64,000 bases of DNA from the NCBI RefSeq assembly GCF_014199195.1, contig NZ_JACIJE010000003.1, positions 372,001 to 436,000 of the forward strand. The letters run 5' to 3'. Shown here in pieces: positions 1 to 64,000 of this stretch (its first letter is position 1; each line of letters opens with the position of its first letter). Made by a program: the position numbers and the translations under genes. Source of the DNA: Neoroseomonas alkaliterrae. Its GTDB lineage: Bacteria > Pseudomonadota > Alphaproteobacteria > Acetobacterales > Acetobacteraceae. The notes below the pieces were generated by a model. The model was given only the letters and a program-made list of their open reading frames with translations, was not told the DNA's origin and did no database searches.

Positions 1-130
1 CGATGTCCACGAAGACCACCGCGTGCCGCGCGCGCACCAGCGCGGCGCCGATCGTGCCGCCGATCGCCCCCGCGCCCCAGACCAGGATGGGGCCGCGGTC
101 CACCGCCGCCGCATGATCCGTCCGCTCCAT
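1..130 (-). CDS. panE: 2-dehydropantoate 2-reductase-like protein, N-terminal fragment (cut by window edge)
   Basis: Only the first 43 residues are present; the gene runs off the left edge. After a short polar N-terminus comes ILVWGAGAIGGTIGAAL followed by a VFVD strand. This is the GxGxxG NAD(P)-binding start of a Rossmann fold, in the form typical of the ketopantoate reductase (ApbA/PanE) family, which reduces ketopantoate to pantoate in pantothenate synthesis. The ATG (complement of 128-130) is the only sensible start. The gene is divergent from the EamA gene, with 79 bases between. Acetobacteraceae carry several ketopantoate reductase paralogues, so a different 2-oxoacid substrate is possible. 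The catalytic C-terminal domain cannot be seen. Confidence 0.7.
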   Translation of the reverse strand, partial: MERTDHAAAVDRGPILVWGAGAIGGTIGAALVRARHAVVFVDI

Positions 131-209
131 CGCCCGCCCTTCCCGCCTGGACGGCGCGGCCGCCCCGCCGCACCATCGGCGCACGCTACGCCGGAGGCAC
201 CTTTCGTCA

Positions 210-1076
210 ATGCTCTCGGGACTGTCCGGCAATCTCCGCGGCGGCGCGCTGATGGCGGCCGCGGCGGTGCTCTTCGCCGCCGAGGCGCTGGCGATCCGCT
301 GGATGACCGCGCGCGGCGTGCCGGTCGAGGTGCAGGTCTTCTTCCGCTCCCTCGGCCAGTTGTTCTGGGTGGCGCCGATGATCGCGGCGAGCGGGCTTGC
401 CGTGTTCCGCACGGCGCGGCCTGGGCTGCACCTGCTGCGCGGCGCCTCCTCGCTGCTGACCTGGGGGTTCTACTACGCCTCCTTCGGGCCGCTCGACCTC
501 GCCACCGCGACGGTGCTCTCCTTCACCAACGTAATGTTCACCACACTGCTCGCGGGGCCCGTGCTGGGCGAGCGGGTGGACCGCTGGCGCTGGGCCGGCA
601 CCATCGCGGGCTTCATCGGGGTCGCGGTGATGCTGCGGCCGGGCACCACGGTCTCGGCCTTCGGCGTCGCGCTCGCGCTCGCCTCGGCGATCACCTGGTG
701 CGGCATCACCCTCTCCTCGCGCGTGCTGGCGCAGATCGACCGCAACACGACCATCATGGCCTGGGTGGGGCTGGTGACGACCGCCGGCTCCCTGCCCTTC
801 GCCATCGCGGCCTGGGTGCCGCTCGGCCTGCCGGAGATCGCGATGCTGCTCGCGGTCGCTGGCTTCGCGCCGGGCATCATCTGGCTGATCACGAGCGCCT
901 ACCGGCACGGCGAGGCCTCGGCCATCGCGCCCTTCCAGTATCTGCGGCTGATCGTGGTCGCGCTCTTCGGCTGGGCGGTGTTCCACGAGGTGCCGGATGG
1001 CTGGACTTGGCTCGGCGCGGCGGTGATCCTCGGCGGCGCCGTGGTGGTCACGATCGCGGAGGCGCGCCGCCGCTGA
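210..1076 (+). CDS. EamA/DMT-family inner-membrane exporter
   Basis: A 288-residue hydrophobic protein with about ten predicted membrane segments arranged as two EamA-like halves, the usual length for drug/metabolite transporter superfamily members. The first half contains FFRSLGQLFWV and the conserved TVLSFTNVMFTTLLAG. The second half contains GEASAIAPFQYLRLI and a final GAAVILGGAVVVTIAE segment. Family members export or exchange small metabolites such as amino acids or nucleosides; the substrate cannot be read from sequence. The gene ends 29 bases inside the convergent GGCT-like gene, so the two 3' ends overlap. Confidence 0.85.
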   Translation: MLSGLSGNLRGGALMAAAAVLFAAEALAIRWMTARGVPVEVQVFFRSLGQLFWVAPMIAASGLAVFRTARPGLHLLRGASSLLTWGFYYASFGPLDLATATVLSFTNVMFTTLLAGPVLGERVDRWRWAGTIAGFIGVAVMLRPGTTVSAFGVALALASAITWCGITLSSRVLAQIDRNTTIMAWVGLVTTAGSLPFAIAAWVPLGLPEIAMLLAVAGFAPGIIWLITSAYRHGEASAIAPFQYLRLIVVALFGWAVFHEVPDGWTWLGAAVILGGAVVVTIAEARRR

Positions 1077-1488
1077 AGCCCGAGGCCGCGATGGCCGCCT
1101 CGAGCGGCGCGAGGTCGAAGGCGAAGTCGCGATAGCCGTCGCGCAGGCGCTGCACGTATTCGGCCGCGGGCGGGCCGGGGCGGCGGCGGATCTCCATGTA
1201 GGTCCAGGCCATGCGGCCATCGGGCAGCGCGATGCGCGTGCGCTCGTAGGTGTGCGGCCCCTCATGGCCGTCCAGCGCCGCGAGGTCGGCCGCCGTGACG
1301 CGCCAGAGCCCGACCGGGCAGGCGGCGTCGGCGGCGCGCTCGATCAGGGCGAAGCGCCGCAGCACGAGGCGCCAGCCGGGCAGGAGCAGGCTGCCCGCGA
1401 CCACCGCATCGGGGCAGCGCCGTCGCATCTGGTCGTGCCAGAGGTTGCTGCCATAGGCTGCGTAGGGTTCAGGGAGATACTCAGGCAT
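1048..1488 (-). CDS. Gamma-glutamylcyclotransferase-like (AIG2/GGCT fold) protein
   Basis: A 146-residue protein starting MPEYLPEPYAAYGSNL. The YGSN motif is the substrate-binding signature of the GGCT/AIG2 fold, and a later LDGHEG supplies the expected catalytic glutamate region. The family releases 5-oxoproline from gamma-glutamyl amines or peptides. The bacterial members are mostly uncharacterised. The open frame continues upstream, but this ATG is chosen because the preceding residues are unlike the family. It lies in the palindrome GCATGC, so its ATG shares two bases with the ATG of the divergent hydrolase gene. The 3' end overlaps the EamA gene by 29 bases. Confidence 0.8.
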   Translation of the reverse strand: MPEYLPEPYAAYGSNLWHDQMRRRCPDAVVAGSLLLPGWRLVLRRFALIERAADAACPVGLWRVTAADLAALDGHEGPHTYERTRIALPDGRMAWTYMEIRRRPGPPAAEYVQRLRDGYRDFAFDLAPLEAAIAASGFSGGAPPRS

Positions 1489-2470
1489 GCAGGCGCCCCC
1501 GCCGGTGGACCGGATCGAGATAACCGTCCTCGTGGACAACGTCACGGACACGCTCTCCTCCACGCCGCCCTTCGTGACGCGGGAATGGACGCGGCTGCAG
1601 CGCATGGGGATGAAGCGCAGCTCGGGCGGGGCGATCTGCTGCGCCAATCACGGGCTCTCGCTCGTCATCGCGGTGGAGGCGGGCGGCGAGCGCCGCACCA
1701 TCCTCTTCGACGGCGGGCCGGTGGACTACGCGGTGGAGCGCAACGGCACGCGGCTCGGCGTGCCGTTCGGCGCCATCGAGGCGATGGTGCTCTCGCACGG
1801 CCACTGGGACCACGCCGGCGGGCTGCCCAAGGCGATCGAGATGGTGCGCGCGGCCAATGGCGGGCGCGCAGTGCCGCTCTGCCTGCATCCCGGGATGCCG
1901 CGCGAGCGCGGCTCGCGCCAGCCCGATGGCGGCGTGCTGCCGATGGACCGCGTGCCCGCGCCCGAGGGCTGGGCCGCGATGGGGGCGGAGCCGATCGTCA
2001 CCACCCAGCCGCTCGTCATCGCCGGGCATGTGCTGGTCAGCGGCGAGATCCCGCGCGTGACGGCCTACGAGACGGGCCTGCCGGGCCAGGTGACGCGCAG
2101 CGCCGAGGAGGCGCCCTGGACCGCGGACGAATGGCTGGAGGACGAGCGCTTCATCGCCGTGCACCTGCGCGGCAAGGGGCTCGTGGTGTTCTCCGCCTGC
2201 TCGCATTGCGGCATCGTCAACGTGCTGCACGAGGCGCGGCGGCTGATGCCCGGCATCCCGCTGCTCGCGGTGATGGGCGGCTTCCATCTCTCGGGCGCCA
2301 ATGAACGCATCATCCCCGAGACCGTCGCCGATCTCGGCGGCTTCGGGCTGACCTGGATGTTCCCCTCCCATTGCACGGGCTGGCGCGCGCTGAACGCGCT
2401 CGAGCGCGCCTATGGGGAGGCGGTGGTGGTGCCCGGCGCGGTCGGCAAGACCTTCCTGCTCGAGGCGTGA
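1487..2470 (+). CDS. MBL-fold metal-dependent hydrolase (COG1237 type)
   Basis: A 327-residue metallo-beta-lactamase-fold protein. The metal-binding SHGHWDH lies at residues 103-109. Later come SACSHCGIVN, GGFHLSG and FPSHCTGW, the pattern of COG1237 hydrolases related to the archaeal RFA-P (methanopterin) synthases. The real substrate in bacteria is unknown. ITVLVDNVTDTL near the N-terminus is also typical of this group. An AGGGAG ribosome-binding site 10 bases upstream supports the ATG at 1487; a GTG at 1505 is the alternative. The stop overlaps the GTG start of the next permease by four bases, which suggests translational coupling and a shared role. Confidence 0.85.
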   Translation: MQAPPPVDRIEITVLVDNVTDTLSSTPPFVTREWTRLQRMGMKRSSGGAICCANHGLSLVIAVEAGGERRTILFDGGPVDYAVERNGTRLGVPFGAIEAMVLSHGHWDHAGGLPKAIEMVRAANGGRAVPLCLHPGMPRERGSRQPDGGVLPMDRVPAPEGWAAMGAEPIVTTQPLVIAGHVLVSGEIPRVTAYETGLPGQVTRSAEEAPWTADEWLEDERFIAVHLRGKGLVVFSACSHCGIVNVLHEARRLMPGIPLLAVMGGFHLSGANERIIPETVADLGGFGLTWMFPSHCTGWRALNALERAYGEAVVVPGAVGKTFLLEA

Positions 2471-3870
2471 CTCTCCTTCTCCAGGCGGCACCGCTGCTGG
2501 TGCTGCTCGGCCTGCTGCTCACGGGGCGCGCGGGGCCGCTCGGGGCGGTGCTGGCCGCGCTCGCGGCCTCGCTCGTCGCGGCCTTCGTCTCGCTGCCCGC
2601 CGGGACGGGCTTGGGCGGCTTCGTCGCGGCGGAGGCGCTGCGCGGCGCCTTCCTCGCCAGCCAGCCCGCGGCCGTCGTGCTCGGCGGCCTGCTGTTCCAC
2701 GCCGCGGTCGAGGATCGCCGCGCGGATGCCGCGCCGCGCACGCCCGAGCCGCGCGCCATCTTCACCGCGACGCTGCTGATGGGCGTCTTCATGGAGAGCG
2801 TGACGGGCTTCGCCGTCGGCGCGGTCTTCGCGCTCGCGGCGCTGCGCGGCATGGGCCTCGGCGGGCCGCCGGCGGCGGCGCTGGCGCTGCTCTCGCTGTG
2901 CCTGATCCCCTGGGGCGGGCTCGGCCCCGGAACCGCGCTCGGCGCCGCGCTGGTCGGGCTGCCGGCGCAGGAGATCGCGGCGATGACGGCGCTGCCCAAT
3001 GCCGCCTGGGTCATGCTGCTCGGGCCGGTCTGCTGGCGCCTCTGCGCCGCGGCGGGCGTGCCTGTCCCGCCGGCGGAGCGGCTCGCGCAGGCGGCGATGC
3101 TCGGGGCGATGGCGGGGATCCTGGTGCTGGGCCACCGCGTGCTGCCCTTCGAGATCCTCGGCATCCTCGCCGCGGGCGCGCCGCTGCTCTATGCGCTGTG
3201 GCGCGCCGATCCGCCGCGCGACGCGGGTGGCTGGCGCCGGGCGGGGCGGGCGATGGCGCCCTACCTCCTGCTCACCGCCGCGCTGCTCGCCGCCCGCGCA
3301 GTGCCCGATCCGCCCGCCTTCGCACCCTACGCCAACCTGCCGCCCTTCCCGCTCACGCATGTCGCGGTGGTGCTGGCGGCGGTCTCGGCGGGGCTGATGC
3401 TGCTCCGCGCCGACGCGCTCGCGCGCACGCGCGGGGCGCTCGCGCGCGCCGGGCGGCCGGCGCTGGTGCTGCTGCTCTACGTGCTGCTGGCGCGCGTCAT
3501 GGCGGGCAGCGGCGCGACGGCGGCGCTGGCCCACGCCTTCGCGGCGGCGCTGGGCGGCGCGGCGCCCTATGCGGTGCCGGTGCTCGGGCTCGTCGCGGGC
3601 ATGGTGACCGGCAGCAATGTCGGCTCCAACGCCGCGATGATGCCGGTACAGCAGGCGCTCGGGCTGGCGGCGGGGATGCCGGCGCTTCTCGCGCCGTCGG
3701 TGCACAATTTCGCAGGCGCGGCCGGGGCCGGCATGTCCTTCGGCGTTACGGCGCTGGTCTGCGGGCTGCTCGCCGATGGCACGCGGCCGCCGCAGGTCTG
3801 GAGGCTGCTGCTGCCCTCCATGGCGGCGGTGCTCGCCCTGGGCTGGGCGGCGGTGCTGCTGCTGCGCTGA
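2467..3870 (+). CDS. L-lactate permease (LldP)-family membrane transporter
   Basis: About 467 residues and 12 or more membrane segments. Family landmarks are MESVTGFAVGAVFALAALR near residues 105-125 and TGSNVGSNAAMMPVQQALGL near the C-terminus, which correspond to the conserved GFG and TGS-SN regions of LctP/LldP carriers of lactate and glycolate. It is shorter and more divergent than E. coli LldP (about 550 residues), so the substrate is only inferred to be a small hydroxy-acid. The start is taken as the GTG overlapping the hydrolase stop (GTGA). An in-frame ATG exists 96 bases upstream but lies inside the hydrolase gene. The 3' end faces terC across a repeat element. Confidence 0.75.
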   Translation: MTLLLQAAPLLVLLGLLLTGRAGPLGAVLAALAASLVAAFVSLPAGTGLGGFVAAEALRGAFLASQPAAVVLGGLLFHAAVEDRRADAAPRTPEPRAIFTATLLMGVFMESVTGFAVGAVFALAALRGMGLGGPPAAALALLSLCLIPWGGLGPGTALGAALVGLPAQEIAAMTALPNAAWVMLLGPVCWRLCAAAGVPVPPAERLAQAAMLGAMAGILVLGHRVLPFEILGILAAGAPLLYALWRADPPRDAGGWRRAGRAMAPYLLLTAALLAARAVPDPPAFAPYANLPPFPLTHVAVVLAAVSAGLMLLRADALARTRGALARAGRPALVLLLYVLLARVMAGSGATAALAHAFAAALGGAAPYAVPVLGLVAGMVTGSNVGSNAAMMPVQQALGLAAGMPALLAPSVHNFAGAAGAGMSFGVTALVCGLLADGTRPPQVWRLLLPSMAAVLALGWAAVLLLR

Positions 3871-4003
3871 TACCCGGCGGACAAAGGTCGATCCTTGGTG
3901 CGCAGGGTGTCAGGATCTGCTTCCGCGCGCGGCCGCCCCACGAGCCCCGCGCGCCATACCGGCGGGTGAAAGGCCGAACCTTTCGCCCGCTGGCATGCGG
4001 CGG
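3871..4003. repeat. Composite palindromic intergenic repeat, copy 1
   Basis: The gap between the convergent permease and TerC genes is almost entirely filled by this element. It has two inverted repeats joined by a GC-rich linker. The first arm (from GCGGACAAAGGTCGATC) is partly decayed. The linker CGCGCGGCCGCCCCAC is almost identical over 40 bases to that of the copy near 15.85 kb. The second palindrome is GCGGGTGAAAGG...CCTTTCGCCCGC. Its place between two stop codons suggests it may also serve as a bidirectional terminator. It resembles REP/BIME-type elements in general design; I do not recognise a named family. Confidence 0.7.
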
Positions 4004-4007
4004 CGCG

Positions 4008-4808
4008 TCAGGCCGCGCCCCGCCGCGTGGCGTCGCGCACCGCCCCACCGACCGCCGCGGCTATGGCGGAATAGAGCGCCACCTGCAGGACGCTCGCGAG
4101 CACCCAGAGCCAGACCGGGAAGACGCCCGCGATCGCCGGCACCAGGAAGCCGAGGGGCAGGAACAGGTAGGCATAGGCCTCCGGCACCGCATGGGCGACC
4201 TGATGCGTGCCCTCGTAGATCATCTTCAGAGCGACATAGAGGATGATGAGCAGCCCGAACCAGCCGATCCAGCGGTGCTGGTCGAGCAGCCGGGCGATGA
4301 AGCTCGCCGCCACGCCCATCAGCACCACCGAGATGGCAAGGCCGATGGCGAGGATGATCGGATGCTCCTTCGCCGCGCCGGCCACCGCGAGCACGTTGTC
4401 GAGGCTCATGGAGACATCGGCGACCACGATCTGCGTGATGGCCTGCCGCAGGGTCTTGCGCGGCGCGGCCGCCGCATCCGCCTCGCCATCCGGCGCGGCG
4501 GCCTCCGCCTCGTCGTGGCCGCCGCCCTCTCGCAGTTCGCGGTACATCTTCCAGCAGACCCAGAGCAGCAGCACGCCGCCCGCGAGCACGATGCCGACGA
4601 CCTGGAGCAGCTGGACGGTGACGGAAGCGAAGGCGATGCGCAGGACGGTGGCCGCGCCGATGCCCCAGATGATGGCCCGGCGCCGCTGGTCATCCGGCAG
4701 GCCCGCCGCAGCCATTCCGACCACCACGGCATTGTCGCCGGCCAGGACGACATCGATGAACAGCACCATCGCAAGCGGCTGGAGCCATTCGGGCAGGAGT
4801 TCGAGCAT
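4008..4808 (-). CDS. TerC/YjbE-family integral membrane protein
   Basis: A 266-residue protein with seven predicted membrane segments. It carries the paired acidic motifs of the TerC family: FIDVVLAGDNAVVVG in the first helix and VVADVSMSLDNVLAVAG in the middle. These acidic residues are thought to bind or move divalent metal ions, and YjbE-type members have been linked to manganese export and alkaline or metal stress. An Ala/Glu/Asp-rich cytoplasmic loop separates the two halves. No riboswitch is evident upstream. It is single, convergent with the permease and divergent from the TRAP operon 163 bases away. Confidence 0.85.
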   Translation of the reverse strand: MLELLPEWLQPLAMVLFIDVVLAGDNAVVVGMAAAGLPDDQRRRAIIWGIGAATVLRIAFASVTVQLLQVVGIVLAGGVLLLWVCWKMYRELREGGGHDEAEAAAPDGEADAAAAPRKTLRQAITQIVVADVSMSLDNVLAVAGAAKEHPIILAIGLAISVVLMGVAASFIARLLDQHRWIGWFGLLIILYVALKMIYEGTHQVAHAVPEAYAYLFLPLGFLVPAIAGVFPVWLWVLASVLQVALYSAIAAAVGGAVRDATRRGAA

Positions 4809-4971
4809 CGGGCGGCGGCCTCGTCAGCGGCTGGCTTGCCCGGCTTTCTTTTGTGGTGGGGATATCAGGCGGGAGGGCGGGCAGGCAACCCCACCCCGAT
4901 GCCGGCGGCGTTGCCGTCCGCGCAAGGGGCCGCTATCTCCCGCGCAACCCCCGAACGGAGGATCAACGCCC

Positions 4972-5946
4972 ATGACCATGACCCGCCGGCTTGCCCTCGC
5001 CGCCGCGCTCGCCGCCCCGCTGGCGGCGGGGCCCGCGCTCGCGCAGACCACGATCACGCTCCAGCACGCGCTGCCCGCCACCAGCCATTACGGTGCCGGC
5101 GCGGCCGCGTTCAAGGAAACGCTCGAGCGGCTGACGAACAACCGCCTGCGCGTGACCGTGCAGCGCAACGACAACGAGCGCGAGATGATCGAGAGCGTGC
5201 AGATCGGCACGATCGACTGCACCATCACCTCGACCGGGCCGGTGGGCAACTTCGTTCCCGCCGTGCGCGTGGTGGACGTGCCCTTCCTGTTCCGCGACTA
5301 CCCCCATGCCCGCGGCGTTCTCGACAGCGAGATCGGCCAGGGGCTCCTCCAGCAGTTCAGCGCCCGCGGCCTCGCCGGCGTGATCTGGATGGAGAACGGC
5401 TTCCGCCACCTCACCAACTCGCGGCGGGAGGTGAACAGCCCCGCCGATGTGCGCGGGCTGAAGGTGCGCACGATGGAGAACCAGGTGCACATGCGCGCCT
5501 TCCAGACGCTCGGCGCGCTGCCGACGCCGATGGCCTTCAGCGAACTGGTCCCGGCGCTGCAGCAGGGCACGGTGGACGGGCAGGAGAACCCGATCCCGGT
5601 GATCGTGGCCAACAACCTCAACCAGGTGCAGCGCTTCCTGACGCTGACCGGCCACGTCTATTCGCCGGCCGTGCTGATCTGCAACCCGGGCACGCTCGGC
5701 CGCCTCTCGGCCGCCGACCGCGCGCATTTCCAGGAAGCCGCCCGCGCCGCGCAGCGCGCCAACCGCGAGAAGGTGAGCGCCGACGAGGCCTCGGGCGTCG
5801 AGGAGCTGCGCCGCCGCGGCATGCAGGTGGTGACGCAGGTGGACACCGCCGCCTTCCAGACCGCCCTCGCCGCCGCCTTCCAGCAGTATGAGCGCGAGCT
5901 CGACGGCGCCCTGCTGCGCCGCATCCGCGACTGGCGGCCGAACTGA
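4972..5946 (+). CDS. dctP: TRAP transporter substrate-binding protein DctP, copy 1
   Basis: A 324-residue periplasmic binding protein with a clear signal peptide ([20 protein letters not shown], cleavage after ALA). The mature protein has the DctP fold: [38 protein letters not shown], and the conserved [21 protein letters not shown]. The arginine in LKVRTM normally forms the salt bridge to the substrate carboxylate, so an organic acid is the expected ligand. A GGAGG ribosome-binding site precedes the ATG. It is followed by a near-identical paralogue, then dctQ and dctM, as one plus-strand cluster. Confidence 0.93.
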   Translation: MTMTRRLALAAALAAPLAAGPALAQTTITLQHALPATSHYGAGAAAFKETLERLTNNRLRVTVQRNDNEREMIESVQIGTIDCTITSTGPVGNFVPAVRVVDVPFLFRDYPHARGVLDSEIGQGLLQQFSARGLAGVIWMENGFRHLTNSRREVNSPADVRGLKVRTMENQVHMRAFQTLGALPTPMAFSELVPALQQGTVDGQENPIPVIVANNLNQVQRFLTLTGHVYSPAVLICNPGTLGRLSAADRAHFQEAARAAQRANREKVSADEASGVEELRRRGMQVVTQVDTAAFQTALAAAFQQYERELDGALLRRIRDWRPN

Positions 5947-6084
5947 TCCCGGCTTCCTGGCCATAATCGCGGCGTTCCGCACAACAACGAGGCACAGAGG
6001 GCCCGGCACCGCAGGCACGATTGCCAGCGGCGCCGGCGCCCGGCTAACTGCGCCCCCCAATCAACACGGAGGGAACACGACACC

Positions 6085-7059
6085 ATGACCATGACCCGAC
6101 GGCTGGCGCTCGCCGCTGCTTTCGCGGCGCCGCTTGCCGCAGCACCCGCCCTGGCGCAGCCCACCATCACCGTCCAGCACGCGCTGCCGGTCAACAGCCA
6201 CACCGGCGCCGGCGCGGCGGCCTTCAAGGAAGCCTTCGAGCGGCTGACCGGCGGGCGCTACCGGGTCGTCACGCAGCGCAACGACAACGAGCGCGAGATG
6301 ATCGAGAGCGTGCAGATCGGCACCATCGACTGCACCTTCACCTCCACCGGACCGGTCGGCAACTTCGTGCCGGAAGTCCGCATCTTCGACGTGCCCTTCC
6401 TCTTCCGCGACGCCGCCCATGCGCGCGGCGTGCTCGATTCCGAGATCGGCCAGCAGGTCCTCGCCCGCTTCCAGGCGCGCGGCCTCTACGGCGTGATCTG
6501 GACCGAGAACGGCTTCCGCCACCTGACCAACTCGCGGCGCGAGGTGAACAACCCCGCCGATGTGCGCGGCCTCAAGCTGCGCACCATGGAGAACCAGGTG
6601 CACATGCGCGCCTTCCGCGAACTGGGCGCGCTGCCCACACCGATGGCCTTCAGCGAACTGGTTCCGGCGCTGCAGCAGGGCACGGTGGACGGGCAGGAGA
6701 ATCCGATCTCGGTCATCCTGGGCAACAACCTGAACCAGGTGCAGCGCTTCATGACGCTGACCAACCACGTCTATTCGCCCTCGGTCATGATCTGCAATCC
6801 GGCCACGGTGCAGCGCCTCTCCGCGGCCGACCGGGCGCTGTTCATGGAGGCGGCGCGGGCCGCGCAGCAGGCGAACCGCGCGCGCGTCACCGCGGACGAC
6901 ACGAACGGCGTCGAGGAACTGCGTCGCCGCGGCATGACGGTGGTCACGCAGGTGGACACCGCCGCCTTCCAGCAGGCTCTGGCGCCGGCCTTCGCCGAGT
7001 GGGAGCGCACCATGGATGCCGCCCTGCTGCGGCGCATCCGCGACTGGCGGCCGAACTGA
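6085..7059 (+). CDS. dctP: TRAP transporter substrate-binding protein DctP, copy 2 (tandem paralogue)
   Basis: Also 324 residues and collinear with copy 1 without gaps, with most residues identical. Long shared blocks include [20 protein letters not shown] and [20 protein letters not shown]. Its signal peptide is [20 protein letters not shown]. Differences cluster in surface helices and in a few positions near the ligand cleft (for example VRIFDVPF versus [18 protein letters not shown] versus NPIPVIVANN). A GGAGGG ribosome-binding site lies 12 bases before the ATG. The 138-base gap to copy 1 holds no other gene. The likely origin is a recent tandem duplication giving two binding proteins for one permease. 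Confidence 0.93.
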
Positions 7060-7119
7060 GGCCGGCCTGACCGCGCGGCGGGGCTGGCAGCCGCGCCGCG
7101 CGAATCCCTGGGGGATGCG

Positions 7120-7716
7120 ATGAATGCGATGAACCTGCTGCCGCTGCAGGTCACCGGGGCGGCCACGCTCGCCACGGTCGGCCTCGCGCTCTGGGCGGGC
7201 TCGGGCGATGGCGCGCGGGCCGCGATCCGGCGCGCCGTGCTGGTGCTCGACCGCTACGCGACCGGCGTCGCGACGCTGGTCGCGAGCTTCGCCCTGATCC
7301 TCGCGGTCGCGGCCGGCGCCTGGCAGGTCGTCGCGCGCTTCGCCACCAACACCCCCTCCATCTGGTCCGAGGCGCTGGTGCGCACGGCGCTGATCTGGAT
7401 GGCCTTCATCGGCGTCGCGGTCGCGCTGCGCGCGGGCGCGCTCGTCTCGATCGACGTCGCCCACCGCTACACGAGCGGCGCGCTGCGGCGCGCGCTGGAG
7501 GCGGCCTCCCTCGCCGCCGTGCTCTCCATGCTGGGGGTGATGTTCTGGTTCGGCTGGATGATGGCCGAGCGGGTGAAGTTCCAGGAGATGGCGGGACTCG
7601 AGGTCTCGATGTCCTGGGGCTACGCCGCCATTCCGGTCGGCGCGGTCTTCGCGATGATCGGCGCGGTCGCGCATTTCCTCGACCGGCGTGTGTCCGAGCT
7701 GGAGAACGCGACATGA
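7120..7716 (+). CDS. dctQ: TRAP transporter small permease DctQ
   Basis: A 198-residue protein with four or more membrane segments in DctQ order, and TPSIWSEALVRTALIWMAFIG, the signature of the small TRAP permease subunit. It is a little longer than usual because of an N-terminal extension that looks like an extra helix (LLPLQVTGAATLATVGLALW). The start is taken at the first ATG; a second lies nine bases downstream. The stop overlaps the DctM start by four bases (ATGA), so the two permease parts are translationally coupled. DctQ pairs with DctM for sodium-driven uptake of the acid delivered by DctP. Confidence 0.9.
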   Translation: MNAMNLLPLQVTGAATLATVGLALWAGSGDGARAAIRRAVLVLDRYATGVATLVASFALILAVAAGAWQVVARFATNTPSIWSEALVRTALIWMAFIGVAVALRAGALVSIDVAHRYTSGALRRALEAASLAAVLSMLGVMFWFGWMMAERVKFQEMAGLEVSMSWGYAAIPVGAVFAMIGAVAHFLDRRVSELENAT

Positions 7717-8990
7717 GCGGGACCATGCTCACGGTGATGCTGGTGCTCTTCGCCATCAGCGTCCCGGTCGCCATCGGCATCGGCATCGCCGCGATCGTCG
7801 GCATCGCCGGCTACACGAACTTCCCGCTGATCGTCGCCGCGCAGCAGCTCTTCGTCGCGCTGGACAAGTTCCCGCTCGCGGCCATCCCCTTCTTCATCCT
7901 CGCGGGCAACCTGATGGAGGTGGGCGGCATCTCCCGCCGCCTCGTGGAGTTCGCGCGCTCGATCGTCGGCGGCATCCAGGGCGGGCTGCCCGCGACCTGC
8001 GTGGTCACCTGCATGATCTTCGCGGCCATCAGCGGCAGCTCCGTCGCCACCACCTTCGCGATCGGCGCCATCATGATCCCCGCGCTGGTGCGCGCGGGCT
8101 ACCCGGTGGGCTTCGCGGCGGCGCTGCAGGCCACCTCGGCCGAGCTCGGCGTCGTCATCCCGCCCTCGATCCCGATGATCCTCTACGGCGTGACGACGCA
8201 GGTCTCGATCCCGGAGATGTTCATCGCGGGCTTCGGGCCCGGCATCCTGATCGGCGGCGCGCTGATCGCGACCGTGCTCGTCTGGTGCCGCATCAAGGGC
8301 TGGGGCAAGCAGGACGGGGTCGGGCGCCTCGGCTTCCTGGCCGCGACGCGGCAGGCCGGCTTCGCGCTGGTGATGCCGGTGGTCGTGCTCGGCGGCATCT
8401 ACGGCGGCATCACCACGCCGACCGAGGCCTCGGTCGTCGCCGTGGTCTATGCCCTGATCGTCGGCATCTTCATCCACCGCGAGATCGGGCTGCGCGACCT
8501 GCTGCCCATCTTCCGCAAGTCGGTCATCAGCAGCGCGGTGATCCTGTTCATCATCGCCTGCGCGGCGGTGTTCTCCTGGCTGCTGAACCGCCAAGGCGTG
8601 CCGGACGCCGCCGCCGCCTGGCTCGCCACCTCCTTCGACAGCGCCGGGCTCTACCTGCTCGTGGTCAACGCCTTCCTCTTCGTCGTCGGCATGTTCGTCG
8701 AGACCTCGGCCTCGATCATCGTGCTCGCGCCGATCCTGCAGGAGGCCGCCCAGCGCGTCGGCGTGGACGGGGTGCATTTCGGCACGATCATGGTGGTGAA
8801 CCTCGCCCTCGGCATGATCACGCCGCCCTTTGGCGTGAACCTCTTCGCCGCGGCGCAGGTCGCGGGCTGCGGGGTGGAGGCGATGATGCGCTACCTCGGC
8901 GTCTTCATCCTCGTCATCATCGCCTGCCTGCTGACCATCACCTATGTGCCGGCGATCTCGCTGACGCTGCCGCACCTCGTGTTCCGATGA
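7713..8990 (+). CDS. dctM: TRAP transporter large permease DctM
   Basis: A 425-residue protein with about 12 membrane segments and the DctM hallmarks: PFFILAGNLMEVGGISRRLVEF, AISGSSVATTFAIGAIMIP, SAELGVVIPPSIPMILYG and LGMITPPFGVNLF. It is the ion-coupled translocation subunit of the TRAP system. The length is normal for the family. It starts inside the dctQ stop and its own stop overlaps the AlkA start by four bases, so dctQ, dctM and the glycosylase form one overlapping translational chain. Confidence 0.95.
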   Translation: MSGTMLTVMLVLFAISVPVAIGIGIAAIVGIAGYTNFPLIVAAQQLFVALDKFPLAAIPFFILAGNLMEVGGISRRLVEFARSIVGGIQGGLPATCVVTCMIFAAISGSSVATTFAIGAIMIPALVRAGYPVGFAAALQATSAELGVVIPPSIPMILYGVTTQVSIPEMFIAGFGPGILIGGALIATVLVWCRIKGWGKQDGVGRLGFLAATRQAGFALVMPVVVLGGIYGGITTPTEASVVAVVYALIVGIFIHREIGLRDLLPIFRKSVISSAVILFIIACAAVFSWLLNRQGVPDAAAAWLATSFDSAGLYLLVVNAFLFVVGMFVETSASIIVLAPILQEAAQRVGVDGVHFGTIMVVNLALGMITPPFGVNLFAAAQVAGCGVEAMMRYLGVFILVIIACLLTITYVPAISLTLPHLVFR

Positions 8991-9634
8991 GCCTCGGCAC
9001 GCCGGAGGCGCTCAGCCACCTGCGCCGGGACCCGGCGCTGAAGCGCGTGATCCGGCAGGTCGGCCCTTGCACGCTGAAGCCGGCGCGCCGCCAGCCCTAC
9101 GAGGCGCTGGTGCGCGCCATCGCCCACCAGCAGGTCCATGGCCGCGCTGCGGAGGCCATCCTCGGCCGCTTCCTCGCCTGCTGCCCCGGCCCCGGCTTCC
9201 CCGCGCCGGAGGCCGTTCTCGCCCTCAGCCCCGAGACGATGCGCGGCTGCGGGCTCTCGGCCAACAAGGTGCTCGCCATCCGCGACATCGCCGAGAAGGC
9301 GGCCGCCGGCATCGTGCCCAGCCGTGCGGCCGCACGGCGGCTGAGCGACGAGGCGCTGATCGAGCGCCTCCTGCCGTTGCGCGGCGTCGGGCGCTGGACG
9401 GTCGAGATGCTGCTGATCTTCACCCTGGGGCGGCCGGACGTGCTGCCGGTGGACGATTTCGGCGTGCGGGAGGGCTATCGCCTCGCCGCCGGCCTGCCGG
9501 AACAGCCGCGGCCGAAGGCGCTGGCGGAGATCGGCCTCGCCTGGGCCCCCTACCGCACCACCGCCGCCTGGTATCTTTGGCGGGCGGCGGACCTCGCGAA
9601 GGAAGGCCGCTTCAGGCCACCGCAGGCGCTGTGA
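8987..9634 (+). CDS. alkA: DNA-3-methyladenine glycosylase II (AlkA-type)
   Basis: A 215-residue HhH-GPD superfamily protein. It contains AIAHQQVHGRAAEAI, a helix-hairpin-helix around LRGVGRWTVEMLLIF, and the catalytic aspartate in LPVDDFGVREGY. It lacks the N-terminal domain of E. coli AlkA, as do many short bacterial members. The enzyme removes alkylated bases such as 3-methyladenine to start base excision repair. The ATG overlaps the dctM stop. No function links it obviously to the TRAP system; the operon position may reflect simple read-through. Confidence 0.9.
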   Translation: MSLGTPEALSHLRRDPALKRVIRQVGPCTLKPARRQPYEALVRAIAHQQVHGRAAEAILGRFLACCPGPGFPAPEAVLALSPETMRGCGLSANKVLAIRDIAEKAAAGIVPSRAAARRLSDEALIERLLPLRGVGRWTVEMLLIFTLGRPDVLPVDDFGVREGYRLAAGLPEQPRPKALAEIGLAWAPYRTTAAWYLWRAADLAKEGRFRPPQAL

Positions 9635-9668
9635 GGGCCGCGCCGCATCGCGCCGCCCTCGCGCCACG

Positions 9669-10562
9669 ATGGCGTGCTGCCTTCCGCCCATGATCGGGCG
9701 GCGCGGCATGCTGATCGGGGCCGGGGCGATGGCCGCGGGCGGGGCGGGGCTTGCCGCCTGGGGCTTCGGCATCGAGCCGCATTGGCGCCTCGTGGTCCAG
9801 CGCCATCGCCTCACGCCTGCGGGCTGGCCCGCCGGGCTGCTGCTCAGGATCGTGGCGCTGGCCGACCTGCACGCGGGCGCGCCGCTGATGGACGAGGCGC
9901 GGATCGAACGCATCGTCGCGGCCGCCAATGCGCTGGCGCCGGACATCGCCGTGGTGCTCGGGGATCTCGGGCCGTCCTCGCGCTTCGTCGCGCGCGTGCT
10001 GCCGCATGCCGATGTCGCGCGCCGGCTCGGCGCGCTGCGCGCGCGCCTCGGCGTCTTCGCGGTCAACGGCAACCACGACTGGTGGGAGGACGGCGAGGCG
10101 ATGATGCGCGGCCGCGGCGCCGTGCCGGCGGTCACGCGGGCGCTGGAGGCGGCCGGCATCCCGGTGCTGCGCAACACCGTGCTGCGCGCGGGGCCGGTGA
10201 TCCTCGGCGGGCTCGAGAGTTCCTGGGCCCTCGGCGTCGGGCGCGGTGCGGCGGACCTGCCGCGCCTGCTCGGGCAGGTCACGGGGGATGCGCCGCTCAT
10301 CCTCCTCACGCACGAGCCCGACATCTTCGCCGCCGGCATCCCGCGCGCGGCGCTCACGCTGGCGGGGCACACCCATGGCGGGCAGGTGCGGATCCTCGGC
10401 TGGTCGCCGCGCGTGCCCTCGCGCCACGGCAACCGCTATGCCTGGGGCCATGTGCGCGAAGGCGGGCGCGATCTCGTGGTCTCGGGCGGGCTCGGCATCT
10501 CGACGCTGCCGGTGCGGTTCGGCGTGCCGCCCGAGATCACGCTGGTCGAACTCGGCGCCTGA
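9669..10562 (+). CDS. YaeI-like membrane-anchored metallophosphoesterase
   Basis: A 297-residue calcineurin-like phosphoesterase. The metal-binding motifs run in order: ADLHAG, VLGDLG, NGNHDWW, LTHEPDIF and AGHTHGGQ. The N-terminus has IGRRGMLIGAGAMAAGGAG, a twin-arginine-like signal or anchor, so it probably acts in the periplasm or at the membrane. YaeI-type relatives hydrolyse lipid-linked or diphosphate compounds, for example UDP-diacylglucosamine in the LpxG branch; the substrate here is not determinable. A second ATG at 9690 would begin directly before the arginine pair and is equally plausible. Confidence 0.85.
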   Translation: MACCLPPMIGRRGMLIGAGAMAAGGAGLAAWGFGIEPHWRLVVQRHRLTPAGWPAGLLLRIVALADLHAGAPLMDEARIERIVAAANALAPDIAVVLGDLGPSSRFVARVLPHADVARRLGALRARLGVFAVNGNHDWWEDGEAMMRGRGAVPAVTRALEAAGIPVLRNTVLRAGPVILGGLESSWALGVGRGAADLPRLLGQVTGDAPLILLTHEPDIFAAGIPRAALTLAGHTHGGQVRILGWSPRVPSRHGNRYAWGHVREGGRDLVVSGGLGISTLPVRFGVPPEITLVELGA

Positions 10563-10582
10563 CGCGCGGCGCCGCGGGCGCG

Positions 10583-11605
10583 TCAGCGCGCGCGCTCGAT
10601 GCAGAATTCCACCACCGCCGAGAGGGCGCGCTTCTCCGGCCCGTCCGGGAAGGGGGCGAGCGCCGCCTGCGCCTGGTCGCCATAGAGCCGCGCACGGGCG
10701 ATGGTGTCGGCAAGCGCGCCGTGCCGCCGCATCAGCGCCTGCGCCTCGGCGAGATCGGCCTCGGTCTGCTCCCGCTCCTCGAGCGTACGTCGCCAGAAGG
10801 CGCGCTCGGCCTCGTCGCCGCGCGCGAAGGCGAGCAGGACGGGCAGCGTGATCTTGCCCTCGCGGAAATCGTCCCCGACCGTCTTGCCCAGCGCGGCCTG
10901 GTCGGCGCTGTAGTCGAGCGCGTCGTCCACCAGCTGGAAGGCGACGCCGAGGGCCATGCCGAACGCCCGCAGCCGCGCCTGCGCGGCGGGCGGCTGCTCG
11001 GCGACGACGGCGCCGACCTCGGTCGCGGCGGCGAAGAGCGCTGCGGTCTTGCCCTCGATGACCTGCAGATACTGTGCCTCGGTGGTCGAGGTGTCGTTCT
11101 GCGTCATCAGCTGCAGCACCTCGCCCTCCGCGATGATGGCGGAGGCGTCGGAGAGGATGCGCAGCACCTCGAGGCTGCCATCGGCGGTCATGAGCTGGAA
11201 GGCGCGGGAGAACAGGAAGTCCCCGACAAGCACCGATGGCTTGTTGCCGAACAGCGCGTTGGCGCTGGCCTGGCCGCGGCGCAGCGCGCTCTCGTCCACC
11301 ACGTCGTCGTGCAGCAGCGTCGCGGTGTGGATGAACTCGACGCAGGCGGCGAGCCCGATGTGCCGCTGGCCGCGATAGCCGCAGAGCCGCGCGGCGGCGA
11401 GCGTCAGCAGCGGCCGCAGCCGCTTGCCGCCCGCGGCCACGATATGCGCGGCGAGTTGCGGGATCAGCGCGACCTCGCTCTGCATCCGCTCGATGATGAC
11501 GCGGTTGCAGGCCTCCAGGTCGTCGCGCACCAGCGCCGTGAGCGCGGAGAGCGCGTCCTCGGCCTTTCCCGGGGCGGTGTCGCGCGGCCTGGCCGATGCG
11601 CTCAC
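10583..11605 (-). CDS. ispB: Polyprenyl (octa/decaprenyl) diphosphate synthase
   Basis: A 340-residue trans-prenyltransferase with GGKRLRPLL near residues 59-67, the first aspartate-rich motif DDVVD at 100-104 and the second DDALD at 227-231. The small residues before the first motif fit a long-chain product, the side chain of ubiquinone. The start is the GTG at 11605, preceded by AGGAGAAG. The frame stays open far upstream, but those residues are antisense to the DUF2007 gene. The divergent arrangement with DUF2007 and TrmN6-like genes is common in Alphaproteobacteria. Chain length (C40 or C50) is not decided by the sequence. Confidence 0.92.
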   Translation of the reverse strand: MSASARPRDTAPGKAEDALSALTALVRDDLEACNRVIIERMQSEVALIPQLAAHIVAAGGKRLRPLLTLAAARLCGYRGQRHIGLAACVEFIHTATLLHDDVVDESALRRGQASANALFGNKPSVLVGDFLFSRAFQLMTADGSLEVLRILSDASAIIAEGEVLQLMTQNDTSTTEAQYLQVIEGKTAALFAAATEVGAVVAEQPPAAQARLRAFGMALGVAFQLVDDALDYSADQAALGKTVGDDFREGKITLPVLLAFARGDEAERAFWRRTLEEREQTEADLAEAQALMRRHGALADTIARARLYGDQAQAALAPFPDGPEKRALSAVVEFCIERAR

Positions 11606-11683
11606 GCTTGCTCTTCTCCTCTTGCGGCGCGCACCATAATGACCGCCCGCCAGGGCGGCAAGTGCAGGAAAATCAAGGGAATC

Positions 11684-11896
11684 ATGCGCGTCATCGCGAT
11701 CACCACGGACCCGGTCAGGCTGTCCTTCCTGCGCGCGCTGCTGGCCGATGCGCGGATCGAGACGGTCGTGCTGGACGCGCATATCAGCGCGGTGGAGGGC
11801 GGCATCGGCGCCTTCCCCCGGCGCCTCGCCGTCGCGACCGAGGACGAGGCGCGGGCGCGCGCGGTGCTCGCCGAGGCGGGCGAGGCGGAGGCATGA
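11684..11896 (+). CDS. DUF2007 small protein (putative signal-transducing protein)
   Basis: A 70-residue protein that reads MRVIAITTDPVRLSFLRALL, then an IETVVLDAHIS strand and FPRRLAVATEDEARAR. This is the compact ferredoxin-like DUF2007 fold, related to a PII-like signalling domain. Function is unknown in most bacteria. It sits 78 bases from the divergent ispB start and 73 bases before the TrmN6-like gene. The same DUF2007-methyltransferase order is widespread in Alphaproteobacteria, which supports the gene despite its small size. Confidence 0.85.
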   Translation: MRVIAITTDPVRLSFLRALLADARIETVVLDAHISAVEGGIGAFPRRLAVATEDEARARAVLAEAGEAEA

Positions 11897-11969
11897 TGCC
11901 GCGGCGCATCCCCGGCGCGCACGGGCGGCGCGATCGCGCCGCCGCGCGCTTCCCGGCGGCGCGCTTGGC

Positions 11970-12752
11970 ATGAGCATCCCGCAAGGGAGCGGCCCCGTTG
12001 CCATGGCGGATGGACCCGGCAGCGACGCGACCACCGAGGACCGGCTGCTCGGCGGGCGCGTCCTGCTGCGGCAGCCGAAGCGGGGCTTCCGCGCCGGGCT
12101 CGACGCGGTGCTGCTCGCCGCCTTCGTTCCCGCCCGTGAGGGTCAGCGGGTGATCGAGGCCGGCTGCGGGAGCGGCGCGGCCTTCCTCTGCCTCGCCGCG
12201 CGCGTGCCGGGGCTTGCGGTCACCGCGGTCGAGCGCGAGGCGGCGATGGCGGCGCTCGCCCGCGGCAATGCCGCGGCGAATGGCTGCGCGGCGAATGTGG
12301 TCGAGGCGGACATCGCCGACCCGGCCGCGGCGGCCGGCCTGCCGCCCTGCGACCACGGCTTCGCCAACCCGCCCTACTGGCCGGGCGGCACGCCGCCGCC
12401 GGGGGGCCTGCGCCGGGCCGCAACCCATGAGGGCGGCGCAGCGCTTGCGGCCTGGGCGCGCTTCCTGGCGTCACGGGTGAAGCCGGGCGGCACGGTGAGC
12501 CTCGTGCTGCCCGCCGCGCGCTTCGATGCCGGCGCCGCGGCGCTGCGGGAGGCGGGCTGCGGCAGCATGGTGCTGCTGCCGCTCGCGCCGCGCGCGGGGG
12601 CCGAGGCGAAGCGGGTCCTGCTGCGCGCCCGCAAGGGCGGGCGGGGACCCGGGCGGATCCTGCCGGCCTTCGTGCTGCATCGGGAGGATGGCGGGTTCAC
12701 CCCGGAGGCCGAGGCCGTCCTGCGGGACGCCGCGGGGCTGGCGGCCGGCTGA
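11970..12752 (+). CDS. TrmN6-like tRNA1(Val) adenine-N6 methyltransferase
   Basis: A 260-residue class I SAM-dependent methyltransferase. The SAM loop is VIEAGCGSGAAFLCLA and the catalytic motif is ANPPYW, the NPPY/F form of N6-adenine methyltransferases. The region before it, LLGGRVLLRQPKRGFRAGLDAVLLA, is characteristic of the YfiC/TrmN6 family, which methylates A37 of tRNA1(Val) in E. coli. The target in this organism is inferred. The ATG at 12003, after AAGGGAG, is an alternative start and would remove eleven residues. It is the second gene of a plus-strand pair with DUF2007. Confidence 0.85.
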   Translation: MSIPQGSGPVAMADGPGSDATTEDRLLGGRVLLRQPKRGFRAGLDAVLLAAFVPAREGQRVIEAGCGSGAAFLCLAARVPGLAVTAVEREAAMAALARGNAAANGCAANVVEADIADPAAAAGLPPCDHGFANPPYWPGGTPPPGGLRRAATHEGGAALAAWARFLASRVKPGGTVSLVLPAARFDAGAAALREAGCGSMVLLPLAPRAGAEAKRVLLRARKGGRGPGRILPAFVLHREDGGFTPEAEAVLRDAAGLAAG

Positions 12753-13149
12753 TGCCCGGCGGGCGCGAGACGATCCCTGCTCCATAGAGCGTCAGGCCCG
12801 GGCCTTGCGAGGCGTGACCCCACGGAGTGCGCCGGGAATGGCGCGCTAAGGCGATGGACCCCGACATCGCGCAAGGTGCAGGCCGCCCATGGAACGGGGC
12901 CTGGGCGGCGTCGCCTGGGGCTTGCCAGCATCCACGGCCGCCCATCCGCCGGGAGAGGACGGCACGTATGGTTGGGCGGGGATCGTCGCCGGCGCGCCCT
13001 CATGCGCGGGCAGGGCGGGACGCGCGCCAGCACGACAAGGCACACGGATGGCTCGGCCTCCGCGACCGGATCGGAACAGCGCACCGGAGCAGCAGCGCGA
13101 ACCATCGGGCCGGCCAAGCCCGCCGAGACCGATCCCGGCGAAGGCGCCG
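12753..13149. other. 397-base intergenic stretch without a supported gene
   Basis: Several frames are open here, but none has a family resemblance, a convincing ribosome-binding site or codon use different from antisense noise. The first 45 bases (ATGCCCGGCGGGCGC...) weakly resemble the first arm of the composite palindromic repeat found elsewhere in the window and may be a decayed copy. I see no clear terminator with a T-tail. Confidence 0.5.
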
Positions 13150-13431
13150 CTACTGGTCCTTCACCTCGGGATGGCGCAGCAGCCACAGCCGCTCATGCGC
13201 CGCAACCAGGCTCTCGAGGTTCTTGCGGCGATTGGCGTCGGGCGAGGACGGGCGGCGCGTCAGCATCATCTCGAGGATGCGCAGCAGTTCCTCGGCCACC
13301 TCGAAATCCGACTGGTCGCAGGCGTGGTGGAAGGCGATCAGGATCTTGTCGGACAGGCGGCGGGTGTGGCGCGGCGCGGTCGCCGCACCGCGCCCGTTCT
13401 CGCCGGCGCTGCCCTGGTCATCGAACGCCAT
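13150..13431 (-). CDS. Small conserved alphaproteobacterial protein of unknown function
   Basis: 93 residues: a polar N-terminal tail of about 25 residues, then a helical core (LSDKILIAFHHACDQSDFEV, AEELLRILEMMLTRRP, LVAAHERLWLLRHPE). I recognise this core as a recurrent small protein of Rhodospirillales/Acetobacteraceae, but no function is known to me. No signal peptide or membrane segment is present. It is minus strand, 99 bases downstream of the SCO gene, so the two may be co-transcribed. Confidence 0.75.
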   Translation of the reverse strand: MAFDDQGSAGENGRGAATAPRHTRRLSDKILIAFHHACDQSDFEVAEELLRILEMMLTRRPSSPDANRRKNLESLVAAHERLWLLRHPEVKDQ

Positions 13432-13530
13432 GGTCCACCTCCACGGTCCAGACCGCCGCGGCCGCCCGGGCCGGCGCGATCGGACGATGCAGAGAATACC
13501 GATCCGGCGCCGGTTGCGGAACCCCGTGTC

Positions 13531-14205
13531 TCATAAAGCGCGAAGTTGCGCGCTGACCGCGGCGGCAATCGCCTCAGGCGTGGTCTCGGGGCGAAAAAGG
13601 CTCCTCACGCGACCGTCAGGTCCCACGAAATAGATGAATGAGGAGTGATCCATCAGGTAGTCGGTCGAATCGCGCGGCCTGACCTTGGCGTAATACACGC
13701 GATAGGCGCGCGCGGCGGCCGCGACCTGCTCGGCGCTGCCGGTCAGGCCGATCATGCGCGGGTGGAAGCGGGAGACATAGTCCGCCATCGCCTCCGGCGT
13801 GTCGCGCTCGGGGTCGATGCTGATGAAGACCGGGGTGACGCGCTCCCCCGCCGGGCCCATGGCGTCGAGGGCGGCGGCAATGGTCCCGAGCTCGGTCGGG
13901 CAGACATCGGGGCAATAGGTGAAGCCGAAATAGACCAGCAGCGGGCGGCCGGCGAAGTCGCGCTCGGTGACCGTGCGGCCGGTATGGTCCACGAGCGTGA
14001 AGGGCCCGCCGAGCATCACGCCCTGCGCGAGCTGGACGCCGCCGGCCGAGGGCGCGGGCATCTCCGCCCCGGTCAGCGCGGCGATGCGGCGCAGGAAGGC
14101 GTCGGCGACGGATTCTCCCGGCGCGCGGCCGAACCAGGCCGTGGCCCAGACCCCGCCGAGCAGCAGGACGAGGACGAGGGAGACGATGCGGATGGCGCGG
14201 GTCAT
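13531..14205 (-). CDS. SCO1/SenC-family copper chaperone for cytochrome oxidase
   Basis: A 224-residue thioredoxin-fold protein with one N-terminal membrane anchor (IVSLVLVLLLGGVWATAWF). The copper ligands are visible as YCPDVCP (Cys98 and Cys102) and the distal histidine in LMDHSSFIYFV. FISIDPERDTPEAM is also a typical SCO block. These proteins deliver copper or reduce the CuA site of cytochrome c oxidase in the periplasm. The ATG at 14205 is chosen because it lies just before the anchor; an upstream in-frame ATG would add 21 unlike residues. No oxidase gene is nearby. Confidence 0.92.
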   Translation of the reverse strand: MTRAIRIVSLVLVLLLGGVWATAWFGRAPGESVADAFLRRIAALTGAEMPAPSAGGVQLAQGVMLGGPFTLVDHTGRTVTERDFAGRPLLVYFGFTYCPDVCPTELGTIAAALDAMGPAGERVTPVFISIDPERDTPEAMADYVSRFHPRMIGLTGSAEQVAAAARAYRVYYAKVRPRDSTDYLMDHSSFIYFVGPDGRVRSLFRPETTPEAIAAAVSAQLRAL

Positions 14206-14577
14206 GGTGCGGCGCAGATACGGGCCGCCCGATACGGCGCGCAAGGCTGCCCGGCGCATGGCTGGCACGACCGGCGGCCCCGGCTTGTCGTCGAGGCGGG
14301 GTGAAGGGAGGCGGCGGCGCGGGAACCGACCCGGCAGCCCAAGGCAGCGGCCCCCCGGCCGCCGGGATCGGCGGCGAACCGCACCGGCAGGCTAAGCGCC
14401 GGGTCGTTCGCGCGGGTCTGGCGGCGCCGCCGTCCGGCGGACCGGGAGCGGAGAACAGCCGGGCCCGGGACAGCCCGCGCGCGGCGGGCATCAGCCCTTC
14501 ATGCCGCGGATGGCGGCCGCTCCGGCCCCGCCCGCGGGACGAAGGGGCGAAAGGTCAGACCCTTCGCCCGCGCCGGA
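14206..14577. other. 372-base intergenic stretch between nrdB and the SCO gene
   Basis: No gene is supported on either strand. The right-hand end, 14534-14576, just beyond the nrdB stop, carries a single palindrome GGGCGAAAGGTC...ACCCTTCGCCC. It matches the second arm of the composite repeat found at 3.9 and 15.9 kb. It can form a strong hairpin and probably acts as the nrdB terminator. The rest is GC-rich sequence with no motif I can name. Confidence 0.6.
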
Positions 14578-15630
14578 TCAGTGGCGCACGCCCTCGATCG
14601 CGCCCTCGGGCTGGGGCGAGGTGAAGACGGAATCGGCGAAGGCCTCCTCCCAGGTGCCGGAGGTGCTGGCCTTGGAGTATTCGGTCGCGCGGTTCTCGAA
14701 GAAGTTGGTGTGCTCGACCGCGTTCAGCATCTCGTCGAGCCAGGGCAGCGGATTCTTCTCGATGTGGTAGAGCGGCTCGAGGCCGAGCTGCTGCAGCCGC
14801 CGGTCGGCGATGAAGCGGATGTAGCGCTTGGTCTGCTCCGCATCGAGGCCCTGCACGCCGCCGAGCTCGAAGGCGAGGTCGATGAACGCGTCCTCGTGCT
14901 CCACGATGGTCGCGCAGATCAGGTAGAGGTCGCGGCGCAGCTCCTCGGTCCAGATCTCCGGGTTCTCCTGCACGAAGGTGCGGAAGAGCCGGATGACGGA
15001 GAGGCAGTGCAGCGTCTCGTCGCGCACCGACCAGGAAACGATCTGCCCCATGCCCTTCATCTTGTTGAAGCGCGGGAAGTTCATCAGGATCGCGAAGGAG
15101 GCGAAGAGCTGCAGCCCCTCGGTGAAGGCGCCGAAGGCGGCGAGCGTCTTGGCGATCTCGGTCTTGGAATCGACCGAGAAGGTCTGCATGTAGTCGTACT
15201 TGTCCTTCATCTCCTTGTACTTCAGGAACGCCGTGTACTCGATCTCCGGCATCCCGATGGTATCAAGGAGGTGGGAGTAGGCCGCGATGTGCACCGTCTC
15301 GATGTTGCTGAAGGCCGACAGCATCATGAGCACTTCCGTCGGCTTGAACACCTGGGAATAGTGCTTCATGTAGCAGTTGTTCACCTCGACATCGGCCTGG
15401 GTGAAGAAACGGAAGATCTGCGTCAGCAGGTTCCGCTCGGCCTCGGTCAGGTTCTTCTGCCAGTCCTTCACGTCATCGGCCATCGGCACTTCTTCCGGCA
15501 GCCAGTGCAGGCGCTGCTGGGTCAGCCAGGCGTCATAGGCCCAGGGGTAGCGGAAGGGCTTGTAGACCGGGTTGGAGGTGAGAAGGTCGAACTTCACCGG
15601 CAGTTCGTCGGTCGCGATGCCATCGGCCAT
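14578..15630 (-). CDS. nrdB: Class Ia ribonucleoside-diphosphate reductase beta subunit
   Basis: A 350-residue ferritin-like protein that holds the diiron-tyrosyl radical cofactor. Visible ligand regions are ADVEVNNCY, FSNIETVHIAAYSHLL (the E-x6-H ligands and radical tyrosine region) and ATIVEHEDAFIDLAF near residue 240. The C-terminus is acidic, as needed to dock on NrdA. The length is normal for alphaproteobacterial class Ia enzymes. nrdA is not adjacent: it lies on the opposite strand 4.3 kb away. Two NrdR-box-like sites 32 bases apart precede the gene. A palindromic repeat arm follows the stop. Confidence 0.96.
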   Translation of the reverse strand: MADGIATDELPVKFDLLTSNPVYKPFRYPWAYDAWLTQQRLHWLPEEVPMADDVKDWQKNLTEAERNLLTQIFRFFTQADVEVNNCYMKHYSQVFKPTEVLMMLSAFSNIETVHIAAYSHLLDTIGMPEIEYTAFLKYKEMKDKYDYMQTFSVDSKTEIAKTLAAFGAFTEGLQLFASFAILMNFPRFNKMKGMGQIVSWSVRDETLHCLSVIRLFRTFVQENPEIWTEELRRDLYLICATIVEHEDAFIDLAFELGGVQGLDAEQTKRYIRFIADRRLQQLGLEPLYHIEKNPLPWLDEMLNAVEHTNFFENRATEYSKASTSGTWEEAFADSVFTSPQPEGAIEGVRH

Positions 15631-15669
15631 GAGCCACTCCCCCAGGATCGGTGCTGCTGGACGCGGAAC

Positions 15670-15717
15670 CTACCATGTCTGGTGGCCCCGGCAATCATCC
15701 GCCGCTAGATCTTGTGG
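15670..15717 (-). promoter_or_regulatory. Pair of NrdR-box-like sites upstream of nrdB
   Basis: Read on the nrdB strand, 15702-15717 is CCACAAGATCTAGCGG, which matches 11 of 16 positions of the published NrdR box aCaCwAtATaTwGtgt. The site 15670-15685 (CCACCAGACATGGTAG) is a weaker imperfect palindrome. The starts are exactly 32 bases apart, about three helical turns, the usual spacing for cooperative NrdR binding. The nrdB ATG is 40 bases from the nearer box. The same paired design occurs before nrdA. nrdR itself is not in this window. Confidence 0.6.
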
Positions 15718-15775
15718 GGCATGGCAAGGCCGCAAGGGGCGCGCGGCGACTCGCGGCCAGGCCGCGCGCGCGAGC

Positions 15776-15942
15776 GCAGCGGGCGGACGGTCGGAACCGT
15801 CGCCCGCCGGCCTTATGCCCTGCGGACAAAAGATCGACCTTTGTCCGCAGGGCATTAGGTTTTGGTTCCGCGCGCGGCCGCCCCACCAGCCCCGCGCGCC
15901 ATACCAGCGGGCGAAAGGTCAAACCCTTCGCCCGCTGGTATT
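15776..15942. repeat. Composite palindromic intergenic repeat, copy 2 (most intact)
   Basis: Three inverted repeats in a row fill the space between the nrdB control region and the Bug gene stop. First is GCGGGCGGACGGTC...GACCGTCGCCCGC-like (about 15777-15812). Next is ATGCCCTGCGGACAAA...TTTGTCCGCAGGGCAT (about 15815-15856, almost perfect). Then follow the linker CGCGCGGCCGCCCCAC and CCAGCGGGCGAAAGG...CCCTTCGCCCGCTGG (about 15904-15938). Linker and arms match copy 1 at 3871-4003 closely. The last arm abuts the stop of the Bug gene and may terminate it. Confidence 0.8.
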
Positions 15943-16906
15943 ACTCCACGCGGATGCCCGCCTCGCGCGCAACCACCATGTTCTCCGCGAGCTCTGCGCG
16001 GATGCGCCGGTCGAAGGCCTCGGGCCCCTCGGCCAGGATGACGCCGCCGGTGTCCACGATCCGCCGGGCGATGGCCGGGTCCTGCAGCAGCCCGATCACG
16101 TCGCGCGCGACGCGCTCCACGATCGGCCGCGGCAGGCCCTTCGGCCCGATGAAGCCGTACCAGGGGCTGGTGTCCGGTATGCCCATGCCGAGTTCGTCGA
16201 GCGTGGGCACGCCGGGCAGCACCTCGGCCCGGCGCGGCCCGCCGATGGCGAGCGGGCGCAACTGCCCGTCCCGCGCGAGCCCGATCGCGCCCGAGAGCGT
16301 GCTGAAGGTCGCCTCCACCCGCCCGGCGACGACCTCCTGCAGCGCCGGGGCGGCGCCGCGGAAGGCGACGACGGTGACCTCGATGCCGACCTTGCGGCGG
16401 AACATCTCGGTGGCGAAGTGCCCGGAGGCGCCATTGCCCGAGGTCGCGAAGCTCATCCCCGGCTGCCGCCGCGCCGCCGCCACCAGCTCCTCCGCGCTGC
16501 GGAAGGGCGAGTTCCGCCCGACGAACAGCACGGTCGGCGAGGCATAGAGGTTCACGATGGGCGTGAAGTCGTTGAGCGTGTCGTAGGGCAGCCGCGCATG
16601 GACGGCCGCGTTGCTCGCATGCGTGCTGGCGGCGAGGAACAGCGTGTAGCCGTCGGCCGGGGCGCGCGCGACCACCTCGGAGGCGATGATCTGGCTCGCC
16701 CCTGCGCGGTTCTCGATGACGATGGGCTGGCCCCAGAGGCGGCTCAGCGGGTCCTGCAGCAGCCGGCCGCCGAAATCCGTCGGGCCGCCGGCGGGATAGC
16801 CGATGATGACGCGGACCGGCCGCTCCGGCCAGTTCGACTGGGCGCGCGCGCCGCTCGCGATGACCGAGGACGCCCCCAGAAGGGCAAGGTGCCTTCGCTT
16901 CAGCAT
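15941..16906 (-). CDS. Bug-family tripartite tricarboxylate transporter substrate-binding protein
   Basis: A 321-residue periplasmic binding protein with a signal peptide (KRRHLALLGASSVIASGARA). WPERPVRVIIGYPAGGPTDF, RAGASQIIASEVVARAPADGYT and PLAIGGPRRAEVLPGVPTLDE are classic Bug/TctC blocks. Bug proteins bind carboxylates or other small polar ligands in a Venus-flytrap fold. No TctA or TctB membrane gene is nearby, so this is an orphan binder, as is common in Acetobacteraceae and Burkholderiales. It is divergent from a flavoprotein gene with 149 bases between, which may link ligand capture to that oxidoreductase. Confidence 0.92.
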   Translation of the reverse strand: MLKRRHLALLGASSVIASGARAQSNWPERPVRVIIGYPAGGPTDFGGRLLQDPLSRLWGQPIVIENRAGASQIIASEVVARAPADGYTLFLAASTHASNAAVHARLPYDTLNDFTPIVNLYASPTVLFVGRNSPFRSAEELVAAARRQPGMSFATSGNGASGHFATEMFRRKVGIEVTVVAFRGAAPALQEVVAGRVEATFSTLSGAIGLARDGQLRPLAIGGPRRAEVLPGVPTLDELGMGIPDTSPWYGFIGPKGLPRPIVERVARDVIGLLQDPAIARRIVDTGGVILAEGPEAFDRRIRAELAENMVVAREAGIRVE

Positions 16907-17055
16907 GAACCATCCTCCCGCGGCCCTGATCTCCTTGCCGGGCCTCGCGCGAGGCTAGCCTGCCGCGCGCGCGGGCGTCGAGGCGCAGCCTGCGCGACGC
17001 AAGCCGTGGCACCCGGCCGCTTGCCCGGCCCGCCGCCGCGCGGCATGAGGCCGCC

Positions 17056-18660
17056 ATGCGGACGGATGTGCTGGTGCTGGGCTCGGGCTCGGCCGGGCTG
17101 GTGGCGGCGCTGACGGCGGCGCGGCGCGGCCTCTCGGTCACGGTGCTGGAGAAGACCGACCGCCTGGGCGGCACCACGGCGATGTCCGGGGCCGGCACCT
17201 GGATCCCCGCCAACCACCACGCCGCCGCCGCCGGCATCGCCGACAGCGCGGAGGAGGCGCTCGCCTATATCCGCGCCGCCGCGCCAGAGGGCTGGGCCGA
17301 GGCCGAGGACGCGCTGTGGCGCGCCTTCGTCGCCGCCGCCCCCGAGATGCTGCGCTTCGTCGAGGCCGAGACGCCGCTGCGCTTCGCGCTGACGCCCGAG
17401 CCCGACCCGCTGCGCGACCTGCCCGGGGCCAAGGCGCGCGGGCGGATGCTCTCGCCCCTGCCGCTCAGCCGCTGGCGGGCCGGGCGCTTCGCCTTCCGCA
17501 TCCGCCGCTCCACCATCCCCGAGATCTTCACCTACCACGAGGCGGTGACGACCGACCTCTATCACCGCCCCTACCGGACGGCGCTGGCGCTCTGGCCGCG
17601 GCTGCTCTGGCGGCTGCTCACCAACACCCGAGGCAAGGGCACGGCGCTGGTCACGGGCCTGCTGCGCGGCTGCCTCGATGCCGGGGTCGAGGTGCTGCTG
17701 AACGCCCGCGCCGTGGCGCTCACGCAGGATGCCGACGGCGCGGTGACGGGCGCGACCGTCGAACGCAACGGCGCACGCGAGGCCTGGACGGCGCGGCGCG
17801 GCGTGGTGCTCGCGACCGGCGGCTTCGAATGGGATGCCGCGCTGATGGCGCGCCATTTCCCCGGCCCGCTCGACTACCGCGGCAGCCCGGCGGCGCATGA
17901 GGGGGACGGCCAGCGCATGGCCGCCGCCGCCGGCGCCGCGCTCGAGCGCATGGACCAGGCGACCATCACGCCCTCGGTCCCGACGCGCTACGAGGGCCGT
18001 ATCCTGGCTCAGCCGGTGCCCTTCCACACCGAGCCCAACGCCATGCTGGTGAACCGTCACGGGCTGCGCTTCGTCAACGAACTCACCTTCAACATCGGCG
18101 AGGCGCTGGACGCGCGGAACCCGGCCAGCGGCGAGCCGCTGCATCTTCCCGCCTGGATCATCACCGATGCGCGGATGCTCGATCGCGTCCCGCCGGTGCG
18201 CTGGGCGGCGAAGGCCGACCCGTCCTGGCTGCGCCGGGCCCCGGACATCGCGGCGCTGGCCGGGCTGATCGGGGTGCCGGCCGTGGCGCTGGCGGCGAGC
18301 CTCGCCCGTTTCAACGCCGCGGCGGAGGCGGGCCACGACGCGGATTTCGGCCGCCCCGCCCGGCCCGACCCCGCCGCTGCGGCCGACCGCCGCCGCCGCG
18401 CGGGCATCGAGCCGATCGCGACGCCGCCCTTCCTCGCCATGCCCTTCAGCCGCTCGATCCTCGGCACCAAGGGCGGCGCGCGGACCAACGAGCATGCCGA
18501 GGTTCTGCGCCCGGACGGCAGCGTCATCCCCGGCCTCTTCGCCGCGGGCCTTGCGATGGCGAACCCGATCGGCACCCGCAATGTGGGCACCGGCACCACG
18601 ATCGGGCCGAACATGACCTGGGGCTACATCGCGGGGCGGCGGCTGGCGCAGCGGAACTGA
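17056..18660 (+). CDS. FAD-dependent oxidoreductase (fumarate reductase / ketosteroid dehydrogenase-like)
   Basis: A 534-residue flavoprotein. The N-terminus VLVLGSGSAGLVAALTAARR gives the dinucleotide-binding loop, followed by EKTDRLGGTTAMSGAGTWIP, the FAD-contacting block shared by fumarate reductase flavoproteins and 3-ketosteroid-delta1-dehydrogenases. The C-terminus GTKGGARTNEHAEVL and TGTTIGPNMTWGYIAGRRLA closes the FAD domain. No signal peptide or covalent haem motif is present, so it is probably cytoplasmic. The substrate is unknown; the family removes or adds hydrogens next to a carbonyl group. It is divergent from the orphan Bug gene. Confidence 0.85.
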   Translation: MRTDVLVLGSGSAGLVAALTAARRGLSVTVLEKTDRLGGTTAMSGAGTWIPANHHAAAAGIADSAEEALAYIRAAAPEGWAEAEDALWRAFVAAAPEMLRFVEAETPLRFALTPEPDPLRDLPGAKARGRMLSPLPLSRWRAGRFAFRIRRSTIPEIFTYHEAVTTDLYHRPYRTALALWPRLLWRLLTNTRGKGTALVTGLLRGCLDAGVEVLLNARAVALTQDADGAVTGATVERNGAREAWTARRGVVLATGGFEWDAALMARHFPGPLDYRGSPAAHEGDGQRMAAAAGAALERMDQATITPSVPTRYEGRILAQPVPFHTEPNAMLVNRHGLRFVNELTFNIGEALDARNPASGEPLHLPAWIITDARMLDRVPPVRWAAKADPSWLRRAPDIAALAGLIGVPAVALAASLARFNAAAEAGHDADFGRPARPDPAAAADRRRRAGIEPIATPPFLAMPFSRSILGTKGGARTNEHAEVLRPDGSVIPGLFAAGLAMANPIGTRNVGTGTTIGPNMTWGYIAGRRLAQRN

Positions 18661-18779
18661 GCCGCCCCCGACCGGCGCGGCCCGCATCGGTCGGATGCCA
18701 TGCGGGCGGGCATGGCGGCGGACCGCCACAGGTCGCGGGCCCGGAGCCGCGAACGGGCCGAGCCTCCGCCCGCGGCGAT

Positions 18780-19628
18780 TCAGTGGGACATCAGCACCGG
18801 CACGGTCATCTGCTGCATCAGCGTGCGGGTCACACCGCCGAGAATGAACTCGCGCAGCCGCGAATGGCCATAGGCGCCGACCACGAGCAGGTCCGCCGAC
18901 ATGTCCGCCGCCTCGTTCAGCAGCAGGTCGGCGGCGTTCGGGATGTCGGGCGCAACGCGATGCTCGGCCGTGACCTTCACCCCGTGGCGGGCGAGATGCA
19001 GCGCGATGTCCGCCCCGGGCACGTCGCCATGCCCGTCCGGCCCGCGGTGCGGATTGGCGGCGAGCACATGCACCGTCTCGGCCGCGGTGAGCAGCGGCAG
19101 CGCGTCGTTGACCGCGCGCGCGGCCTCGCGGCTGGCATTCCAGCCGACCAGGACGCGCCTACCGATCTCGGCGAAATGCCCGGCATAGGGCACGACGAGC
19201 ACCGGCCGCCCGGCAGCGAAGAGCACATCGCCCGCGAGCCCCGTCGCGCCGGGCTGCGCCGCGTCGGGATCGTCCTGGCCGATGATGGCGAGGTCGGCGT
19301 AGCGGGCGTGCAGCGCGATGGTTTCGGCGAGCGGCCCCTCGGCCTGGCGCCATTCGCCCGCGATCCCCTCGCGCCGCATGCGGTCGCGGAAGCCGGCCTC
19401 GATGGCGGCGGCGCTTGCCAGGGCCTCGTTCCGCACCTGGGTCATGATCTGCGCCATCGCCGCGCCGCCGCCGGGATCGCCGCTGGCGAAGAGCGGGATG
19501 GCGAGGTCCACGACATGCAGCGCGCTCAGATGCGCCCCGTGGCGCTGCGCGAGGCTGACGGCGACATCGAGCCGGCTGCCCGACTGGGGCGTGGCATCGA
19601 GATGGACCAGGATGTCCTTGAACGGCAT
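18780..19628 (-). CDS. Universal stress protein with two Usp domains
   Basis: A 282-residue tandem UspA protein. Domain 1 starts FKDILVHLDATPQSGSRLDV and ends with GRPVLVVPYAG. Domain 2 starts RRVLVGWNASREAARAVNDA and ends with LVVGAYGHSRLREFILGGVT, whose G-x2-G-x9-G-type loop suggests ATP or AMP binding. A GGGA-rich region precedes the ATG at 19628; the longer open frame upstream is not family-like. A GC-rich inverted sequence past the stop (about 18745-18779) loosely resembles the composite repeat's second arm. The gene is divergent from nrdA and lies between the two halves of the nrd system. Confidence 0.9.
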   Translation of the reverse strand: MPFKDILVHLDATPQSGSRLDVAVSLAQRHGAHLSALHVVDLAIPLFASGDPGGGAAMAQIMTQVRNEALASAAAIEAGFRDRMRREGIAGEWRQAEGPLAETIALHARYADLAIIGQDDPDAAQPGATGLAGDVLFAAGRPVLVVPYAGHFAEIGRRVLVGWNASREAARAVNDALPLLTAAETVHVLAANPHRGPDGHGDVPGADIALHLARHGVKVTAEHRVAPDIPNAADLLLNEAADMSADLLVVGAYGHSRLREFILGGVTRTLMQQMTVPVLMSH

Positions 19629-19961
19629 CGCCCGACTCCCGTGTTTGGCGCTGTGATGAAAAACCTTAGCGCCCGACCCTGCCCCCGCATCTTGATGGGG
19701 CGCAAGACGGATGGGCGGCGCCCGGCGGGCCCGCGGGCTGTGGAAAACCGCGGGCTTGCCCGGCGCGGCGGGTCGCGGAATCATGAACGAAACGGGAACT
19801 TGAGGCCGGCTGAAACGGCCGGGCGGGTCTTGGCAAGAGGTCTCTTGCCCACCTGATCTGGTGTTGCGCCGAGTGTGGCAAGACTACATCTTGTGATCCA
19901 TGCCCGGGCGACGGCAGGATGCGGGCTCAGGGGATTTTGCAGTTCCGGGGGGTGGTTGACC
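19629..19961. other. 333-base divergent control region between the stress protein and nrdA
   Basis: No gene is supported. The right half contains the nrdA operator pair (19849-19896). Between the boxes and nrdA lies a 65-base leader ending in a G-rich ribosome-binding region. The left half holds the promoter side of the stress-protein gene; I cannot assign -35/-10 elements with confidence. Confidence 0.6.
19849..19896 (+). promoter_or_regulatory. Pair of NrdR-box-like sites upstream of nrdA
   Basis: The gene-proximal site 19881-19896, read on the minus strand as TCACAAGATGTAGTCT, fits the published NrdR consensus aCaCwAtATaTwGtgt at most positions. The distal site 19849-19864 (CCACCTGATCTGGTGT) is a good palindrome with 10 of 16 matches. 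Starts are 32 bases apart, identical to the spacing before nrdB. NrdR is the ATP/dATP-sensing repressor of ribonucleotide reductase genes. This arrangement would let it control two separated transcripts together. Confidence 0.65.
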
Positions 19962-21827
19962 GTGTTCGATGCCGTTCAGCTTGAAGGCCATGGCCAGGTC
20001 CGCGTGGACCGCTCGCGCGACGCGCTGCTGACCGATTTCGGCAAGGCGACGCTCGACGACCGCTACCTGCTGCCCGGCGAATCGTATCAGGACCTCTTCG
20101 CCCGGGTGGCCTCGGCCTACGGCGACGACGCCGCCCATGCCCAGAGAATCTACGATTACATCTCCCGCCTGTGGTTCATGCCGGCGACGCCCGTGCTCTC
20201 CAATGGCGGCACGACCCGCGGCCTGCCCATCTCCTGCTTCCTGAACGAGGCCTCCGACAGCCTCGAGGGGATCGTCGGGCTGTGGAACGAGAATGTCTGG
20301 CTCGCGGCCAAGGGGGGCGGCATCGGCTCCTACTGGGGCAACCTGCGCGGCATCGGCGAGAAGGTCGGCAAGAACGGCAAGACCTCGGGCGTCATCCCCT
20401 TCATCCGGGTGATGGACAGCCTGACGCTCGCCATCTCCCAGGGCTCGCTGCGGCGCGGCTCGGCGGCCTGCTACCTGCCGGTGCACCATCCGGAGATCGA
20501 GGAGTTCCTCGAGATGCGCCGCCCCACGGGCGGCGACCCGAACCGCAAGGCGCTCAACCTCCATCACGGCATCCTGATCCCCGACGCCTTCATGCGCGCG
20601 GTGGAGAACGACGAGGAATGGGCCCTGCTCTCGCCCAAGGACGGGGCGGTGATGCGCAAGGTCTCCGCGCGCAGCCTCTGGATCCGCATCCTGACGGCGC
20701 GGATCGAGACCGGCGAGCCCTACATCATCTTCTCCGACCACGTGAACCGCGCGCAGCCCGAGCACCACAAGCTCGCCGGGCTCGAGGTCAAGACCTCCAA
20801 CCTCTGCTCCGAGATCACGCTGCCCACCGGCCTCGACCACCACGGGCAGGAGCGGACGGCGGTGTGCTGCCTCTCCTCGCTCAACTGCGAGACCTGGTTC
20901 GAGTGGAAGGACAATCCGGACTTCATCCCGGATGTCATGCGCTTCCTCGACAACGTGCTGCAGTCCTTCATCGACACCGCCCCCGATTCGATGGCGCGGG
21001 CGAAGTATTCCGCCATGCGCGAGCGCTCGGTCGGCCTCGGCGTGATGGGCTTCCACTCCTTCCTGCAGAAGATGAACGTGCCCTTCGAGTCCGTCGTCGC
21101 GAAGGTGTGGAACAAGCGGATGTTCAAGCACATCCGCGAGCAGGCCGACGCGGCCTCCCGGATGCTGGCCGAGGAGCGGGGCCCGTGCCCCGATGCCGCC
21201 GAGTACGGCATCATGGAGCGCTTCTCCAACAAGATGGCGATCGCGCCGACGGCCTCGATCTCCATCATCTGCGGCGGCGCGAGCCCGGGAATCGAGCCGA
21301 TCGCGGCCAATGTCTACAACCACAAGACGCTCTCGGGCTCGTTCATCGTGCGCAACCCGTATCTGCAGAAGGTGCTGGAGAAGCACGGGCGCGACGACGA
21401 GGAGACCTGGACCTCGATCACCGTGACCAAGGGCTCGGTGCAGCACCTCGACTTCCTGACCGAGCAGGAGAAGGCCGTGTTCAAGACCGCCTTCGAGCTC
21501 GACCAGCGCTGGGTGATCGAGCACGCGGCCGACCGCACGCCCTATATCTGCCAGTCGCAGTCGGTGAACCTCTTCCTGCCGGCCAACGTCCACAAGCGCG
21601 ACCTGCACCAGATCCACATGATGGCGTGGAAGAAGGGCGTGAAGTCGCTCTACTACTGCCGCTCGCTCTCGATCCAGCGCGCCGACACGATCAGCGAGAA
21701 GGTCGCCCCGCAGGTCGCGCTCGGCGCCGCCGCGAACGACGCGGCCCCGGTGCAGATCCCGCTCGCCGCGGCGGCGCAGCCGGCCGGCAACGCCAACAAC
21801 TACGAGGAATGCCTCGCCTGCCAGTGA
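19962..21827 (+). CDS. nrdA: Class Ia ribonucleoside-diphosphate reductase alpha subunit
   Basis: About 621 residues. Recognisable blocks are MPATPVLSNGGTTRGLPISC, NLCSEITLPTG (active-site cysteine strand), MGFHSFLQKMNVPFES and SLYYCRSLSIQRAD (radical-transfer tyrosine pair). The C-terminus ends ECLACQ, the swinging cysteine pair re-reduced by thioredoxin. It is much shorter than E. coli NrdA because it has no N-terminal ATP-cone, so dATP activity inhibition through a cone is not expected. The start is taken as GTG 19962 after GGGGGGTGG; TTG at 19956 is possible. The partner nrdB is 4.3 kb upstream on the other strand. Confidence 0.95.
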   Translation: MFDAVQLEGHGQVRVDRSRDALLTDFGKATLDDRYLLPGESYQDLFARVASAYGDDAAHAQRIYDYISRLWFMPATPVLSNGGTTRGLPISCFLNEASDSLEGIVGLWNENVWLAAKGGGIGSYWGNLRGIGEKVGKNGKTSGVIPFIRVMDSLTLAISQGSLRRGSAACYLPVHHPEIEEFLEMRRPTGGDPNRKALNLHHGILIPDAFMRAVENDEEWALLSPKDGAVMRKVSARSLWIRILTARIETGEPYIIFSDHVNRAQPEHHKLAGLEVKTSNLCSEITLPTGLDHHGQERTAVCCLSSLNCETWFEWKDNPDFIPDVMRFLDNVLQSFIDTAPDSMARAKYSAMRERSVGLGVMGFHSFLQKMNVPFESVVAKVWNKRMFKHIREQADAASRMLAEERGPCPDAAEYGIMERFSNKMAIAPTASISIICGGASPGIEPIAANVYNHKTLSGSFIVRNPYLQKVLEKHGRDDEETWTSITVTKGSVQHLDFLTEQEKAVFKTAFELDQRWVIEHAADRTPYICQSQSVNLFLPANVHKRDLHQIHMMAWKKGVKSLYYCRSLSIQRADTISEKVAPQVALGAAANDAAPVQIPLAAAAQPAGNANNYEECLACQ

Positions 21828-22189
21828 GGCGCGGCGAGGCCGCGCCCCGCCCGCACCGAGCGCGAGCCTCTGTCATGCGCTGACGCCCGGCGGACATGGG
21901 CGAGGCCCTTGTCGGCGGGGCATCAGCCTTTGACGTCGCGCGGCCGCCCGGCCCGCCCCTCCCGTCGGTGAGAGGCGCGACGGAAAGGGGATCAGTCCGT
22001 GCCCGCCATGCGCGGTGCCTCGCCTTCGCGCGCGGCCCGGCCGCCGGGCCCGGTGCGCGATCGCGGTGGCCCATGGCGCGGCCTCGCGGACGGCGCCGGG
22101 CATGGGCGCGGCGAATGACGATGATGCCGCGAACCCATTGGCGCCGCCGCGCGCTTGCGCGCACATCAGCCGGCATGGAGGTCCCAGCC
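21828..22189. other. 362-base intergenic stretch with a decayed composite repeat (copy 3)
   Basis: No gene is supported. Directly after the nrdA stop, GGCGCGGC-GAG-GCCGCGCC (21828-21846) forms an 8-bp hairpin without a T-tail. From about 21886 the order of the composite repeat can be followed: CCGGCGGACATGGGCGAGG...CCTTGTCGGCGGGGCAT (first palindrome, to about 21930), then GCGCGGCCGCCC (linker), then a degraded second arm to about 22010. The remaining bases up to the VOC start show nothing I can name. Confidence 0.55.
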
Positions 22190-22699
22190 ATGCCCGACAC
22201 CAGCCCCGAACGCACCGCCGCCGCGATCCACCCCGGCACCCGCATCGGCCATGTCCACCTCAAGGTGGCGGATATCGAGCGCGCGCTCGGCTTCTGGCGC
22301 GACGTGATCGGCCTCGAGGAGCAGCAGCGCTACGGCGATCAGGCGGTGTTCCTCTCGGCCGGCGGCTACCACCACCACATCGCGCTCAACACATGGGAGA
22401 GCAAGGGCGGGGCCTGGCCGCCGCCGGGCACGACCGGGCTGTTCCACGTGGCGCTCCTCTACCCCAGCCGCGCGGCGCTGGCCGCGGCGCTGAAGCGCCT
22501 GCTCGATGCCGGCTGGCCGCTGGAAGGCGCCTCGGACCACGGGGTGTCTGAGGCGCTCTATCTCCGCGACCCGGACGGCAACGGGGTGGAACTCTACCGC
22601 GACCGCCCCGAGGCCGAATGGCCGCGCGACGCCGCGGGCAGGCTCGCGATGCACACCAAGCGGCTGGACCTCGGCGCGCTCCTCGCCGAGGCCGGCTGA
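22190..22699 (+). CDS. VOC-family (glyoxalase/extradiol dioxygenase fold) protein
   Basis: A 169-residue vicinal-oxygen-chelate protein. IGHVHLKVADIERALGFWRD begins the first beta-alpha-beta-beta-beta unit. LYLRDPDGNGVELYRDRP ends the second and carries the metal-binding glutamate; the first-module His in GHVHLKV and the His-rich GGYHHHIALNTW also fit. This arrangement resembles CatE-like catechol 2,3-dioxygenases, but substrate and even catalysis are unproven. A GGAGG sequence 8 bases before the ATG at 22190 fixes the start. The neighbouring trigger-factor frame reads antisense across this whole gene because of a frameshift. Confidence 0.85.
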   Translation: MPDTSPERTAAAIHPGTRIGHVHLKVADIERALGFWRDVIGLEEQQRYGDQAVFLSAGGYHHHIALNTWESKGGAWPPPGTTGLFHVALLYPSRAALAAALKRLLDAGWPLEGASDHGVSEALYLRDPDGNGVELYRDRPEAEWPRDAAGRLAMHTKRLDLGALLAEAG

Positions 22700-22769
22700 C
22701 GGAGCCACGCGCGGGGGCCACCCTCCGCCTGCCGCGTCGCGTGCCGGACAATGGCGCGATCGCGCGGCA

Positions 22770-24604
22770 TCAGCCGCGCAGCAGCTCGGCCGGGCTGACG
22801 AGGCGCTCGGAGATTGCGGCGCGCGCGCGAGCATCAGCTCCACCACCTTCTGCTCCAGCAGCGGGGCGCGCAGCGCATCCACCGCCGCCGGCGTGCGGCG
22901 GAAGTGCTCGAGCACCCGGTCCTCCTGGCCGGGATGGCGCGCCGCCTCCCGGCGGATGGCGCGGGCGAGTTCCTCCTCGCTGACCGTGAGACCTTCGGCG
23001 CGCGCGATCTCGGCCAGCAGCAGGCGCAGGCGCACGCGGCGCTCCGCGACGGCGCGATACTCGGCGCGCAGCGCGGCCTCGGGCCTGCCCGCTTCGCCGG
23101 GCGCTTCGCGGCCGGCGCGGCGCTCGGCGTCCCGTCGCGACCAGATGCGGCGGAACTCCGCCTCCACCAGTCCCGACGGCACGGCGAAGCGCGCGATCGA
23201 AGCCAGCGCATCGAGCACCGCTCGCCTGAGCAGGGCGCGCGCGCGCGCCTCGCAGTCCCGGCGCAGGCGCGCGAGCACCGCCGCCTCCAGCGCGGCGCGG
23301 TCGGCATGGCCGAGGCTGCGGGCCAGCGCGTCATCCACCGGCCGCGGGCGGCGCTGCCGGATGGCGAGCGCGGTGACGGCAAAGCGCGCGCGCTGCCCGG
23401 CGAGTTCCGGCGCGGGGTGCTCGGCGGGATAGACGAGATCGAGCTCGCGCGTCTCCCCGGGCGTGATGCCGACGAGCTGCCGGGTGAAGCCGGGGGCGAT
23501 GGCCTCGCCCCCGACGGGCACGTCGAGGCGCTGGAAGGTGCCGCCCGGAAAGACGGGCGCATCGGGCTCCTCGGCGCCGCCGAAGACGCGCGCGGGCCCG
23601 ATCCGCAGCACGAGATCCACCGGCGCGGCCGCGGCGAAGGCGATCTCGAGCAGCGGGCGCGCATGGGCGAGTGCGGGGTCGTCGCACAGCCTCAGGCTCG
23701 CGCACAGTTCCGCCGTGCCGAAGGCCAGCATGGCGCGCGAGGCGCGCAGGAGGCCGGTCGCCGAGCGCTCGTTGAAGCCGAGGCGGAGCGAGGCGCCCGC
23801 CGGCAGCGCGCCGGCGATGGCGCGCGCATGGACGCAGACCGACATCGCCTCGCCCGGCCCGGCCCGCACCGCATCCGCCGGCGCGAAGAACACGCGCAGA
23901 TGCCCGCCCGCCTGCGCGGTGCCGCGCAGCGCAAGGTCGAAGAAGGGGCGGCCATCCTCGGCCCCGGTGGAGAGGATCTCCCGCACCAGCCCGGCCGAGC
24001 AGTCGAGCGTCCATGTCGTGGGCGGCAGGCCGGGCATGCCGGCCTGGGCGCCGCGGCCCGGACCGTTCGGCAGCAGGTCCGGCGGCAGCCGGCCGACGAT
24101 GTCGCACAGCAGCGTATCGCCCGGGGCGGCGGGTCGCGGCGCCACCTCCTCGAAGGTGCCATGCTCGGCGGCGAGCGCCGCGAGCGCGGCGGCGATGTCG
24201 GCCTCGCCAGGCTCGGCGCGCAGGCGTTCGAGGCTCAGGCGCGGCAGTTCGGGCAGGCTGATCGCGGGAAGCGCCTCGAAGGTCACGCGGAAGAGGAGGC
24301 CGCGATCCTCGGCGAAGGATTCGACGGCGATGCGCGGCTGCTGGGCGGGCGTCAGGCCGCGCTCGGCGATCAGGCGCGCGGCGGCCTCGGCGACCTGCTG
24401 CTCGATCACCTCGGACAGGACCGACGCGCCGTAGCGCTGCAGCACCGCCGGCCAGGGCGCCTCGCCCGGGCGGAAGCCCGGCATGGGAACGGTCCCGGCG
24501 ATCTCGGCGAGGCGCCGGTCGCGCAAGGCGATGACCTGCGCGGCGGGAATGCGGACGCGGTAGCTGCGGAGCAGCCCGTCCTCGACAGCCTCGGTCACGT
24601 CCAT
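22770..24604 (-). CDS. tig: Divergent trigger factor with a beta-sandwich domain inserted in the PPIase domain; frameshifted at the 3' end
   Basis: Residues 1-115 form a trigger factor ribosome-binding domain (LRSYRVRIPAAQV, MPGFRPGEAP; the usual lysine of the FRK-type signature is replaced). GDTLLCDIVGR (162-172) starts the FKBP-type PPIase domain. It resumes only at VFPGGTFQRLDVPVGG (351-366) and IAPGFTRQLVGI. About 175 residues lie between (bases 23566-24091) and look like a carbohydrate-binding or phage-tail type jelly-roll (DLALRGTAQAG, PVDLVLRIGPARV). Residues 420-595 are the helical chaperone C-terminus. A CG-dinucleotide tract at 22819-22829 appears shifted by two bases. Without the shift the protein ends AISERLVSPAELLRG and stops at 22770; as written the frame runs on to 22166, antisense to the VOC gene. 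The usual clpP-clpX neighbours are absent. Confidence 0.8.
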
Positions 24605-24734
24605 CGCGGAGGATTGCTGCGGCTGCACCGGCGCGCCCGACGGCGCCGGGAGCAGGATGCCCGGCGCTGCGGCGCCACGCGCGGCCGGTGACCGCGTGTA
24701 GCCCAGCGATCCGGACAATCCAAGCGCGCGGAGG

Positions 24735-25490
24735 TCAGGTCAGGAAGGCCCCGCCATTCACATGGATGGTCTGGCCGGTCACGTAGCCGCCCTCGGGGCC
24801 GGCGAGCAGGCGCACCACGTCGGCGATCTCCTGCACGCTCGCCTTGCGGCGGAGCGGGATGCCCTCGTCGCGGCCGAGGCTCTGCGGCATGGCGCCGGCG
24901 CTCGCGCCGCGCGCGGTGTCCACCGCGCCGGGCGCGACGCAGTTGGCGCGGATGCCGAGCGGGGCGAGTTCCACGGCAAGCGCGCGGATCAGCCCCTCGA
25001 GGCCCGATTTCGAGGCCGAGACATGGGCGCGGTTGGGCGTGCCGAGATGCGTCGAGATGCCCGAGAGCGCGACGATCGCCCCGCCGCCCCGCGCGGCCAT
25101 CTGCGGCGCGAAGGCGCGCGCGAGGAGGAAGGCGCCGTCGAGCGCGACGGAGAGGATCTCCCGCCATTCGGCGAAGGACATCTCGAGGAACGGCGTCTGT
25201 CGCCGCAGCCCCGCATTGCAGACCAGGATGTCCACGCCGCCGAGCCGCGCCGCCACCTCGGCCGCCATCGCCGCGACCGCCGTCTCCTCCGAGACATCGG
25301 CGCGCTGCACCAGGGCCTCGCCGCCGCCGGCGCGGATCTCGGCCGCCACGGCCTCGAGCGCCTCCGTATCCGAGCGCCCGTTGACGACGACCTTCGCCCC
25401 GTCCCGCGCCAGGGTGAGCGCGATGGCGCGCCCGATGTTCTTCCCCGCGCCCGTCACGAGCGCGACCTTGCCTGCGAGTGTCCCGGCCAT
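24735..25490 (-). CDS. SDR-family oxidoreductase
   Basis: A 251-residue classical short-chain dehydrogenase. The cofactor loop is VALVTGAGKNIGRAIALTLA, then CNAGLRR. The catalytic region is SGISTHLGTPNRAHVSASKS, in which the usual tyrosine of YxxxK is replaced by histidine (HVSASK), an unusual change that may alter or remove activity. The C-terminus YVTGQTIHVNGGAFLT is standard. GGAGGACAGGA precedes the ATG at 25490. It lies 41 bases downstream of nsrR on the same strand and could be co-transcribed with it. The substrate is unknown. Confidence 0.88.
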   Translation of the reverse strand: MAGTLAGKVALVTGAGKNIGRAIALTLARDGAKVVVNGRSDTEALEAVAAEIRAGGGEALVQRADVSEETAVAAMAAEVAARLGGVDILVCNAGLRRQTPFLEMSFAEWREILSVALDGAFLLARAFAPQMAARGGGAIVALSGISTHLGTPNRAHVSASKSGLEGLIRALAVELAPLGIRANCVAPGAVDTARGASAGAMPQSLGRDEGIPLRRKASVQEIADVVRLLAGPEGGYVTGQTIHVNGGAFLT

Positions 25491-25531
25491 TCCTGTCCTC
25501 CAGCCTCGCCGGGCGATAGCACGGGCCGCGC

Positions 25532-25942
25532 TCAGGCGGCAGGCACCGCCACGCAATCCGCGAGGGTGGTGGCGTCGAGGCGCGCGAGGAAGGCTTCGCG
25601 CGCCTGCGCGAGCACGCCGCGCAGCCGGCATTCGGGCGAGAGGCAGCAGGCGCCGCCATCGGGGCGGAAGCATTCGACGAGCGCCTGCCCCGCCTCGAAG
25701 CGGCGCACCACCGCGCCGATGCTGATCGCGCCGGGCGGCATCGCCAGCGCGACGCCGCCGCCCGCACCGCGCCAGGTCCGCACGAAGCCGGCCTCCGCCA
25801 TGTCCTGCACGATCTTGTGGAGGTGGTTGCGCGGCACGCCGACATCGCGCGCGAGGTCCTCCGTGCTGCGGCGGCGGTCCGGTTCGGCGCCGAGGCGCAT
25901 CAGCACGCGCAGGGCGAAGTCGGTGGCGGCGAGGAGGCGCAA
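25532..25942 (-). CDS. nsrR: Rrf2-family nitric-oxide-sensing repressor NsrR
   Basis: A 136-residue Rrf2 winged-helix regulator. The N-terminus MRLLAATDFALRVLMRLG and VPRNHLHKIVQDMAEAGFV form the DNA-binding domain. Three iron-sulfur ligands are present: Cys91, Cys99 or Cys100, and Cys105 (ECFRPDGGACCLSPECRL), the NsrR spacing. The start is a TTG preceded by GGAGGT, chosen because MRL...TDFALR is the universal Rrf2 start. NsrR represses NO-detoxification genes until NO damages its cluster. It is divergent from a group III truncated haemoglobin gene and shares with it an inverted repeat. Confidence 0.9.
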   Translation of the reverse strand: MRLLAATDFALRVLMRLGAEPDRRRSTEDLARDVGVPRNHLHKIVQDMAEAGFVRTWRGAGGGVALAMPPGAISIGAVVRRFEAGQALVECFRPDGGACCLSPECRLRGVLAQAREAFLARLDATTLADCVAVPAA

Positions 25943-25971
25943 GGCGGACCTCCGCTCAATTGGTATTGACG

Positions 25972-26002
25972 ATGCGAATTCGCGGGATTATCGAATTCGT
26001 AT
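25972..26002. promoter_or_regulatory. Inverted repeat, probable NsrR operator
   Basis: ATGCGAATTCG (25972-25982) and CGAATTCGTAT (25992-26002) form an inverted repeat with 10 of 11 matching positions and a 9-base spacer. It lies in an AT-richer stretch between the divergent nsrR and haemoglobin starts, so it could govern both. The arms contain the AATTC-type core found in Rrf2 operators; assignment to NsrR rests on position and on the regulator's family. Confidence 0.6.
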
Positions 26003-26015
26003 GGGAGATACCAGA

Positions 26016-26480
26016 ATGCAGCCCTCCCCCGCCATCCCCGAAGGCCCCGAGCGCCGCGCAGCCATCACCGCGGCGATCATGGAGCGCACCGGCCTGACGG
26101 AGGCCGCGCTGGAGCGGTTCCTGCGCGCCTTCTACGGCGCCGCCCGGCGGGATCCGGTCCTTGGTCCCGCCTTCGCGGGTGTTGCGGACTGGGAGCGCCA
26201 CATCGCCACCTTGACGGAGTTCTGGTCCTCGGTGGCGTTGATGACCGGGCGCTATCACGGCCAGCCGATGCGCGCGCACATGCCGCTCAGGCTCGGGCCG
26301 GAGCATTTCGCGGCCTGGCTCGCGCTGTTCGAGCGCACCGCGCGCGCGCATTTCCCGCCCGAGGGGGCCGAGCACATGCTCGAACGCGCCCGCCGCATCG
26401 CCCGCAGCCTGGAGATGGGCCTGACGCCGCTGCCGCTCCCCGCCAGGCGGGGGCACGCGGAGGAGATCGCCCATCCCTGA
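26016..26480 (+). CDS. Group III truncated haemoglobin
   Basis: A 154-residue globin of the TrHbIII (P/C-type) class: LERFLRAFYGAARRDPVLGP, WERHIATLTEFWSSVALMTG and HMPLRLGPEHFAAWLALFE, where the histidine in PEHF is the proximal haem ligand. These proteins bind O2 or NO and are often under NsrR control. GGGAG 8 bases before the ATG at 26016 supports this start over the ATG at 26001, which falls within the operator. Divergent from nsrR, it forms a compact NO-response pair. Confidence 0.9.
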   Translation: MQPSPAIPEGPERRAAITAAIMERTGLTEAALERFLRAFYGAARRDPVLGPAFAGVADWERHIATLTEFWSSVALMTGRYHGQPMRAHMPLRLGPEHFAAWLALFERTARAHFPPEGAEHMLERARRIARSLEMGLTPLPLPARRGHAEEIAHP

Positions 26481-26635
26481 CGCCGCTGCGTTCGGCGACG
26501 GCAAGGCCCGCGTCGCATCCGCCTCGCCGTCGCGGTTCTCAGGCACGGTCGCGGGGCGCTGACATCGCGCGAACGCGCCGCCGTCGCGGGGCGGCTTCGG
26601 GCGGGCCGCGTCTCCCAAGCCGTAGGACGGACCCG

Positions 26636-27877
26636 TCAGGCCTGCGCGGCGCGCGCCCCGCGGTCCTGCTGCCACAGCCACGCCACGGCGGCCGCGGCGA
26701 CGGCGAGCAGCACCAGCGAGAACCAGTTCAGCATGAACCAGCCCAGGCGGGCCTGCAGGTAGCCGGCGAGGAAGCTCGCCGCCGCGGTGGTGCCGAAGAC
26801 CAGGAAGTCGTTCAGCGCCTGCACCTTGCCGCGCTCGTTCGGGCGGTAGCAGGTGGTCACCAGCGTCGTCGCGCCGACGAAGAGGAAGTTCCAGCCGATG
26901 CCGTTCAGCGTCAGCGCAATACGGAAATGCCAGTCCGTGAGGCCGGACAGCCCCGCCGCGACGCCGCCCAGCAGCAGCGCGATGCCGGCCGTCATCACCG
27001 GCGTCGTGCCGTAGCGCGCGATCAGGTTGCCGGTGAAGAAGGCGGGCACGAACATGCCCATCACATGCATGAAGATGACCCAGTGCGCCTCGGTATGCGG
27101 CAGGCCGCAGGCGACGATGGCGAGCGGCGAGGCGCTCATCAGGAAGGACATGACGCCGAAGGCCAGCATGCCCGAGACCACCGCGGCGACGAAACGCGGC
27201 TGGGCGGCGATGCGCAGCAGCGGGCGCGGCGGCTCCGGCGGCTTCGCGGCGCCCGCTGCGGTGGCGGCGGCGGCGCTGGCGGCGGGGAAGCGGATGAAGG
27301 AGAGCAGCACGAAGACCGCCGCGTGCAGCAGGAACATCGCCGCATAGGTCGCGAGGTAGATCGGCACCCATTGGTCGTGCGTCCAGCGCACGAGGCTCGG
27401 GCCGATGATGCCCGCGACGACGCCGCCCGCGGTGACCCAGGAGATGGCCTTGGCCCGGTAGGGCGCCGGGACCAGCTCCACCGCCGCGAAGCGATACTGG
27501 TGGAGACAGGCGACCGCATAGCCGAGCACGAGCCCGCCCAGGCACATGGTGATGAAGCTCGCGAAGTAGAGCCCGCTGCCGACGATGGCCGCGCCCGCCA
27601 TGCCGAAGACGGAGCCGACGCGGAAGCCGAAACGCCGCCCCTGGCGCTGCATCAGCAGCGCGGCGGGAAAGACCCAGAGCATGATGCCGAGGTGCTGCAG
27701 CGTGACCGGCAGGGTGGCGAGGTGCCGGTCCGGGTAGAAGGTGATGATCGAGAGCGCCGTCGCCGCGAACATCATGGTGTTGCACGCCTGGCCGAGCGCC
27801 TGGCAGGCAGCCAGGAGCAGCAGGTTCGCCCTGGCGCGGCGGTCGAGGCGCTGATCCTGCTCGGATGCGTGGGTCAT
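26636..27877 (-). CDS. MFS transporter
   Basis: A 413-residue protein with 12 predicted membrane segments in two halves joined by an Ala/Pro-rich loop (AAGAAKPPEPPRPLLR). MQRQGRRFGFRVGSVFG carries the inter-helix basic motif of the major facilitator superfamily. The second half contains YRPNERGKVQALNDFLVFG. No substrate family is clear to me. It follows the Liv/SDR operon on the same strand after a 193-base gap, so it is probably separately transcribed. The upstream frame before MTHASEQDQ is not supported. Confidence 0.85.
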   Translation of the reverse strand: MTHASEQDQRLDRRARANLLLLAACQALGQACNTMMFAATALSIITFYPDRHLATLPVTLQHLGIMLWVFPAALLMQRQGRRFGFRVGSVFGMAGAAIVGSGLYFASFITMCLGGLVLGYAVACLHQYRFAAVELVPAPYRAKAISWVTAGGVVAGIIGPSLVRWTHDQWVPIYLATYAAMFLLHAAVFVLLSFIRFPAASAAAATAAGAAKPPEPPRPLLRIAAQPRFVAAVVSGMLAFGVMSFLMSASPLAIVACGLPHTEAHWVIFMHVMGMFVPAFFTGNLIARYGTTPVMTAGIALLLGGVAAGLSGLTDWHFRIALTLNGIGWNFLFVGATTLVTTCYRPNERGKVQALNDFLVFGTTAAASFLAGYLQARLGWFMLNWFSLVLLAVAAAAVAWLWQQDRGARAAQA

Positions 27878-28070
27878 GGAGAAAATCCATGCCGCCGGAC
27901 GCGCGCCAGGGAAAGGGGCTGCCGCGCAGGGGCAGGCATGCGCCGGACGGGAATCGCCGGTCGGACGCAGGCCATCGCCGCGGGCGAAGGGCGGGGCATG
28001 CCGCCCGTCTGCCCCGTGGGTGGCGTGGCCATGGTCGGCCCGCCGCGCGGAGACCCTGCCGAGGCGGGCT

Positions 28071-28826
28071 TCAGTGGAAGACGCGGCCGGCGTCGATCAC
28101 CACCGTCTGCCCGGTCATGGTGGAGGTCCGGCACATGGTCGCGACCATCTCCGCGCAGTCGTCCTTGTCGGCGGGCTTCTTGAGCAGCGCGGTCGCGGCG
28201 GAACGCTCGATCTGCTCGGGGCGGAGATTGGCGGTGGCGCGCGTGCCCTCGAGCAGGCCGGGCGCGACGCAGTTCACCAGCACCTCGGGCGCGAGCGCGA
28301 CCGCCATGCAGCGCGTCAGATGGATCAGCCCCGCCTTGGACACGGCATAGGCGATGGAGGAGCCGCTGGGGCCGAGACCGGCGACCGAGGCGATGTTCAC
28401 GATCCGCCCCCAGCCCCCGGCCTTCATGAGCGGCGCCACGGCCTTGGTCAGCCGCATCGGCCCGGTCAGGTTCACCGCCAGGATGCGGTCCCAGACCTCC
28501 ATCGTCAGGCTGTCGAGGTCCTGGAAGGGGATCGCGACATTCGTGGCGGCGTCGTTCACCAGGATGTCGAGGCGGCCGAAGCGGGCCGTCACGTCGCGGA
28601 CCAGAGCCTCGACCGCCGCGCCGTCGGTGATGTCGCAGGCGAAGGCCGCGGCCTGGACGCCGTGCGCACCGGCAAGGTCGCGGGCGACGGCTTCGGCCTG
28701 GTCGCGGCTGCGCGCGCACATCACGGCGATGTCGGCGCCCTCGCGCGCGAGCGCATGGCAGATGCGCTGCCCGAGCCCGCCATTGCCGCCGGTGACCAGC
28801 GCCAGCCGTCCCGTCAGCGCGCCCAT
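28071..28826 (-). CDS. SDR-family oxidoreductase (FabG-like), last gene of the liv operon
   Basis: A 251-residue classical SDR: LALVTGGNGGLGQRICHALA binds the cofactor, LVNDAATN stands at the NAG position, and SSIAYAVSKAGLIHLTRCMA holds the catalytic YxxxK. TGQTVVIDAGRVFH ends the protein. ATG 28826 is 12 bases from the livM stop, so it is the final cistron of a livKGFHM-SDR transcript. The inferred role is a first oxidation or reduction step on the imported compound; alternatively it is a generic 3-oxoacyl reductase. Confidence 0.88.
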   Translation of the reverse strand: MGALTGRLALVTGGNGGLGQRICHALAREGADIAVMCARSRDQAEAVARDLAGAHGVQAAAFACDITDGAAVEALVRDVTARFGRLDILVNDAATNVAIPFQDLDSLTMEVWDRILAVNLTGPMRLTKAVAPLMKAGGWGRIVNIASVAGLGPSGSSIAYAVSKAGLIHLTRCMAVALAPEVLVNCVAPGLLEGTRATANLRPEQIERSAATALLKKPADKDDCAEMVATMCRTSTMTGQTVVIDAGRVFH

Positions 28827-28838
28827 CGCCGCGCGCCC

Positions 28839-29840
28839 TCAGCGGGACGGCGCGAGGCCGGCGGCAGGCGCGCCCGGCTCGGCGCGGCCCCGCGTGAGCA
28901 GCGCCGCCAGCGAGCCGGTGATCCCCTTCGGCATGTAGATGATGAAAAGCACGAGCAGCAGCCCATAGACCGTGCCGTCCAGCCCGTGGATGTCATGGCC
29001 GAAGGAGACGCGCAGCGTCTCGGCCAGAAGCAGGGTGAACATCGCCCCCACCGTCGGCCCCAGCTGCGTGAACAGACCGCCCGCGATGACGGCGAAGACG
29101 ATCTGCAGCGATATGCCGATGCCCGAGACCGTCTCGGGGTTGATGTACATCTGGTACTGCGCGTAGAGCGCGCCGCCGAGCGTCGTCATCGCCGCACTCA
29201 GCATGGTGATCGCGAGCTTGGCGCGGGTGACGTTGACGCCGACCGAGGCGGCGGCGTCCTCATCCTCCGAGGAGGCCTCCAGCGCGTAGCGGAGCATGGA
29301 CCGGTCCACGACCCGCCAGACCCAGAGGCCGAACAGCCAGACGAGAAGCGCGACATAGAAGAACACGGTGCGCTCGCCGAACTGCAGCGCGAGGAGCGAG
29401 GTCCCGTCGGGCACCGCGGTGACGGTCATGCCGAGCGAGCCGCCCGTCTGGTCGCGCAGGCCGACGATGGTCAGGCGCACGACCTCGCCCAGCGCGAGCG
29501 TGACCAGCGCGAAATAGTGGCCGACGATGCGGAAGCGGAAGCAGGGATAGCCGACCAGCAGCGCCATCACCATGGACATCGCGACCGCGGCCGGGATGCC
29601 GAGCCATGGCGTGAGGCCGTAGCTGTTCCACAGCATGGTCACGACATAGGCGCCGACGCCGAGGAACGCGCCGTGGCCGAGCGAGACCATGCCGAAGCGG
29701 CCCATGACCGACCAGCTCGTGTAGACGAAGCCCCAGATCAGCACGGTGATCAGCAAGTGCAGGTGGTAGTTGCCGAGGCCGAGCTGCGGCACCGCGGCAA
29801 GGGCGGCGATGCCGATCACCGCGGGGATGCGCTTGTCCAT
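28839..29840 (-). CDS. livM: Branched-chain amino acid-type ABC transporter permease LivM
   Basis: A 333-residue inner-membrane permease with about ten helices. VSLGHGAFLGVGAYVVTML and FRIVGHYFALVTLALGEVVR are LivM signatures, and the acidic SSEDEDAAASVGVNVTRAKL forms the cytoplasmic loop that contacts the ATPases. The ATG at 29840 is chosen; the frame continues upstream antisense to livH. It has gaps of 11 and 12 bases to livH and the SDR. Confidence 0.93.
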   Translation of the reverse strand: MDKRIPAVIGIAALAAVPQLGLGNYHLHLLITVLIWGFVYTSWSVMGRFGMVSLGHGAFLGVGAYVVTMLWNSYGLTPWLGIPAAVAMSMVMALLVGYPCFRFRIVGHYFALVTLALGEVVRLTIVGLRDQTGGSLGMTVTAVPDGTSLLALQFGERTVFFYVALLVWLFGLWVWRVVDRSMLRYALEASSEDEDAAASVGVNVTRAKLAITMLSAAMTTLGGALYAQYQMYINPETVSGIGISLQIVFAVIAGGLFTQLGPTVGAMFTLLLAETLRVSFGHDIHGLDGTVYGLLLVLFIIYMPKGITGSLAALLTRGRAEPGAPAAGLAPSR

Positions 29841-29851
29841 GCCCCGCCTCC

Positions 29852-30709
29852 TCAGCGGCTGAACAGGCCCTTGGGCCTGATGAACATCATCGCGATGAAG
29901 AAGGCGAAGGCGATCACGTAGCCCCACTCGATCTGGAAGAAGTAGCCGCCGACCGAGATGAACTGCGCGAAGACGAAGGCGGCGAGGAAGCCGCCCAGCA
30001 TGTTCCCGAGCCCGCCCATGACGCAGATCATGAAGGTGATCGGGCCGAAGGAGAGGCCGATCGCCGGATGCACGTCGTATTGCAGCACCAGCAGGCTTGC
30101 CGCCACGCCGGCCATGCCGCCGCCGATCGCCGAGGTGATGAGGTAGATCCGTCGCGGATCGACGCCCATCAGCGGCATGATCTCGCGGTCCTGGCTGATG
30201 GCCCGGATCGCCGTGCCGAGGTAGCTGCGCGTGAGGAACAGCCACAGCAGCAGCACCCCCGCCAGCGCCGTGCCGAAGGCGAGCAGCCGCGCGAAGGAGA
30301 AGAACATGTCGCCGAACTCGACCACCGGCATCCGCAGGCCGAGGTTGCGGAACTCGATGCCGAAGGCGAGCGTCGCCGCGGCCTGCAGGAAGAACAGCAC
30401 GCCGCCGGTGACCAGGAGCTGGTTGATCGGCGGCTTGCCGAGCACGGGCTCGATCACCAGGCGGTGGAGCAGCACGCCCATCAGCGCGACGACCATGACG
30501 GCGGAGACGATCGCGCCCGGCAGCGGCACGCCGTAATACACATGCAGCCACCAGATCGCGTACATGCCGATCATCACGAGCTCGGCATAGCAGATCCAGA
30601 CCACGTCGATGACGCCGAAGATCAGGTTCAGCCCGAGCGCCAGCAGCGCCAGCACGCCGCCGAGCAGGATCCCGTTGATGACGGATTCGAGCAGGAAGGT
30701 GTCGAACAT
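29852..30709 (-). CDS. livH: Branched-chain amino acid-type ABC transporter permease LivH
   Basis: A 285-residue permease with about eight helices. NGILLGGVLALLALGLNLIFG at the start and AISQDREIMPLMGVDPRRIY, the coupling loop, are typical of LivH; FIRPKGLFSR ends the protein. It pairs with LivM to form the channel. It lies nine bases after livF. Together with livG and livF this is a complete importer. Confidence 0.93.
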   Translation of the reverse strand: MFDTFLLESVINGILLGGVLALLALGLNLIFGVIDVVWICYAELVMIGMYAIWWLHVYYGVPLPGAIVSAVMVVALMGVLLHRLVIEPVLGKPPINQLLVTGGVLFFLQAAATLAFGIEFRNLGLRMPVVEFGDMFFSFARLLAFGTALAGVLLLWLFLTRSYLGTAIRAISQDREIMPLMGVDPRRIYLITSAIGGGMAGVAASLLVLQYDVHPAIGLSFGPITFMICVMGGLGNMLGGFLAAFVFAQFISVGGYFFQIEWGYVIAFAFFIAMMFIRPKGLFSR

Positions 30710-30718
30710 GCGTGCCCC

Positions 30719-31438
30719 TCAGAGGCCGAGATAGGCGCGCCGGATCTCCGGCGAGGCGAGCAGCTCGGCCGAGCTGCCGGACTGCTTGATGGTGCCGACC
30801 TCGAGCAGGTAGGCGCGGTCCACGACCTGCAGCACCTGCTGGATGTTCTGCTCGACGATCAGCACGGTGTAGCCCTCGGCGCGGATGCGCTTCACGAGGT
30901 TGAAGACCTGCTGGACGATGACCGGGGCGAGGCCCGCCGAGGGCTCGTCCATCAGCAGCAGCTTCGGCCCGCTCATCAGCGCGCGGCCGATGGCGCACAT
31001 CTGCTGCTCGCCGCCCGACATGGTGCCCGCGGCCTGGTTGCGCCGCTCCTTCATGCGGGGGAACAGCTCGTAGACGAAGTCGAGCCTCTCGCGGAACTTC
31101 GCCCGCGCCGCGGGGTGGAAGGCGCCCATGCGGAGGTTCTCCTCCACCGTCAGGCGGGGGAAGAGGCGGCGGTGCTCGGGGACATGCGCGATGCCGAGCT
31201 CGACCACGCGATGCGCGGGCACGGGGCCGAGCGGTGTGCCCTCCATCACGACATCGCCCGCGGTCGGGGCGATGATCTTCGAGATCACGCGCAGCAGCGT
31301 GGTCTTGCCCGCGCCGTTCGGCCCGATCACCGCCACCGCCTCGCCGGCGCGGACCTCGAGGCTGACGTCGAACAGGGCGCGGAAGGTTCCGTAGCCGGCC
31401 GAGACGCCGCGCACCTCCAGCATCGGTGCGGCGCTCAT
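30719..31438 (-). CDS. livF: ABC transporter ATP-binding protein LivF
   Basis: A 239-residue ATPase: Walker A GPNGAGKTT, signature MSGGEQQM, Walker B LLLMDEPSAGLAP, and an H-loop position occupied by Q (VEQNIQQVL), which is common in LivF. VPEHRRLFPRLTVEENL is the LivF-specific Q-loop region. Its ATG overlaps the livG stop by four bases. An internal ATG before LEVRGVSAGY is an alternative start. Confidence 0.93.
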   Translation of the reverse strand: MSAAPMLEVRGVSAGYGTFRALFDVSLEVRAGEAVAVIGPNGAGKTTLLRVISKIIAPTAGDVVMEGTPLGPVPAHRVVELGIAHVPEHRRLFPRLTVEENLRMGAFHPAARAKFRERLDFVYELFPRMKERRNQAAGTMSGGEQQMCAIGRALMSGPKLLLMDEPSAGLAPVIVQQVFNLVKRIRAEGYTVLIVEQNIQQVLQVVDRAYLLEVGTIKQSGSSAELLASPEIRRAYLGL

Positions 31439-32184
31439 GTCGCGGGGGCCTCGTCGAAGCTGATCTTCTCCGTGCCGAGGTAGATCTCGATCACCTTGGG
31501 GTCCTTCGCGACCTCGCGCGGCAGGCCCTCGAAGATCTTCTCGCCGTGGTCGAGCACGATGGCGCGGTCCACGACGCGCATCAGCACGCCCATGATGTGC
31601 TCGACCCAGATGATGGTGATGTCCTTCTCGCGCCTGATGTGATCGAGCATGTCGGCGGCCTGGTTCATCTCCGTCTCGTCGAGGCCGCCGAGGCTCTCAT
31701 CGGCCAGCAGCAGGCGCGGCTGCGTCGCGATGGCGCGGGCGAGCTCGAGCTTCTTGAGCCCGGCCGCGCCGAGCGAGGCCACCTCGGCCCGCGGGTCCGT
31801 GGGCAGCCCGACCAGCGCGAGCGCCTCCTCCGCCTGGGCATGGGCCTTGCTCCGGCTGACGTGCCCGCTCTGGCCGAAGAAGGCGGCGGTGACGACGTTC
31901 TCGAGGATCGTCAGGTTGCGGAAGGGTCGCGGGATCTGGAAGGTGCGGCCGATCCCGCGGTGGCAGATCTCGATCGGCGGGAGGCCGCCGATCTCCCGCC
32001 CGTCGAACTCGATCGAGCCGCTGGTCGGGCGCAGCATGCCGGCGATCATGTTGAAGGTCGTGCTCTTGCCCGACCCGTTGGGCCCGATCAGGCCGAGGAT
32101 CTCGCCCTTCTCGAGCGAGAAGGACACCCGGTTGACGGCGGTGAAGCCGCCGAACCGCTTGGTCAGGTCAGTGACTTTCAGCAT
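31435..32184 (-). CDS. livG: ABC transporter ATP-binding protein LivG
   Basis: A 249-residue ATPase with Walker A GPNGSGKST and the LivG-type RTFQIPRPFRNLTILENV. Two core motifs deviate: the signature is SLGAAGLKKLELARA rather than LSxGQQ, and Walker B reads LLLADESLGGLD with serine for the usual proline. The H-loop WVEHIMGVL is intact. ATP hydrolysis may still occur, since Walker A, the catalytic glutamate and the histidine are present. It sits between livK and livF. Confidence 0.92.
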   Translation of the reverse strand: MLKVTDLTKRFGGFTAVNRVSFSLEKGEILGLIGPNGSGKSTTFNMIAGMLRPTSGSIEFDGREIGGLPPIEICHRGIGRTFQIPRPFRNLTILENVVTAAFFGQSGHVSRSKAHAQAEEALALVGLPTDPRAEVASLGAAGLKKLELARAIATQPRLLLADESLGGLDETEMNQAADMLDHIRREKDITIIWVEHIMGVLMRVVDRAIVLDHGEKIFEGLPREVAKDPKVIEIYLGTEKISFDEAPAT

Positions 32185-32244
32185 GCGATGCCCGGCATTC
32201 CCCCCTGAGCCCCCGGCGCCGATGCGCCGGGGGTCGCGCCGGCC

Positions 32245-33546
32245 TCAGCGGGCGGCATACGGATGGTCGGGCGGCAGCGGGATGACCGGATCGGCGGTCT
32301 TGATGGCGCGCGGCCAGACGATCTTGGTCTGCGCGTCCACATACTGCATCACCACCGGCGTCGAGCGAGAATTCTGCCCCGCCATCGGGTGGCCCGGCGG
32401 GTTGAAGCGCACGCCGTAGCCCTGGATCGTGCCGCCATCGGGGATGTCGGTGGCGAGTGCCGCCTGGCGCAGCGCATCGGGCGTGAAGCCGCCGTGGTTG
32501 CGGATGGCGCGCGGCAGCACGTCGCTGAGGAAGATCCAGGTCTGGTTGAAGCCCATCGAGGTGTGCGGCGGCACCTCCTGGGCGTTGGTCTCGGCGCGGT
32601 AGCGGCGGACCATCTCGTTCGTCAGCTCGCCCATGCCGGGCGCGAGCGAGGCCGGGTTGAGAAGCTGCGCCGCGACCGGGTCCACGTTGAAGATGAAGTT
32701 CGCGTCGCGGCCGAAGGTCTGGTTGAGGCGGTCGATCTGCCCGTAGCCCGCCCCGTGACCGATCAGCGCGCGCCAGCGCAGCCCAAGCTCGCGCGACTGG
32801 CGCAGGAAGAGCGTGATGTCGGGATTGTAGCCGGTGTGCAGGATGACATCCGGCCTCTCGCGCCGCAGTTTCGTGACCAGCGAGGACAGGTCCGGCGCGG
32901 TGGCGGCGTAGCCTTCCTTGAGCACGAGCCGCATGCCGAGCTCGCGCGTCATCGCCTCGTTGCCCGCCGCCACGCCTGCGCCGTAAGGGCCGTCCTCGTA
33001 GATGATGGCGATGCGCACATCGGCCGGGCGCTTGCGCAGCCGCTCCTCGGCCACCTCGTGGACGAAGCGGCAGGAGGCCTCGCCGAACTGGTCGCTGTGG
33101 ACCTGGGCGCGGAAGACGTATTCGAGGTTGCGGTCCTTGAACACCGAGGAGGCGACGCAGACATTGGCCCACATGAAGCGCCGCTGCTGGTTGACGCGCT
33201 GGGCCATCGGCACGCAATGCGCGCTGGAGAAGACGCCCATGATGAGATCCACCCGCTCCTGCTCGAGCAGGCGGGTCATCTCGTTGATGGCCACTTCCGT
33301 GCGCGACTGGGCGTCGGCATAGATCGCGTGGATGCGATGCCCTTCGACCCCGCCACGCTCGTTCATCAGCTCGATCGCGTGCTTGGTGCCGAGCGCCGCG
33401 GCGAGCGATCCGCCCGCGGCGAAGGGGCCCGTGTAGTCGTAGATGACGCCGATGCGGATCTCGCGCTGCTGCGCGAAGGCGCCGGTGGCGAAGGGCAGCG
33501 CACCGGCGCCGCCCAGGATTGCGCGACGCGTGGCAGTCAGGCTCAC
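32245..33546 (-). CDS. livK: ABC transporter substrate-binding protein (LivK type)
   Basis: A 433-residue periplasmic binding protein of the Peripla_BP_6 type. It starts at a GTG after GGAGGGAGG and has a twin-arginine-like signal peptide (TATRRAILGGAGALPFATGA, then FAQQ). The mature part opens IRIGVIYDYTGPFAAGGSLA, with RVDLIMGVFSSAHCVPMAQ further in. The Liv label reflects family only; in Acetobacteraceae such systems often carry aromatic acids, amides or urea rather than leucine. First gene of the minus-strand liv operon, 60 bases before livG, and divergent from katG. Confidence 0.9.
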   Translation of the reverse strand: MSLTATRRAILGGAGALPFATGAFAQQREIRIGVIYDYTGPFAAGGSLAAALGTKHAIELMNERGGVEGHRIHAIYADAQSRTEVAINEMTRLLEQERVDLIMGVFSSAHCVPMAQRVNQQRRFMWANVCVASSVFKDRNLEYVFRAQVHSDQFGEASCRFVHEVAEERLRKRPADVRIAIIYEDGPYGAGVAAGNEAMTRELGMRLVLKEGYAATAPDLSSLVTKLRRERPDVILHTGYNPDITLFLRQSRELGLRWRALIGHGAGYGQIDRLNQTFGRDANFIFNVDPVAAQLLNPASLAPGMGELTNEMVRRYRAETNAQEVPPHTSMGFNQTWIFLSDVLPRAIRNHGGFTPDALRQAALATDIPDGGTIQGYGVRFNPPGHPMAGQNSRSTPVVMQYVDAQTKIVWPRAIKTADPVIPLPPDHPYAAR

Positions 33547-36308
<2,762 letters not shown>

Positions 36309-36329
36309 TCGCGAGGCGATGGCGACACA

Positions 36330-36401
36330 GCCGGGCCGCGATGCGGCCCGGCACGGCGCGAGGCCGGTCGCGGGGGACGCCCGTGGCCGGCCTTTCGTTT
36401 T
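36330..36401 (+). terminator. Double hairpin terminator after katG
   Basis: Two stem-loops follow the katG stop. The first, GCCGGGCCGC-GAT-GCGGCCCGGC (36330-36352), is a perfect 10-bp stem. The second pairs AGGCCGG (36361-36367) with CCGGCCT (36387-36393) and is followed by TTCGTTTTC, a T-rich tail typical of intrinsic termination. Confidence 0.75.
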
Positions 36402-36484
36402 CGTCCGGCATCCATCTTGTCTTGCGCCCCGCCGCACACGATGAAGAAGGCGGAGATGGATAGCCGGGACGGAGCGACTGCCGC

Positions 36485-36868
36485 GTGAGGTTCGAGGACA
36501 TCAGGATCGTCGAGATCGACGCCGAGGCATCCCGCCCCGTCGGGACCGGCGAACGGCATCTTGTGGTCCTGCGCCTCTCCGGCACGCCGACGCCGCAGTG
36601 GAAGGAGATGTTCGCCAATGCCTGGCGGGTGCATTCCTACCGGCGCAAGCGCGATGTGCACTTCCTGCTCGCGACGATGGAGATGGTCAGCTCCATCGAC
36701 GACGTGGTGGCGCATCACCTGCCCGAGCTGCGGAAGGTGATCGCGGCGACCAACGACGCCTATCGCCGCTACCTCGAGGAGGACCGGATGCTGCACGGGC
36801 GCAGCACGGAGGTCTCGGGCAGCGCCGACCTCCCGCCCCCGACGCGGCCGAAGCCGGCCCGGGACTGA
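36485..36868 (+). CDS. Conserved hypothetical protein downstream of katG
   Basis: 127 residues from a GTG start (MRFEDIRIVEIDAEASRPVG). The middle, LRLSGTPTPQWKEMFANAWRVHSY, and HHLPELRKVIAATNDAYRRYLEE look like a conserved alpha/beta domain I have seen in other proteobacterial genomes without a function. There is no signal or membrane segment. The C-terminal 20 residues are Pro/Arg-rich and disordered. It follows the katG terminator by about 80 bases, so it is probably transcribed separately. No clear family name. Confidence 0.7.
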   Translation: MRFEDIRIVEIDAEASRPVGTGERHLVVLRLSGTPTPQWKEMFANAWRVHSYRRKRDVHFLLATMEMVSSIDDVVAHHLPELRKVIAATNDAYRRYLEEDRMLHGRSTEVSGSADLPPPTRPKPARD

Positions 36869-37141
36869 CGGGGCTGCTGCCGGCCGCACCATTGCGGAGG
36901 CGTCCTGGCGCCCTCGCCGCCCGCAACGCGTGAGGCACGGTCGTCCGGCGCACGAGGTTTCCACGAAAGCCGCCCGGCAACGGAGGCGGTATCTTGCGCC
37001 AGCATGCTCAATTCGCGCGGCTGCACCCGGAGCCGTCCGCGTTCCCGCACCATCGCTTCGACCCGGTTCCACTGAGACCATGAGCGAGGCCGCGCGTGTC
37101 ACGCATGCCCGATCGCAGCACAGGCCGGCAGGCCTCGCGCG

Positions 37142-38308
37142 TCAGCCTTCGGCAATGGCCCGGCGTTCCAGCTCCGCGACCTCCGCCGGCGTCAGCCGCG
37201 CCACGCGGTCGAGCAGCACGTCCAGCGCCTCGCGATGCGGGTCGAATATCGCGAGCAGGCCGCGCACCCAGCCGCGCGAGGATTCCCACGGGTAGGTGAT
37301 GCGGCGCTGCTTCGCGCCATGCAGCACGTAGTGCAGCAGCGGGTTCATCCCGGCGCGCCGGACATCGGCGTTGCGCTCCAGGTAATGGGCAGTGTCGAAG
37401 AAGGGATTGGGCCAGGCGAGCGCCCGCGCGCCGCCATAGAGATAGTGCTCGATCGGGTCCACCCGCTCGGGGATGCGATAGACGCTGCGGTACCAGCCTT
37501 CCATGAACAGCCCGCTCTCGCGGAGCAGCGCGACCTGGCGCGCGATGGCCTCGGGCGGGTCGGCGATGCCAGGCCGGACATGCTCGGCGAAGAAGCGATG
37601 GACCGCGGGCGCGTTCTCGCCCGCCACCGCGGCGAGCATCCGGTACCATTCGTGGAAGCACAGCGCCTCCTGCCGCGCCGAGAGGCCGCCCTGCACATAG
37701 ACCGCGACATCCACATCCGCGTGGTGGTAGTCGAGCCCCTCGGCGAGCATGCGGTGGATGCGCGCGTGGTCGGCCGCGATCCGGTAGGAGAGGTCGTAGC
37801 CCTGCGCGGCCAGGATGGCGCGCCGCGTGGCCGAGGCCTGGTGGCAGGGCATGCCCGCGATGGTGTGGAAATCCACCTGCCCCGAGAGCGCCTGCCGGCG
37901 AATGAAGCCCAGATCCGCCGCGCGGTGCCATTCGAGCGAGCCGTCGTCGCGCAGGTAGAAATGGTGGCCGTAGACGAAATCCGCCCCCGGCGGCGCATGG
38001 CGGAACAGGTCGGCCAGCGCCTCCTCCGAGACGAAGCAGTCGCCCGCGTTCATGTAGAGGATGAACTCGCCGGTCGCGAGCCGCGCCGCCTTGTTCATCG
38101 CGTCATAGGGCCCGGCATCGGGCTCGGAGACCAGCGTGGCGATGCGCGCGCGGAAGGGCGCGCAGGCGGCGAGCGTGCCGTCGGTGGAAGCACCATCCAC
38201 CACCACCAGCTCGACGGGCACGGTCTGCGCGAGGATCGAGCGCAGCGTGCCCGCGACGGAGGCCTCGGCATTGCGCGTGACGACCGCGACCGAGATGCGC
38301 GGGCTCAT
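37142..38308 (-). CDS. GT2-family glycosyltransferase
   Basis: A 388-residue protein. The first 200 residues are a GT-A domain: ISVAVVTRNAEASVAGTLRS, VVDGASTDGT, and SEPDAGPYDAMNKAARLATG, ending in FILYMNAGD where the metal-binding acidic residues are. This matches WcaA/EpsE-type family 2 enzymes. The C-terminal 170 residues include FDTAHYLERNADVRRAGMNP and LLHYVLHGAKQRR, a short repeat module common beside glycosyltransferases in Rhodospirillales. It probably adds a sugar to a surface polysaccharide. The ATG overlaps the stop of the next upstream gene by four bases. Confidence 0.88.
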   Translation of the reverse strand: MSPRISVAVVTRNAEASVAGTLRSILAQTVPVELVVVDGASTDGTLAACAPFRARIATLVSEPDAGPYDAMNKAARLATGEFILYMNAGDCFVSEEALADLFRHAPPGADFVYGHHFYLRDDGSLEWHRAADLGFIRRQALSGQVDFHTIAGMPCHQASATRRAILAAQGYDLSYRIAADHARIHRMLAEGLDYHHADVDVAVYVQGGLSARQEALCFHEWYRMLAAVAGENAPAVHRFFAEHVRPGIADPPEAIARQVALLRESGLFMEGWYRSVYRIPERVDPIEHYLYGGARALAWPNPFFDTAHYLERNADVRRAGMNPLLHYVLHGAKQRRITYPWESSRGWVRGLLAIFDPHREALDVLLDRVARLTPAEVAELERRAIAEG

Positions 38309-39315
38309 GCGCGCGCCGGGATCCAGTCGCGCGCCGCCGCGCCCGCGGGCTCCAGCAGCGCCTCCGGCACCGCGCCGCGCGCGCGGACATAGGCATCGAG
38401 CCGCGCGAGGTCGCGCTGCCATCGCGCCCGGCCCGCGGCGCAGGAAAGCCGCGCGCGCCGGCCGATCGCCCCGGCCCGCGCGGGCGTCAGCGCGCTCCGC
38501 CACAGGGCGGGGCGGTCGGGCTCGTAGAGCAGGCCGTTCACCTCATGGACGATGTATTCGTTCATCGTCGGGTTGTTCTCGGCGATCACCACCTGGCCGC
38601 GCGCCATGGCCTCGAGGAAGGAGAGGCCGATCCCCTCGAAGCGGCGCGGGGCGACGAAGACGTTGAAGCCCGCGGCCATGCGCTCGAAGGCCGCGCGGTC
38701 CTCGAACCAGCCCGAGCGGGTGAGGTTGAAGCGCGCGGCATCGGCCGGCGGCAGCCGCTCCGGGTCGGCGTAGGTCGGGTCCGGCGCCTCGTGCAGATGC
38801 AGCCGCGCCACGGGCCAGTCGCCGATCAGCGCCTTCAGCGTCTCCCAGGCGAGGTCGCGGCGGCGGCGCCACCAGAAGACGCGCAGCGCGTCGTGGGCGG
38901 CCTCCTCCTCCGCCACCTCCGGCCAGTACTGGAGCCAGAGGCTCGTGAGGCCGAGCCGGCGCAGGCGCTCATGCAGGTGGCGGCAGAAGCAGACGACGAG
39001 GATGCGGCCCTTGAGCGCGAGCCAGTACTCGTCCCCGAGCGCCCGGCAACTGTCGTACATGGGGTAGAAGAAGACCGGGCAAGGCAGATCCATGGCGGCA
39101 AGGCGGCGCGCGACGCGCTCGAGCTGCCAGACATGGATCTCGGCATAGCCGCCGGCCGCAAGCGCCTCGATGTCGAGTGCGGCCGCCTTGTCCACCCAGC
39201 TTTCGTCCAGATGCAGCGCGACCTCCCGCGTGCGGCCGATATGCTCGATCATGAAGCGGGAGGAGAGCGTCCGGCTGTGGTAGCCGTGGTCGATGAAGGC
39301 GACGCGCTCACGCAT
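38305..39315 (-). CDS. Glycosyltransferase (GT1/GT4-like, GT-B fold)
   Basis: A 336-residue protein. The C-terminal half contains FNVFVAPRRFEGIGLSFLEA followed by MARGQVVIAENNPTMNEYI, the nucleotide-sugar E-x7-E-like region of GT-B enzymes. The N-terminal half (FIDHGYHSRTLSSRFMIEHI, VFFYPMYDSCRALGDEYW) is the divergent acceptor domain. It is shorter than most GT4 proteins. ATG 39315 is chosen, as the frame upstream is antisense noise. The gene overlaps both neighbours by a few bases (4 with the GT2 gene, 8 with the upstream hypothetical), indicating a tight three-gene operon. Confidence 0.8.
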   Translation of the reverse strand: MRERVAFIDHGYHSRTLSSRFMIEHIGRTREVALHLDESWVDKAAALDIEALAAGGYAEIHVWQLERVARRLAAMDLPCPVFFYPMYDSCRALGDEYWLALKGRILVVCFCRHLHERLRRLGLTSLWLQYWPEVAEEEAAHDALRVFWWRRRRDLAWETLKALIGDWPVARLHLHEAPDPTYADPERLPPADAARFNLTRSGWFEDRAAFERMAAGFNVFVAPRRFEGIGLSFLEAMARGQVVIAENNPTMNEYIVHEVNGLLYEPDRPALWRSALTPARAGAIGRRARLSCAAGRARWQRDLARLDAYVRARGAVPEALLEPAGAAARDWIPARA

Positions 39316-39820
39316 GGCCGTCGGCCCGCTGGCGGCAGAAATGCAGCGCGCGGTAGAGCGCCTCGAGGGATGTCTCGTCCGCGCGCGTGCCGGTCGCGCC
39401 GCGCGGCGCGTGCCGAGCCGGCGGGGGCGGTGCGCCTGCGGGGGAAGTCTCGGCCAGGGCGCGCTGCAGGGCGGCCCGCAGCCTTCCCGGCGGCGAGGCG
39501 GCCGGGGGCGGCGGCCAGTCCTCGAGGCTCCGCCGCAGGGCATCGAGCAGCCGATGCCGGTCGGCGCTGTCCGGCAGCAGCGCGGCGAGGCCCTTGGCGA
39601 ATTCGCCAAGGCGCAGGATCACCATCCCCTCCCCGTCCGCCGCGGCGATCGCGGCGCGCGGCAGCCAGGGCAGGCTGGCCGGACGCAGGCAGAGCAGCAC
39701 GTCCTGGCCCGAGCCGACGAGGCGGAAGGCGACGGCCGCCCCCTCCGGCCCGCCGCCCGGCTCGCGCCAGGCGATGTCCACCATGGGCTGCGGGCCGCGG
39801 GGGGCGATGATGGTGGTCAT
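39308..39820 (-). CDS. Hypothetical protein, first gene of the glycosyltransferase operon
   Basis: A 170-residue protein, MTTIIAPRGPQPMVDIAWRE. A first beta-rich part (AVAFRLVGSGQDVLLCLRP) is followed by helices (FAKGLAALLPDSADRHRLLD) and a Pro/Ala-rich linker before LEALYRALHFCRQRADG. I do not recognise a family. The 8-base overlap with the downstream glycosyltransferase and shared strand support it as a real gene and suggest a role in the same surface-glycan step. The start is uncertain: the ATG at 39850 is in frame and neither has a strong ribosome-binding site. Confidence 0.55.
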   Translation of the reverse strand: MTTIIAPRGPQPMVDIAWREPGGGPEGAAVAFRLVGSGQDVLLCLRPASLPWLPRAAIAAADGEGMVILRLGEFAKGLAALLPDSADRHRLLDALRRSLEDWPPPPAASPPGRLRAALQRALAETSPAGAPPPPARHAPRGATGTRADETSLEALYRALHFCRQRADGHA

Positions 39821-40226
39821 GGCCGGTTCCGCGGCGGGCTCGTACCGCATGGCGTCGAGATGGGCTGTGGCAAGGCGGATACGGCGAGGCGACCCGCGCG
39901 CATGCCAAGGGACCCCACAGAATCGCCGCGCACCGACGCTCCCCTCGCACCTGCCCGGTAGCCGGGCGGGTCTATAGAAGGCGCCGGGCGCGCCTGTCGA
40001 TATCCGCAACGGCGTCGCGCGTCCGGCGCGGGAACACCGCCGGGCACTGCCCGCATTCGCTCGCCCACGCACGCCTCGGAAAGTCGCCCCGGAGGCCAAG
40101 GATGCCGCCATCCTTCAACCGCTGGCCCCCGGCGCCACGGCCCGACGCGAAAGGCCGATGCCGGCGAGCCGATCGCGGCCCGCCGCGCGGCCGGAAACCG
40201 CGCGACGCAACGGACCTCCCGGCCGC
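39821..40226. other. 406-base intergenic stretch between hemY and the glycosyltransferase operon
   Basis: No gene is supported on either strand. The left part should hold the promoter of the glycosyltransferase operon and the right part the 3' end of the hem operon. A short inverted repeat GCCCGGTAGCCGGGC (about 39954-39968) is the only structure noted. I see no T-tailed terminator. Confidence 0.5.
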
Positions 40227-41519
40227 CTATGCGCCGCCCGCGCCCGGCCCCGAGGCCCGCGCCGGCACCGAACCCGGCGCCGACCAGCCGATCCGGCCGA
40301 CGCTGTCGCAGCCCGCGCAGACCGCCTTCCAGGCCGCATGTTCCGCCCCGCAGGCGGCGCAGCGCCAGCGCGGCGCGCCCGGCGCGTTCGCCGCCCCGCG
40401 CAGCCAGCGCGCCTGCGCCGCGCGGGCGTCGGCGGTGTCCCCATGCTCGGCCTGTTCCAGTTCCGCGAGCAGCAGATAGGCCCGGCGATCCGCCGCGCCC
40501 GATCCGACCAGCGCCTCGAGTTCCGTGCGCGCGCGCCCGGTCAGCCCCGCATCCAGCGCCACGCGCGCCATCAGCAGCCGGCTTTCCGGGTGGTCGGGAT
40601 TGCGGTGGATCAGGTCCTCCACGGCCTTCACCCGGGCCAGTCGGTCCGGCGTGCCCGCGATCCAGGCCTGGCCCACATCGGGATGCGGCGCGGCGATCCA
40701 GCATTGCTCGAGCACGCCGCGCGCCCGCCGCGTGCTGCCCGCCTCGGCCAGCCGCCGCGCATAGGCCAGCGCCGCCGGGACGAAGGCGGGATCGGCCGCG
40801 ACCGCCTGCTTCTCGTATTCGGCCGCGCGCGCGGGGTCGGGTTCCTGCTCGGCGGCGGCGAGCGCCAGCGCCGCGCGCGGCGCGCCGGGCGGGGCCAGCG
40901 CGAAGGCCTCGCGCCAGTCACGCATCCGCACCGCGACCACCTGGCGCTCCTCGCGCAGCCAGGCGGCGCCGGGCTGCAGCGCCTCGGCCTCCCGGGCCAG
41001 ACGCTGCGCCGCCGCCCAGTCCTGGCGCTGGATCGCCTGGCGCAGCAGCCCGCGCAGGCCGAGGAAGCGCGCATCCTCGCGCTCGGCCAGCGCCTTGAAC
41101 ACCGCCGCCGCGCCGTCCTCGCGCCCGGCCGCGCGCTCGGCCTCGGCGGCCAGCAGCAGCGTCTGCGGCGTGTCGCCAAGCAGCGCGCGCGCGCGCCGCG
41201 CCTCGATCCGCGCCTGGTCCGCGGTGCCCGCCGCCAGCGCGACCAGCGCGCGTGTCACCGCCGTGTCGCCCTCGGCCCGCCGCCGCGCCGCGCGCGCCGC
41301 GCGCCGCCGCGCCGGTATGCCGAGCAGCCAGGCGATGCCGTTCAGCAGCCCATGCAGCAGAAGGAAGCCGGCCACCGCGAGCACCACGGCGACCGGCACG
41401 CCGATGCCGATCCAGGTCTCCCCGACCTGCACCTCGATCATGCCGCCCGTATCGGCCAGCCAGTAGGCCAGGGCGGTGACGGCCGCGAGCGCGGCCAGCA
41501 GCACCAATGCGCGACGCAT
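40227..41519 (-). CDS. hemY: HemY-type TPR membrane protein with C-terminal zinc ribbon
   Basis: A 430-residue protein. Two N-terminal membrane helices (ALVLLAALAAVTALAYWLA and VPVAVVLAVAGFLLLHGLLN) form the HemY N-terminal domain, followed by TPR-like helical repeats. The C-terminus carries WRCAACG and CAGCDSVGRIGW, two CxxC pairs of a rubredoxin-like zinc ribbon, as in LapB and alphaproteobacterial HemY. This is not the protoporphyrinogen oxidase also called HemY. Its role in tetrapyrrole synthesis is inferred from constant linkage to hemC and hemD. It is the last gene of the four-gene hem operon, nine bases after COG4223. Confidence 0.88.
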   Translation of the reverse strand: MRRALVLLAALAAVTALAYWLADTGGMIEVQVGETWIGIGVPVAVVLAVAGFLLLHGLLNGIAWLLGIPARRRAARAARRRAEGDTAVTRALVALAAGTADQARIEARRARALLGDTPQTLLLAAEAERAAGREDGAAAVFKALAEREDARFLGLRGLLRQAIQRQDWAAAQRLAREAEALQPGAAWLREERQVVAVRMRDWREAFALAPPGAPRAALALAAAEQEPDPARAAEYEKQAVAADPAFVPAALAYARRLAEAGSTRRARGVLEQCWIAAPHPDVGQAWIAGTPDRLARVKAVEDLIHRNPDHPESRLLMARVALDAGLTGRARTELEALVGSGAADRRAYLLLAELEQAEHGDTADARAAQARWLRGAANAPGAPRWRCAACGAEHAAWKAVCAGCDSVGRIGWSAPGSVPARASGPGAGGA

Positions 41520-41528
41520 CGCGGCGCC

Positions 41529-42719
41529 TCAGCCGGCCAGCAGCGCGGCGAGCGCGGCGCGAGCCTCGAGCAGCGCGCGCGCTTCGGCCACCCATTCGGC
41601 CATGGCCGCGCGCGCGGCCGGCGGCAGGCGCTCGAGCCGCGCCAGCGCCGCCTCGAAGTCCCCGGCGGCGAGCGCGCGGCGGGCACGCTCGATCTCGCCC
41701 GCGGCGGCATCGCCCCAGACCACCTCCTCGCCCCGGCGCACGGTCACGAGGCCCGAAAGCCGCGCCGCCGCGCCCTGCAGCACCCCCTGCCCGGCCTGGG
41801 CGGGCTCGCTCGCCGCGGCGGCGGCGGCGGCGCGCGCCGCCGGCTCGAAGGCGAGGCGCAGCGCCGCCTCGGTCGGCGGCGGGCTGGCGGCGTAGCGGGT
41901 CAGCGCGGGCTGGGCATCGGGCAGCGCGGCCAGCGCGGGGCCGAGCGGCAGCCCCGCCTCCAGCCGCAGCCGCAGCGCGTCGAAGGCGGCAAGGCGCGTG
42001 GCGCGCGCCTCCAGCGCGGCGACGCGTGCCTGCGCCTGCTCGAGCGCCGCGATGCGCGCGACCAGCGCGGATTCCGCCCCGAGCAGCCGCCGCTCCAGCG
42101 CCGCGCCGGCGGCGGCGATGCGATCGGCCTGCGCGCGATCGGCGGCGGCGAGCCGCTCGCCCATGCTGCGCGCGAGATCCTCGGTGCGGCGGATCGCCTC
42201 GGCATCGCCGGCCTGCTGCCGCGCCGCCACCGCGTCCAGCCGCTCCGAGAGCCGGTCCGCCCGCGTGGCCAAGGTCTCGAGCGCGGCGCGCGGCGCCACC
42301 GCGGCGGGGTCGAGCACCGGCCGGCCCGCCACCTCCGCGAGCCGCGCCTCGGCCGCCGCGATCCGCGCCTCGAGCGGCTGCAGGTCGGGCGGCGGCGGCA
42401 GCGACTCGATCCGTCGCACGAGGCCCGAGAGGTCCGGCGGCGGCCTGCCCTCGAGCGCGGCGATGCGGCGGTCGAGCGGCGCGAGGTCGGGCGCGGGGCG
42501 CGCCTCCAGCGCGGCGAGCCGCGCCTGCAGCGCCTCGAGCGCGGCCACGCGCCCCTCCATCTCGGCGAGCGCCGCCGCGGCCGGATGCGGCGCCCGCGCC
42601 GGGCGCGGCGTCACCCACAGCCAGGCCGCCGCCAGCACCAGCACCAGCCCGCCCACCAGCAGCGGCAGCGCCGCCGGGTCGAGGAAGCGGCGAAGGGGGG
42701 GCGTCGGTGTCTCGGGCAT
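41529..42719 (-). CDS. COG4223/mitofilin-like inner-membrane coiled-coil protein
   Basis: A 396-residue protein with one N-terminal helix (LPLLVGGLVLVLAAAWLWV) and a long Ala/Leu/Arg/Glu heptad region (MEGRVAALEALQARLAALEA onward) that should form a coiled coil in the periplasm. The C-terminal RLSGLVTVRRGEEVVWGDAA and FEAALARLERLPPAARAAM match the Mic60/mitofilin signature domain found between hemD and hemY in Alphaproteobacteria. Its proposed role is membrane organisation, as for mitochondrial Mic60. The start at 42719 is chosen because it lies just before the helix. Confidence 0.85.
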   Translation of the reverse strand: MPETPTPPLRRFLDPAALPLLVGGLVLVLAAAWLWVTPRPARAPHPAAAALAEMEGRVAALEALQARLAALEARPAPDLAPLDRRIAALEGRPPPDLSGLVRRIESLPPPPDLQPLEARIAAAEARLAEVAGRPVLDPAAVAPRAALETLATRADRLSERLDAVAARQQAGDAEAIRRTEDLARSMGERLAAADRAQADRIAAAGAALERRLLGAESALVARIAALEQAQARVAALEARATRLAAFDALRLRLEAGLPLGPALAALPDAQPALTRYAASPPPTEAALRLAFEPAARAAAAAAASEPAQAGQGVLQGAAARLSGLVTVRRGEEVVWGDAAAGEIERARRALAAGDFEAALARLERLPPAARAAMAEWVAEARALLEARAALAALLAG

Positions 42720-42795
42720 TCCAATCCTCGTGCTGCGCCGCAAGGGCGGGGCGCTGTATAGCACCGGCCGCGCGCGGCGCGCCCCCGCGTGGGCG

Positions 42796-43569
42796 TCAAT
42801 CCGCCGCCGGGCCGAGCAGCGCGGGCAGCAGCGCCGGATCGGGCCGCTCCGTCACCGCGATCCCGGCCCAGGGCAGCGCGCGCAGCGCCTCGGCGATGCG
42901 CGGGCTGATCGCGAGCGCGCGGATGCCCGGCGCGGCGCCTTCGAGGCCCGCGCGCCGCATCAGCGCGAGCACCGTCCGCACCCCCCGCGGCGACGTGAAC
43001 AGCGCCGCGGCGACGCGGCCGCCGCGCAGCGCGGCTTCGGCGTCGGGCGGCAGCGCGGCGGCGGGCACGGCGCGATAGACAACGCGGCGGAGCACCCGGA
43101 AGCCCCGGGCGCGCAGCGCCGCCGCGAGGTCCGCCCCGTATCCCCGCCCCGCCGCGAGCAGCAGCGGCCCCGCCGCCGGATCGAGGCTGCCCGCCGCGAA
43201 GGCGGCGAGCGAGGCGGCATCCCCGGCCGCCGCGCGCACATCGGCGAAGCCGCGCGCCCGCGCCTCCGCCGCCGTGCCCTCGCCCACGGCGAGCACGGGC
43301 AGGCCCATCGGCGCCAGCGCCCGCGCGGCGGCGCGGGAGGGCAGCAGCAGCGCCTGGGCGCGCGGCAGGCGCGGCGGGGCGCAGCCGCGCAGGACCAGGG
43401 CGGGGGCAAGCACGGGCCGCCAGCCCAGGGCGGCGACCGCGGCGGCGGTCTCGGCGGCGCCGGGCTCGGGGCGGGTGACCAGGACATGCCGGGGTCGGGA
43501 CGCACCGGCGCCCTTCCCTTTCCTGGCCGTCACCAGGGCGCGCCGGCGCGGCGCGCGCCCATCCGTCAT
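42796..43569 (-). CDS. hemD: Uroporphyrinogen-III synthase
   Basis: A 257-residue bilobal protein. HVLVTRPEPGAAETAAAVAA starts the first lobe, and LLLAAGRGYGADLAAALRAR with LFTSPRGVRTVLALM the second. These are the expected blocks of the poorly conserved HemD family, which cyclises hydroxymethylbilane with inversion of ring D. About 20 basic residues precede the usual N-terminus ([20 protein letters not shown]). The ATG overlaps the hemC stop by four bases, which makes the assignment secure. Confidence 0.9.
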   Translation of the reverse strand: MTDGRAPRRRALVTARKGKGAGASRPRHVLVTRPEPGAAETAAAVAALGWRPVLAPALVLRGCAPPRLPRAQALLLPSRAAARALAPMGLPVLAVGEGTAAEARARGFADVRAAAGDAASLAAFAAGSLDPAAGPLLLAAGRGYGADLAAALRARGFRVLRRVVYRAVPAAALPPDAEAALRGGRVAAALFTSPRGVRTVLALMRRAGLEGAAPGIRALAISPRIAEALRALPWAGIAVTERPDPALLPALLGPAAD

Positions 43570-44552
43570 GCGAAAAGGTCCGCCGGCGCGTCGCGGCGCA
43601 GCGAGGCGCCGAGTTCCGCGCCGAGGCGCGCCGCCTCGGCGGCATCGCCCTCCAGTGTGCGGCGCAGCAGGAAGCCGCCATCGGCACGGGCGACGAGGCC
43701 GGTCAGGCGCAGCCTGCCATCGGCGAGCAGCCGCGCATGGCCGCCGATCGGCGTGCGGCAGGACCCGTCCAGCGCGGCGAGCAGCGCGCGCTCGGCCGCG
43801 GAGACGGCCCGCGCCTCGGGGTCCTCGATCGCGGCCAGCAGCTCGCGCAGTTCGGTGTCGTCCGCGCGCACCGTGACCCCGACGATGCCCTGCCCGGCGG
43901 CCGGCACCATCACCTCGGGGTCGAGGGCCACCGCGCCGGGCGGGGCGAGGGCGAGGCGCTTCAGCCCGGCGAGCGCGAGCATGGTCGCCGCCGCCTCGCC
44001 CTCGGCCAGCTTGCGCAGCCGCGTCTGCACATTGCCGCGGAACATGACGACCGAGAGGTCGGGGCGGCGGTGCAGCAGTTGCGACTGCCGCCGCACCGAG
44101 GAGGTGCCGATCACCGCCCCGCGCGGCAGCGCGGCCAGCGGATCGGCGGGGTCCGGCGCAGCGAGCGCGGGGCCCGGGACCAGCACGTCCCGCGCATCCT
44201 CCCGCTTCAGCGTGCAGGCGAGCACGATGCCGGGCGGCATCTCGGTCTCGAGATCCTTGAGCGAATGCACCGCGAAGTCGATGCGCCGGTCGAGCAGCGC
44301 CTCGTGGATCTCCTTCGCGAAGAGCCCCTTGCCGCCGATCTCGGCGAGGCGCCGGTCCTGGATGCGGTCGCCGGAGGTCAGGAGCTGGTGCTCCTCGAAG
44401 GCCTTGGCGTCGCGCAGCACGGGGCAGAAGCGCGTCACCCGCGCCAGGAAGTCCCGCGTCTGCCAGAGCGCGAGCGGCGAGGCGCGGGTGCCGACGCGCA
44501 GCGGCAGGGGCCGGCGGTGCTGCGGCACGGAAGCGGGGTGGGCAGGCGGCAT
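43566..44552 (-). CDS. hemC: Hydroxymethylbilane synthase (porphobilinogen deaminase)
   Basis: A 328-residue enzyme. [13 protein letters not shown] opens the catalytic domain, followed by [35 protein letters not shown] and [17 protein letters not shown]. The cysteine in [13 protein letters not shown] binds the dipyrromethane cofactor. It makes the linear tetrapyrrole used by the downstream HemD. It is the first gene of a minus-strand hemC-hemD-COG4223-hemY operon and only 23 bases from the divergent tsaD start, so the two promoters must overlap the coding ends. Confidence 0.96.
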
Positions 44553-44575
44553 CGCGGCGTCATAGAACCGCGCCC

Positions 44576-45625
44576 ATGGACGCGGAAGGTGGCATCACGC
44601 TGCGCGGCCCCGTGCTGGGGCTGGAATCGAGCTGCGACGAGACGGCCGCCGCCGTGCTCGCCGCGGACGGGCGCATCCTGGCCGAGGGCGTGCTGAGCCA
44701 GGAGAGGGAACACGCGGCCTTCGGCGGCGTGGTGCCCGAGATCGCCGCCCGCGCGCATCTCGCCGCCCTGCCGGGGCTGGCGGAGAGGGTGCTCGCCCGT
44801 GCCGGCATCGGCTTCGCGGATCTCGGCGCGGTGGCCGCCACCTCCGGCCCCGGGCTGATCGGCGGGCTGATCGTCGGCGCCTGCTTCGGCAAGGGCGTGG
44901 CCATCGCCCATGGCCTGCCCTTCGTGGCGGTGAACCACCTCGAGGCCCATGCGCTGACGGCGCGGCTGCCGGGGCTGCTGGAGCGGGGCGCGCCGTCCTT
45001 CCCCTATCTGCTGCTGCTGGTCTCGGGCGGGCATTGCCAATGCGTGGCGGTGGAGGGGCTCGGGCGCTACCGGCGGCTCGGCACCACGCTCGACGACGCG
45101 GTGGGCGAGGCCTTCGACAAGGCGGCGAAGCTGATGGGCCTGCCCTGGCCTGGCGGGCCGCATCTCGAACGCCTGGCTTCGCAGGGCGATCCGGGCGCCG
45201 TGCCGCTGCCGCGTCCGCTGCTCGGCCGGCCGGGCTGCGACTTCTCCTTCTCCGGCCTCAAGACCGCGGTCGCGCGCGCGGTGGCGCAGGGCGCCGCATC
45301 GCATGCCGACATCGCCGCCGGCTTCCAGGCCGCCGTCGCCGCGGTGCTGGCCGACCGCGCGCGCAACGCGCTCGCGATGCTGCCGGAGGCGACGGCGCTC
45401 GTCGTCGCCGGCGGTGTTGCCGCGAACCAGGCGGTGCGCGCCGCGCTGTCCGGTGTGGCGGGGATGGCCGGCGTGCCGATGCTGGCGCCGCCGCTGCGGC
45501 TGTGCACCGACAATGCCGTGATGGTGGCCTGGGCCGGCATCGAGCGCCTGCGTGCCGGGCTGAGCGACGGGCTCGACCACGCCCCGCGCCCGCGCTGGCC
45601 GCTCGCGGACCTCGCCGGTGCATGA
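44576..45625 (+). CDS. tsaD: tRNA N6-adenosine threonylcarbamoyltransferase TsaD
   Basis: A 349-residue ASKHA-fold enzyme: [16 protein letters not shown] (phosphate loop), [15 protein letters not shown], the metal-binding [14 protein letters not shown] and [16 protein letters not shown]. It transfers the threonylcarbamoyl group to A37 of ANN-decoding tRNAs, an essential step. The divergent hemC / tsaD arrangement is standard in Alphaproteobacteria. It is followed by a double-hairpin repeat and rlmJ, then gpsA on the same strand. Confidence 0.97.
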
Positions 45626-45645
45626 CCATCCTTTCGTATCGGTTC

Positions 45646-45699
45646 CCAAAGGCCTTTCGGCCTTTGGCCGGAGGCTCCGGGAGGGCGGCGCCCTCCCGG
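45646..45699. repeat. Two adjacent perfect hairpins between tsaD and rlmJ
   Basis: CCAAAGGCC-TTTC-GGCCTTTGG (45646-45667) and CCGGGAGGGC-GGC-GCCCTCCCGG (45677-45699) are perfect stems of 9 and 10 bp only nine bases apart. They fill the 111-base gap after tsaD. They could act as terminator or mRNA-stabilising structures, or be another mobile palindromic element. Their sequence is unrelated to the composite repeat seen elsewhere in the window. Confidence 0.75.
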
Positions 45700-45736
45700 T
45701 TGCGCCACGCCGCGCCCCGCGCCATGACCGCCGCGG

Positions 45737-46561
45737 ATGAACTACCGCCACGCCTTCCATGCCGGCAATCACGCCGATTGCCTGAAGCACGCCCTGCTGC
45801 TGCTGCTCCTCGGCGCGCTGCGCCGCAAGGAGGCGCCCTTCGCCGTGCTCGACACCCATGCCGGGCGCGGCCTCTACGACCTGTCGGCCAGCGAGGCCGC
45901 GCGCACGGGGGAGGCCGCGCGCGGCGCGCTGCGTCTTGCCGATCTGCGGGACGGCCCGCTGCTGCCCTTCATCGAGGCGCTGCGCGCGCAGGGCTTCCCG
46001 GCGCGCTATCCAGGCTCGCCCATGCTCATCCGCGCCGCGCTGCGCCCGGGCGACCGGCTCCTCTGCTGCGAGTTGCACCCCGAGGACCATGCCGCGCTGC
46101 GCGCCCTGTTCGCGCGCGACCCGCAGGTGGCCGTGCATCGCCGGGACGCCTGGGAGGCGATCCGCGCGCTGACGCCCTTCCCCGAGAAGCGGGGCCTCGT
46201 CCTCATGGACCCGCCCTTCGAGCAGGAGGAGGAGTTCGCGCGCCTCGTCGCCGCAATCGCCGGCCTGAACCGCCGCTTCCGCGCCGCGATCGTCGCGGCC
46301 TGGTATCCGGTGAAGCACCGCGCGCCGGTGCGCGACTTCCACGATGCGCTGCGCGCCTCCGGCCTGCGCGACGTGCTGGCCGCCGAGATGTGGCTGCGGG
46401 AGCCGACCGACCCGCGCCGCCTGAACGGCAGCGGGCTGCTCGTCGTCAACCCGCCCTTCGGCTTCGCGGCGGCGGCGGCCGATGTCCTCGCGGCGCTGAC
46501 GCGCGCGCTGGCGAGCGAGCCCGGCGCGGGCTCGGCCGTCACGACCGTGGTGCCCGAATGA
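45737..46561 (+). CDS. rlmJ: 23S rRNA (adenine(2030)-N6)-methyltransferase RlmJ
   Basis: A 274-residue methyltransferase. NYRHAFHAGNHADCLKHALL is the near-invariant RlmJ N-terminus, and the catalytic motif is LVLMDPPFEQEEEF. LDTHAGRGLYDL forms the SAM site. It methylates A2030 in the peptidyl-transferase region of 23S rRNA. The length fits the family. It stands between tsaD and gpsA, which are often adjacent in relatives, so rlmJ may have been inserted here. Confidence 0.95.
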   Translation: MNYRHAFHAGNHADCLKHALLLLLLGALRRKEAPFAVLDTHAGRGLYDLSASEAARTGEAARGALRLADLRDGPLLPFIEALRAQGFPARYPGSPMLIRAALRPGDRLLCCELHPEDHAALRALFARDPQVAVHRRDAWEAIRALTPFPEKRGLVLMDPPFEQEEEFARLVAAIAGLNRRFRAAIVAAWYPVKHRAPVRDFHDALRASGLRDVLAAEMWLREPTDPRRLNGSGLLVVNPPFGFAAAAADVLAALTRALASEPGAGSAVTTVVPE

Positions 46562-46622
46562 GGCCCGGCGCGAAGGGACCGGGACCGGGCGCGGGGTGCC
46601 GCGCGCGCCGGGCGCGGCGGGC

Positions 46623-47603
46623 ATGAGCCGCGTCGCGGTTCTCGGCGCCGGCGCCTGGGGCACGGCGCTCGCCATCCAGGCGCATCGCGCCGGGCGGGAG
46701 GTGGCGCTCTGGGCGCGCGATGCGGCGCGCGCCGCCGCGATGGCCGCGGCGCGGGCGAATGAGCGCTACCTGCCCGGCGCCGTGCTGCCCGAGGGGCTGC
46801 GGATCACCGCGGATGCCGAGGAAGCCCTGGCCGGCGCGGCGCTGGTGCTCGCCGTGGTGCCCGCCCAGGGGCTGGGGCCGGTGCTGGCCGGTCTGCCGCG
46901 GCTCGATGCGCCGCTGCTCGTCTGCGCCAAGGGTGTCGAGGCCGGGACGCTGCGCCTGCCTCTGGAGGTGGTCGAGGCCGTCCGCCCAGGCACGGTTGCG
47001 GGGGTGCTCTCGGGCCCGAATTTCGCGCATGAGGTCGCGCGGGGCCTTCCCGCCGCGGCGGTGGTGGCGGCGGCCGACCCGGCGCTGCGCGAGGCGGGGC
47101 TGGCGCTGCTCGGCTCGCCCGGCTTCCGGCTCTATGCGGGGGAGGATCCGGTCGGCGCGCAGGTCGGCGGCGCGGCGAAGAACGTGATCGCCATCGCCGC
47201 CGGGGCGGTGATCGGCGCGGGCCTTGGGGAGAATGCGCGCGCCGCCCTCGTCACGCGCGGGCTTGCGGAACTCTCGCGGCTTGCCGTCGCGCTGGGCGGG
47301 CGGGCGGAGACGGCGGCCGGCCTCTCGGGCCTCGGGGACCTGGTTCTGACCTGCGCGGGGCCGGGCAGCCGCAACATGTCGCTCGGGCTGGCGCTGGGGC
47401 GGGGTGAGACGCTGGACGGCGCGCTGGCCGGCCGCGCCGGCGTGACCGAGGGCGTGGCGACCGCGCCGGCCCTCGTCGCCCGCGCCGCATCGGTCGCCGT
47501 GGAACTGCCGATCTGCGCCGCGGTCGCGGAACTGCTCGCCGGGCGGATCACGGTGGCGGATGCGATGGCGCGGCTGCTCGCGCGGCCGCAGCGCAGCGAG
47601 TAG
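46623..47603 (+). CDS. gpsA: NAD(P)H-dependent glycerol-3-phosphate dehydrogenase
   Basis: A 326-residue enzyme. VAVLGAGAWGTALAIQAHRA binds the cofactor, LVCAKGVEAGTLRLPLEVV and SGPNFAHEVARGLPAAAVV bind substrate, and GGAAKNVIAIAAGAVIGAGL includes the catalytic lysine. GLSGLGDLVLTC is also conserved. It makes glycerol-3-phosphate for phospholipid synthesis. The ATG at 46623 sits directly before the Rossmann strand; a start 27 bases upstream is less likely. Confidence 0.96.
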   Translation: MSRVAVLGAGAWGTALAIQAHRAGREVALWARDAARAAAMAAARANERYLPGAVLPEGLRITADAEEALAGAALVLAVVPAQGLGPVLAGLPRLDAPLLVCAKGVEAGTLRLPLEVVEAVRPGTVAGVLSGPNFAHEVARGLPAAAVVAAADPALREAGLALLGSPGFRLYAGEDPVGAQVGGAAKNVIAIAAGAVIGAGLGENARAALVTRGLAELSRLAVALGGRAETAAGLSGLGDLVLTCAGPGSRNMSLGLALGRGETLDGALAGRAGVTEGVATAPALVARAASVAVELPICAAVAELLAGRITVADAMARLLARPQRSE

Positions 47604-47612
47604 CGGGCCGGA

Positions 47613-47888
47613 TCAGGCGCTGCGCGCGAGTTCCTGGTCGTGCAGGTTCCGCACCGCCGCGACATAGGCGGATTGCGTCCCGCTGATCAGCGCCTCGTTC
47701 AATTGGCGCAGCAGGCGTTCGAGGTCGTCGGTGCGGCACAGTTCGAGCGACAGCGGCCCGCCGCGCTGGGTCGCGCGATAGGAACCGTCGCTCAGACGGT
47801 CGATCTCGATCGTGCTGGCACCACCGGCCACAGGGCGGAGCGTGATGATCACGTCATCCGGCTGCGGATGGTCCTGCGTCTCAGCCAT
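47613..47888 (-). CDS. Small hypothetical protein
   Basis: 91 residues: an acidic start (MAETQDHPQPDDVIITLRPV), two short strands (STIEIDRLSDGSYRATQRGG) and a helical end (LERLLRQLNEALISGTQSAY). GAGGA lies before the ATG. The codon pattern and convergence with gpsA (10-base gap) support it as real. I do not recognise a family. It is cytoplasmic by composition. Confidence 0.6.
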   Translation of the reverse strand: MAETQDHPQPDDVIITLRPVAGGASTIEIDRLSDGSYRATQRGGPLSLELCRTDDLERLLRQLNEALISGTQSAYVAAVRNLHDQELARSA

Positions 47889-48259
47889 TGGGCGTCGTGT
47901 CCTCGCAGTGGGGGGTCAGGACACGGCGCCGCCTTCCTGGCGGCCACCGCTGGCTCTCCGGCCGCCGCGGCGCATCACTGCGGCATGGCGGTCATCGAAC
48001 CGACTCACACAATATCTCCGCGCCCGGGCCGGGCCAGCGACCAGCGGTAGCGTCGTTCCGGCCCAGGCAGCGCGGTCCGGGGGCGATGGCGCGTCAGGGA
48101 AGGGTTCACGATCCCGGGAGCCGATAAATTCTGGCTGTTTTTCAGATGGTTGGCGTGGTTTGGCTCAGTTGTCGCGTGAGCGGGAAACCACGGAAAGGAT
48201 GCGCTGTCTCGCATTTCGAGACATCGCGCGCCCGCATTATTTTTTCGCGCCCACGCTTC
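47889..48259. other. 371-base intergenic stretch with AT-richer patches
   Basis: No gene is supported. The region separates the RTX gene stop from the start of the small hypothetical. It contains a perfect 7-bp hairpin TGTCTCG-CATTT-CGAGACA (48204-48222) and an unusual T-run (ATTATTTTTTCG, 48237-48247) just past the RTX stop. Either might contribute to termination on the minus strand, but the T-run is on the wrong strand for a standard intrinsic terminator there. Confidence 0.5.
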
Positions 48260-51200
48260 TCATCGCGCCCGGATTGAAAGGGGTTGCATGCCCGCGCGCG
48301 CGGCGATCCGCGCGCGAATCCGGGCCAGGGCGGCATCGCCTTCCGCAACCACCGGTGCGCAGGCGCGGGCGGCGTAAATTCCGTTGCTCCTGTACGCCGC
48401 GAAATCCGCGGTCAGCGCCGTGACCGCGCCATTGCCGAAGAGGTGCCGGTTGCCGTCGTCGAGGTAGCTCTCGGTCACCGCGCCCTCGGACAGCAGCAGG
48501 CCGTGCTCCTCGAGCTCGACATGCCAATAGGTGACGCTGCGCGCCCAGATCTCCTGCACGATGGTCGTGCCGTTCACCAGCAGCTTCGCAGGCACCAGCC
48601 GCCCATCGAGGAACAGCGCGTGGTCCGGGCTGACGCGCAGGTCGCGGTGCGGCATGCCGTCCCCGAGCGCACCGGCCCGGATGCAGACCGGCGCCACCCG
48701 GGCCGGGTCGCGCTGGCGGGTCAGGTCGATGCGCGTGTGGCCGACCCAGCGCAGCGGCCGCAGCGGCGCGCCGCCATGCAGGGTGACGACCAGGTCGCCG
48801 GCGCGCAGCCGCTCGACCGGCACCTCCCCCCACGCGGTCGCGATGCGCGTGCCTTCCGCGAAGCAGACCACGTTGTCATCGGCCGGGTCGTAGCCGAAGA
48901 CGGTCAGCGTGTCGGCGCCGCGCACGAACAGCGTCGGCCCGCCCGGCACGCCCGGCGGGATCACGGTCCAGGGGTTGTTGCCCGGGTTCCATCCCTGCAG
49001 GTCGAGCGTGTCGGCGCCCGGGCCGAGATTGATGGTGTCGTTCCCGTCGCCGTCGTTCCAGACGAAGCTGTCGTCGCCGCCGCCGAGGTCGATGCTGTCC
49101 GCCCCCGCACCCGAGACGACGGTGTCCGCGCCCGAGGTCAGGACGTAGGACTCGAAGCCGCTGATCGTGTCCGTGCCGCCATGGCCGTCGGCGACGGTGT
49201 CGTCGTCGAGGTTCAGGAAGACGGGGCCGGGCGAACCGCTGTAGTCGAGGCTGTCCACCCCCGCGCCGCCGGCGAGGCTGTCATTGCCGGCCGAGCCGAT
49301 GACGGTGTCGTTGCCGTCCCCGCCGTTGATCGTCTCGGCATCGGCGCTGCCGATCAGGCTGTCGTTGCCGTCCCCGCCCAGCAGCGTGTCCGCACCGCCA
49401 CCGCCGACGATCGTGTCGTTGCCCGCACCACCGTCGAGGACATTCGCCCCGGCCCCACCCACCAGCGAATCCGCGTTCGCGCTGCCCAGCACGTTCTCGA
49501 CGCTGACCAGGCTGTCATTGCCCGCCCCGCCGCCCGCCGTGCCGTTGCCCGCCGCATCCAGCGCCACCGTCACACCCGACGCCGCACCCGCGTAGGAGGC
49601 CCAGTCGCTCCCCACCCCGCCGATCAGCGTGTCGTTGCCGCCGCCGCCATTGAGCGTGTCGTCGCCCGCGCCGCCGTCGAACAGGTTGGGTCCGCCGCCC
49701 GGCCCGCCGGTGATGAGGTCGTTGCCCGAACCGCCCAGCACGTTCTCGATGCTGACCAGGCTGTCATTGCCGGCATCGGCGCCCCCGGCGCCGGTGCCAT
49801 TGCCCGCATCGTTGAGCGCGACGGTGAGGTTGCTGGTCGCGTCGCGATAGTCGGCGACATCGGTGCCCGTGCCGCCGATCAGGCTGTCATTGCCCGCCCC
49901 GCCGGACAGCGTGTCGTTGCCGTCGCCGCCGTCGAGCGTGTCGTTGCCATCGCCGCCCGAGATCGTGTCGCTGTCCGCGCCGCCCGAAAGGCTGTCCGCT
50001 CCCGCGCCGCCGATCAGCGTGTCGTTGCCCGTCGCGCCGGTCAGGGTGTCGTTGCCGGCACCGCCGTCGATGAAGTTGTCGGCCGCGCTGCCGAGCACGG
50101 AATCATTGGCCGCGGTGCCGAGCACGTTCTCGAAGGCGCGGATCGTGTCCGTGCCCGCGCCGCCGCTCGCCGTCTCGGCCGCGAGGTTGGCCGTCACCCC
50201 GGCGGTGACGGTGCGATAGTCGAGCCAGTCGGTTCCGCCGCCGCCGGCCAGGCTGTCGTTGCCCGCCGTGCCAACCACCGTGTCGTCGCCGGCGCCGGCG
50301 TCGATCGTCTCGTTCTGCGCGCCGCCGAGCAGGCTGTCATTGCCCGCGCCGCCCAGGATCGTGTCGATGCCGCCCGAGCCGTCGATCGTGTCGTTGCCGT
50401 CGCCGCCATCGAGGAAGTCGGCGTCGCTCGCGGCGGTGCCGCTGCTCCCGATGATGAGGTCGTCACCGCCCTGCCCGAAGGCGCTGTCGCCGAGCGTGGT
50501 GACGATGGTGTCGTTGCCCTCGCCGCCGAGGATCGAGTTGTCGAAGTTCGAGCTCCCCAGCAGCGAGTCGTTGCCCGCGCCGCCGATCAGGTGCTCGAAC
50601 ACGTTGGCGCCGAAACTGTCCCCCTGCGCATGCCCGCCCGCGACGAAGCCGGTCGCGAGGTCCACCGTCACGCCCACGGTGTCCGAGGCGTAGGAGAGGG
50701 TGTCGGTGCCGCCGGAATCGACGAAGGTGTCCGCGCCCGCGCCGCCCTCGATCCAGTCGTTGTCCGCGCCGCCGCTCAGCGAATCATTGCCGGCGCCGCC
50801 GAGCAGGGTGTCGTTGCCGGCATCGCCGAGCAGCGTGTCGGCGCCTTCGCCGCCAAGGACGGAGTCATTGCCCGCCCCCGCATTGACGAAGTCGGTCCCG
50901 GCCCCGGCATCCACCGTGTCGTTGCCGCCGCCGGCGAGGATGCTGTCGTTGCCGCCGCCGCCCAGGATCGAATCGGCACCGCCGGCGCCGACGATGGTGT
51001 CGTTCCCCTCGCCGCCGTCGAGCGTATCGGGGTTGGTGTTGGTGCTGCCGATGGTGGCGCCGACCAGGCTGTCATCGCCGGTATCGCCGAACAGCCAGTC
51101 GAGGCCGCTGCCGCCGATCAGCGTGTCGTTGTCGTCGCCGCCGCGGATGGTGTCGTTGCCGCTCTCGCCACGCAGCGAATCATTGCCCGCATTGCCGACG

Positions 51201-51301
51201 AGCGAGTCGTTGCCGCCTTGGGCGCCGGCGGGCGAATCGCCGCCCGCTCCGCCGATGAAGGTGTCTGCGTTGTTGCTCGGACCGCCAGCAGACCAGGACA
51301 T
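48260..51301 (-). CDS. Large RTX-repeat protein with C-terminal Hint (hedgehog/intein) domain
   Basis: A 1013-residue acidic protein with no signal peptide. Residues about 35-800 are dozens of RTX nonapeptides of the GGxGxDxLx type (GGAGNDTL, GGDGNDTI), broken by longer spacers such as DTLSYASDTVGVTVDLATGF, forming calcium-binding beta-rolls. Residues 813-1013 are a Hint_2 domain: the nucleophile Cys813 in CFAEGTRIATAWGEVPVERL, then LRVSPDHALFLDGRLVPA. Hint domains can self-cleave, so the RTX part may be released or attached after export. RTX proteins normally leave by type I secretion; no such exporter is nearby. The ATG at 51301 has the ribosome-binding site GAGGAG 7 bases upstream. Confidence 0.93.
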   Translation of the reverse strand: MSWSAGGPSNNADTFIGGAGGDSPAGAQGGNDSLVGNAGNDSLRGESGNDTIRGGDDNDTLIGGSGLDWLFGDTGDDSLVGATIGSTNTNPDTLDGGEGNDTIVGAGGADSILGGGGNDSILAGGGNDTVDAGAGTDFVNAGAGNDSVLGGEGADTLLGDAGNDTLLGGAGNDSLSGGADNDWIEGGAGADTFVDSGGTDTLSYASDTVGVTVDLATGFVAGGHAQGDSFGANVFEHLIGGAGNDSLLGSSNFDNSILGGEGNDTIVTTLGDSAFGQGGDDLIIGSSGTAASDADFLDGGDGNDTIDGSGGIDTILGGAGNDSLLGGAQNETIDAGAGDDTVVGTAGNDSLAGGGGTDWLDYRTVTAGVTANLAAETASGGAGTDTIRAFENVLGTAANDSVLGSAADNFIDGGAGNDTLTGATGNDTLIGGAGADSLSGGADSDTISGGDGNDTLDGGDGNDTLSGGAGNDSLIGGTGTDVADYRDATSNLTVALNDAGNGTGAGGADAGNDSLVSIENVLGGSGNDLITGGPGGGPNLFDGGAGDDTLNGGGGNDTLIGGVGSDWASYAGAASGVTVALDAAGNGTAGGGAGNDSLVSVENVLGSANADSLVGGAGANVLDGGAGNDTIVGGGGADTLLGGDGNDSLIGSADAETINGGDGNDTVIGSAGNDSLAGGAGVDSLDYSGSPGPVFLNLDDDTVADGHGGTDTISGFESYVLTSGADTVVSGAGADSIDLGGGDDSFVWNDGDGNDTINLGPGADTLDLQGWNPGNNPWTVIPPGVPGGPTLFVRGADTLTVFGYDPADDNVVCFAEGTRIATAWGEVPVERLRAGDLVVTLHGGAPLRPLRWVGHTRIDLTRQRDPARVAPVCIRAGALGDGMPHRDLRVSPDHALFLDGRLVPAKLLVNGTTIVQEIWARSVTYWHVELEEHGLLLSEGAVTESYLDDGNRHLFGNGAVTALTADFAAYRSNGIYAARACAPVVAEGDAALARIRARIAARAGMQPLSIRAR
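49040..51260 (-). repeat. 27-base-periodic RTX coding repeats
   Basis: On the coding strand, units such as GGCGGCGCGGGCAACGAC recur at multiples of nine bases, giving the nonapeptide GGxGNDxLx. The DNA repeats are imperfect, with spacers, so the array can expand or contract by recombination. This is a coding repeat, not a CRISPR array. Confidence 0.85.
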
Positions 51302-51742
51302 GGCGTTCTCCTCAGGCGTCGTGCGCCGCGCGGCGGCGGGAAGGGGTGGCGGAGAGGTTCGCGGCACGCCGCGCAGGCGGGGTCGTCGTGATGCCGCGGT
51401 CGCAGCCTTCCACGCCCGGCATGACCCGGGGCTCCGTCAGGGCTGGCGGGAACGGGCAGACTCGGGACGGCAACGCAACCTCTCGAATTCGTGAAAAGAT
51501 CCAACGATTCGAACGATGAGCGTTGCCAATTACCGCCCGGAACGAATGCTCGCCAGGAGTTTTCCTCGGTGCAAGGCCCTCGAGAATATTAATCTTTCGT
51601 ATTGCAATTCATGCGCGCCGGACGCCCCGCCGGTTGCATCTGTCGGGCGAAGGCGCGGCGTGCGCACCGCCCTTCGCTCGCACCGCTGCCGCCCCCATTC
51701 CCGCGCGCCCGATCGTGCCGGCGCCGCGTCCGCGCCCTGACC
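51302..51742. other. 441-base upstream region of the RTX gene
   Basis: No gene is supported. The part 51480-51615 is markedly AT-richer than the rest of the window (for example GAGAATATTAATCTTTCGTATTGC) and probably holds the RTX promoter. I could not fix -35 and -10 boxes with proper spacing. The remainder is GC-rich and borders the ccmB stop. Confidence 0.5.
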
Positions 51743-52402
51743 CTATTCCGCCGTCAGCGCCGCGCCGGCCGCGACCGGCGCCAGCGGGGCGGCGAGCGCG
51801 AGTCCGGCCCCGAGCAGCAGCAGGAAGGGCGCCGGCGAGAGGCCCGAGGCGGCCGCCTCGATCGCCGCCGCGCCGAAGATCACCGCCGGGATGGCAAGCG
51901 GCAGCACCAGCAGCGGCAGCAGCACGCCGCCCCGCCGCGCGCCCAGCGTCAGCGCCGCCCCCACCGTGCCGAGCAGCGAGAGCAGCGCGGTGGCGAGGGC
52001 GAGCGCCGCCACCGCCGCGCCCCAGGCCTCGACCGGCAGGTTGAGCAGCGCCGCGGCCACCGGGCTCGCGGCGATCAGCGGCAGGCCGGTGGTGATCCAG
52101 TGCCCGAGCGCCTTGGCCGCCGCGATCACGCCGCGCGGCAGGCCCGAGAGCAGGAGCTGATCGAGCGTCCCGTCCTCGGCATCGGCGCCGAACAGCCGGT
52201 CGAGCGGCAGCAGCGCGGCGAGCAGTGCGGCGGCCAAGAGCGCCCCCGGGGCGATCCGCGCGAGCAGTTCCGGCGCCGGCCCCACGCCGAAGGGGAACAG
52301 CGCGCAGACCAGGACGAAGAACATCACCGCCGCCAGAGTGTCCGCCTTGTGGCGCAGCGCGAGCCGCACCTCGCGCCCGAGCAGCGCCAGGAAGCCGCTC
52401 AC
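51743..52402 (-). CDS. ccmB: Haem exporter permease CcmB
   Basis: A 219-residue protein with six membrane helices. FLALLGREVRLALRHKADTL is the typical CcmB start, and FGADAEDGTLDQLLLSGLP is its conserved cytoplasmic loop. With CcmA and CcmC it loads haem onto CcmE for cytochrome c maturation. The GTG start overlaps the ccmA stop by four bases. No ccmC, D, E or F follows in this window. Confidence 0.93.
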   Translation of the reverse strand: MSGFLALLGREVRLALRHKADTLAAVMFFVLVCALFPFGVGPAPELLARIAPGALLAAALLAALLPLDRLFGADAEDGTLDQLLLSGLPRGVIAAAKALGHWITTGLPLIAASPVAAALLNLPVEAWGAAVAALALATALLSLLGTVGAALTLGARRGGVLLPLLVLPLAIPAVIFGAAAIEAAASGLSPAPFLLLLGAGLALAAPLAPVAAGAALTAE

Positions 52403-53010
52403 AGCCGCAGTTCCCGCGCATCGGGCAGCGGCAGCGGCAGATGCGTCGCCGCCACCACGATGCCGCCGCGCGCGCGATGGTCCGCAAGGATCGGCCCGAG
52501 CCGCTCGACCGAGGCGGCATCGAGCCCCGTGGTCGGCTCGTCGAGCAGCCAGAGCGGCACCGGGGCCAGCACGAGCCGCGCGAGGGCGAGCCGCCGCCGC
52601 TGCCCCGCCGACAGCACCCGCGCCGGCAGGTCGGCCAGCGGCGCGAGCGCCAGCGCCTCGAGCGCGGGCATCACCGCCCCGCCCCACAGCCGGGCGAAGA
52701 GGGCGAGATTTTCGGCCACCGTCAGCGCCGGCTTCAGCGCATCCTGGTGCGAGACGTAGCGTAGCCGCGCGGCATGGGCGGAGGGCTCGGCGCCGACATC
52801 CTCGCCCCGCCACAGCACCGCGCCCTCGGCCGGGGGCAGCAGCCCGGCCAGGATGCGCAGCAGGGTGGACTTGCCCGCGCCATTGGCGCCGGTCAGCAGC
52901 AGCGCCGCACCGGCGGGCAGGCCGAAGGACAGCCCGGCGAAGACCGCCCGCTCGCCGCGCAGGCAGGCGAGGTCGCGCGCCTCGAGCACCACTCCGCCGG
53001 AACCCGCCAA
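52399..53010 (-). CDS. ccmA: Haem exporter ATP-binding protein CcmA
   Basis: A 203-residue ABC ATPase, short as is usual for CcmA: Walker A TGANGAGKST, signature LSAGQRRRLALARL, Walker B LWLLDEPTTGLD and H-loop ATHLPLPL. VSHQDALKPALTVAENL is family-typical. The listed start is a TTG; GTG codons at 52992 or 52989, just before VLEARDLAC, are realistic alternatives. It is divergent from acnA 102 bases away, an arrangement seen in other Rhodospirillales. Confidence 0.93.
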   Translation of the reverse strand: MAGSGGVVLEARDLACLRGERAVFAGLSFGLPAGAALLLTGANGAGKSTLLRILAGLLPPAEGAVLWRGEDVGAEPSAHAARLRYVSHQDALKPALTVAENLALFARLWGGAVMPALEALALAPLADLPARVLSAGQRRRLALARLVLAPVPLWLLDEPTTGLDAASVERLGPILADHRARGGIVVAATHLPLPLPDARELRL

Positions 53011-53112
53011 ACCCGCCCCCGCTCCATGGACCGCCGCCGGCCGCCATGCTTAAAGGCGCCGCGAACCGCGGCCGCGCAAGGCCGCCCTTGAAGCAAGGAA
53101 GGGCACCCAGCA

Positions 53113-55809
<2,697 letters not shown>

Positions 55810-55838
55810 GCAGGCCGGCAACACCGGAGTTTCGAGGC

Positions 55839-55876
55839 AAGGGCGCGGTTCCGCGAAGGGGCCGCGCCCTTCTTCA
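55839..55876 (+). terminator. Intrinsic terminator after acnA
   Basis: AAGGGCGCGG (55839-55848) pairs with CCGCGCCCTT (55862-55871), giving a perfect 10-bp stem with a 13-base loop, followed by CTTCAT. The T-tail is short, but the position, 30 bases past the stop, is right. Confidence 0.7.
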
Positions 55877-55981
55877 TGGCCTGAAGCATTGCAGCGCGCG
55901 CGACGCGGCGCCACGCGAGGCTCCCGGGTCAGCCGGGGCCTGCTGTAGTCTCCCGGCCCGGCCTGAACGAAAGCGGCGACG

Positions 55982-56491
55982 ATGATCGACATCTACATCT
56001 GGACGGCGCGCGAGGGCGCCTGGGGCCACGCGGCGATGTACGTCCACAACGAGGCGACGGGCGAGCGGCGCTACATCTCCTTCTGGCCGCGCGTCATCGC
56101 CTGCGCGGGGCAGAACCCGTTCGCCGGATGCGCCCCGGGGGCGAACACCTGGCGCAGCGACTGCGACCTCGAGGGGCGCGAGCCCAACCACGACTTCATC
56201 TTCAACTTCGGCCGCACGGACGAGCTGGACGAGGCGGGCATCCTCGCCGGCTGGGCGCGCATCAAGCGCGAGCAGCCGCGCTACGCCGCGCTGCGGCACA
56301 ATTGCTGCGACGTCATCGCCGGCCTGGTCCGCGAGGATGGCGGCGGCGCCCGCTTCCAGACCGAGTTCTTCGCCCCGCTCGTTCCCTGGACGCCCGGCCG
56401 GCTCTACGAGCTGATGCGCAACATCTCCATACGCGGCCGCGGGGCCCAGCGCCTCGTGCCGATGGGCCCGCCGCCCGATGTCGGCCCGTGA
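55982..56491 (+). CDS. Hypothetical protein, possible permuted papain-fold (NlpC/P60-like) enzyme
   Basis: A 169-residue protein without signal peptide. AREGAWGHAAMYVHNEATGE, then RRYISFWP, and later LRHNCCDVIAGLVREDGG give a histidine-first, cysteine-later order. That is the layout of circularly permuted NlpC/P60 or LRAT-like papain folds (GHA...NC-x2-V). On this reading His in WGHA and the Cys pair in HNCC would be catalytic, but this is inference and no family is certain. A possible amidase, acyltransferase or effector. Single gene after acnA, convergent with the MFS gene. Confidence 0.65.
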   Translation: MIDIYIWTAREGAWGHAAMYVHNEATGERRYISFWPRVIACAGQNPFAGCAPGANTWRSDCDLEGREPNHDFIFNFGRTDELDEAGILAGWARIKREQPRYAALRHNCCDVIAGLVREDGGGARFQTEFFAPLVPWTPGRLYELMRNISIRGRGAQRLVPMGPPPDVGP

Positions 56492-56600
56492 TCAGCAGCG
56501 CCCTGCCGCCGCCCTCGCCGCCACGCTCCGCCCATCCGGTTGGGCGGCATCGCGCACGGGCCGGGGCTGACGGCCAGCCGGAACCCATGCCCTCAGGCTG

Positions 56601-57728
56601 TCAGCCTCCGCCCGCGCGGCGGCCGAGCACAAGGGCCAGCGCCAGCGCGCACGTCGCGGCCATCCCCCAGAACACCGCCCCGCCGAGCGCCGCGTAGAAC
56701 CACCCCGCGGCCAGCGTCCCGGCCATCATCGCCGCGCCGATCCCGGCCGCGAGCAGGGTCTGCGCCGTCCCCGCCACCGCCGCCGGCACCGTCTGCTGCA
56801 TCACCCGCATGGTGGCGAGATGCATCGCCCCGAAGGTCAGCGCGTGCAGCGCCTGCGCCAGCACCAGCGCCGGCAGCGCCACCGTCCCGGCCGTGATTCC
56901 CCAGCGCAGCATCCCCGCCCCGGCCGCGACCAGCACCAGCCCGCGCGCGCCGAGCCTGTCCGCGACACCCTTGCCCCAGGCGAAGAGCGCCACCTCCGCC
57001 ACCACCGACCAGGCCCAGAGCAGCCCGATCACGCTCGAGGCCACGCCCGAGGCCGCCCAGTGGATGGAGCCGAAGGCGTAGTAGGCGGCGTGGCTGCCCT
57101 GCACCAGCGCGGCCACCGCCAGCAGCCGCCGGAAGGCGGGCATCGCGAGCACCGCGCGGAAGCCGCCGCCCGCGCGCCGCGCCACCGCCTCGCCCGGCGG
57201 CAGCGCCAGCGCCGCGAGGCCGGCCGCCGCCAGCGCGCCGGCCAGCAGCCAGGCGATGCTGGCGGCCCCCGCGCGATCCGCCACCCAGCCCGCGATCCCG
57301 GCGGCGAGGATGAAGGCCGCCGAGCCCACCGCGCGCACGCGCCCGTAATCCCAGCCCTCGGCCCGCGCCGCGCGCAGCGCCATGGCATCGCCGAGCGGCA
57401 CGACGCAGGCGAATGCCAGCGCGAAGAGCAGGTTCGCCGCCAGCAGCCCCGCGAAGCCCTGCGCGAGGCCGTAGAGGCACGCCGCCACCGCCGCGACCGC
57501 CGCGCCCGCCGCCATCACCGCCCTCGGCCGGCCCAGCGCATCCGCCGCCCGCCCGCCCAGCGGACCGGAAACGAGCCGCAGCGCCGCGCCGATGGTCAGG
57601 ATGGTGCCGACCTCGGCCGCGCTCAGCCCGGCGGCCGCCATCAGCGGCGGGATGAAGGGCAGCATCACCCCCACCGCCGCGAATTGGGCGGCGAAGAGCA
57701 GGGCGAAACGAAGCGCGGAAGATGTCAC
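56601..57728 (-). CDS. MFS transporter (phenylpropionate-transporter-like, MFS_1_like)
   Basis: A 375-residue 12-helix carrier. LRFALLFAAQFAAVGVMLPF opens helix 1, and PLGGRAADALGRPRAVMAAG holds the MFS basic loop. AYYAFGSIHWAASGVASSVI, followed by WAWSVVAEVALFAW, is characteristic of the PPP/HCAT group. The GTG at 57728 is taken as start because it directly precedes helix 1; an upstream ATG at 57782 would add 18 residues. The 5' end lies close to the divergent helicase gene. The substrate is unknown. Confidence 0.82.
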   Translation of the reverse strand: MTSSALRFALLFAAQFAAVGVMLPFIPPLMAAAGLSAAEVGTILTIGAALRLVSGPLGGRAADALGRPRAVMAAGAAVAAVAACLYGLAQGFAGLLAANLLFALAFACVVPLGDAMALRAARAEGWDYGRVRAVGSAAFILAAGIAGWVADRAGAASIAWLLAGALAAAGLAALALPPGEAVARRAGGGFRAVLAMPAFRRLLAVAALVQGSHAAYYAFGSIHWAASGVASSVIGLLWAWSVVAEVALFAWGKGVADRLGARGLVLVAAGAGMLRWGITAGTVALPALVLAQALHALTFGAMHLATMRVMQQTVPAAVAGTAQTLLAAGIGAAMMAGTLAAGWFYAALGGAVFWGMAATCALALALVLGRRAGGG

Positions 57729-57817
57729 GCGACAGCCATGCCGAAGCCCCCCGCCATGGACAAGTGCCGCGCCGCGTGCCACGGAAGCGCGCCCGCCACC
57801 TTGGAACGTCCGCGCGC

Positions 57818-60622
57818 ATGTTCGAACCCCGGGTCCGCGCCGTCCTCGGCCCCACCAACACCGGCAAGACGCATCTCGCGATTGAGCGCCTGCTCGCGCA
57901 TGCCTCCGGCATCATCGGCTTCCCGCTGCGCCTGCTCGCGCGCGAGAACTACGACCGCATGGTGGCGATCAAGGGCGAGCGCCAGGTCGCGCTGATCACC
58001 GGCGAGGAGAAGATCGTCCCGGCCGAGGCCAAGTGGTTCGCCTGCACGGTGGAAGCCATGCCGCTCGACCGCCCGGTCGAGTTCCTGGCGGTCGATGAGA
58101 TCCAGCTCTGCGCCGACCCCGACCGCGGCCACGTCTTCACCGACCGCCTGCTGCATGCGCGCGGCATGGTCGAGACGATGTTCCTCGGCGCGGAGACCAT
58201 CGCGCCGCTGCTGCGCCGCCTGGTGCCGCGCGCCGAGATCGAGACGCGCCCGCGCCTCTCCCAGCTCACCTATGCCGGGCCGGCGAAGCTCACGCGCCTG
58301 CCCCCGCGCTCGGCCATCGTCGCCTTCTCGGCGCAGGAGGTCTATGCGATCGCGGAAGCCGTGCGCCGGCGCCGCGGCGGCTGCGCGGTGGTGATGGGGC
58401 GCCTCTCCCCGCGCACGCGCAACGCGCAGGTCGCGCTCTACCAGAACCGCGAGGTGGATTTCCTCGTCGCCACCGACGCGATCGGCATGGGCCTGAACAT
58501 GGATGTGGACCATGTCGCCTTCGCCGCGCTGTCCAAGTTCGACGGCCAGCACGCGCGGCCCCTGACGGCACAGGAGGTGGCGCAGATCGCCGGCCGCGCC
58601 GGGCGCGGCATGAAGGACGGCTCCTTCGGCACCACCGCCGAATGCCCGCCCATGCCGGAGGAGATCGTCGAGGCGGTCGAGACCCACGCCTTCGAACCCC
58701 TGCAGGCGCTCGCCTGGCGCAATTCGGACCTCGACTTCACCAGCGTTGATGCGCTGCTCGGCAGCCTCGCCGCGCCTCCGCCCGCCCCCGGCCTCGCCAA
58801 GGGCCATGACGCGGTGGACCACATCACGCTGGAAGCGCTCTCGCGCGATCCGGAGGTGCGCGGCCTCGCGGACACGATGTCGCGCGTGCGGCTGCTGTGG
58901 GAATCCTGCCAGGTGCCGGATTTCCGCAAGCTCGCGGACGACAGCCACACCAAGCTCTGCGCCAAGATCTTCACCCATCTGGCCCGCGAAGGCCGGCTGC
59001 CGCGCGACTGGGTGGCGAATGCCATCACCGTGCTGGAACGCACGGATGGCGACCTCGACACGCTGATGGCGCGCATCACGGCGATCCGCGTCTGGGCCTA
59101 CATCGCCGCGCGCGCCGACTGGCTGGAGGACGCCGCCTCCCTGCAGGCCGAGGCGCGCCGCGTCGAGGACCTGATCTCCGACGCGCTGCACGAGACGCTG
59201 ACCGCCCGCTTCGTGGACCGCCGCGCCGCGCATCTCATCCGCAAGATGGACGAGAGCGAGGAGGAACTGCTCTCCGCCGTCACCCGCCGGGGCGAGGTGG
59301 TGGTCGAAGGCCACCCCGTCGGCCATGTGAAGGGCTTCAGCTTCGAGCCCGACCCCGGCGCGGTGGAGGAGGAGGAGCGCCGCGTCGTGCTGCGCGCCGC
59401 CCGCCGGGCGCTGGGCGCCGAGATTCCGCGCCGCGTGGCGATGCTGGAAGCGGCGAAGGACGAGGCCTTCGCCCTGACGCCGAACCACAGGATCACCTGG
59501 GCCTATTCCCACGCGCCCAACATGCCCGCGGGCCTCGGCGACATCGCCGAGGTGGCGCGTCTCAAGCCCGGCCCCGAGCCCGCGAAGCCGCAGGTCGAGG
59601 TGCTGCCCTCCGAGTTCCTCGACGGCGCGCAGCGTGAGCGCATCCGCGAGCGGCTGGCGACCTGGCTCGAGAACCACATCAAGCGCGAGCTCGGCGCCGT
59701 CTTCGCCGCCGAGGCCAAGGCCGCCGAGGACAACACCCTGCGCGGCCCGGCCTTCCGGCTGCGCGAGGAACTCGGCCTCGCGATGGGCCGCACCGTTCCC
59801 GAGATCCGCCCCGACCTGCGGCAGAAGCTCAAGGGCATCGGCATCCGCGCCGGGCGCTACGCCCTCTTCGTGCCCGAGGCGATGAAGCCGCGCGCGATGG
59901 CGCTGCGCGCCCAGCTCTGGTCCCTGCTGCGCGGCATCGAGACGCCGAAACTGCCCGGCGGCGGCCTGATCGCCATCCCGCCGCCCGAGGACTGGCCGCG
60001 CGGCTTCGCCGAGACCATGGGCTGGCTGCCCGCGGGCGCCGTGCTGCTGCGCCTCGATGTCGCGGAGCGCATCGCCGGGGAGCTCGGCCATCTGACCCGC
60101 AAGGCGCCGGCGATGCTGCCGGGCGACCTCGCGAGCCGCCTCGGCGTGAAGGCGGAGGTGCTCGGCCAGGTGCTGGACGCCATGGGCTTCCGCCTCGTGC
60201 CCGCCGAGACGCTGGAGGAGGGCGTCTTCGGCCCGCCATGCCCGGCCCGCATCGCCCATGCCCGCCCGCCGCGCCAGGAGCACCATCGCGGCCCGCGCCG
60301 CGACGGCCCGCGCCAGGACCAGAATCGCGGCCCGCGGCGGGAGGATCGCCGCCCGCCGCGCCAGGACCGCCCGGCCGATGCCCCCGCCGCCGCAGGCGAG
60401 CAGCCGCCCGCCGGCACGGATGCGCCCCGCCCGCCGCGCCAGGACCAGCGCCCGCACCGCGACCAGCGCCCGCGCCACGGCCAGGGCGGCAAGGGCGGCC
60501 CGCCGGGTGGCGACCGGGACCGCGGCCCGCGCCGCCCGCGCGAGGAGCGCGTGTCGCTGCCCCCCATGCCGCGACCGGACAGCCCCTTCGCGGTGCTGGC
60601 GAACCTGCTCAAGAAGGGCTGA
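57818..60622 (+). CDS. SUV3-like ATP-dependent RNA helicase with RGPR-rich tail
   Basis: A 934-residue superfamily 2 helicase resembling mitochondrial SUPV3L1/SUV3. Walker A GPTNTGKT (11-18), Walker B VDEIQLCAD (DEIQ at 93-96), FLVATDAIGMGLNMDVDHVA (motif V) and QIAGRAGRGMKDG (motif VI) are intact. A long middle region fits the SUV3 helical domains. The last 120 residues are Arg/Pro/Gln/Gly-rich (RRDGPRQDQNRGPRRED), a probable disordered RNA-binding tail ending in DSPFAVLANLLKKG. ATG 57818 is preferred; an in-frame ATG at 57722 would add 32 residues. It is followed by S4, fdxA and carD genes on the same strand. Confidence 0.9.
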   Translation: MFEPRVRAVLGPTNTGKTHLAIERLLAHASGIIGFPLRLLARENYDRMVAIKGERQVALITGEEKIVPAEAKWFACTVEAMPLDRPVEFLAVDEIQLCADPDRGHVFTDRLLHARGMVETMFLGAETIAPLLRRLVPRAEIETRPRLSQLTYAGPAKLTRLPPRSAIVAFSAQEVYAIAEAVRRRRGGCAVVMGRLSPRTRNAQVALYQNREVDFLVATDAIGMGLNMDVDHVAFAALSKFDGQHARPLTAQEVAQIAGRAGRGMKDGSFGTTAECPPMPEEIVEAVETHAFEPLQALAWRNSDLDFTSVDALLGSLAAPPPAPGLAKGHDAVDHITLEALSRDPEVRGLADTMSRVRLLWESCQVPDFRKLADDSHTKLCAKIFTHLAREGRLPRDWVANAITVLERTDGDLDTLMARITAIRVWAYIAARADWLEDAASLQAEARRVEDLISDALHETLTARFVDRRAAHLIRKMDESEEELLSAVTRRGEVVVEGHPVGHVKGFSFEPDPGAVEEEERRVVLRAARRALGAEIPRRVAMLEAAKDEAFALTPNHRITWAYSHAPNMPAGLGDIAEVARLKPGPEPAKPQVEVLPSEFLDGAQRERIRERLATWLENHIKRELGAVFAAEAKAAEDNTLRGPAFRLREELGLAMGRTVPEIRPDLRQKLKGIGIRAGRYALFVPEAMKPRAMALRAQLWSLLRGIETPKLPGGGLIAIPPPEDWPRGFAETMGWLPAGAVLLRLDVAERIAGELGHLTRKAPAMLPGDLASRLGVKAEVLGQVLDAMGFRLVPAETLEEGVFGPPCPARIAHARPPRQEHHRGPRRDGPRQDQNRGPRREDRRPPRQDRPADAPAAAGEQPPAGTDAPRPPRQDQRPHRDQRPRHGQGGKGGPPGGDRDRGPRRPREERVSLPPMPRPDSPFAVLANLLKKG

Positions 60623-60760
60623 TGCGGGCCCGTCCCGCCTGCTCCCTTGCGCCGCCGCCCCCGGGCCGTTCGGCTTCCGCTCGCCGGCAGGCGCCTTGCG
60701 ATGCCCCTTCCGCCCCTGACAGGGTGAGCGGGAAGGGCGCCGGCCGGTCCAACCCCTGCC

Positions 60761-61057
60761 ATGGCGGCTGAGACGGCCCAGCGCCTCGATGCCTGGCTCT
60801 GGTGCGCCCGCCTGCGGCGGACCCGCGCCGATTGCGCCGCCCTCGTCGCGACGGGGGCCGTGCGTATCAACCGCCAGCCCACCGACAAGCCCCATGCGCG
60901 CGTACGGCCCGGCGATGTCCTGACCATCGCGCAGGGCAGCGGGGAACACGGGCGCATCGCGGTCTGGCGCGTGCTCGCCCTGGCCGAGCGCCGCGGCCCG
61001 CCGGCCGAGGCGCGGCGGCTCTACGAGGAACTCCCGGACGGCATGGCGGGCGACTGA
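60761..61057 (+). CDS. S4-domain RNA-binding protein (Hsp15-like)
   Basis: A 98-residue protein. [20 protein letters not shown], then [21 protein letters not shown], forms one S4 RNA-binding domain, and [20 protein letters not shown] completes it. E. coli Hsp15 of this family recycles stalled 50S-nascent chain complexes. The direct linkage to the SUV3-like helicase is widespread in Alphaproteobacteria and suggests linked RNA or ribosome functions. It lies 138 bases after the helicase. Confidence 0.9.
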
Positions 61058-61143
61058 GCCATGTGCTGCACGCGGCTTGCGGCGGCGGCATGGCTTGGCC
61101 ATGTTGCGGGCGCTGCAACATCCTGCCCGGGGGCGCGCCGCCC

Positions 61144-61470
61144 GTGACCTATGTCGTCACCGAGAACTGCATCAAGTGCAAGTACATGGACTGCGTGGAG
61201 GTCTGTCCGGTGGACTGCTTCTACGTGGGCGAGAACATGCTGGTCATCCATCCGGATGAATGCATCGACTGCGGCGTCTGCGAACCGGAATGCCCGGCCG
61301 AGGCGATCGTCCCGGACAGCGACGACAAGGCCGCCGACTGGCTGGAGCTGAACCGCACCTATGCGGCGCAATGGCCCAACATCACCCGCAAGGGCGAGGC
61401 GCCGGCCGATGCCGACGAATGGAAGGACAAGCCCGGCAAGAAGGCCCTGTTCAGCCCGAACCCCGGCTGA
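61144..61470 (+). CDS. fdxA: Seven-iron ferredoxin FdxA
   Basis: A 108-residue ferredoxin from a GTG start: [20 protein letters not shown] and [20 protein letters not shown] supply the cysteines of one 3Fe-4S and one 4Fe-4S cluster. The C-terminal 45 residues ([20 protein letters not shown]) are the usual alphaproteobacterial tail. It carries electrons in the cytoplasm; the partner is unknown. It sits between the S4 and carD genes, as in many relatives, and ends in a strong terminator. Confidence 0.96.
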
Positions 61471-61480
61471 GGGGCGGCCG

Positions 61481-61510
61481 GCGGGGCGGGGTGACGCCCC
61501 GCGAATTTTC
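61481..61510 (+). terminator. Intrinsic terminator after fdxA
   Basis: GCGGGGCG (61481-61488) pairs with CGCCCCGC (61495-61502) around a 6-base loop, followed by GAATTTTC. This is a compact GC stem with a T-tail ten bases past the fdxA stop. Confidence 0.8.
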
Positions 61511-61650
61511 TGCTATGGTTTCAAATGGATGGCGTTTCCGCGCCCGGACAGGCGGCGGAACCTGCCAGGGGCGCCCCGGCCCGGGCGCCCGCCACGCTTG
61601 GGGATGATCGCGATGCCCGCAGGGGCCGCGGGGACAGGAGCGTTTCCCGG

Positions 61651-62919
61651 ATGAAATCATCGGCCCGCGCCAAGGCGCCGACCAAGTCCCGTGCTGCCGC
61701 GAAGGCGAAGCCGGCCGCGAAGGCCAAGCCGGCCTCCAAGCCCAAGGCCGCGGCCAAGGCGGTGAAGGTGGCCGTCAAGACGGCGAAGAAGCCGGCCCCC
61801 GCCAAAGCCACGGCGAAGGCCAAGGCGGTGAAGGCGCCGGTGAAGGCCGCGGCGAAGCCCGCCGCCAAGGCGGTGCCCAAGCCCGCCCCGAAGGCCGCGG
61901 CGAAGCCCGCCGCCAGGCCCGCCGCGAAGCCGGCGGTCAAGGCGGCCAAGCCCGCCGCGCCGGCCAAGGCGCCTGCGCCGAAGCAGACCGCGACGGCCAA
62001 GGCCGCCACCCCGCCGAAGCCGCCCGCGCACGCGCCCGCGAAGCCGGCCGCGCCCCGGCCGGCCGAGGCGGCCAAGCCCGCCGCCGCACCGAAGGCCGCC
62101 GCGCCGCAGAAGCCGCCGGCCCCGAAGCCCGCAGCGCCGCCCCCCGCGGTGGCAGCGAGCCCGCCACCCGCCCCGGCCCCGGTGCCGCCGCCCGCGCCCG
62201 CCGCCACCGTCGCACGGCCGGCGCAGCCTCAGCCTCCGCCACCGCCCGCGCCCGCCGCGGGCCGCCCCGTCTCCCCGCCACCCCCGCGCATGATGCCAGG
62301 ACCGCCGCAGCGCCCGCCGCACCGACCCTCCGCCGCGCCGGCGACCGTCGCCGCCGCCTCGAAGGCCGCGCCGCGGCCCAAGGAGGAGTTCAAGGCCGGC
62401 GACTACGTCGTGTATCCGACCCATGGCGTGGGGCAGGTGCAGGGCATCGAGACGATCGAGGCCGCGGGCTACGCGCTGCAGGTCATCGTCGTGACCTTCG
62501 AGGAGAACCGGATGACGCTGCGCGTCCCGGTCAACAAGGCCGCCTCCTCGGGGCTGCGCAAGCTCGCCGCCGGGGCGATGATGCAGCAGGCGCTCGACAC
62601 GCTGAAGGGCCGGGCGCGCATCAAGCGCACCATGTGGTCCCGCCGCGCCCAGGAATACGAGGCCAAGATCAACTCCGGCGATCCGATCCAGATCGCCGAG
62701 GTGGTGCGCGACCTGCACCGCAACGCGGGCCAGCCCGACCAGTCCTTCTCCGAGCGCCAGATCTACGAACAGGCACTCGACCGCCTGGCAGCCGAGGTCG
62801 CGGCGATCGACGGCACCGACAAGGCCAAGGCCGTCGAGAAGCTGATGACCTATCTCGGCAAGGCCGAGAAGGGCGCGAAGGAGGACAAGGCCGACGCGAT
62901 CGAGGCGGCGGCCGAATAG
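61651..62919 (+). CDS. carD: CarD-family transcriptional regulator with long Lys/Ala/Pro-rich N-terminus
   Basis: A 422-residue protein. Residues 1-245 are almost wholly Lys, Ala and Pro: AKAKPAAKAKPASKPKAAAK-type repeats to about 160, then Pro/Ala runs, with a histone H1-like composition. Residues 247-422 are a complete CarD domain: FKAGDYVVYPTHGVGQVQGI (RNA polymerase-interacting Tudor-like part), then a helical part with SGLRKLAAGAMMQQALDTLK and MWSRRAQEYEAKINSGDP. CarD stabilises open promoter complexes. Typical alphaproteobacterial CarD has about 170 residues, so the tail more than doubles it. AGGAG lies 10 bases before the ATG; an in-frame ATG at 61525 exists but lacks support. Confidence 0.92.
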   Translation: MKSSARAKAPTKSRAAAKAKPAAKAKPASKPKAAAKAVKVAVKTAKKPAPAKATAKAKAVKAPVKAAAKPAAKAVPKPAPKAAAKPAARPAAKPAVKAAKPAAPAKAPAPKQTATAKAATPPKPPAHAPAKPAAPRPAEAAKPAAAPKAAAPQKPPAPKPAAPPPAVAASPPPAPAPVPPPAPAATVARPAQPQPPPPPAPAAGRPVSPPPPRMMPGPPQRPPHRPSAAPATVAAASKAAPRPKEEFKAGDYVVYPTHGVGQVQGIETIEAAGYALQVIVVTFEENRMTLRVPVNKAASSGLRKLAAGAMMQQALDTLKGRARIKRTMWSRRAQEYEAKINSGDPIQIAEVVRDLHRNAGQPDQSFSERQIYEQALDRLAAEVAAIDGTDKAKAVEKLMTYLGKAEKGAKEDKADAIEAAAE

Positions 62920-63088
62920 GCCGCGCCGAGGACGCGGCTTTCGCCCGGGCCGGCGCCGCCGGCCCGCCAGGGCTGCCTGCCAGCCGGTCATGGCGCGGCC
63001 CACCACCGACGGACCGCAGGGCAGCGGGCGAAAGGGCAAGGCTTACCCGACGGTTTCGCGCGCGCCGCAGGAGCGGCCGCGCGGGCGA

Positions 63089-63904
63089 TCAAGGGCTGCC
63101 GCCCGCCGCCTCCGTCTCAGCCCTGACCCGCGCCTCGAGCGCCACCAGCGCCGTCCAGTTCGTCACCACCGCCTCCCGGTCGGGCGCGGTCGGGCGCAGC
63201 GCGGCGGCGCCGGCCAGCGTCGCGGCGCCATCGAGACCCGGCAGGCGCCGCAGCGCCGCGAGCGCGGCCGGCGCCAGCCCCTGGCCTTCGATGAAGTCCG
63301 GATATGTGAGCTCGGCATAGGCCGGGTGGCGCCGGAAGGCCCGACGCACGAAGGCCCTCGCTGCCAGGATCCCGCGCATCTGTCGCTCCGCCGCCGCGAG
63401 GTCGGCGCTGAGCCGCAGCCCGGCCTCGTCCGCGCCGAGCGGCGTCGTGCGGTGATAGCCCCTCCGCCCGGCGATCAGCGTGCTCGCGACGCAGGCCGCG
63501 AGGCTCTCCCGCACCAGGTGGATCACCCCGGCGCCGCGGGCGCGCAGCACGCGGCAGAGCGGGCTCTCGCCCTCCGGGTTCACCGGCAGGGTCCAGGCCC
63601 CGGTGAAGGCGCCGAGGTTGTTGTACATCACGTCGAGATGCGCGATGCGCCCCTCCGCCGCCGCGCGCGCCGCGAGGCTGTCGAGGAAGGCCTCCAGCAG
63701 CGCGGCCATCTCGGCATTGCGGAAGGCGAAGCCCGGCCGCGCGCCCATCCAGCCGATCGCGAAGGCCGGGAAGGGGCTGTCCGGCGGCCCCGGCTTGAAG
63801 GGCTCGCCGAAGGAACGGACGGCCGCGCCGCCGTTCAGGCAGGCGGCGAGGAACTTCGTGCCGCTGCGCTGGGTGGCGATGGTGACGAGCAGGGGTGCGG
63901 CCAT
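63089..63904 (-). CDS. Sulfotransferase (Stf0-like)
   Basis: A 271-residue P-loop-like protein. LVTIATQRSGTKFLAACLNG is the 5'-phosphosulfate loop and VIHLVRESLAACVASTLIAG the 3'-phosphate site of PAPS-dependent sulfotransferases. The order and spacing resemble the Stf0/trehalose sulfotransferase group. The acceptor is unknown, perhaps a cell-surface glycan or lipid. It ends with WTALVALEARVRAE. Between it and carD, 63015-63055 contains GCGGGCGAAAGGGC, reminiscent of the composite repeat's second arm. Confidence 0.82.
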   Translation of the reverse strand: MAAPLLVTIATQRSGTKFLAACLNGGAAVRSFGEPFKPGPPDSPFPAFAIGWMGARPGFAFRNAEMAALLEAFLDSLAARAAAEGRIAHLDVMYNNLGAFTGAWTLPVNPEGESPLCRVLRARGAGVIHLVRESLAACVASTLIAGRRGYHRTTPLGADEAGLRLSADLAAAERQMRGILAARAFVRRAFRRHPAYAELTYPDFIEGQGLAPAALAALRRLPGLDGAATLAGAAALRPTAPDREAVVTNWTALVALEARVRAETEAAGGSP

Positions 63905-63917
63905 GGCGCCGATCCTA

Positions 63918-64000
63918 TCAGCGGACGAAGGCCCTGCCCTGCCGCCCCCCGGCCACGGCGCGCGGAGGCGGCGCGCCGGTCGGCGGCGGAAGCCGTCCCG
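63918..64000 (-). CDS. Possible C-terminal end of a protein cut by the window edge
   Basis: Reading leftward from the window end, one frame is open for 27 codons to a TGA, giving a Pro/Arg-rich end (PPPTGAPPPRAVAGGRQGRA, then FVR). It would lie 13 bases upstream of the sulfotransferase start on the same strand. Too little is visible to name it, and the frame may be chance in GC-rich DNA. Confidence 0.3.
   Translation of the reverse strand, partial: GRLPPPTGAPPPRAVAGGRQGRAFVR

Follow-up and report, generated by a model that had tools for sequence, protein, structure and literature searches.

Trigger factor (TF) is usually seen as a very uniform bacterial chaperone, and we know of no agreed essential role for its PPIase domain. 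The stretch of Neoroseomonas alkaliterrae DNA analyzed here (64,000 nucleotides; hereafter, the window) encodes a TF in which that domain is divided by a segment of another kind. What is this segment, where did it come from, and what might it do inside a chaperone? A search of titles and abstract beginnings in the open-access literature found no published description of a TF with such an insert. The features of the gene are listed below.

22829..24604, minus strand: divergent second tig, which contains the inserted domain; P0001 residues 1-592 (Pfam and alignments)
24176..24604, minus strand: Trigger_N ribosome-binding domain, docking signature GFRPGE versus GFRPGK in the family (Pfam PF05697, E 1.9e-24; signature counts)
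24086..24157, minus strand: FKBP/PPIase part 1, ending where E. coli TF has V172 (alignments with solved TF structures)
23564..24085, minus strand: inserted domain, P0001 residues 174-347, predicted CBM4-like beta-sandwich with relatives among phage tail modules (alignments, profile search, predicted model)
23348..23563, minus strand: FKBP/PPIase part 2, beginning at the equivalent of E. coli D173, with A for I195 and H for Y221 (alignments and the residue list of PMC9527764)
22829..23293, minus strand: Trigger_C helical chaperone arms (Pfam PF05698, E 6.4e-27)
22166..22830, minus strand: open-frame run-on beyond the usual TF end, opposite a glyoxalase/VOC gene (open frame, P0069 comparison)

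A divided PPIase domain in two TFs of one genome

The window gene starts at an ATG at 24604 on the minus strand, and its product, P0001, is recognizable as a TF at both ends. Trigger_N (PF05697) spans residues 1-143 (87.1 bits, cut-off 22.2) and Trigger_C (PF05698) residues 438-592 (95 bits, cut-off 22.7); between them, the FKBP family leaves a weak remnant after the insert, at residues 355-403 (E 0.31, 11.8 bits against a cut-off of 21.1). Alignment to a solved TF structure (1t11) covers residues 2-173 and begins again at 348, so the insert comprises residues 174-347; the original prediction, made from sequence, had drawn its borders at 23566..24091, within 6 bases of those found here. The same genome carries a second, intact tig gene, encoding a 592-residue protein (P0002, the main TF) that has an insert at the same site, with 50% identity between the two inserts. 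When the main TF is aligned with E. coli TF (1w26), the match breaks off at E. coli residue 172, 156 query residues follow without a partner, and pairing starts again at 173, so that the insert falls exactly between these two positions. The main TF is aligned on both sides of the insert, and its FKBP match (31.8 bits) exceeds the 21.1-bit cut-off. The order of Trigger_N, FKBP remnant, and Trigger_C is thus that of E. coli TF (1w26/2vrh), with alignment throughout outside the insert; the differences are the ~156-174 extra residues between 172 and 173 and, in the window copy, a K48-to-E replacement together with pocket changes.

The insert is not ordinary PPIase sequence. As the original prediction held, it is foreign to the FKBP fold: nothing corresponds to it in the 46 family main TFs read that lack an insert. 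A protein-database search that scored the 7,995 candidates with the most shared words found the segment conserved in 69 proteins, 69/69 with a TF Pfam domain; where source names were given, most were trigger factor and two were hypothetical protein. In the predicted structure it forms a separate domain, modelled with high confidence. Given this conservation and the separate domain in the model, the insert is not a chance open frame, and the proposed architecture, a TF whose PPIase domain is split by a beta-sandwich-like domain, is borne out by the Trigger_N and Trigger_C matches, the split alignment, and the model. How the insert packs against the PPIase domain or the arms lies beyond the resolution of the full-length TF model (pTM 0.49, without an error matrix). 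An intein-like element was considered and rejected on a by-eye reading of the insert ends.

In E. coli, the key TF pocket residues include F168, F177, E178, I195, F198, and Y221, according to PMC9527764. The insertion point lies between the equivalents of F168 and F177/E178 and is therefore on the rim of the pocket. Alignments place I at 168, A at 195, and H at 221 in P0001; the main TF retains F, I, and Y. The docking signature keeps GFR in P0001, with the family K replaced by E to give GFRPGE, while 'PGK' is present in 108 of the 114 TF open frames with a recognizable docking signature (duplicates counted). A replaced docking lysine had been predicted. This is correct for the lysine at E. 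coli position 48 (K48), the second of the signature, whose change to E is peculiar to the window copy; where E. coli has its first signature lysine, every one of the 114 frames has P. The original prediction also stressed missing clp neighbors. None adjoins the window tig, but this is uninformative, because the main tig of the genus (2/2 examined) adjoins branched-chain amino-acid transporter genes and not clpPX. Likewise, the suggested second tig exists but carries the same insert and is not beside clpPX. In five other genera of the family (g4, g6, g17, g37, and g64), an insert-bearing tig adjoins clpP in 10/10 cases examined, with clpX also present in nine (motif search of the stretch fetched). 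The guess of a specialized paralogue fits a divergent second tig with changed pocket and docking residues.

Compared with P0069, a homologue of 95% identity, P0001 has its last ~16 residues in a different frame, so the open frame continues to 22166 across the convergent glyoxalase/VOC gene (21896-22699, plus strand). A P0069-type terminus is legible in another frame at the locus, with its stop at ~22770-22772, and the frame change lies in a GC run near the tig end (window 22770-22830, minus strand). It may be a mutation or an assembly slip. The window copy may accordingly be specialized, or it may be decaying, with a frameshifted end, I195A, and Y221H.

Distribution and phage tail relatives of the module

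A profile built from 19 inserts matched at least 72 of 397 family genomes; the family search scored at most 8 candidates per genome, making these counts lower bounds. Among frames read, the main TF carries the insert in at least 27 of the 397 genomes, 13 in the genus and 14 in g4, g6, g16, g17, g29, g37, and g64, for eight genera in total. The feature that the original prediction proposed to look for in related TFs is therefore present in main TFs of part of the family as well and not peculiar to the window paralogue. In the main TF of the other 370 genomes, no insert was found at the sensitivity of the profile search. A divergent second TF with the insert occurs in 11 genomes, and either a main or a second TF with it in 34 (same 397 genomes, lower bounds). 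Within the genus, 33/35 genomes have a full-range profile match, five of them with two such matches, and 13 of the 33 were read as TF genes; two genomes, one 78% and one 93% complete, gave no match. Divergent second copies in G127, G361, G312, and G344 were missed by a Trigger_N search, which makes it uncertain whether a given tig is the only one in its genome.

Insert-bearing TFs were also looked for beyond the family. Of 385 class genomes, some of them family members, only the window genome and G496 matched, the latter through a tail-type ORF. Plasmids yielded no match to the insert. Phage records gave 32 TF-like matches, none spanning 80% of the query, and the sole viral-contig TF (L176) has no insert. 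No standalone relatives (~96-306 aa) appeared at E 0.01 in a set of 5.8 billion proteins. Starting from the G063 insert, a protein search returned two proteins, query included, indicating that divergence restricts sequence searches. Within the window genome itself, the insert profile, with all 94 candidates scored, matched the two tig genes and no others. A source elsewhere in that genome was also considered and rejected: three weak matches lay outside the tig genes (E 0.026, 0.095, and 2.2), and the longest frames there resemble, by eye, P450, YbaB, and ABC-transporter genes.

The remaining profile matches that were read resemble phage-type tail proteins. Among those read, the TF-insert profile matches tail-type ORFs with E values between 3.3e-29 and 7.1e-11, most of the matches covering positions 7-177 of 186. 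This set was drawn from the matches listed and read rather than from every profile match, and the tail-type label of its 41 comparison modules rests on mutual likeness, backed by PHROGs for seven proteins (7/7 match tail families) and by Pfam for ten (a phage domain in 2/10, GP46 in one and Mu Gp48 in one). The L169 tail module matches the tail protein of Azospirillum phage Cd (99% coverage, 38.6% identity, E 7e-26). The same CBM-like module follows three different tail/baseplate proteins, Mu Gp48, GP46, and a distal tail protein (L163:3840-4970, plus strand; L169:4284-5501, plus strand; and L165:4081-5286, minus strand), making it mobile among phages in its own right.

The predicted insert model is a jelly-roll beta-sandwich whose closest folds are CBM4, CBM22, and hyaluronan-binding modules. 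On this model, it shares its fold with CBM4-2 of Rhodothermus marinus but only 13% identity, and the TF insert has no listed CBM_4_9 match, with neither P0001 nor the main TF showing one at E values up to 10 (filters drop most above 0.1); one tail homologue matched weakly (E 0.021). TF inserts are acidic and retain the fold residues. By contrast, R179, R182, E184, W254, and E341 (P0001 numbering) each occur in at most 7/31 TF inserts versus 32-38 of 40 tail modules. PMC9128512 describes a comparable ~150-residue CBM added to a tail protein in phage evolved Dit proteins; in contrast to such CBM-bearing tail proteins, the host of the module here is a cytosolic chaperone, and several residues that are near-fixed in tails have for the most part disappeared from the module. 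The tail-type profile matches, PHROG tail families, and CBM4-like predicted fold sustain the resemblance to phage tail and carbohydrate-binding modules noted in the original prediction, and we are all but certain that the inserted domain is a CBM4-like beta-sandwich of the phage-tail kind.

Probable descent with loss and possible exchange

A module tree of 72 modules (20 main TF, 11 second TF, and 41 tail-type; LG+F+R4), which included 6 of the 13 genus members read and excluded domain matches below 25 bits, groups all 31 TF inserts as one clade against the tail modules (UFBoot 97). This topology speaks against multiple independent captures. Consistently, 26/31 TF inserts score higher to TF inserts of other genera than to tail modules. 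The other five, comprising four g96 second copies and G104b, score better to tails, so more than one capture is possible. In a core tree built without the inserts, carriers are scattered among non-carriers: across 66 main TFs (20 with the insert and 46 without), presence requires 8 Fitch changes, compared with a mean of 17.4 and a minimum of 12 after shuffling. A Dollo count, which rests on this single FastTree core tree, needs a single gain followed by 10 losses among the 39 TFs of one clade. Insert and core trees have 12/17 splits in common, 11 within a genus and one joining g4 and g17 (insert support 70). The five conflicting insert-tree splits have support of 31-70; five splits are confined to the core tree, three of them with support of 0.992, 0.915, and 0.893. 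Given that the shared splits fall nearly all within genera, some transfer of the module between genera is possible. One capture with about 10 losses, by descent, fits these comparisons best. A CBM4-like beta-sandwich such as phages bear on tail/baseplate proteins would have entered the FKBP hairpin, most likely a single time, in an ancestor of some of the Acetobacteraceae, and the module would thereafter have been inherited, repeatedly lost, and seemingly exchanged within genera.

Two pairs of main TFs point to such exchange. In G162/G205, the flanks have 96-97% protein identity (dS 0.12-0.23) and the inserts 37% (dN 0.63, dS 0.69); nucleotide identity per 20 codons is 90-100% in the flanks, 50-59% in the module, and 83% and 68% at its edges. 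In G003/G372, protein identity is 91% in the flanks and 38% in the insert. The raised dS of the insert, estimated by Nei-Gojobori and rough in GC-rich DNA, argues for replacement by a distant allele and against rapid point change. More generally, all main-TF pairs compared show quicker evolution in the insert than in the TF core (insert dN/dS 0.17-0.91), with insert dN 1.4 to 9 times that of the core in most close pairs and far more in G162/G205 and G003/G372. The closest pairs display purifying selection on the insert (dN/dS 0.09-0.27), with other pairs reaching 0.91. In main TFs this selection is weaker on the insert than on the core. The second-copy pair G104b/G331b shows the reverse (0.09 for the insert, 0.15 and 0.21 for the core), and second copies consequently look functional, at least there.

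Candidate roles for the inserted module

The reading we prefer, to which as a whole we give about an even chance, is that a captured phage-type module acts as a client-contacting surface beside the isomerase pocket. From its position on the pocket rim, the module would offer an extra surface touching nascent clients and, by analogy, might pass them to the isomerase site, as the insert-in-flap of SlyD is thought to do. According to PMC11013033 and PMC5034536, the FKBPs SlyD and SlpA likewise carry a separate domain in a loop near the active site, and the former source reports that chaperone domains inserted near the FKBP12 site greatly raise folding activity. The TF case differs in its host, in the CBM4-like fold, and in the hairpin used, which follows the first pocket strand: the insert falls between E. 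coli residues 172 and 173, before F177/E178, and not in the 80s loop near Y221 that would correspond to a SlyD-type flap. Client contact as the mechanism is, on this analogy, tentative and slightly short of an even chance. Given its altered docking and pocket residues, the window copy probably acts off the ribosome or on few clients, which would amount to a division of labor with the main TF.

A considerable though lesser probability attaches to the module being a tolerated passenger at a permissive FKBP hairpin tip, useless beyond folding and staying soluble, drifting fast, and lost when an insert-free allele arrives by recombination. Its absence from many close relatives would be expected, as would the ten Dollo losses in the 39-TF clade, the 370/397 family genomes in whose main TF the profile search found no insert, and the two genus genomes without a match, of which one is 93% complete. 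The elevated insert dN in most close main-TF pairs and the erosion of residues near-fixed in tails point the same way. However, a useless domain sits poorly with full-range matches in 33/35 genus genomes, with main-TF inserts in eight genera, and with strong purifying selection in several pairs, such as G104b/G331b at a dN/dS of 0.09. A different use of the same variability, which we consider unlikely, is a fast-changing, exchangeable phage-adhesin cassette in which allele swaps retune nascent-chain selection or disturb phage tail assembly at the ribosome; if true, the module would be a variable specificity domain within an otherwise conserved chaperone. Far less probable still is a decoy or poison for incoming phage tail assembly. 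This would explain the variation and exchange as a host-parasite interface, and it draws on the common ancestry with tail modules and on the abrupt divergence confined to the module in G162/G205 and G003/G372, but TF inserts cluster together rather than with the tail modules of their own genus, and the closest pairs are under purifying selection.

Retained carbohydrate binding, which would direct TF to glycan-bearing clients or cell-envelope precursors, is improbable. The nearest predicted folds (CBM4, CBM22, and hyaluronan-binding modules) favor it, as do sulfotransferase-like, glycosyltransferase, and sugar transferase genes near the second tig in G104 and G331, G127, and G312, respectively. 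TF is cytosolic, however, the residues near-fixed in tail modules are mostly missing from its inserts, and a sugar-binding site could not be mapped on the TF module. These proteins constitute a natural TF family with a foreign 170-residue fold in the PPIase domain that is present, absent, or varying among close relatives. They offer a matched set with and without the module for probing the role of the PPIase head in client choice at the ribosome, and they would document that a core housekeeping protein has acquired a fold used by phages for host recognition.

The surroundings of second tig copies vary. No RTX-Hint, sugar-transferase, or sulfotransferase gene was noticed alongside the copies in G095, G028, or the window, so we claim no common client. 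The window does encode a large RTX protein (48260-51367, minus strand), which combines 17 RTX-family stretches with a Hint_2 domain; it lies ~24 kb from the window tig in a genome with seven Hint_2 matches and is unremarkable. In G361, G344, and G152, from two genera, the second tig is directly beside an RTX-Hint_2 gene (L138:6208-8451, minus strand; L152:1244-2791, plus strand; and L117:58-408, plus strand, the Hint_2 end only), and that of G361 is the only Hint_2 match in its genome. In G104 and G331, the second tig has a sulfotransferase-like gene directly upstream (L035:6902-7747, plus strand, and L120:10484-11329, minus strand). The G127 copy is beside its glycosyltransferase gene, and the sugar transferase of G312 is the next gene upstream. 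An open frame at L119:3278-8773 (minus strand) fuses sequence that is glycosyltransferase-like by eye to a TF copy without a PPIase domain.
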